From positions 1 through 27,332 of the IMG/VR virus record IMGVR_UViG_3300025655_000232: DNA of 27,332 nucleotides; one strand, given 5' to 3'. Made by a program: the position numbers and the translations under genes. The DNA is from a virus. Shown in pieces: positions 1 through 27,332 of this stretch. Positions within the stretch are counted from its first letter, which is position 1; each line of letters opens with the position of its first letter. The notes below the pieces were generated by a model. The model had not been told where the DNA came from. It was given only the letters and a program-made list of their open reading frames with translations, and searched no databases.

Positions 1-723
1 TGCTTTTTTACCTGTGGTTCCTTTTTGATTACGTTTGTCCGCTTCAGTATCATTTGCTTCAATAGCAATATTATAAACGAAACTATCTATTTCTTCTGTT
101 GTCCAATCTGTATTTTTAATTAAAGTTCCTGCTATAGCTGTACAATAAATATCTCTAGATCCAGCAGAAGGATATATAATTGTAAGTGCAGTTGACAAGG
201 CAATCTTACCTACATCAACTCTTATGTTTCCATTGTATTCGTGAATGTTAGTATAATTTGCCCATTCAACTACCTCTCCATTGTCATCGTATGGAGACTC
301 TGGAACTATTGTATATCTTTCTTTACCACTTCTTAATTCACAAAGAGTTGCACCATGTGGAAACTTCTCAAAGTTTTTTTCAAAGCTTTTTGGTAATATG
401 TATTGTGTAAATTTACAGGAACCTGTCCAAAGGTAATGACTGTTTGGATTATTTCTTCTACCATAAACTGCTCCGCAGTCTTTTAAATAATGTGTTATAA
501 ATCTTCTGACAACAAAGTTGTCTATATCTAAATCAATGTGTTGATCTAATCTTAATGCTATCTGTGCTTTTGAGTGATTGTTTTTCCATTCTTCTTTCGT
601 TAAAGTAAAATCTTCTTTCTTCCAACTGACCCTGGCTTTCTTTTGGTCAGTAGGTATTATTACATAACCAAGATTAAGCCAATCCTCATAATTAACAGGT
701 TTATTATTTATCTTATCGTTCAT
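1..723 (-). CDS. Primase-polymerase (AEP-type), N-terminal part, cut by window edge
   Basis: The frame is open from an ATG at 723 to the left edge (241 codons, no stop), so the C-terminal part is missing. The acidic cluster IDLDIDNF (residues 63-70, Asp64/66/68) and the later NSHYLW (residues 94-99, His96) have the spacing of the DxD and sxH motifs of archaeo-eukaryotic-type primase-polymerase domains. CELRSG (128-133) followed by YTIVPESPY fits the strand pattern that follows in bifunctional phage primases. In this family the domain makes primers and usually precedes a D5-like superfamily 3 helicase, which would lie outside the window. It is the last gene seen in the minus-strand replication module, after the gene at 777-1529. 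Family assignment is by motif recall; the helicase half is inferred. Confidence 0.75.
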   Translation of the reverse strand, partial: MNDKINNKPVNYEDWLNLGYVIIPTDQKKARVSWKKEDFTLTKEEWKNNHSKAQIALRLDQHIDLDIDNFVVRRFITHYLKDCGAVYGRRNNPNSHYLWTGSCKFTQYILPKSFEKNFEKFPHGATLCELRSGKERYTIVPESPYDDNGEVVEWANYTNIHEYNGNIRVDVGKIALSTALTIIYPSAGSRDIYCTAIAGTLIKNTDWTTEEIDSFVYNIAIEANDTEADKRNQKGTTGKKA

Positions 724-735
724 AAATTTAAAAGC

Positions 736-763
736 GGGCGTCTCCACTCTCGCTTTAACGCCC
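736..763 (-). terminator. Possible weak hairpin between replication genes
   Basis: GGGCGT (736-741) and ACGCCC (758-763) form a 6-bp GC-rich stem with a 16-nt loop. On the minus strand it falls between the gene ending at 777 and the primase start at 723 and is followed by GCTTTTAAATTT. The T run is broken and the loop is large. It could be a leaky terminator or a structured leader of the primase; neither is certain. Confidence 0.3.
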
Positions 764-776
764 ACTACCTAGGATT

Positions 777-1529
777 CTATAAATTCAAAGATTTTTTTGT
801 TTGTTCTTGAACTTCAGGTTTAGCTTGTATCTCACCTTTACCTACAGAATCTGCAAAAGATTTAGCCATGTCATAGATAGCTTTATCAGTGACAGGTCCT
901 ACTTTTGTTACATCCCAACCAAACCATGTTCCTTTGTCGTTAGACATCTGAACAGTAGATAGTTGATAAATGTGGCTGTAAGTTGGCGGAGTAAACAAAC
1001 CATTTTTACCCTGCATTTTTATACCCAACATCATTGAGTTCCATTTTCTACTAACTTTTAATTGAGTAGACTTCATAGAAATCAAAGCTGTTTCTGGGTT
1101 ATCACCAACGATTAATACAAAGTGACTAGCTGTATTATCAAGATAGTTTCCATTTGGTAATCTATCTTTATAGTCTTTACCTCTAGTTGTTTGACTTACA
1201 ATGTCACTATCTGCATCGTGAATTGCAACAGGTGCACCTGTACTGGTACCTCTGTCTTGCCATTCAATGTACTGTCGTTTGTAATGACATGGTACAACTT
1301 GTATAGTGTCATACAATGCATTAGTTACGGTATTTATTATTTTACCTGGCTCTGCACCCTCGACGTACTTACCATCTCTTTTGTTTACCTCTGGAGATAG
1401 TTGACCCAAAATTTTTAAGAATGGTAACGCAAGATCTTCTTGCGATATATTCTGGGCTCCTTGTTGTGCATCTGCTTCCATATCAAATGTAGCTAATGCA
1501 CCATTCTTTTTTTCTGTTACTTGGTTCAT
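777..1529 (-). CDS. Conserved phage replication-module protein, possible ssDNA-binding protein
   Basis: This 250-residue protein has no signal peptide or membrane segment. The N-terminal region contains LALPFLKILGQLSPEVNKR (residues 33-51), followed by a PGKIINTVTN stretch. I recognise this combination from many marine phage proteins encoded between primase and helicase genes, some labelled as putative single-stranded-DNA-binding proteins. The middle is beta-rich and aromatic (QYIEW, HFVLIV, TWFGWDV), compatible with an OB-like fold. The C-terminus is lysine/glutamate-mixed rather than the acidic tip of classical SSB or T7 gp2.5. It lies 2 nt downstream of the gene at 1532-2083 and upstream of the primase. 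DNA-binding is inferred from position and recall only. Confidence 0.5.
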   Translation of the reverse strand: MNQVTEKKNGALATFDMEADAQQGAQNISQEDLALPFLKILGQLSPEVNKRDGKYVEGAEPGKIINTVTNALYDTIQVVPCHYKRQYIEWQDRGTSTGAPVAIHDADSDIVSQTTRGKDYKDRLPNGNYLDNTASHFVLIVGDNPETALISMKSTQLKVSRKWNSMMLGIKMQGKNGLFTPPTYSHIYQLSTVQMSNDKGTWFGWDVTKVGPVTDKAIYDMAKSFADSVGKGEIQAKPEVQEQTKKSLNL

Positions 1530-1531
1530 GT

Positions 1532-2083
1532 TTATTTGTTCCTTTTTATTGTTGTCTTATTCTCCGAGAAAACCCCGAAGATTTCCGTTGGCATTTCTTT
1601 TCCTGCCTCAATACGCTCACGGACTAACGCTTTTAGAGTCATGGGTTCAACCTTCATCTTTTGTGTCGGTTGAAACCCACTGCTCTTTGCAAGTTCGGCA
1701 TAATCAGCCGCCTTGTTATCTTCGTTACGACCAAACGATACGGATATCTCATTTTTGATTATATCGCCTAAGCCATTTTCACGAAGCCAGTTAAACGCCG
1801 ATTCTTTATTTGCTTCTGTTATAGTAGCACGATACGACGTTGAAACTTTAAGATGTGATCCATCTTGAAGTTTTAATTCTGCTAAACCCATTTCGGACAT
1901 CATGGTAGGTATTACCTCACCTGATATACGTTGGTATTCTTTTTTTAAGTCTTTTATAGTAGATTCACTTGCTTCTATTCTAGAATGTAGAGCTTCTAAT
2001 GTTTCTACTTGATCTGCAAGAGACTGAATATTTTCAGTTTTACTCATTGCATCTTGTTGGTCTTTTTCAAAATCAATTGTCAT
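1532..2083 (-). CDS. Conserved phage protein with N-terminal coiled coil, function unknown
   Basis: The protein has 183 residues. Residues about 15-60 are rich in Glu, Leu, Ile and Lys with heptad-like spacing, suggesting a coiled coil. The rest carries a block familiar from many phage genomes (AFNWLRENGLGDIIKNEISV, then FGRNEDNKAADYAELAKSSG, then TLKALVRERIEAG). I recall this family as a companion of replication and recombination genes but know no established function. The start is supported by GGAG five to six bases upstream of the ATG. It overlaps the end of the 2073-2462 gene by 11 nt and precedes the 777-1529 gene by 2 nt, so the three form one operon. The coding DNA around 1560-1800 is somewhat more GC-rich than neighbouring genes. 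Confidence 0.6.
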   Translation of the reverse strand: MTIDFEKDQQDAMSKTENIQSLADQVETLEALHSRIEASESTIKDLKKEYQRISGEVIPTMMSEMGLAELKLQDGSHLKVSTSYRATITEANKESAFNWLRENGLGDIIKNEISVSFGRNEDNKAADYAELAKSSGFQPTQKMKVEPMTLKALVRERIEAGKEMPTEIFGVFSENKTTIKRNK

Positions 2084-2462
2084 CTATTTCTCCTTTCTCG
2101 TATAAATTAATGTCAATCGGGTAGTATTTTCTTTCTTGCTTATCCCACTTTAATAAATTGTATTTGCCATTTGTAATATCAGATACAATTGAACATGCAA
2201 CACCTATAATTGCAGGATCGCCTGTAAGTAGTAAATAATCTCCTTGCTTAAAATCTTTTAAACCTTTTCTTAATTTAAAAATTAAAGGACCTGGAGAAAA
2301 AATCATTTGAGAAAACTCTGGCAATAAAAATTTAAATTTACCATAACTAGATGCACCTATAATATTTATTTTAGGATTACCTGCTTGTGTACCCGCTATT
2401 TCTTGTATGACGTACACAGTTGGTTTACTTCCAATGACATTTTTTTCATTTATTACTTTCAT
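2073..2462 (-). CDS. Hypothetical phage protein, first gene of minus-strand replication operon
   Basis: The reading frame can start at 2480 (135 residues), but I prefer the in-frame ATG at 2462 (129 residues, beginning MKVINEKNVIG). The 2480 ATG lies inside the spacer of a strong-looking promoter whose predicted transcript begins close to 2463, which would make the mRNA leaderless or nearly so. The protein is soluble, beta-rich and basic in the middle (FKLRKGLKDFKQGDYLLLTG), with an acidic C-terminus (EKGEIDDN). I do not recognise its family; small barrel-type nucleic-acid-binding proteins look like this, but that is only a resemblance. It overlaps the next gene by 11 nt. Confidence 0.55.
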   Translation of the reverse strand: MKVINEKNVIGSKPTVYVIQEIAGTQAGNPKINIIGASSYGKFKFLLPEFSQMIFSPGPLIFKLRKGLKDFKQGDYLLLTGDPAIIGVACSIVSDITNGKYNLLKWDKQERKYYPIDINLYEKGEIDDN

Positions 2463-2464
2463 GC

Positions 2465-2493
2465 TTGACAATATAACCATGTAATACTATATG
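2465..2493 (+). promoter_or_regulatory. Sigma70-like promoter for the helicase/carbamoyltransferase island
   Basis: A perfect -35 hexamer TTGACA (2465-2470) is followed after 17 nt by TATATG (2488-2493, four of six consensus bases). The predicted transcription start is near 2500, giving a leader of only about 9 nt before the helicase ATG at 2509. The elements interlock with a minus-strand promoter in the same 35 bp. Confidence 0.6.
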
Positions 2494-2497
2494 TCAA
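2470..2497 (-). promoter_or_regulatory. Sigma70-like promoter for the minus-strand replication operon
   Basis: On the minus strand a perfect TTGACA (plus 2492-2497) is followed after 16 nt by TATATT (plus 2470-2475, five of six consensus bases). The predicted start is near 2463, at the preferred ATG at 2462. The 7-bp inverted repeat CTTGACA/TGTCAAG (2464-2470 and 2492-2498) makes this site nearly symmetric with the plus-strand promoter, and each -10 overlaps the other's -35. Confidence 0.6.
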
Positions 2498-2508
2498 GTT
2501 AGAAAGTT

Positions 2509-3939
2509 ATGAATTATAAATTTAAAACAAAACCATACGCGCATCAATTAACTGCGTTAGAAAAATCCTGGAATAAAGAAACCTATGCATATTTTATGGA
2601 AATGGGTACAGGTAAAACAAAAGTGTTAATTGATAACATGGCAATGTTATATGACAAAGGTAAAATTGATGGTGCATTAATTGTTGCTCCTAAAGGTGTA
2701 ATTAAAACTTGGTACGAACAAGAACTACCTACACATTTACCAACACACATTGAAAATGTGTCTGTATTGTGGCAACCTAATATAACAAAAACACAACAAG
2801 AAAAACTAGAGTCATTGTTTGAAATAGAAACAGCTTTACATATTTTAGTTATGAATGTTGAAGCTTTTAGTACAGATAAAGGTATGAAATTTGCAGCTAA
2901 ATTTTTAAATTCACATAAAGTTTTAATGGCTATTGATGAATCTACAACAATTAAAACACCTACAGCAAAACGAACTAAAAATATTATTGGTCTTGGTAAG
3001 TCTGCGAAATACAGACGTATCATGACTGGATCTCCGATTACAAAAAATCCTTTAGATTTATATACACAATGCGAGTTCCTTGATCCGTATTTATTAAACC
3101 ATGCTTCATACTATTCTTTTCGTAATAGATATGCAGAAATGAAAACTATGCACGTACGTGGTCGATCAATACAAGTTGTGCACGCGTTTCAAAATCTTGC
3201 AGAACTATCAGACAAAGTAAAAGGTTTTTCTTACAGAGTATTAAAAGAAGATTGTTTAGATTTACCACCAAAAATTTTTACTAAACGTTATGTCACGTTA
3301 ACACCAGATCAAAAAAAGATTTATCAACAAATGAAAAAAGAAGCTATGGCTATATTAAATGGTAAAGTAACTTCTACCATAACTGTATTGACTCAATTAA
3401 TGCGATTACATCAAATAACTTGTGGTCATTTTACTGCTGATGATGGGTCCACGCAGTCTGTTGAAAGTAATAGATTAAATGAATTAATGTCTGTTCTTGA
3501 AGAAACAGAGGGCAAAGCTATTATTTGGGCTAACTATCAATTAAGTGTAGGTGAGATTATACAAAGAATAATTAAAGAATATGGTGAAGATTCTTATGTT
3601 CATTATTATGGTTTAACTTCACAAGAAGATAGACAAGACTTTATTCGTAAGTTTCAAAACGATCCTAAGTGTAGGTTTTTAATTGGAACACCACAAACAG
3701 GTGGATATGGTATTACACTTACACAGGCCAACACTGTAATTTATTATTCTAATAGTTATGATTTAGAAAAAAGATTACAATCAGAAGACCGAGCCCACAG
3801 AATAGGACAGACAAAGTCAGTAACATATGTAGATATTATAGCAGAAGATACAGTTGATGAAAAAATTGTAAAAGCATTACGGAATAAAATTAATATAGCA
3901 TCTGAAGTATTAGGTGAAGATTTAAAAGAATGGATTTAA
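2509..3939 (+). CDS. SNF2-family DNA helicase/translocase
   Basis: This 476-residue superfamily 2 ATPase has both RecA-like lobes. The first lobe carries Walker A MGTGKT (residues 32-37), motif Ia-like IVAPKGVIKTW, motif II DEST (143-146, in place of the commoner DEAH) and motif III TGSP (173-176). The second carries motif V QTGGYGITLTQA (396-407) and motif VI QSEDRAHRIGQ (424-434), the signature of SNF2 proteins. The size matches compact phage members, which lack the accessory domains of chromatin remodellers. Such proteins move on double-stranded DNA using ATP; the phage role is probably in replication or recombination, consistent with the adjacent replication operon. It starts the plus-strand island and ends 1 nt before the carbamoyltransferase gene. 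Family call is firm; exact role is not. Confidence 0.92.
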   Translation: MNYKFKTKPYAHQLTALEKSWNKETYAYFMEMGTGKTKVLIDNMAMLYDKGKIDGALIVAPKGVIKTWYEQELPTHLPTHIENVSVLWQPNITKTQQEKLESLFEIETALHILVMNVEAFSTDKGMKFAAKFLNSHKVLMAIDESTTIKTPTAKRTKNIIGLGKSAKYRRIMTGSPITKNPLDLYTQCEFLDPYLLNHASYYSFRNRYAEMKTMHVRGRSIQVVHAFQNLAELSDKVKGFSYRVLKEDCLDLPPKIFTKRYVTLTPDQKKIYQQMKKEAMAILNGKVTSTITVLTQLMRLHQITCGHFTADDGSTQSVESNRLNELMSVLEETEGKAIIWANYQLSVGEIIQRIIKEYGEDSYVHYYGLTSQEDRQDFIRKFQNDPKCRFLIGTPQTGGYGITLTQANTVIYYSNSYDLEKRLQSEDRAHRIGQTKSVTYVDIIAEDTVDEKIVKALRNKINIASEVLGEDLKEWI

Positions 3940-3940
3940 A

Positions 3941-4888
3941 ATGAAAATTTTAGGAATTAATATATCTCATCATCCCTCAATATGTATATATGAAGATAAA
4001 AAAATTCATAAATTTTATAATGAAGAAAGATTTACTCTTAGAAAAAATTGTCCACCAGAAACTTATCATTTTAAGTTATATCAATCTATACTTCATCATG
4101 TAAATTTTAAACCAGACCTTGTTTGTTATGCATCATTTCAAAGATCACGTGATGATTTTAAAGATAAAGATGTTATAAAAATATTACAAAATCAATTAGA
4201 AAATCCAATTTATTATTTTAATGATAAGAATCACCACATATATCATGCTTTGTGTGGTAAATACTTTTCTAATTTTAAGGAAGCTGTTTGTATAGTCGTT
4301 GATGGGGGTGGCGCTAGCACTCACAGACCTCCTTTTGACGAAGTTCAATCAGTATACCATGTTACCGACACCTCTATAACTCCTATGTATAAATATAGCA
4401 CTTTGTTTAGAAGTGTTTTAGAAGTCGTTGGTATTGATCAACTTAATAAAATTAAAAAAGATTTAAATTTTGAATATAGAAGTTTTATAGGAGGATATGA
4501 ACAAGTTTTTTCTTCTCAAGAAAAAGGAGGTTTAACTTTTGATTCGGGATCTACAGCATGTGGTTTTAAATCAGGACACGATGCCGGTAAATTAATGGGT
4601 CTATCATCTTATGCCTATTCAGATAAAAAATATAACATTGATTATGAAAAAGTTAAAATAGCAAAAGATACTCAAGAGATTGGATTTAATGAAACTTGTG
4701 AATTAATAGATAGGTTTAAATTTAAAAGTAAAAATATTATATTATCTGGTGGATGTGCTTTAAATTGTTCTAACAATTTTAAATTTGTAAAAAAATATCC
4801 TGATTTAAATTTTTTTGTTGACCCCATTCCAAACGATAATGGAACAGCCATAGGAGCTTGTATATATTATGATATTTATAGAAAATAA
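3941..4888 (+). CDS. Carbamoyltransferase (NodU/CmcH family), N-terminal Kae1-like domain
   Basis: The 315 residues match the N-terminal catalytic half of O-carbamoyltransferases, which transfer a carbamoyl group from carbamoyl phosphate through a carbamoyl-adenylate. Visible family features are the opening ILGINISHHPSICIYEDKKI with NEER, the metal-binding type HHIYHA (residues 98-103), VVDGGG (119-124), GHDAGKLMGLSSY, LSGGCALNC, and NDNGTAIGA with Asp299 near the end. The frame then stops at 4886-4888, exactly at the domain boundary, and the C-terminal domain follows in the +1 frame. ATG is 1 nt after the helicase stop, so the two are co-transcribed. The DNA is very AT-rich (26 G/C in 120 nt counted at 3961-4080). 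The substrate is unknown; a modified nucleobase, glycan or small molecule are all possible. Confidence 0.85.
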   Translation: MKILGINISHHPSICIYEDKKIHKFYNEERFTLRKNCPPETYHFKLYQSILHHVNFKPDLVCYASFQRSRDDFKDKDVIKILQNQLENPIYYFNDKNHHIYHALCGKYFSNFKEAVCIVVDGGGASTHRPPFDEVQSVYHVTDTSITPMYKYSTLFRSVLEVVGIDQLNKIKKDLNFEYRSFIGGYEQVFSSQEKGGLTFDSGSTACGFKSGHDAGKLMGLSSYAYSDKKYNIDYEKVKIAKDTQEIGFNETCELIDRFKFKSKNIILSGGCALNCSNNFKFVKKYPDLNFFVDPIPNDNGTAIGACIYYDIYRK

Positions 4889-5396
4889 AAATGAAGCTGT
4901 AGAAGTGCTTTTACAACAAAAACCTCTTGTCATATACCAGGGGTATAGTGAATGGGGGCCAAGAGCTTTAGGTAATAGATCAATATTATTTGATCCTAGA
5001 AATCCAAATGCAAAAGATATTGTAAACTCTTTTAAAAAAAGAGAATGGTGGAGACCATTAGCCGGAACAGTTTTATTAGAATATGCCAATGAATATTTTG
5101 ATTTAGCAACTTTAAAAGAAAGCCCTTACATGTCTTTTGCAATTGATGCTCGACAAAAAGCAATTGATGAAGTCCCTTCTATAGTGCATGTTGACAATAC
5201 TTGTAGAATTCAAACATTAAAAAGAAAAGATAATCCTAATTACTATGACTTAATAAATTGTTTTTATAATCAAACAAAAGTCCCTATGCTTCTTAATACA
5301 TCTTTTAATTTAGCTGGTTTACCTATTGTTGAAAATGATCTTTTTTTAAACTTTACGATTAATAATTCTGAATTTGAGTATGTATACACACCTTAA
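4869..5396 (+). CDS. Carbamoyltransferase, C-terminal domain as a separate ORF
   Basis: The 175 residues match the C-terminal YrdC-like half of NodU-type carbamoyltransferases: QGYSEWGPRALGNRSIL (residues 24-40), FDPRNPNAK, REWWRPLAG, then LLNTSFNLAGLPIVEN near the end. This half normally forms the carbamoyl-adenylate intermediate. The ORF begins at an ATG 20 nt inside the end of the upstream half and in a different frame. Together the halves add up to about 490 residues, close to a complete enzyme, so they can work as two subunits. A single-base sequencing or mutational frameshift in the A-rich overlap is the alternative. The stop shares a TTAA with the convergent peptidase gene. Confidence 0.83.
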   Translation: MIFIENKNEAVEVLLQQKPLVIYQGYSEWGPRALGNRSILFDPRNPNAKDIVNSFKKREWWRPLAGTVLLEYANEYFDLATLKESPYMSFAIDARQKAIDEVPSIVHVDNTCRIQTLKRKDNPNYYDLINCFYNQTKVPMLLNTSFNLAGLPIVENDLFLNFTINNSEFEYVYTP

Positions 5397-5869
5397 ACTA
5401 AATCTTTTGCTTTGCCAAGAATAGGTTTGTATTTTGTTTTACCCTCTGATCTGTATGCATGTAAGAATGATGCTCTTGGTTGATCCGGGATCCATGAGCA
5501 ATGTATCCAGCCCGAGTTGGGTTCGCCGGGCGTGTAGTACTCGAGGATCAATTGATCTGGTGAAAGGTTTGATTTGATCCAATCAAAAAGTTCAGCGTTG
5601 TCTGTGCCTACCACTTCGAAATCTGCGGCCTCTGCACGTGCATGCTGTGATCTAGCAGAACTACCAATAGCCTCGCATAATTCTACGCTACGAAATCCGC
5701 TCGTTATCTTGACCCTGCCGAAATGATCACGTACCGGCTGCAAAATATTTTCACACAATGCTTTTAGTTTTTCTATTTGTTCTGCGTTAGGGTTGTTATT
5801 GATACCCTTACGGACAGCCGTGTCCGATTTAATTAGCTCTGAAAGAGTGAAGTTCCGTGAAAGATTCAT
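5393..5869 (-). CDS. Peptidoglycan peptidase of the M15 family (endolysin)
   Basis: I take the ATG at 5869 (158 residues, beginning MNLSRNFTLSELIKS) rather than one 18 codons earlier, because it overlaps the stop of the small upstream ORF as ATGA and matches how this family begins. The fold signature is complete: TSGFRS (residues 57-62), SQHARAEAADFE with zinc ligands His76 and Asp83, and WIHCSW with His123. These zinc peptidases cut the peptide cross-links of the cell wall, so it is the probable endolysin at the end of the late operon. There is no signal peptide, so export would need a holin. The gene is strikingly GC-rich (59 of 120 bases at 5461-5580) next to a gene near 22 percent, suggesting separate origin. 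It overlaps the convergent carbamoyltransferase by 4 nt. Confidence 0.88.
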   Translation of the reverse strand: MNLSRNFTLSELIKSDTAVRKGINNNPNAEQIEKLKALCENILQPVRDHFGRVKITSGFRSVELCEAIGSSARSQHARAEAADFEVVGTDNAELFDWIKSNLSPDQLILEYYTPGEPNSGWIHCSWIPDQPRASFLHAYRSEGKTKYKPILGKAKDLV

Positions 5870-6042
5870 GCTATGTCCGTTAATAAAGTTATAAGAACAG
5901 CTCCCATACCTCCAACTATCCAATATTCTAATCTTTTAATTCGTTCTTGCATTTCTTTTATTTGTTCAAAGGTTTGCTTTTGCATTATTCTGCAAAGCTT
6001 TTCATGTGATTCAATTTTTTGTAATGCCGATTTTTTCGCCAT
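5866..6042 (-). CDS. Small coiled-coil plus single membrane segment protein, holin-like
   Basis: This 58-residue ORF (MAKKSALQKIESHEK...) has a Lys/Glu/Gln-rich helix with coiled-coil character at residues 6-39, a hydrophobic segment WIVGGMGAVLITLL (41-54), and a short tail TDIA. The layout is like XhlA-type haemolysin/holin accessory proteins that sit beside endolysin genes. AAGGAG lies 7 nt before the ATG; its ATG overlaps the stop of the 1310-residue gene (TAATG), and its own stop overlaps the peptidase start (ATGA). The double coupling makes it very likely real. It probably helps the endolysin reach the cell wall; that role is inferred from shape and position. Confidence 0.82.
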   Translation of the reverse strand: MAKKSALQKIESHEKLCRIMQKQTFEQIKEMQERIKRLEYWIVGGMGAVLITLLTDIA

Positions 6043-9000
6043 TATGTTCTCCTTAACCTTTGTCTAATAATTTGTTCTGATGGAGATAGTAATGCAGTTT
6101 CGGTTGATGTCAAGTTAGTTGTAGGATTAACATTTTGCACATTTGCTTGTGTATTTACTACTGGTTGAGGTAAATTTGGTAAAGGTATCAATGGTGCTTC
6201 CTCAAATAAATAATCAGCTAAATCAATATCAAATGTTGAGTCTAAAGGTAGTTCTTTAAATAAAGATTTCATGGCTCTTAATGTTGGTGCAACTTCTAAA
6301 TACACATTTGGATCTCCTAAATTATTTGCAATTTCAGCAAATCTTTTTCTAATATCTTGAGAAGGGAAATATGGTTCAAATACTCCTGTTGCTAAATTGT
6401 TAAAAGTTTTTGTACTTATTTGTCTATCACTAAATTCTCTTCTTAATGAACTTGTGTCAACACCAAGAATTCCAGCAGCGTTAATATTTTTATTCATTTC
6501 TTGTTGAACTTCAAATCTTGCTTTGTTTGAATTATAAAATGCACTAATGACATCGTTTGGTTTTATTCTACCACCTCTTAATATTCCAAAGTAACCACCA
6601 GTAAATTCTCTTCTAGCATTTCTAATACCTTGTTGGTAATCAGCTATCTTAAATCCCATAGATTGTAATGGGTCTACTTTAATAGGACGTAGTCCCATAA
6701 ATCCTGCTAGCTCTGGTCCAATGTTTAAAAAATCTCCACGTTTGTCAGGAGTTCCAAATGCAGCTGTACCTAATCTTAAAAATTGTTTGTAAGAAGGTGC
6801 CAATGCATTACCTAAATGTAAAAATCTAATTGCAGCTTTATTACCTGCTGGTGTTTGATCCGTGTACAATTGTCTACCTTCTTTGGTTCTACCACCTCTA
6901 ACAATTAAATCTGCTGTTGCTTCTGTCCAAATAGATTCTGATATAAATGGATTCATAATCTCAGCACTAGCTTCAGATACTCCATCAACAAAACCTGATA
7001 ATAATGTTTCATCATTTTGTTGACCTTCAATAATATTATTTACTAAAGTTCTATATGGTCTAGCTATTACATCGTATGCATTACTGTGACTAAAGTCTAT
7101 ATAACGTAGTTCACCATCATCAGTTTTTATTGGTATAAGTGTAGAGTTTTTAGACCATTCTGGCACGAATTGACGTAATGCTTGTATCTCTTCTTCTGTT
7201 ACATCATAAATTGCTTTCGCACCTTCAACTGCTATTGTCGGCACAGCTCCTAATGTAAATGCCATACCGGATAATCTTTTAAATCCAGTTCCATACATTT
7301 CATTGTTATTTTTAACTAAACCTTTTCCTTCTATATTTACATAAGGCGTGACGCTGCTTCCTATTATTTTCTCTCCTGCAGCTGGTATGTGTCTCATTTC
7401 TTTTAATCCTTGTTCTGCAATATTAGTTGTAGTTCTAATTATTTCAGATGGAAATGACATAAAATTACCAATCGGTAATATTCTTGCAGTCTTAACAGCA
7501 GATCCAACGTATGCGTAGTTTGGTACAGTATTCTTTACAATATTAGCTGCTTCTTGTTTTAACCCTTTTAATGTTTCTTTGTTATTTACATCAACACCTC
7601 TTTTAACTGCAGCTTTTTTTAATCTATCTAATTCAACAACATAGTTTGTAATCTTCCATGTATCATCCTCTGCAACATATTTACCTTGAAAAAAGTTTCC
7701 AAGTTTTTTTAATTTACTTAGCATAGGTCTTAGTATTGTATCTGTCGATACAACACCTGGGTTCCCTGTTGCATCTTTTAAAAGATTAACAAGATCTCCT
7801 ATTTGCACTTGTGAGTTTACAACTCCAAGCTCTAATAATTCTCTATAAGCTGCTTGCGCTTCTGCTGAGTTTGGTCCAAGTTTCAAGAGCCCTGATGTAT
7901 CAATACCTTCAGCAAACGCTTTTTTTAACAACCCAGGATTTGTTAGACCTTCAATAAATATTCCATTTGCACTAGCAAATGCACCAGCACTAAAGAAGTT
8001 ACGTAAGTGTGTAGGTATAGATAAAACTGTTTTTGCTAATTGTGATATACCTTTTGGAAATAATAATAAATTTCTGTAGAACCAAGTAACTGCTTTTTCT
8101 GTGCCCTTAGCACCTTCTCTACCTCTAATTAAACCAGTTAAACTTGCACCTACGTCATTTATATTTTCAATACCTTCGGCTATTTCTTTTGTAGTATATT
8201 TACCAGACAAAGGACTGACTAATGTATTACCACCTGGTAATTTTTGAATAACATCATCTAATGAAACTATTTCAATACCTGTAGTTGGTGAGTTAACAGC
8301 TTGTTTTGCAAGGTCTTCACTTTCCCAAAAAAATCCTCTTCCACCACTTTCTTGAACTTGTCTGTTTTGCGCTGCAACATCATCGAAATAAGTTGCAGTT
8401 CTTGCAACTGCAGATAAGTTTGTCATTGCATTGAATATAGAATAACGTGGGTCTTGTACTTCACCAAATAACTCTCTAAGCACTTTACTGCCTCTACCCA
8501 TTGCTTTTTCAAAACTTTTTGTTTGGGACATTGCTGTACCATTTGTGTATGTTATATCAGGTAAACCAGCTGGTTTCTTTTTAACTTGTACTTGATTTAC
8601 AATATCATCAACTAAAAATTTTGCTCTTTCATAATATTCTGTTCCTTCAGGATCAAAAGCTTTAGTTCTATTTTTATCTGTTCTTGCTAAATATCTTCTA
8701 AATAAATTTATAGCATTTGAATATGCTTCATCGGTTGGTTTATATTTTTGAAACAATTTAAATAAACCTTTTGGTCTTTGAAATATTCTATATGTGCCAC
8801 CTAACCATCCTTCTATTCTTTCTTTCATAATTTTTTGTAGGTCTTTTGCACCAGAAGCTTTTTTACTTCCTGCATTTTTATTTAATATATTAATTAAATT
8901 GGTAAACTCTCCTCTAGCATTATTTAAATTAAATATAATATTTTGTGCAGCTTCTTCGTCTATGTCAGCTTTTTTTAAAAACTTAACTAAATCATCTACT

Positions 9001-9974
9001 GCTCTTGGGTTTATTTCTTTTGTTAAATCACCTTCAAATAAAACATCATTTAATTTTTTATAAAAATCTTTTTGTTGTGTATCAGTTGATGTATCAAAAA
9101 ATTTACCTGAACGTGGATATACTTTATCTACTTCTCTTGTAATATTTTCTACTATCTCTCTTGCTCTAAATGTATCTCTTGCTTTTAATCCAGCTTTAGC
9201 CATTTCAGATTCAAATACTTCTCTAGGTAAATCTCCTTGAGGTCTAAAAGCTGAACCGATATATTTATTTACCCATCTTTCAAATGCACTGTCACTATAT
9301 GCAAGTTCTTGACCTCGTTTTGCAAGAGCCTTACCTCCTCTACCAACACCATAAACAAAAGGTGTTATAAATATAGACTCTGCACCAAACTTTAATCTGT
9401 TTAATATTCTTCTACCTGCTTCTTCTCTACCTTCTCCTTCAACTGTATCTAACGCAGTCGGTCCTTCAAAAAAATCTCCAAACGTTCCTATCTCTTCTAC
9501 ATCAGCAACAAGTGTTTCTCCTGTTGCACCACCAAATACACCTGCAGCAAATCTTTTTGTTCCGTCAGGTATTCTATCATTTAATGATTTTGCTTTCTTC
9601 ATACCATCTTGAACAGCTTTAGCTCTTAAATTAGCATATGTTCCAGCTTTTTTTGCTTTTAATGCTTTGTCTGCTAATTTAGTTGCAAGTTTAAAACCTG
9701 CTCCACCTGGTATACCTATCTGTGTAAATGTTTCTACAAGTTTACCAGCGACTCTTTCTTGTGCCGTGTCTTCAAATATATTAATATCGTCAAAAAATCT
9801 TTCCACATCTGCAACTGTGTTAGAGTCTGCTCCAAGATCCACGAGCTCTGCACCAAGAGATACTACACCTTCTACAGTTTTAATTAAACCAGATACTAAA
9901 CCCGCGCCTACTGATGTGTACCATGCTGCTGAGCTGTTTTCTTCTGCTGGCAGTAGTGGTGTAAATTTTGCCAT
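6042..9974 (-). CDS. Very large internal virion / DNA ejection protein
   Basis: This is the largest gene in the window (1310 residues). The N-terminus is amphipathic and glycine/alanine-rich (SVGAGLVSGLIKTVEGVVSL at residues 21-40), followed by mostly alpha-helical sequence. A hydrophobic stretch around residues 630-680 (LLLFPKGISQLAKTVLSIP, then FFSAGAFASANG) may enter a membrane. The C-terminus is proline-rich (EEAPLIPLPNLPQPVV) and ends in LRRT. I see no lytic transglycosylase or peptidase signature. Size, composition and position after three Q/G-rich virion-type genes and before lysis fit the giant internal virion proteins of short-tailed phages (T7 gp16 or P22 gp16 in role), which leave the capsid and form a channel for DNA. 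Role is inferred from context; sequence similarity to T7 gp16 is not visible by eye. Confidence 0.7.
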   Translation of the reverse strand: MAKFTPLLPAEENSSAAWYTSVGAGLVSGLIKTVEGVVSLGAELVDLGADSNTVADVERFFDDINIFEDTAQERVAGKLVETFTQIGIPGGAGFKLATKLADKALKAKKAGTYANLRAKAVQDGMKKAKSLNDRIPDGTKRFAAGVFGGATGETLVADVEEIGTFGDFFEGPTALDTVEGEGREEAGRRILNRLKFGAESIFITPFVYGVGRGGKALAKRGQELAYSDSAFERWVNKYIGSAFRPQGDLPREVFESEMAKAGLKARDTFRAREIVENITREVDKVYPRSGKFFDTSTDTQQKDFYKKLNDVLFEGDLTKEINPRAVDDLVKFLKKADIDEEAAQNIIFNLNNARGEFTNLINILNKNAGSKKASGAKDLQKIMKERIEGWLGGTYRIFQRPKGLFKLFQKYKPTDEAYSNAINLFRRYLARTDKNRTKAFDPEGTEYYERAKFLVDDIVNQVQVKKKPAGLPDITYTNGTAMSQTKSFEKAMGRGSKVLRELFGEVQDPRYSIFNAMTNLSAVARTATYFDDVAAQNRQVQESGGRGFFWESEDLAKQAVNSPTTGIEIVSLDDVIQKLPGGNTLVSPLSGKYTTKEIAEGIENINDVGASLTGLIRGREGAKGTEKAVTWFYRNLLLFPKGISQLAKTVLSIPTHLRNFFSAGAFASANGIFIEGLTNPGLLKKAFAEGIDTSGLLKLGPNSAEAQAAYRELLELGVVNSQVQIGDLVNLLKDATGNPGVVSTDTILRPMLSKLKKLGNFFQGKYVAEDDTWKITNYVVELDRLKKAAVKRGVDVNNKETLKGLKQEAANIVKNTVPNYAYVGSAVKTARILPIGNFMSFPSEIIRTTTNIAEQGLKEMRHIPAAGEKIIGSSVTPYVNIEGKGLVKNNNEMYGTGFKRLSGMAFTLGAVPTIAVEGAKAIYDVTEEEIQALRQFVPEWSKNSTLIPIKTDDGELRYIDFSHSNAYDVIARPYRTLVNNIIEGQQNDETLLSGFVDGVSEASAEIMNPFISESIWTEATADLIVRGGRTKEGRQLYTDQTPAGNKAAIRFLHLGNALAPSYKQFLRLGTAAFGTPDKRGDFLNIGPELAGFMGLRPIKVDPLQSMGFKIADYQQGIRNARREFTGGYFGILRGGRIKPNDVISAFYNSNKARFEVQQEMNKNINAAGILGVDTSSLRREFSDRQISTKTFNNLATGVFEPYFPSQDIRKRFAEIANNLGDPNVYLEVAPTLRAMKSLFKELPLDSTFDIDLADYLFEEAPLIPLPNLPQPVVNTQANVQNVNPTTNLTSTETALLSPSEQIIRQRLRRT

Positions 9975-9982
9975 TTAAACCT

Positions 9983-10879
9983 CTATCTGTATATATTATA
10001 GTTTGGAACTTCTTCCATCCCTTTTTTTATTTTCTCTTTACCTTCTTTAACAGTGTTCATTATAAATTGATCTAACTCGGTTGAACCAGGTTGAAATACT
10101 TCTTCAATTGTTTGTTTTGGTTTAACTTCATTTTCATTAGCTTCAGATAATATTTCACCTTCAGTATCAGGTGTCATGTCTCCTGTTATATTAAAATCTA
10201 CAAAACCTAATTTGTTTGTTTCAGGGTCTTTAACTAATTTTACAAGTTTACCAGTATTTATATCCCAAAATACTTTACCAACTTTATTTCTATTTCTTTG
10301 AGCAAATGCTTTAGCTTGTTTTTCATTACTTAAATCAGATTCAATAATACCACCTATTTGTGTATCTCCAACTGTGCCTGCAAGCTGTGGTCTTACTTCT
10401 AAAAAGAATTTAGCCTTGTTTGTTGCTTTGTTTAAATCACCATCATAATCATCTAGATATTGTGCAGCTAATTGATTAACAGTTAAACTATCACCTGAAT
10501 TAATTTTCATTTTTTCAACTTCTAGTCTTTTATCTAATAAACCTTCTTCAAACTCTTGACCTTCAAGTCTTTCACTTCTTAAAAATTCTTTTTCAGATTC
10601 TAATTTTCTACGTGCTGCTTGACTCTCTTGTAAGTTTTTAAATGGTCCTTGAGCCGCGGTCGCTGCAGTAGCTAGTAAGCCGCCTTGTGGTGGTGTCGAT
10701 AATAAATTTAAACCAAGACCAGTTAAAAAACCTGGCACGCCACCAAAATTAACACTAGGTGCGTATGGGTTAGGTGTTCCTTGTGCATATTGTTTTCTTG
10801 GTTGATCTAGTCCTGATGTAATACCAGTTCCTGCTGATCCACCTATTCTAAACATTGGTCTTTTTAAAGTCCTGTTCAT
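9983..10879 (-). CDS. Probable internal virion protein with FRIGG N-terminal motif
   Basis: The 298 residues start with RPMFRIGGSAGTG (residues 7-19), a glycine-rich head similar to the RIGGVGG head of the protein from 11898-13262. After it come a GGVPGFLTGLGLNLLS segment, a charged helix (residues about 80-125, coiled-coil-like) and an acidic C-terminus. I recall RPMFR-type openings from uncharacterised proteins of uncultured marine phages, without known function. The stop codon TAG is part of an AGAGG element upstream of the 1310-residue gene, so the two are closely coupled. An ejection or internal virion role is inferred from the neighbours. Confidence 0.5.
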   Translation of the reverse strand: MNRTLKRPMFRIGGSAGTGITSGLDQPRKQYAQGTPNPYAPSVNFGGVPGFLTGLGLNLLSTPPQGGLLATAATAAQGPFKNLQESQAARRKLESEKEFLRSERLEGQEFEEGLLDKRLEVEKMKINSGDSLTVNQLAAQYLDDYDGDLNKATNKAKFFLEVRPQLAGTVGDTQIGGIIESDLSNEKQAKAFAQRNRNKVGKVFWDINTGKLVKLVKDPETNKLGFVDFNITGDMTPDTEGEILSEANENEVKPKQTIEEVFQPGSTELDQFIMNTVKEGKEKIKKGMEEVPNYNIYR

Positions 10880-10881
10880 AA

Positions 10882-11898
10882 TTATTTATTAAACCCAAAT
10901 TGAATATTAGCGTTTGGTTGAAGTGCTCCATAAATACCAGCCAGTGTTGTTCCAACTCCTAACGCAGTTTGTAATGGTGTAGGGTTAGGTACATTTGTTG
11001 TTTGTGTTTGACCAGGATATCCACCCATGATTCCTGTAACTTGTGCAGCGTACCTGTCTAATTGTTCTTGTGGTAAGAAAGCTGCTTGTCTTGTTGCTTC
11101 TCTTTGTGCATCAAGTTGAGCTTGTGCTTGCGCTTGGTTCAGTGCGCCCAACTGACCTAAACGTGAAATATCTGTACCTGTTGCACCTTGTTGTGCTTGA
11201 CCTAACGCTGCTTGAAATTGACCTAAGCCTTGTTGTTGTGCTGCAAATGCACCTCTGTTAGCGATATCTTGTTGTCTAGCGGCTGACGCTTGACCAAAAC
11301 CTTGTTGCAAGAGACCGGCTTGTAATAATGCTCGTTCTCTCGCAGCCCCTGTGCCAAACTCTGCGAGTTGCACTCCCGCTCGACCACTGCCGAGCGCACC
11401 CAAAGCTGCTTGTTGATCTCTTATACTTTGTTGTTGTATTTGCGTATTACGATCAAATTCTGAAAGTGTTGCATCAATTACTTGTGATTGATACGGAGAC
11501 ATAAAGTCTTGTACGCCTTGTTGAAAAGATGTTGCTCCTAAACCTACTCCACCTAATGCTGTTCCAGCTGCTGTTCCAGCAGTTTGTGCTTGTTGTAAAA
11601 ATGGTTGAAAAGATCCTACACCTTGGGTTGCTAAATTTTGTGCTTGTGTTTGTAGTGCATCTTGACCTGCTACTTGTGGTGCAAGGCCTGATAAACTTTG
11701 TTGTCTTGTTGTAAATTGTTGAGCAGCACTTTGTCTTGCTGCAAAATCAGCAGCTGTTTCACCAGGTTGTTGTGATATACCAGCAATACCAGTTGATACT
11801 ACAGGTACGCCTGATTGTGACACAACTTGTTTTGCTAAATCTTGTCCTAGATCTTGAACGAATTGTGCAGGTAAATTTTGTACTTGTTGAATAGCCAT
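10882..11898 (-). CDS. Gln/Ala-rich ejection-type virion protein
   Basis: The protein (338 residues) is dominated by Gln, Ala and Gly and should be almost entirely helical up to about residue 280. It contains FMSPYQSQVIDATLSEFDR (residues 132-150) followed by IRDQQAALGALGSGRAG, a block I recognise from many marine phage structural proteins. The C-terminus has a GVGTTLAGIYGAL segment that may insert in a membrane. This composition resembles ejection proteins of P22-like phages (gp7, gp16, gp20), which pass through the tail into the host envelope. Its ATG overlaps the stop of the upstream gene (TAATG). Confidence 0.55.
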   Translation of the reverse strand: MAIQQVQNLPAQFVQDLGQDLAKQVVSQSGVPVVSTGIAGISQQPGETAADFAARQSAAQQFTTRQQSLSGLAPQVAGQDALQTQAQNLATQGVGSFQPFLQQAQTAGTAAGTALGGVGLGATSFQQGVQDFMSPYQSQVIDATLSEFDRNTQIQQQSIRDQQAALGALGSGRAGVQLAEFGTGAARERALLQAGLLQQGFGQASAARQQDIANRGAFAAQQQGLGQFQAALGQAQQGATGTDISRLGQLGALNQAQAQAQLDAQREATRQAAFLPQEQLDRYAAQVTGIMGGYPGQTQTTNVPNPTPLQTALGVGTTLAGIYGALQPNANIQFGFNK

Positions 11899-13262
11899 TA
11901 TAATACTTCCTCTAATCTTTGTGATGTTTGAAACATTTTTCTAGCGCCTTCTAATCCTTGCGATTCTTCAGATACGTCACCTCCGGATTCGAGGTTCTTC
12001 ATCATGTTATACATAACTTCTGCGCCTTTGTCTACATCTCCGTCGCCGGCGTTTCTAACAGCATCAGCTGTAAATACAAACTCATTCTTTGATAATCTTG
12101 CAGGGACGTCATCTGCTTTTTCCATACGTCCTATAGGTACAAACCCACCTTCAGCTCTTAAATCCATTTCTTTTCCATCCATATCTAATAATGGCATAGT
12201 CTTTTTAGCTACAGGTTCTTTACCCTCTGTAGATCCACCTTCAGCTCTAAATCTTCTTGCTAAATATTTATCAGGGTTAGCTCTTATTTCTTCTATGTCT
12301 ATTCCTGTTTGATCTGAAATTAATTGTGCCTCTTCTTCTTGTTCAGGTGTTAGTAGTCCTGATACTGCTGATACTGCTGATATTGCGGTTAAAGGATTTA
12401 AATTACCACCTGTGCCAAATATGCCTTTTGTTGCTGCTTGTCTAAATATATCACTGCCTTTAGGACTTATTATTGACTCTGGTCTTCCAACTAAAATATT
12501 TCTTATGCCATCTCCACTAAATATAGATCCTACATTTCCAAGAAATCCAGGTCTTGCAAAATTACTAAAAAAACTTTGTCCTGCTGCTAAATTACCAAGA
12601 CCACCTGCACCTGTATATAATAATGCAGCTTTACCTATTGGTGACTTTGCAATCTTCTTAACTGTTCTTGTAACTTTTTTAACAAGTTTACCTAGACCAT
12701 ACATCTGTCTTGCAGATTCAAAATCGTATTCACCACCTACAACATCAGTATTCATGATACCACCTTCAGCTCTAAATCTTCTTGATACTTCAAAAGGTTC
12801 TTCTACCTCTACCTCTGGTTCTTGGTCCATAGTTTCTTGTGCTTGTAATGATGCTAAATAGTCTTCTTCATTATTAAAACCTAATTGTGCCCATAAAGGT
12901 ATTGAAGAATCCATCTGTTTATTATCATCTCTAGTAAAAGGACTAACTGGTTTTGTAGTTCCGCTACTCGGAAAGGCTCCAGCTAAAGAGCTTAATATCG
13001 CTCCTGTAATTCCACCACCTTTTATAAAATCTCCAACTTTAGCTAAACCACTTTGTTCACCAACATTTATTCCTAAATCTTTTCCTAAAAAACCTTTACC
13101 TTCTAACGCTTTATTTTGTTGTTGTCTTCTTGCAAACTGACCAAAATCAGATCCACCTCTATCTCCACCTCCACCTCTTTCAACAGGTCCTTCTTCAGCT
13201 CGTCCTCCGACTCCACCGATTCTATATAATTGTCTTGCTATTTGAGTTCTAGTTATGGCCAT
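11898..13262 (-). CDS. Virion-associated protein with repeated RAEGG motifs
   Basis: The 454-residue protein begins with RQLYRIGGVGGRAEEG and a glycine/arginine-rich head. RRFRAEGG occurs twice and LRAEGG once, the last leading into FVPIGRMEKADDVPARL and SKNEFVFTADAVRNAGDGDV. I recognise this C-terminal block from many marine phage proteins encoded among tail and ejection genes; its function is not established. Hydrophobic helices occur in the middle (AALLYTGAGGLGNLAAG). It is upstream of the Q/A-rich ejection-type gene with a TAATG overlap. It may be a tail or internal virion component; enzymatic motifs are absent. Confidence 0.5.
   Translation of the reverse strand: MAITRTQIARQLYRIGGVGGRAEEGPVERGGGGDRGGSDFGQFARRQQQNKALEGKGFLGKDLGINVGEQSGLAKVGDFIKGGGITGAILSSLAGAFPSSGTTKPVSPFTRDDNKQMDSSIPLWAQLGFNNEEDYLASLQAQETMDQEPEVEVEEPFEVSRRFRAEGGIMNTDVVGGEYDFESARQMYGLGKLVKKVTRTVKKIAKSPIGKAALLYTGAGGLGNLAAGQSFFSNFARPGFLGNVGSIFSGDGIRNILVGRPESIISPKGSDIFRQAATKGIFGTGGNLNPLTAISAVSAVSGLLTPEQEEEAQLISDQTGIDIEEIRANPDKYLARRFRAEGGSTEGKEPVAKKTMPLLDMDGKEMDLRAEGGFVPIGRMEKADDVPARLSKNEFVFTADAVRNAGDGDVDKGAEVMYNMMKNLESGGDVSEESQGLEGARKMFQTSQRLEEVL
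12235..12784 (-). repeat. Pair of 25-bp direct repeats encoding RRFRAEGG
   Basis: An identical 25-base sequence occurs at 12235-12259 and 12760-12784, starting CCACCTTCAGCTC on the plus strand. Both copies are in the same frame of the gene and encode the same RRFRAEGG motif. A third, diverged copy is near 12149-12166. Identity at third codon positions suggests recent duplication or gene conversion. Confidence 0.85.
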
Positions 13263-13271
13263 TTTACTATT

Positions 13272-13442
13272 CTATTTTGTTTTTGGGAATAAATCAAGAC
13301 TTGGCATAATAAGAGTTACATCTTTTCTAATGTCCTCTGGAGATATACCTTTATTCTTCCATTCTTGATCATTTTTATATATTTCTCCTGTTTTTTTATT
13401 ACTTATCTTTTCTATTACCTTATCTGGTTGTAGCTCTATCAT
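13272..13442 (-). CDS. Small hypothetical phage protein (56 residues)
   Basis: An ORF of 56 codons (MIELQPDKVIEKISNK..., ending FPKTK, stop TAG) fills the gap between two structural genes. Its ATG overlaps the preceding stop as TAATG, the linkage seen repeatedly in this operon. It ends 9 nt before the next ATG. The sequence is hydrophilic with a GEIYKNDQEWKNKGISPEDI segment and no membrane helix. I do not recognise a family. It is supported by position, coupling and protein-like composition. Confidence 0.68.
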   Translation of the reverse strand: MIELQPDKVIEKISNKKTGEIYKNDQEWKNKGISPEDIRKDVTLIMPSLDLFPKTK

Positions 13443-13771
13443 TATGTTGTTACCTCTTTCTTAATGTTTAAATAGCTAATAGCTACATCAAACGAATCTG
13501 ATGTGCTTGCTTGAACTGTAAAGGTTTTTCCACCTTCTATTATTAGCGGTTGGGTTAATAATTCTGTTGTAACATTAGCTGTTAATGCTGCTGATTTAAT
13601 AGCTGTAATACTGTTATTTGTAACTGTGACTGTTGGTGTTCCAGCAGAAGTCACCAATATAGACTTAATAACATAAGTTTCACTAACTAAAGGGTTTCCT
13701 GATCCAAAAGGAGTAAGTGCACTCCCTGTTGTGCTGTTGTCTATACCTACGAATTTATATTGATTAGCCAT
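13442..13771 (-). CDS. Small beta-rich structural protein
   Basis: The 109 residues are Thr/Ser/Val-rich with alternating hydrophobic pattern (YVIKSILVTSAGTPTVTVTN), consistent with a small beta-sandwich. Cysteines, membrane segments and catalytic motifs are absent. Its composition matches the other small virion proteins at 20472-20831 and 25659-26090, so it may decorate the head or tail. It lies between two small ORFs and ends in a TAATG overlap. No family is recognised with confidence. Confidence 0.55.
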   Translation of the reverse strand: MANQYKFVGIDNSTTGSALTPFGSGNPLVSETYVIKSILVTSAGTPTVTVTNNSITAIKSAALTANVTTELLTQPLIIEGGKTFTVQASTSDSFDVAISYLNIKKEVTT

Positions 13772-13772
13772 A

Positions 13773-13937
13773 TTAGTTTACAAAAAAGTTAAATGCTTCA
13801 ATTTCTTCTTTTAATTCTTCTTGAAATGTTGAGTTTAATTTTTCAACAATAGCATCAAGATCTCTTACTTGAGCTTCTGCAGTTTGTATGTCATATTCGT
13901 TTGACGGTCTAGTTATTACTTGTACTATCTTTGCCAT
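13773..13937 (-). CDS. Small acidic helical protein (54 residues)
   Basis: This ORF begins MAKIVQVITRPSNEYDIQ and ends FNFFVN. Its ATG overlaps the stop of the 725-residue tail gene (TAATG), and its stop is 1 nt before the next gene's ATG. Residues 18-50 are a strongly acidic helix with heptad-like spacing (AEAQVRDLDAIVEKLN, then EELKEEIEAF), so it may form a short coiled coil. It could be a chaperone or small virion component; function is unknown. Confidence 0.7.
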   Translation of the reverse strand: MAKIVQVITRPSNEYDIQTAEAQVRDLDAIVEKLNSTFQEELKEEIEAFNFFVN

Positions 13938-16114
13938 TACCTACGTCCATCTGGTTGTGTATCTAATCTAAAAGTTCCTAGTTTCCAACTTTGACTAGTT
14001 GCTGTGTTTTCTATTTTCATAGCTACCGCTCTAGCTCTTGCACGAGTATCTACTTTTTGTGTGGTAGGAGTTATATCAAAAGGTCCAAGTGGAGAACCTG
14101 TTTGACTATCATTAGGATAGTTTTTTAATTGTAATGTAATTCTAGTTGTTCCTGTTTGTGTTATAAAGTCAGGTACAAATCTTCTTATTTTCATTAAGAA
14201 CTCACCATCTCCTTTAAAAGTTGCAACACCTGTTACCTGACCAGTTGCTGCTCTTTGTTGTGTAATATCAAAATCTCCAGAAGATATGTTTGAAGTAATT
14301 GCGGTTATGACTCCATTTTTATTTTGATCAGTTCCTATTTCATGTTCATAGTAAGTTGTTATGCCATCTGTATTTCCAACTACATCAAAAGATGTGTCTG
14401 TATCTGCATCATATAATGTAGCGTGTGGTGAACCAAATACGGCAGAGTCTTTCCACATTGTTCTAGATAGTGTTCCATTTGTCCAAACAGGTCTTTGTGG
14501 TGATGAGTCAAAATAATTATAGGCTACCATTCTATTTACTACAGAAGAAGATGAAGTTGGGTAAAACCATATAACTTCGCCAAACAGATTATTTAATCCT
14601 GCTGATACCATTTGATTACCTGATGTTAAGTTTATGTCATCATAAACAAAATCTTCTACTAAACATGGTAATGATTCTAATTTACCAGCATATCTAAAGA
14701 AACCATTTTCTGACATCCAGTACGCAGCACCATCAACTTCAACACATGCGTTCTGGCCAACAAGTCCACAGTTAGTTCCAACTTGTGCAAAGGCAAAAGT
14801 AAATGGTTGACCAACAAAACGTTGAGTGAACAATGCTGTATCAGTCCAAACATAAAGTGCATCTCTACCTCTAATTGCTCCAATGATCCGTGATCCATCG
14901 GCCAGTCTTTGTGTACCAGCTGTATTGGTTGCTGTAGGTGTGTAAGTGTTTATATCCTCTTGGTCTGAAAACCTGATGAACATATCATCTTGTGTTGATG
15001 TATCACCGATTGTTGTTTCTGTGCCATAAAATACTAAGTGACGATCTGGTGTAGATACAACCATGTGTCGTGATGCTGTTGGTGCACCGGATATAACTGT
15101 AGCTCTTGTAGTCGTTGCACTTGATAAAGATGAATCCCATTCAAAAACACTACCATTGTGAATTAAACAAATTGCTTTGTCACCGAAATTATCTAGTGAC
15201 CACATACCAGGTTCAATAACTAAATCTCCTGACGCAGCTTCACCCCATGCAACATAATCAGTTGAATTTGTAACCGTTGCACCATCGCTGTGAGAGGCTG
15301 CTGTTGTACCAGCGACTCCTCTTGTGCATCCTGTTAATGTATTACTAGTAATACCAGTGTAAGAAATTTCTTCAGAATCTATTATAACAAAGTTTGTTCC
15401 AGTATCAGGAAATTGTGAAGCATCTGTTAAAACAATACTAGTGACTGAATCATTAATTGCACCATTGAGTGTAGTTGTAGTTGCTCCTGCTTCTGGTCCA
15501 CCCCAAGAACCTAATCCATAACCAAATCCTTGTGCTTGAACAGCTGGTCCTACCGTATAATAATGTTGAACTCTAATACCACCAGATGTAGTTGCACCAG
15601 ATCCTGTTTCATTTGAAGGCATTGTAATTGTAAGAGTAGTGGTTGTAGGTACAGATGTTATCATGAATTTTTTATCATCAAAATCAGATGCACTAAAATT
15701 TGAATTGGTTATAGTAGTAAAATTATCTAAAAGAATAATATCATCTTGTTGCATATTGTGAGCACTCGAAAAAGTTATTGTAACTGTTGGTGATCCATTA
15801 GTGGTACTAAAAGCATTTGTAAGCGTAGTGGTTGTATCAATTGGGTGTATGTCATAGAAAACACCACCTGAGTAAGCATATAAAATTCTGTTTGTACCAA
15901 TGATTGCGTATTTTCTGCCTAAGCTATTTACAAAATGATGAAGACCCCTAGTGGCTCCTGTTAAATCATCAGTCCCTAGTTGCTTCCAGCCACCTATTTT
16001 TTCAGGTGTGCCATATCTAAAACGTACATTGTCGCAATCTACCCATTGACTTTCTGCAGTAGTCTCTGAGATTTGTTTATTTATACCTGGCTGAAATCCT
16101 ATTTTTTGTAGCAT
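13937..16114 (-). CDS. Tail hub / DNA stabilisation protein, P22 gp10-like
   Basis: The 725-residue protein starts MLQKIGFQPGINKQISETT and continues VDCDNVRFRYGTPEKIGGWK (residues 25-44). I recognise this opening from tail proteins of many short-tailed phages related in role to P22 gp10 and T7 gp12, which close the portal channel and carry the fibres. Much of the rest looks like a beta-propeller. Two Thr/Ser-rich inserts interrupt it: residues about 98-180 (SSAHNMQQDDIILLDNF) and 210-285 (IDSEEISYTGITSNTLTGCT, then RGVAGTTAASH). Both patterns recur in unrelated phage tail proteins. It is the first gene of the lower late segment, directly divergent from the plus-strand oxygenase, with a TATAAT 12 nt upstream. 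Confidence 0.75.
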   Translation of the reverse strand: MLQKIGFQPGINKQISETTAESQWVDCDNVRFRYGTPEKIGGWKQLGTDDLTGATRGLHHFVNSLGRKYAIIGTNRILYAYSGGVFYDIHPIDTTTTLTNAFSTTNGSPTVTITFSSAHNMQQDDIILLDNFTTITNSNFSASDFDDKKFMITSVPTTTTLTITMPSNETGSGATTSGGIRVQHYYTVGPAVQAQGFGYGLGSWGGPEAGATTTTLNGAINDSVTSIVLTDASQFPDTGTNFVIIDSEEISYTGITSNTLTGCTRGVAGTTAASHSDGATVTNSTDYVAWGEAASGDLVIEPGMWSLDNFGDKAICLIHNGSVFEWDSSLSSATTTRATVISGAPTASRHMVVSTPDRHLVFYGTETTIGDTSTQDDMFIRFSDQEDINTYTPTATNTAGTQRLADGSRIIGAIRGRDALYVWTDTALFTQRFVGQPFTFAFAQVGTNCGLVGQNACVEVDGAAYWMSENGFFRYAGKLESLPCLVEDFVYDDINLTSGNQMVSAGLNNLFGEVIWFYPTSSSSVVNRMVAYNYFDSSPQRPVWTNGTLSRTMWKDSAVFGSPHATLYDADTDTSFDVVGNTDGITTYYEHEIGTDQNKNGVITAITSNISSGDFDITQQRAATGQVTGVATFKGDGEFLMKIRRFVPDFITQTGTTRITLQLKNYPNDSQTGSPLGPFDITPTTQKVDTRARARAVAMKIENTATSQSWKLGTFRLDTQPDGRR

Positions 16115-16125
16115 ATCGGGACTAT

Positions 16126-16131
16126 ATTATA
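16126..16131 (-). promoter_or_regulatory. Candidate -10 element for the tail hub operon
   Basis: The minus strand reads TATAAT here, 11 nt before the hub gene ATG at 16114, within a near-palindrome CTATA-T-TATAG (16122-16132). I find no good -35 at the expected distance. If used, the leader would be only about 5 nt. The symmetry leaves a TATATT/TATTAT element facing the oxygenase gene on the plus strand. Confidence 0.4.
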
Positions 16132-16185
16132 GATTTTTATATGTTTAAAGCATTTTATATGCTATTTTACAAGGAAAAATACAGA

Positions 16186-16704
16186 ATGAATATAAACATA
16201 AACAAGCATTTTGAAAAAAAAATATTAAGAGATTACTTTTTTATTCAAGGGGTAGTCGATATTGACGCAAATTATTTTATTAAAAAAATAGAAGAGGGTA
16301 TTAAAAAAGAAGACAATATGAGTTTTAAAACAAACGTAAAAGATCAAATGACCTCGTATACTTATTTTAATCACGATGAAGAATTTGGTAAAATAATTTC
16401 ACAATTTATAGCTTACGTAGACAAAAACATTTCATTACGACATTACTATTTAACAGATTCTTGGGGTATAAAAGTTTCTCCAAATGGAGAAACTGTAGAA
16501 CACGATCATGCAAGTTCTTTATGGTCTGGAGTTATATATCTACACAACCATGAACAAACTTTACATTTTCCAGAGATTGATCAAACAATTAAACCAGAGA
16601 AAGGATCGTTTGCATTATTCAATGGTTTCTTAAAACATAAAGCAATTAAAAATCATACCAATAAAATTAAATACGGAATTAGTTTTAATTTTATATGTAG
16701 TTAA
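16186..16704 (+). CDS. 2-oxoglutarate/Fe(II) oxygenase-like protein
   Basis: The longest frame starts at 16141, but the ATG at 16186 has AAGGA about 10 nt upstream and gives a normal family start (MNININKHFEK, 172 residues). Numbered from 16141, the iron-binding region is EHDHASSLWSGVIYLH with His121/Asp122/His123, then HFPEIDQTIKPEKGSFALF, distal His166 in FLKHKA, and KIKYGISFNF at the end. This is the pattern of the putative 2OG-Fe(II) oxygenase family of marine phages. The arginine that usually contacts 2-oxoglutarate appears replaced by lysine, so activity is not assured. Substrate unknown. It is the only plus-strand gene here and overlaps the convergent oxygenase gene by 14 nt. Confidence 0.72.
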   Translation: MNININKHFEKKILRDYFFIQGVVDIDANYFIKKIEEGIKKEDNMSFKTNVKDQMTSYTYFNHDEEFGKIISQFIAYVDKNISLRHYYLTDSWGIKVSPNGETVEHDHASSLWSGVIYLHNHEQTLHFPEIDQTIKPEKGSFALFNGFLKHKAIKNHTNKIKYGISFNFICS

Positions 16705-17164
16705 AATTTATATTAAATCTAGCTTTTTCATCCGTACAAGTGGTGCTATTATGTGGAACATTAGCTTTAAAAATAATAGCTTGATTAGCTATTGATGGAA
16801 TAAACTTATCTCCTATTTGTGTTCCACCATCACAATTATTTAAAGATAAAACTAATCCATAATTATCAAAATCAAAATCTTCATGTTTTTTATGATGATG
16901 TAATTGTTCAGTTCTTGGATACAAATTAGCTTTAATTCTTACAAGAGATTTTGGTTTTATCATATCTATTATAGGTATTAACATTTTGTAATATGGACTG
17001 GTTGGTTGATAGTCTTTGTAAAAAGTATGTGTAAAATAAAAATCATTTGTTTGTTCAGGATCTGCAACACCATCATTAAAATAAAAAGGAAAATTAGATC
17101 CTAATATAAGTTTTTGTATTTCTTCAAATTTATCTTTATCGTAGAAGTTTTTTATTACTTTCAT
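16691..17164 (-). CDS. 2-oxoglutarate/Fe(II) oxygenase
   Basis: The 157-residue protein has VRIKANLYPRTEQLHHH followed by His94-x-Asp96, a strand block GLVLSLNNCDGGTQIGDK, distal His138 in VPHNSTTCTDEKARFNI, and Arg149. Together these give the HxD...H...R set of iron and 2-oxoglutarate ligands. The CTDEKxRxNINFNY ending is familiar from oxygenases of marine myo- and podoviruses. Such enzymes hydroxylate protein, nucleic acid or small molecules; the target cannot be told. It is the last gene of the five-gene operon; its ATG overlaps the stop of the small gene upstream (ATGA). Confidence 0.83.
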   Translation of the reverse strand: MKVIKNFYDKDKFEEIQKLILGSNFPFYFNDGVADPEQTNDFYFTHTFYKDYQPTSPYYKMLIPIIDMIKPKSLVRIKANLYPRTEQLHHHKKHEDFDFDNYGLVLSLNNCDGGTQIGDKFIPSIANQAIIFKANVPHNSTTCTDEKARFNINFNYI

Positions 17165-17385
17165 TTTATTTCTATTTTTGTTTTATCTCGATAAGTTACT
17201 TCTTTTTTAGTTTTTTCATTAAAATCTTTTTGCCAGTTTGCAACTATACTTACTAACATATTACCAAAATGTCTTAAAGCAGTATCAGAAAAATAAATTT
17301 TTCCTTTAAATAATATAATAAGTCTTTCTTTCCAACTAAATTGTAAATCACACGATCCATCTTTTTTATATTGTTTAAATTGCAT
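17161..17385 (-). CDS. Small conserved protein linked to oxygenase genes
   Basis: The protein has 74 residues, beginning MQFKQYKKDGSCDLQFSWKE and containing LRHFGNMLVSIVANWQKDF. It is basic, with an amphipathic helix in the centre. I recall similar short proteins beside oxygenase genes in marine phages but know no function. It is joined to both neighbours by stop/start overlaps (TAATG at 17385, ATGA at 17161), so it is made together with the enzymes and may be an accessory factor. Confidence 0.62.
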   Translation of the reverse strand: MQFKQYKKDGSCDLQFSWKERLIILFKGKIYFSDTALRHFGNMLVSIVANWQKDFNEKTKKEVTYRDKTKIEIK

Positions 17386-17936
17386 TATCTAACTCCAGGC
17401 ATACAAAAAAATTGTCTTTTATCCAAAGCTTCATCAGCATAAGATCCATTCTTATCTACATAATGCATAAAAGATTGAGCATGCCAATCTCCTGTAAAAG
17501 GTTTTCTTTCATGCCAAATATCACATCCTAAATATATAACAGCATCTCCTGGTTTCATTTCAATTGGTTTTTCATCCATGTATATTGGCCACGACTCTCC
17601 GCAAGATCCTATCATTACAGTTACACTTATTTCACAAGGGTGTCTGTCTTTGTGTCTTTTTAAACTACCATCTTTAGTATACATTCTCCAAAAAGAATAG
17701 GTGGGTAATAACTCCAACCCTGTTTCTTGCTCTAATAATTTTCTCTTATCTAACATTAAAGCTTCCATAAGAGGATCTGCATAAAAACGAGTATCTCCAA
17801 CATTGCTTTGTACAAAATCAAAACTATCTTTGTTTACAATATGTTTTAATTTACAGTAATGACTCATTAATGATATTTGTTCTTTTGTAAGAAAGTTTTC
17901 TATTTTTTTATATTTAAATTCTTTTATATTGCCCAT
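17385..17936 (-). CDS. 2-oxoglutarate/Fe(II) oxygenase, prolyl hydroxylase-like
   Basis: The 183 residues contain YSFWRMYTKDGSLKRHKD (residues 80-97) with His95-x-Asp97, the strand segment EISVTVMIG, MKPGDAVIYLG, and distal His142 in WHERKPF. HAQSFMHYVD follows. The order matches the double-stranded beta-helix of Fe(II)/2OG enzymes. The arginine or lysine for 2-oxoglutarate is not in the usual place after the distal His; Arg144 or Lys145 might serve. It overlaps the upstream oxygenase by 13 nt and the downstream small gene by 1 nt. The substrate is unknown. Confidence 0.75.
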   Translation of the reverse strand: MGNIKEFKYKKIENFLTKEQISLMSHYCKLKHIVNKDSFDFVQSNVGDTRFYADPLMEALMLDKRKLLEQETGLELLPTYSFWRMYTKDGSLKRHKDRHPCEISVTVMIGSCGESWPIYMDEKPIEMKPGDAVIYLGCDIWHERKPFTGDWHAQSFMHYVDKNGSYADEALDKRQFFCMPGVR

Positions 17937-18499
17937 GATACTACCGAATATCTTATTCCTTTCGTAACAGGTTTTACACTATGTGGATATAAAAAATTAC
18001 TTGGCCAAACTATAATCCTGCCTGCTTTTTTCTCCACTGTCCACTCTCTTGTTGTATCAGGATATCTAAAACAAAGTTCTCCACCTTCATAATCATTATT
18101 TAATAAAAGTATACAACTAAAAGTTCTTGGTTCTTTGTCAAAATGATCAATATGGTATTTATAAAAACCACCTTCTTTATATTTTAAAACATCTATAGTT
18201 TTTATTTTTAAAAATTTTGGATCAGGGTCTTGTACATTAATTTTTTCAAGATATTCTTTAATTGCTGTACTAAAATAATAATGTAAAAGATTGTAACGAT
18301 GACAATGAGTTAAAGAAGAGTGGGGACTTGTTAAAGAATATGCATAAGTATTTCTTATACTTTGATCTATCACAGCTGTTTCCTCACCCCCTACATAAGC
18401 TGGAGTAAAATCTAAAGAATTTGAAAATTTTATAAGACTACTAACTATATTTACTGGAATTAGATCGTCTCTAATATACACATAATTTTTTAAGTCCAT
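17924..18499 (-). CDS. 2-oxoglutarate/Fe(II) oxygenase, P4H-type
   Basis: This is the clearest oxygenase of the cluster (191 residues). DVLKYKEGGFYKYHIDHF gives His116-x-Asp118, FSCILLLNNDYEGGELCF is the next core strand pair, and GRIIVWPSNFLYPHSVKPV carries distal His173. KGIRYSVVSWAI carries Arg183 for 2-oxoglutarate. The pattern is that of prolyl-4-hydroxylase-type enzymes and of phage Pkhd-like proteins. Substrate unknown; phage or host proteins are the usual suggestion. It overlaps the upstream gene by 10 nt and the next oxygenase by 13 nt. Confidence 0.88.
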   Translation of the reverse strand: MDLKNYVYIRDDLIPVNIVSSLIKFSNSLDFTPAYVGGEETAVIDQSIRNTYAYSLTSPHSSLTHCHRYNLLHYYFSTAIKEYLEKINVQDPDPKFLKIKTIDVLKYKEGGFYKYHIDHFDKEPRTFSCILLLNNDYEGGELCFRYPDTTREWTVEKKAGRIIVWPSNFLYPHSVKPVTKGIRYSVVSWAI

Positions 18500-19236
18500 G
18501 ATTTTTTATTCCAGATATTTTTTTTGTAATTATTTAAAATTGTAAAAGGAAAAAACATACTTCTTGTTTTAAATTTATCTACTGATTCTCCTTTTATTTT
18601 CATTTCCCAACTATCTCTTTTAAAAGGAATGATTTGAACATAAGGAGTTCCTTTTGTTATCATTGTATCTAAAACCTCATACTTGTCTCCATTTATAACT
18701 ATAGGAAAATTAACTTCTTGATTGTATGTGTCTGTATCAACAATTCCAGGGATAATAGAAAATCTATCATCACTATTATTTAAAGGTGGCACAAATAAAC
18801 AAGAATATCCTGGAGGTGTTTTTATAACCCAAGGATTTAATATTTTATAAAAAGGTAAGTTTTTGTTTTTTTCAACAGTTGGAGATCCTTCTAATTGAAA
18901 AGAAGAATGAGTATCTGGTTTTTGACCATTTACATTTATTCTTTCAGCTTTCATTAAGTTTGAATCTATAGTTCCTGTTCTCCAATAACCATCTTTTTCA
19001 CCTGTTTCTTCATTAGGTACATTATGTCTTATTTTTATATCTATTGGAACTTTTAATAAATATCCAGTGCTCATAGAATCTAAAAAAGGCATACAGCCTT
19101 TAACAGTTCTTTTATCAACAGAATGTTTTAATTTTTTATACCATTCTGGTATATTTAATTTTATTGGAATAGGTTGATCTTGTTTTGAATCAACATATTT
19201 TTTATTAGCTATAAATTCTATTGTCTTTCTAAACAT
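18490..19236 (-). CDS. Conserved phage protein, DUF6065-like, first gene of oxygenase operon
   Basis: The 248-residue protein contains IPEWYKKLKHS, VKGCMPFLDSMSTGYLLKVP, NPWVIKTPPGYSCLFVPPLN, FSIIPGIVDTDTYNQEVNFP and GTPYVQIIPFKRDSWEMKI. I recognise this block order from cyanophage and marine phage proteins, which I associate from memory with DUF6065; the number is uncertain. It is a beta-rich soluble protein with no HxD iron-binding motif of its own. In other phages it often sits with oxygenase genes, as here. It begins the minus-strand cassette just after an AT-rich hairpin and lacks a clear Shine-Dalgarno sequence. Confidence 0.6.
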   Translation of the reverse strand: MFRKTIEFIANKKYVDSKQDQPIPIKLNIPEWYKKLKHSVDKRTVKGCMPFLDSMSTGYLLKVPIDIKIRHNVPNEETGEKDGYWRTGTIDSNLMKAERINVNGQKPDTHSSFQLEGSPTVEKNKNLPFYKILNPWVIKTPPGYSCLFVPPLNNSDDRFSIIPGIVDTDTYNQEVNFPIVINGDKYEVLDTMITKGTPYVQIIPFKRDSWEMKIKGESVDKFKTRSMFFPFTILNNYKKNIWNKKSWT

Positions 19237-19243
19237 AAATAAA

Positions 19244-19267
19244 TTTATACGTTAAAAAACGTATAAA
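19244..19267 (-). terminator. AT-rich inverted repeat between late operon and oxygenase cassette
   Basis: TTTATACGTT (19244-19253) and AACGTATAAA (19258-19267) form a perfect 10-bp inverted repeat with a 4-nt loop. On the minus strand it lies 6 nt after the stop of the 19273-19779 gene and is followed by TTTATTTATG, which includes the next ATG. It may be a weak intrinsic terminator, or an operator controlling the cassette. Confidence 0.5.
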
Positions 19268-19272
19268 GTAAA

Positions 19273-19779
19273 CTATAAAAGCTGACTACCGTTAACTGCT
19301 GTAATACCTTGATCTTCAGCATATTTTTCTAAAGAAGAATTTAAAGGTGTTCCGTCAGAATACAAACCAGTTGTTTCATCGAATGTTGCATCAGCAGATG
19401 GATCAGTAATTAAACTGTTAACATCTATACTATCTATAAAATTTTTATATGTTGTAACAGAACTAGCTAAAGGTTTTGAAGAATTTATTTTTAACCAGTT
19501 ATCCATTTGATTAACTTTAACGTTAATATCCTGTGTTAAACCCGATCTAAAAGTAAAAGCTATGGATAAATCTGTTGTGTTTACAGTGTCTCCATTTTTA
19601 GAAACTACTTCTTTTTCTTGTAATCTAACAGAATTAAAAAGTTCATCTGATACAGTTACCATGTCATAATTTGAAGGATCGCCATTCCAATTATTATCTA
19701 ATACAGTTTGACTTTCAACAATATTACATAAAGCACCTGTTTGATCGTTTGAATTTTTTGCAAAAATAAATATAGCCAT
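19273..19779 (-). CDS. Hypothetical structural protein of the tail region
   Basis: The 168 residues start MAIFIFAKNSNDQTGALCNI and end AVNGSQLL. The middle (DLSIAFTFRSGLTQDINVKV) looks beta-rich and the rest acidic. I recall similar proteins at the end of tail-fibre clusters of marine phages but not a function. The gene is coupled to the glycine-rich adhesin candidate by a TAATG overlap, so it may be its chaperone or partner in the same fibre. No catalytic motif, signal peptide or membrane segment is visible. Confidence 0.5.
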   Translation of the reverse strand: MAIFIFAKNSNDQTGALCNIVESQTVLDNNWNGDPSNYDMVTVSDELFNSVRLQEKEVVSKNGDTVNTTDLSIAFTFRSGLTQDINVKVNQMDNWLKINSSKPLASSVTTYKNFIDSIDVNSLITDPSADATFDETTGLYSDGTPLNSSLEKYAEDQGITAVNGSQLL

Positions 19780-20450
19780 TATTCCCCTACATTCTCATAA
19801 ATGAATAAAGCACCGCCACCACCAGCTTGTCCGCTTCCACCTGGATTACCTTGAGCTCCACCATTTCCGCCACCACCATATGGCACTCCACCTGAGTGAA
19901 CTTTTTTAGCCTCATTTACTGCAGAAGCAAATAATGAACTTGGTGCTGTTCCACCTGATCCTGGAGTGTTAACGTTTCCACCTTGTCTTGGGCCACCCGT
20001 TCCACCGCCACCACCATTAGCAGTTCCCACATTTGTTAGTGTAGTTGCTTGACCTGTTTGACCAGCATTTCCATTTGTAATAGGACCAGCAGAAGTTCCA
20101 CCACTTCCTCCTGTTCCAATAGTATAATTATGTGATTCACCTCCAGAGATAGGAAAACCAAAAACTCCAAAACCACCTTCTCCACCAATTCCGCCGTCTC
20201 CACCTTCATTTCCTGGATAATTTCCGCCGCCACCGCCGCCGCCACCGCCAGCGTAGACATAAGCTAATCCAAAATTAGCATTATTACTTGCAGTGTAAGT
20301 ACCGTTAGTTCCATCTGTTACCATTAATGCTGGAACTTGGTTTGCACCTCCAGCAGAACCTGTTGCTGCTGCAACAACTCTTCCTGAAGAATCAATAGTT
20401 ACGGTAGATGTTGTGAAAGTTCCTTTAGCTGATTTTATAATTCTTGGCAT
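19779..20450 (-). CDS. Glycine-rich tail adhesin candidate
   Basis: The 223 residues have a beta-rich N-terminal third (residues 1-65), then long glycine tracts separated by short variable pieces: a run of nine glycines near residue 69, GGDGGIGGEGGFG, GTGGSGG, NGGGGGTGG, YGGGGNGGAQGNPGG and GGGGALFIY. Such spacing is typical of polyglycine-II sandwich domains, as in the T-even type gp38 adhesins that bind outer membrane proteins at fibre tips. It lies among tail-fibre genes, and its own start has GGGAGG about 12 nt upstream. Receptor-binding is inferred. Glycine tracts also tend to recombine, which would let host range change. Confidence 0.65.
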   Translation of the reverse strand: MPRIIKSAKGTFTTSTVTIDSSGRVVAAATGSAGGANQVPALMVTDGTNGTYTASNNANFGLAYVYAGGGGGGGGGNYPGNEGGDGGIGGEGGFGVFGFPISGGESHNYTIGTGGSGGTSAGPITNGNAGQTGQATTLTNVGTANGGGGGTGGPRQGGNVNTPGSGGTAPSSLFASAVNEAKKVHSGGVPYGGGGNGGAQGNPGGSGQAGGGGALFIYENVGE

Positions 20451-20471
20451 TGTTTTCTTTCCTCCCTAAAA

Positions 20472-20831
20472 TTAATCAACCATTTCTACATAAGAAACAT
20501 GAAAAGCTAAATCGTTTGCAGCTCCGGCTGTAACAGCAATTAAATCTGTTTCATCTAAATATATAGGTCTAGCAATTAAATCTAATGTTGAATCTGCAGG
20601 TACAGATATTGTACTTGCAATTTTATAATAAGTTGAACCATTGTCATTACTAATTTCTACTGTTGCGTCAACAGCGTTAGTTCCATCAATGTTTGCTAAT
20701 AATATTGTATCAATTCTTACTGCAGTTTCTGCAGGAACATCTATCATTGTAGTTCTGTTTGTATCAGATAAACTACCCATAGCATTTTTAGGTGTGATCG
20801 TTGCTATATTTACTAAATTTGGTGTTGCCAT
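20472..20831 (-). CDS. Small beta-rich virion protein
   Basis: The protein (119 residues) begins MATPNLVNIATITPKNAMG and continues with alternating strands (VRIDTILLANIDGTNAVDAT, then VEISNDNGSTYYKIASTISV). It is Thr/Ala/Asp-rich, with no cysteine or membrane segment. I recognise the general type as a small structural protein, usually near tail fibre genes of marine phages. It sits 22 nt upstream of the glycine-rich gene and 21 nt downstream of the tail fibre gene. A tail or decoration role is plausible but unproved. Confidence 0.55.
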   Translation of the reverse strand: MATPNLVNIATITPKNAMGSLSDTNRTTMIDVPAETAVRIDTILLANIDGTNAVDATVEISNDNGSTYYKIASTISVPADSTLDLIARPIYLDETDLIAVTAGAANDLAFHVSYVEMVD

Positions 20832-20852
20832 TTTTTATAATCTCCTTCTATA

Positions 20853-21713
20853 TTAATACCCGAAAACCATGGAGAAGACAAGACCTTTTCCATCAGTAGT
20901 TACAGTTTGTGTTGAACTTGATGTTGCATTAGTTACTTTTGCTCTACCTGTTCCATTTGGTGCTACGGTAATATTTCCATTAGCAGCATCTGTAATAGTA
21001 ACAGTTCCAGAGTTTGTTCCGCTATTTGTGCTTAAAACTAGATCTGCAGCGCCTCCAGTAGTAACAGTTAGTGCTCCTGCACCATTTGACGTAAGAGTAG
21101 CGGCTGCACCACTATCTCCAACTTTTACTGTATCTGCTGAAAGAACAACATCACCAGTTCCATTTGGAACAATATCAATATCTGCATTTGAAGTAGAAAC
21201 AATATCATTTCCATTAACATCTAAATTGCCACCTAATTGTGGTGTAGTATCATCGACAACAGCAGAAATACCTGTTCCAATAGCTAGTGTATCTATATCA
21301 GGGTTTGTACCATCGTTTGCTGTTGCAAAAACAATTTTATCACCTTTATCTCCAGCTGCAAATGTAAAAGAATCTCCTGAACCAGAAGCATATTTAAATT
21401 GAACTGTGTGAGATCCTGAAGTTGAATTTCTTAAAATATAAAAGTTTTGGACATCAATCGGTATAGTTACAATTTGATTTCCAGATATTGTACCTGTAAA
21501 TTCGATCATTCTATGTGAAAGTTCTGCACCTGTTGCTCCATCAGAAACAGATAAAGCTGTAGTTTGTGCACCACCTGCAATACTTTTTGAAATGTATCCA
21601 CCAGAAATTTGTTCTATAATTTGTAAATTTGTATTAGTTTTTGTTCCCCAAGTTCCTGCGTTTTCACCAGTTGCTTGTAGTTCTACCCCTAAAGGTGTAT
21701 ATGTTGATGCCAT
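20853..21713 (-). CDS. Tail fibre protein
   Basis: The 286 residues start with STYTPLGVELQATGENAGTW and then GTKTNTNLQIIEQISGGYI, an N-terminal block I recognise from many marine phage tail fibres; it probably joins the fibre to the tail. The rest consists of short beta repeats with GG, NG and DG turns (LGGNLDVNGNDIVST, ADIDIVPNGTGDVVLSADTV, GNITVAPNGTGRAKVT), as expected for a beta-helical fibre shaft. There is no intramolecular chaperone at the C-terminus, which ends FSMVFGY. AGGAGAT lies upstream of the ATG. Confidence 0.72.
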   Translation of the reverse strand: MASTYTPLGVELQATGENAGTWGTKTNTNLQIIEQISGGYISKSIAGGAQTTALSVSDGATGAELSHRMIEFTGTISGNQIVTIPIDVQNFYILRNSTSGSHTVQFKYASGSGDSFTFAAGDKGDKIVFATANDGTNPDIDTLAIGTGISAVVDDTTPQLGGNLDVNGNDIVSTSNADIDIVPNGTGDVVLSADTVKVGDSGAAATLTSNGAGALTVTTGGAADLVLSTNSGTNSGTVTITDAANGNITVAPNGTGRAKVTNATSSSTQTVTTDGKGLVFSMVFGY

Positions 21714-21725
21714 AAATTTTATCTC

Positions 21726-22631
21726 CTATGCAGCGTCACTATAACTTGTATTTGATCCAGTTGCAACATTTGTATACGATGAATTTGAACCAGTGTCAAC
21801 GCTTGAATATGCTTGAATTCCAAAACCTGTTGAAGTGCCAAATATAGCTACAGAAGCTGTTGCAGAAACACCTGTTAATCCCATAACAACAGGAGGACTT
21901 AAAGATCCTACTGCAGAAGTCATGGATACTCCTGTTAATCCCATTACATCTGCTGGTGCTAATGCTCCGACAGAAACAGTTGCAGAAACTCCAGTTGGTA
22001 GGACAAGAGGATTTGATGTAATATTTGGACTACCAACACTTGTTGTTGCAGAAACTCCCGTAACTCCAATTACGTCTGCAGGTAATATTGAACCTACTGC
22101 AGAAGTCATAGCTTGACCTGTTAGTCCTACTATGTCGGCAGGTGATATTGATCCAACACTTACTGTTGCAGAAACTCCTGTTAATGTAAATGAAACATTA
22201 CCAATTATAGTAGGTGATCCAACACTTACTGTTGCAGAGACTCCTGTTAATCCCATTACATCAGCAGGAGATATTGAACCTACACTTGTTGTAGCTGATT
22301 GTCCATCAAGCAGAACTGTTCCTTGAATACCCCAACCTTCGTTGTTGTTCCATTCACCTCTACCCCAACCAGAACCTATTTCAGCACTTACTGATACAGA
22401 ACCAACAGATGTTGTTGCAGAGACTCCAGTTAACTCTACTATAAAAGTTCCACTCCAACCATCTTCGCCCCAACCATCAGATCCCCATCCTGCCTCAGGA
22501 AAAGATTTTACAGTTCCAACTGATGTGGTTGCAGATACACCTGTTAATGAAACAGTTGCAACATTAGATTGCCATGAATTTTGATTCCATGCTACGAGTG
22601 GATCGTCTCCGCCCCAGATTGAAGTAGCCAT
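21726..22631 (-). CDS. Tail protein with ten repeats of LTGVSATTSVGS type
   Basis: The 301 residues carry about ten copies of a 13-residue unit (LTGVSATTSVGSV and variants such as LTGQAMTSAVGSI), spaced 15-40 residues apart. The N-terminal third is rich in Trp and Gly (SIWGGDD, GWGSDGWGEDGWSG, GSGWGRGEWNNNEGWG). The C-terminus has three degenerate copies of a TGSNSSYTN-like unit. It is probably an elongated fibre or spike; repeats of this kind are common in marine phage tails, without known function. Its start codon and Shine-Dalgarno sequence are within a 9-bp hairpin that also contains the stop of the upstream gene, so translation should depend on that gene. Confidence 0.68.
   Translation of the reverse strand: MATSIWGGDDPLVAWNQNSWQSNVATVSLTGVSATTSVGTVKSFPEAGWGSDGWGEDGWSGTFIVELTGVSATTSVGSVSVSAEIGSGWGRGEWNNNEGWGIQGTVLLDGQSATTSVGSISPADVMGLTGVSATVSVGSPTIIGNVSFTLTGVSATVSVGSISPADIVGLTGQAMTSAVGSILPADVIGVTGVSATTSVGSPNITSNPLVLPTGVSATVSVGALAPADVMGLTGVSMTSAVGSLSPPVVMGLTGVSATASVAIFGTSTGFGIQAYSSVDTGSNSSYTNVATGSNTSYSDAA
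21841..22548 (-). repeat. Degenerate tandem repeats in tail gene
   Basis: Units resembling GTTGCAGAAACTCCTGTTA on the plus strand recur about ten times with irregular spacing, encoding the LTGVSATTSVGS motif on the minus strand. Copies differ at single bases, so copy number may vary by recombination. The antisense strand stays open because of the repeats, which creates spurious plus-strand ORFs. Confidence 0.8.
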
Positions 22632-22649
22632 AAGGAGTGCCTCCTTATG
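22629..22649 (-). promoter_or_regulatory. Hairpin hiding Shine-Dalgarno and start codon, with upstream stop inside
   Basis: CATAAGGAG (22629-22637) and CTCCTTATG (22641-22649) form a perfect 9-bp inverted repeat around TGC. On the minus strand the order is stop TAA of the upstream gene, AAGGAG, loop, CTCCTT, then ATG of the repeat-rich tail gene. The Shine-Dalgarno sequence thus pairs with the bases just before the start codon. A ribosome terminating upstream would open it, giving translational coupling. Confidence 0.7.
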
Positions 22650-23085
22650 CTATTCTTATAATAGCGTTGGTTGCGTCTGCTGTTGGAAATTGAATTGTAA
22701 AAGTTCCGCTAGTTACAGTTTTATCAGAACCAAATGCTATAACAGCACATGCCGGGTCACCAGAAGCTGTATCATTATAAATTAAAGCACCATTTGCTGT
22801 AAAAGACGCTGAAGTATAACTTACATCATTAAAATCACAAACTGCAGTTGTGCTATCAGCGACTGGAGTTACGCTTGTAAGAGTTGCGCCTCCTGCTGTG
22901 TAAGCAGTTCCAGATGAATTTGTAATTTCATTCGATGTTGAATAAGCTGTAGTGCCTGCTCCTAATGAAGCTGAACTTGTGTATAGTGCTATTTTAAATG
23001 TGTTTCCTGTTGTAGCTGTAAAATTATGAACTCCTTTTAAAAGTTCTACTTTAAAACTAGTACAAACTGCTGATGTTATTGCCAT
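22645..23085 (-). CDS. Small beta-rich structural protein of the tail region
   Basis: The 146-residue protein starts MAITSAVCTSFKVELLKGVH and contains NTFKIALYTSSASLGAGTTA and a C-terminal FTIQFPTADATNAIIRIA. I recognise it as a very common marine phage structural protein of unknown exact role, usually near connector and fibre genes. Thr, Ser and Ala dominate; strands alternate with turns. Its stop codon is inside the hairpin that controls the next gene, so it may set the dose of that tail protein. TAGGAG upstream of the ATG overlaps the stop of the preceding gene. Confidence 0.65.
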   Translation of the reverse strand: MAITSAVCTSFKVELLKGVHNFTATTGNTFKIALYTSSASLGAGTTAYSTSNEITNSSGTAYTAGGATLTSVTPVADSTTAVCDFNDVSYTSASFTANGALIYNDTASGDPACAVIAFGSDKTVTSGTFTIQFPTADATNAIIRIA

Positions 23086-23096
23086 AATTTAATCTC

Positions 23097-23804
23097 CTAC
23101 GGGTTTGCCGATGTTATTGGTATACGAACAGCACCATCAGTATAGTCGTCTCTTCGTCTTCTACCAACTTGCTCATTAGCAAACTTCTGTACCTCTTGTT
23201 TATATTTATTTTCATATAATGTCAACATATCTATTGGACCTTTTAAAAATCCATAAGTTTCTGATAAACAGCAGTATAATAGACCATTTGGAAAATTAAG
23301 ACTAATATAATTAGTTTGATTTCCAGACTCTAAAGTAGCTGGCATGACATTAAAATGAACCCTAAATTTATATGTTGCATCAGGGACCGGAGCAAACATC
23401 ATTCTACCAGATGTAGTGTCAGTATTTCCTGTTGCTCCACCATACATAGCATAATATTTGGGTTGTCCTCTTTTTGCTGATTCTGTAGATGGCACATATT
23501 CTTGTAAATAAGTTACATCTTTTTTTTCTAACCAAACATTCGCTCCTGTTATAGCAGATGTTGAATCATATACTTGAATACCTCTAATAAATAATGCCCC
23601 TGCTGGAGCATTAATAGTTTCTTGACCTACAACTAAATTACCTTCTTGTTGTTTTCTATCAGAATCAATAGGTATATCCCTCATTATTCTATATTGAGCA
23701 TTTAAAATTATGTTCTCTAAAACAGCTGTGGTTAAAACATTAGAATCTGTTTCTGTATAATTTCTAATATTTGTAACTAAATCGCTATAACTTAATCCAG
23801 CCAT
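23097..23804 (-). CDS. Connector/adaptor-like protein (T7 gp11 / P22 gp4 type), paralogue 2
   Basis: The 235 residues start with helices (YSDLVTNIRNYTETD, then ENIILNAQYRIMRDIPIDSD), followed by a beta region (GNLVVGQETINAPAGALFIR, MMFAPVPDATYKFRVHF) and C-terminal helices with YGFLKGPIDMLTLYENKY and a basic GRRRRDD. This order of helix bundle, beta region and helices resembles head-tail adaptors and tail tubular proteins of podoviruses. The protein at 24546-25295 has the same order of segments. Its ATG overlaps the stop of a 47-residue ORF. The exact ring it forms cannot be decided. Confidence 0.55.
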   Translation of the reverse strand: MAGLSYSDLVTNIRNYTETDSNVLTTAVLENIILNAQYRIMRDIPIDSDRKQQEGNLVVGQETINAPAGALFIRGIQVYDSTSAITGANVWLEKKDVTYLQEYVPSTESAKRGQPKYYAMYGGATGNTDTTSGRMMFAPVPDATYKFRVHFNVMPATLESGNQTNYISLNFPNGLLYCCLSETYGFLKGPIDMLTLYENKYKQEVQKFANEQVGRRRRDDYTDGAVRIPITSANP

Positions 23805-23947
23805 TATTTAATATCCCCTTTATGCTTTAAACGTATCTTTTTTTGTTTAGCAGTTTCTTCTTGTGGCTCCTCATACAAAACAAGATGTGGATCTTGTTTT
23901 TCAGGTTTAAATATATTTTTTATCCAATTCCAAATTTTATTTATCAT
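23804..23947 (-). CDS. Small basic protein (47 residues)
   Basis: This short ORF reads MINKIWNWIKNIFKPEKQDP... and ends LKHKGDIK. It is linked on both sides by overlaps: ATGA with the gene ending at 23944 and TAATG with the gene starting at 23804. The first 14 residues form an amphipathic, tryptophan-containing helix that could touch a membrane; the rest is charged. No family is recognised. Double coupling supports a real gene. Confidence 0.72.
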   Translation of the reverse strand: MINKIWNWIKNIFKPEKQDPHLVLYEEPQEETAKQKKIRLKHKGDIK

Positions 23948-24546
23948 GCTTCTATTGTTATAGGCCCAACGGAACAACCGTAGCCTCCTCCTTTTATATT
24001 ACCTGTTGTAGCAGTATCTGAGTTAACTGTAAAATAGAAAAAATTAGTTATTGAATAATCTGTTGTATCTCTTAGATCATTTTTATATTTCCCTGTTGTA
24101 ATAGCATACCCTGAACCTTGTCCTATTTGTGCACCAGTTATTCCATCAAAGTTAGGAATAGTTGCATAAGCAAAAACAGGATTAGACTCTGTACCGGTAC
24201 CAGGTGAAATTGTTGGTGGACCTCTAAATAAATAAGTTGTTCCATTTGTTAAACCATGTCCAGGAGAAAAAACATTTATAATTCCAGATCCTGCTTCATA
24301 TGTTTCAAAACCATTATTAGAAATCATTACAGTTGTAATAGGTTCTGTTCTATCTGGTCTAACATTTAATAATGCAATACCATCACCACCTATTGGTTTT
24401 GGTTCAAGTTGTGGTTGCTTTGGTTCATATTCAGATACATGTACAAATGCACCATTCCATTCTCTAACCATTTCTCTGTACGGAAACTCCATACCTGATC
24501 TATCAGATATTGCTTTTGAATGTTTTCCTGTTGCGTACTTTGCCAT
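23944..24546 (-). CDS. Structural protein of the connector region
   Basis: The 200 residues begin MAKYATGKHSKAISDRSGME and FPYREMVREWNGAFVHVSEY, followed by a proline-rich linker (EPKQPQLEPKP) and a Gly/Thr-rich beta domain (VFSPGHGLTNGTTYLFRGPP). The opening is one I recognise from many marine phages, where it is encoded between connector proteins. The basic, aromatic N-terminus may bind the portal or DNA and the beta domain may be exposed. Function is not established. It is joined by TAATG and ATGA overlaps to its neighbours. Confidence 0.6.
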   Translation of the reverse strand: MAKYATGKHSKAISDRSGMEFPYREMVREWNGAFVHVSEYEPKQPQLEPKPIGGDGIALLNVRPDRTEPITTVMISNNGFETYEAGSGIINVFSPGHGLTNGTTYLFRGPPTISPGTGTESNPVFAYATIPNFDGITGAQIGQGSGYAITTGKYKNDLRDTTDYSITNFFYFTVNSDTATTGNIKGGGYGCSVGPITIEA

Positions 24547-25295
24547 TATGCTCCTGGGTAATAAGCTTTAGGTGTAATAAATGTACTCGAAGCTGAACCA
24601 TCTTCTGCTAATGCTCTAGCTAATTCATCTTCATAATATAGTTTCATTTGTTGAACTAATTGTGGTTGATATTTTTGTGCTAAATAAAAAGCTAGTCCTG
24701 CAGTCATACAAGGCACAAATCTAAATGGAACATCTGTTGCATTTGTATAATCTCCAACATCTTGAATTCTTTTTATGTAGTAGAAATGCATATCTTTAGA
24801 TGCATTAGTTGAATCTGGTGTAGGATAAATACTGATACTAACATGATCTATAAATCTTTGAACCCAGTATTGATTAGGTGTTCCTTGTGAAAGTTTATTT
24901 GAAAAACCTGCATAAGTTGATCTATCAACTTTAGTCATAGGGCTGTCTGATTGAGTAGTTTGAGTTCTATTACCTCTTAACTGTGCTTCAAGAACATCGG
25001 ATATTCCATAAATACCGTTTGGATTTGAAGTAGCACTCGTACCATCTGCAGCTGATCTAAAAAATTTATACTCAGCTTGTCCTTGAATTAAATCAAGATC
25101 AAGTTCACCTATTTCCCAATAGTGAATACCTCTATTACCCCATTCTTGAAATAAAATGTTAAGGGATCTTCTTGCTGATTTCATTTGATAACCAGCTACT
25201 GAATTTAAACCAATACGTTCAAAAGCGTCTTCTATTATTTCATCAATAGAAAACGTTTTGTCAAACGTTGTAGTTTGAGAGGTAGTGTTAGCCAT
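24546..25295 (-). CDS. Connector/adaptor-like protein (T7 gp11 / P22 gp4 type), paralogue 1
   Basis: This 249-residue protein has an N-terminal helical part (FSIDEIIEDAFERIGLNSVA, then SARRSLNILFQEWGNRGIHY), then WEIGELDLDLIQGQAEYKF, a beta region with GTPNQYWVQRF and ISIYPTPD, and a C-terminal helix pair (CMTAGLAFYLAQKYQPQLVQ). I recognise this as a conserved protein after the capsid genes in many marine podovirus-like contigs, with the order of T7 gp11/P22 gp4-type rings that extend the portal. It follows the gene at 25304-25606 with GGAGG at the junction. The ring role is inferred. Confidence 0.6.
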   Translation of the reverse strand: MANTTSQTTTFDKTFSIDEIIEDAFERIGLNSVAGYQMKSARRSLNILFQEWGNRGIHYWEIGELDLDLIQGQAEYKFFRSAADGTSATSNPNGIYGISDVLEAQLRGNRTQTTQSDSPMTKVDRSTYAGFSNKLSQGTPNQYWVQRFIDHVSISIYPTPDSTNASKDMHFYYIKRIQDVGDYTNATDVPFRFVPCMTAGLAFYLAQKYQPQLVQQMKLYYEDELARALAEDGSASSTFITPKAYYPGA

Positions 25296-25303
25296 TTAGC
25301 CTC

Positions 25304-25606
25304 CTAGCCAGTATATCCGATAGTAACCGAAGTAGTATTAGTTAAATCTAAATATATTCCAGTTCTACATCTGATACCACTTCCTGGTACATAAATGTCT
25401 AACCCTTCAGTTCCACAATTACCTTCGAATACTAAAGCCCCAGTTGCATCTGTTCCATCATAAAGTTTAATGTTACTGTTAGCTACGCCTTCAACTTGAA
25501 TATAAGTTATTCTAGCTGGTCCAATAAAATTAGATGATGCGTCTGTTGCTCTACCAAATCTACCGTCAGAAGTTCTTGTAGAAAACTGTTGATCTGATGT
25601 TGCCAT
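25304..25606 (-). CDS. Small beta-rich head-region protein
   Basis: The protein has 100 residues, beginning MATSDQQFSTRTSDGRFGRA, then RITYIQVEGVANSNIKLYDG and a glycine-rich end (DLTNTTSVTIGYTG). It contains two cysteines (in GNCGTE and IRCRTG). The alternation of strands suggests a compact beta-sandwich, possibly a decoration or completion protein. It follows the UUCG hairpin and has GGAGAAAAATT before its ATG. No family is recognised with confidence. Confidence 0.55.
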   Translation of the reverse strand: MATSDQQFSTRTSDGRFGRATDASSNFIGPARITYIQVEGVANSNIKLYDGTDATGALVFEGNCGTEGLDIYVPGSGIRCRTGIYLDLTNTTSVTIGYTG

Positions 25607-25627
25607 AATTTTTCTCCATTAAATTTA

Positions 25628-25647
25628 TGTGGGGCCGAAGCCCCACA
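25628..25647 (-). terminator. GC-rich UUCG hairpin after the 25659-26090 gene
   Basis: TGTGGGGC (25628-25635) and GCCCCACA (25640-25647) form a perfect 8-bp stem; the minus-strand loop is TTCG, the very stable UUCG tetraloop. It lies between the stop at 25659 and the start at 25606. No long T run follows, so it probably reduces read-through or protects the upstream mRNA rather than ending all transcription. Confidence 0.7.
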
Positions 25648-25658
25648 CTAATTATTTA

Positions 25659-26090
25659 TTAACTTAAGTTATTATTTTGTATGTACAAAACAGTAACAGT
25701 AGCTGCACCTGTAGTACCATCACCGTTAGCTGCTGTGTAAGTTGCAGTTACAGTTTGGTCTGATGTACCAATGTCTGTACCATCAGTTTGTATAGTACCT
25801 CTAGTTGTAGCTAAAGCTTTTACGTTAGTAGCTGGTAAATACTCATCAGTATCACCTGCATGTCCAACTTGAACTGTTGCAGTTCCACCATCGTTAGAAA
25901 CAGTTGTAACGTTTAATACTACATCTACAATTTGTGAATTTGCAGGAATAATTCCTACGTTTGTTGTAGCTGTTGCACCAATGATATCTATCACTGCTGA
26001 TTGAGCCATTAATACAAAACCTGCGTTTGCACTAGCTCCTTCTCTTATCGTTCCCGCTTTTACTGGTCCCGAAAATGTAGTTGTTGCCAT
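25659..26090 (-). CDS. Probable capsid decoration protein
   Basis: The 143 residues start MATTTFSGPVKAGTIREGAS and are rich in Thr, Ala, Val and Gly with regular strand alternation (NSQIVDVVLNVTTVSNDGGT, TATVQVGHAGDTDEYLPATN). I recognise it as a frequent marine phage virion protein near the capsid gene; a decoration role is inferred. It has one of the best ribosome sites here (AGGAGGATATTAAT before ATG), its own candidate promoter and a stable hairpin after its stop, all pointing to high expression. Low-complexity composition makes remote family assignment unsafe. Confidence 0.55.
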   Translation of the reverse strand: MATTTFSGPVKAGTIREGASANAGFVLMAQSAVIDIIGATATTNVGIIPANSQIVDVVLNVTTVSNDGGTATVQVGHAGDTDEYLPATNVKALATTRGTIQTDGTDIGTSDQTVTATYTAANGDGTTGAATVTVLYIQNNNLS

Positions 26091-26111
26091 ATTAATATCC
26101 TCCTAGATATT

Positions 26112-26157
26112 TTAAATGTAGTCCCTAGGGTTGTCGACTATACGCGTCTACATTTAA
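26112..26157 (-). promoter_or_regulatory. 10-bp inverted repeat in the leader of the decoration gene
   Basis: TTAAATGTAG (26112-26121) and CTACATTTAA (26148-26157) are perfect inverted arms enclosing 26 nt. The loop contains the palindromes CCCTAGGG (26123-26130), GTCGAC (26133-26138) and ACGCGT (26142-26147). It is directly upstream of the Shine-Dalgarno sequence for the ATG at 26090. It may be an mRNA leader structure, a processing site or an operator. Confidence 0.55.
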
Positions 26158-26180
26158 CATTTATTATGTATAGTGAGTAA

Positions 26181-26209
26181 TTTATATACTAGTTTTTAGT
26201 AGAGTGCAA
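26181..26209 (-). promoter_or_regulatory. Candidate late promoter before the decoration gene
   Basis: On the minus strand TTGCAC (plus 26204-26209) is followed after 17 nt by TATAAA (plus 26181-26186). A start near 26174 would give a leader of about 84 nt holding the 26112-26157 inverted repeat. Both hexamers are imperfect, so the assignment rests on spacing and on this being the longest gap in the operon. Confidence 0.45.
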
Positions 26210-26245
26210 GAGAGCCTGTAGTGTGGAGTGGATTTATTCCAACGA

Positions 26246-26270
26246 TGTAGCTTTTGATTAAGTAGCTACA
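26246..26270 (-). other. Hairpin spanning a stop codon
   Basis: TGTAGCT (26246-26252) and AGCTACA (26264-26270) form a 7-bp stem around 11 nt that includes the TAA of the gene ending at 26258. No T run follows on the minus strand. It may protect the mRNA end; a full terminator is unlikely. Confidence 0.4.
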
Positions 26271-26467
26271 GAAACTTGTGGAGCGGCACCTTCAATAGTA
26301 TTTTGCCTGTGGGCTATCTCAGCTTCTTCTAGCTTGATCTTTGTAATGATCTCTTTGACTCTATCATCAATTTTGACCATCTCAAGAGTATATCTACCAT
26401 TAGATAGATGCTCCTGTTCCCACTTCAACTCCAAGGACCTTTTTTGTTTGTATAGGTCTTGTATCAT
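26258..26467 (-). CDS. Small coiled-coil protein downstream of capsid
   Basis: I start this gene at the ATG at 26467 (69 residues, MIQDLYKQKRSLELKWEQEH...), because GAGGAGG lies 6 nt upstream; the ATG at 26482 is itself within that Shine-Dalgarno region. The protein is charged and helical (residues about 5-55, coiled-coil-like, EEAEIAHRQ near the end) with a short TIEGAAPQVSVAT tail. Short helical proteins of this type follow capsid genes in many marine phages; function unknown. Its first 68 nt overlap the end of the upstream gene in another frame. Confidence 0.62.
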   Translation of the reverse strand: MIQDLYKQKRSLELKWEQEHLSNGRYTLEMVKIDDRVKEIITKIKLEEAEIAHRQNTIEGAAPQVSVAT

Positions 26468-26657
26468 GTATAACCTCCTCATAGGTTATTCTGTTGATCT
26501 TGTCATTATAACTATTTCCAAGATCTTCCCATTTTATACTCTTTTCTCCAAGTTTGTCAAGGATTGCATTTTCTAGGGATTCTGCATTATCTTCAGATAA
26601 TACTTCAAATTTGGCATGATAATTGTATGCCCAAATGTTAACTAAAAAATTTTTCAT
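26400..26657 (-). CDS. Small hypothetical protein following the capsid gene
   Basis: The frame can start at a GTG at 26666, but the ATG at 26657 is preceded by GGTGAG with proper spacing, giving 85 residues (MKNFLVNIWAYNYHAKFEVL...). The N-terminus is hydrophobic and aromatic, the rest acidic (SEDNAESLENAILDKL). The C-terminal 22 codons overlap the next gene by 68 nt. The protein seems to be a small alpha/beta domain; I do not recognise the family. The neighbouring hairpin at 26681-26706 separates it from the capsid gene. Confidence 0.58.
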   Translation of the reverse strand: MKNFLVNIWAYNYHAKFEVLSEDNAESLENAILDKLGEKSIKWEDLGNSYNDKINRITYEEVIHDTRPIQTKKVLGVEVGTGASI

Positions 26658-26680
26658 GAATCTCACCGTTTATATTGTAA

Positions 26681-26706
26681 ATGGGGCCGTTTTAAGGCGG
26701 CCCCAT
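26681..26706 (-). terminator. GC-rich hairpin after the capsid gene
   Basis: ATGGGGCCG (26681-26689) and CGGCCCCAT (26698-26706) form a perfect 9-bp stem with an 8-nt loop, 13 nt after the capsid stop on the minus strand. TTTACAATATAAA follows, only a short T run. It is probably a leaky terminator or an mRNA stabiliser favouring capsid expression. Confidence 0.7.
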
Positions 26707-26718
26707 AAAATTTATTGA

Positions 26719-27332
26719 TTACGCACCTTCAACGCCGAAGATACCTCTAGGGTCTGATACGCCGAAGCTGTATCTTTCTCTAGCTTTGTATCTAACGTTT
26801 CCAGTATCAAAGTCGCCTTCCATTGCAGTTGTCAATGGAGCTCTGTTGAACATTTTCATACCATTAGGTACGTCTGTTAAGATATAAAATGCATCAGAGT
26901 CAGTTAAATAGTTATTAACTCTGTATCCTTGCGGAATCATACCCATAGATACGATTGCATTGACATCATTATCAGCTGTTCCAGTTCTACCTTGAGACTT
27001 CATCAATCTTTCAGCTGTGAATTGTAGCTCAGAAGGAATAATCATTTTTATTCCTCTAGCAGCGATTCTTAAACCTCTTTCGTCACTCATCGCAGCGATG
27101 TCAATTAAAGACTGCTCCAATGAAGTTTCGTTAAGGTCAGCTTGAGTTGCTAAAGTATTAGCAAAAGTTCCAGCCACTGTTGGGTGTGATGTATTAAATA
27201 AAGATACACCGTCACCTGAATCAAAGTTATCCGTAGTTGGAAGACCTTGAATTAGAGGCTCGACTGATTTTACTTGTTTAGCATTACTCATAGATCTAGC
27301 TAAAGCTTTTGTATATCTAGACGCAAGTCTAT
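26719..27332 (-). CDS. Major capsid protein (HK97 fold), C-terminal part, cut by window edge
   Basis: The frame is open to the right edge. The first in-frame ATG (27291) is internal, because codons for RLASRYTKALARS precede it without a stop. The visible 204 residues contain ALARSMSNAKQVKSVEP, LFNTSHPTVAGTFANTL, SLIDIAAMSDERGLRI, the strand MIIPSELQFTAERLMKS, NYLTDSDAFYILTDVPNG, and the ending EGDFDTGNVRYKARERYSFG followed by VSDPRGIFG. I recognise this order from major capsid proteins of marine tailed phages with the HK97 fold. The missing part holds the N-arm and E-loop. It is the first gene of the structural operon seen here, followed by a stable hairpin. Confidence 0.88.
   Translation of the reverse strand, partial: RLASRYTKALARSMSNAKQVKSVEPLIQGLPTTDNFDSGDGVSLFNTSHPTVAGTFANTLATQADLNETSLEQSLIDIAAMSDERGLRIAARGIKMIIPSELQFTAERLMKSQGRTGTADNDVNAIVSMGMIPQGYRVNNYLTDSDAFYILTDVPNGMKMFNRAPLTTAMEGDFDTGNVRYKARERYSFGVSDPRGIFGVEGA

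Follow-up and report, generated by a model that had tools for sequence, protein, structure and literature searches.

A conserved, interlocked element that probably serves as a bidirectional promoter for host RNA polymerase in HTVC023P-type pelagiphages

In HTVC023P-type pelagiphages, a short, nearly symmetric element at the junction of two divergent gene units very probably acts, in our assessment, as a compact promoter that the host's housekeeping RNA polymerase (sigma-70 type) uses in both directions. We analyzed it in a viral record of 27,332 bases, hereafter the window, which comes from a phage related to those infecting the ocean bacterium SAR11 and has the HTVC023P-type pelagiphages HTVC027P and 023Pt_psg01 as its nearest isolates. 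HTVC027P encodes no RNA polymerase and depends on that of its host throughout infection (PMC12753301). The word promoter is absent from both the genome survey (PMC9599517) and the infection transcriptome (PMC12753301) of this phage group. A conserved promoter for the host polymerase, with exact boxes and at the head of the replication operon, would be a clear control point in an abundant group of ocean phages.

The element is the 35-bp inverted repeat CTTGACA-N21-TGTCAAG, with 7-bp arms, at positions 2464-2498 of the window (CTTGACAatataaccatgtaatactataTGTCAAG). On the plus strand, the rightward -35 box TTGACA (2465-2470) is separated by a 17-nt spacer from the -10 box TATATG (2488-2493), with a predicted +1 near 2500; on the minus strand, the leftward -35 box TTGACA (2492-2497) is separated by a 16-nt spacer from the -10 box TATATT (2470-2475), with a predicted +1 near 2463. 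The repeat and both of its -35 boxes are kept in relatives. Each strand carries near-consensus hexamers with a spacer in the 16-18 nt range of sigma-70 promoters, the two -10 boxes are separate, and the predicted divergent starts are ~37 bp apart. A scan of the first 14 kb of the window for sigma-70-like sites returned the leftward promoter as the top site, with 11/12 consensus matches. The repeat, its two TTGACA boxes and the two spacers had all been described in the initial annotation and are confirmed; both conservation and the geometry of the boxes, described below, lend strong support to its proposal of a divergent promoter at this site.

Rightward, the promoter would drive a unit whose first gene encodes an SNF2-type DNA helicase (2509-3939, plus strand; phrog_62, PF00176/PF00271). 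Leftward, it would drive a replication operon led by a Pam3 gp32-like protein, the homologue of HTVC027P gp01 (2073-2462, minus strand; PF23992, phrog_5888), followed by a second gene (1532-2083, minus strand; PF23984, phrog_2378) and a third (777-1529, minus strand; PF23977, phrog_2402). The left side of the window thus comprises gp01-, gp02- and gp03-like genes, and in HTVC027P the primase, helicase and DNA polymerase A come after the counterparts gp01-gp03. The deposited record of HTVC027P runs from gp01 to the helicase, which places the junction at its two ends. The genes on both sides look like genes of DNA metabolism. Downstream of the window's helicase is a Nol-like carbamoyltransferase (3941-5396, plus strand), which we considered as a constant partner of the helicase and rejected in this role: of the 80 closest loci, L003 alone has one, a locus from practically the same phage as the window, and the gene is cargo beside the helicase. 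It is split into two ORFs (3941-4888 and 4869-5396) with an overlap of 20 nt; their matches cover positions 1-319 and 359-521 in a family 528 positions long, and either a true fission or a frameshift may have caused the split.

The helicase ATG lies at 2509, giving a predicted 9-nt leader (TAGAAAGTT; 2500-2508, plus strand), and the ATG of the left gene lies at 2462, giving a predicted leader of 0-1 nt. The longest left ORF would begin at 2480, inside the promoter; we rejected this start in favor of 2462, which is more likely because the ATG beside the box is the one common to the relatives. Assuming a +1 at seven nt past the -10 box, the predicted leader of the left gene has a median of 0-1 nt in the window's clade and of 13 and 16 nt in two other clades, whereas for the right gene the corresponding ranges are 9-23 nt and about 15-26 nt. 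Consequently, of the earlier suggestion that both transcripts are near-leaderless, the part concerning the left gene stands as a prediction for the window's clade, and does not extend to the sister clades (13-16 nt) or to the right gene. A purine-rich AGAAAG, possibly a partial Shine-Dalgarno sequence, is conserved in the right-gene leaders of the relatives.

Within the window alone, the pairing of the two hexamers is weak evidence and not decisive: one TTGACA-N10-30-TGTCAA pair was found where 0.11 were expected, and 11/100 shuffled windows also hold one. TTGACA as such is rarer than expected (15 occurrences versus 26.5). We therefore turned to the relatives, using three sets of loci fetched by helicase similarity alone and not by the element. 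A first scan of these 229 IMG/VR loci found 147 with the interlocked arrangement, 75 with a layout in which both directions share one -10 box, and 7 with neither. Three of these 7 loci end too early, and in the remaining four the element lies at a greater distance upstream, so that no testable locus in the three sets is without it. In total, a bidirectional promoter is recognizable at the junction in 226/226 loci with enough upstream sequence: the interlocked inverted repeat, TTGAC[AT]-N21 to N26-[AT]GTCAA, in 149, and the shared -10 layout, confined to the HTVC027P-like clade, in 77. Many loci are near-identical, and the distinct interlocked elements number 96. The check for loss of the element in close relatives, which the initial annotation had proposed, hence points to retention. 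Two hexamers brought together by accident in AT-rich DNA, a pairing that the window shuffles by themselves might allow, would not be kept in every testable relative of three sets, mostly with both -10 boxes in register; this conservation rules chance out for practical purposes, and the element is very probably a real two-way promoter. Outside the three sets, HTVC023P (46% helicase identity) and phage DSL-LC04 have no recognizable element at this place.

DNA or a small gene lies between the promoter and the helicase in nine loci (L064, L072, L037, L164, L171, L193, L234, L246 and L247), all of which retain the element further upstream. In the three that were mapped (L064, L072 and L037), it adjoins the gp01-like gene despite the insert. 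For L064 and L072 we considered whether the inserted sequence holds an RNA element, and Rfam gave no match for either.

The spacing of the boxes among the relatives bears directly on what the inverted repeat represents. A near-perfect repeat with arms of 7 bp between divergent genes is also what one would expect of an operator, where each TTGACA would be a half-site for a dimeric regulator, from the phage or the host, that controls the two genes, and the initial annotation had suggested that the repeat could be a repressor site. However, the distance between the half-sites is not fixed, as such a dimeric operator would have it: spacings of N21, N22, N24, N25 and N26 are seen, and parsimony on the helicase tree yields at least 10 changes of spacing class in the window's clade, with the starred branches forcing 4-5, a count that recombination between helicase and promoter could inflate. 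Repeated 4-bp changes would turn the half-sites of an operator to different faces of the helix. What stays fixed is the distance of each -10 box from its own -35 box. Among the 96 distinct elements, a TATA lies 16-18 nt from its own TTGACA on the right in 90, on the left in 82 and on both sides in 76, as against 7.6, 7.4 and 0.6 expected when the spacers are shuffled. In N21 elements the near TATA is 0-1 nt from a given box and the far one 16-17 nt; in N25 elements the former distance grows to about 4-5 nt and the latter remains 16-17 nt, which amounts to a 4-bp shift of the whole leftward promoter. By this comparison of sequences, the two promoters appear to slide past each other as units, and the inner TATA tracks the far TTGACA rather than the near one. 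Across 13 related records, TTGACA-N16-18-TATA was counted 69 times and the reversed pattern 9 times, both counts including homologous copies.

Certain features count against a promoter. Many -10 boxes (TATATG, TATATA) are without the final T of the consensus, and 14/96 elements, largely from the 023Pt_psg01-like clade, combine a weak left-pointing -10 with a retained -35; for some members the placement of the -10 carries an uncertainty of up to 2 nt, an example being TATAAT at N19 in that same clade. A promoter also offers no ready reason for the pull toward N21 and N25, the spacings of most interlocked elements, with N23 not seen. Retention of the right box with a weak -10 of its own in part of the 023Pt_psg01-like clade would suit an operator, as would a spacing of exactly N25 in 119/147 interlocked elements. 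Nevertheless, the arms match the sigma-70 -35 consensus, and in the HTVC027P-like clade the boxes are 39 bp apart around a shared -10. A sliding spacing with a fixed distance to the own -10 box fits a pair of host sigma-70 promoters and argues against a repressor site of fixed spacing; we accordingly consider an operator improbable, and the repressor site is not needed to account for the repeat.

The bidirectional promoter takes a second form in the HTVC027P-like clade, where the junction reads TTGACT-N17-TATATA-N16-AGTAAA. Here a palindromic -10 box is common to both directions and the -35-like boxes lie outside it, the leftward one, TTTACT, being weak; the predicted starts are about 19 bp apart. 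Of 78 loci in this set, 75 matched the shared -10 layout at once and 2 more did so further upstream, the box positions having formed part of the search pattern, while the remaining locus, L181, lies at the base of the clade and has the interlocked form. We had earlier taken HTVC027P to have lost one promoter, since TGTCAA is missing, and dropped this reading once the clade showed the shared -10 layout. It is conceivable, though we lean against it, that the phage group kept two-way transcription at one orthologous junction while swapping two promoter designs and sliding the units. If so, selection would have acted on bidirectionality from a single footprint, which could hold two replication units at a fixed ratio or keep the noise between them low, and not on a particular sequence.

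With opposite-strand promoters occupying the same 35-40 bp, the host holoenzyme would bind alternately in the two directions, one at a time. Both transcripts would then arise in turn from the same site, one for the helicase unit rightward and one for the replication operon leftward, resulting in joint, coordinated expression of two units of DNA metabolism. The mutually exclusive binding is deduced from the overlap of the predicted footprints; promoter activity, start sites, one-at-a-time occupancy and co-expression rather than a switch are inferred. The initial annotation had taken the overlap of each -10 with the opposing -35 as a switch between the two units. In favor of such a choice by mutual exclusion of polymerases, the two footprints must overlap, and at E. 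coli bidirectional promoters one direction can be repressed when the opposite one is strongly activated (PMC12825309). A switch would, however, need strong competition. The overlap of hexamers is found in only about 25/149 interlocked loci, most relatives being N25 and free of it. Basal transcription at five E. coli bidirectional promoters was too low for competition to be more than negligible (PMC12825309), although the exact TTGACA boxes make competition possible in these phages. Moreover, with genes of apparent DNA metabolism on both sides, a choice between the sides has no clear benefit. Thus, a promoter that doubles as a switch appears unlikely to us, and we favor coordinated expression of the two units.

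Among known systems, the closest are the bacterial bidirectional promoters of Warman, Grainger and coworkers (PMC12825309, PMC10268837), which combine, as is proposed for the element, a short sequence, divergent sigma-70 transcription and mutually exclusive binding. That class is defined by starts 7-25 bp apart (PMC12825309, PMC10268837), with 18 bp as the commonest distance in E. coli (PMC12825309), and the shared -10 layout has been described for its E. coli members (PMC12825309, PMC10268837). The HTVC027P-like clade alone fits this definition of a shared or reciprocally overlapping -10 with starts in that range. In contrast, the window's clade is interlocked, does not share its -10, has predicted starts about 33-37 bp apart and carries two exact consensus -35 boxes, so the window falls outside that class. 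Separate overlapping divergent promoters, which are opposite-strand pairs with overlapping footprints between divergent genes, resemble the element in these respects; unlike them, it is near-symmetric, has no recognized regulator gene adjacent to it, and persists throughout a phage group even as its spacing slides. The element would be a conserved, unusual variant of bidirectional promoters, and its ~130 distinct versions in two designs (96 interlocked and 36 with a shared -10) offer a natural series for studying how such promoters balance their two directions.

Related phages have a second interlocked divergent promoter, which separates the terminase small subunit from a short variable gene (G001:C1:20505, G003:C1:46641-46676 and L269-L348), with 28 bp between the start codons and up to 12/12 consensus matches. 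Like the element described here, the copy at G001:20505 has an interlocked TTGACA/TGTCAA pair, at N22, with the start on either side nearly touching its box; unlike in the element described here, its spacer is also strongly conserved in the matches found, a conservation that the search pattern itself required. The ATG lies 1-4 nt from the box in 114/120 contigs, and hence both sides are predicted to be leaderless. Separately, G001:C1:22921-22939 holds a perfect palindrome, CTTGACAAT-CCT-ATTGTCAAG, with two outward-reading promoters whose -35 boxes are adjacent. Several TTGACA promoters of these phages (G001, G003) have the motif ATCCTA/TAGGAT in their spacers, where it could be bound by a regulator or reflect a preferred spacer sequence.
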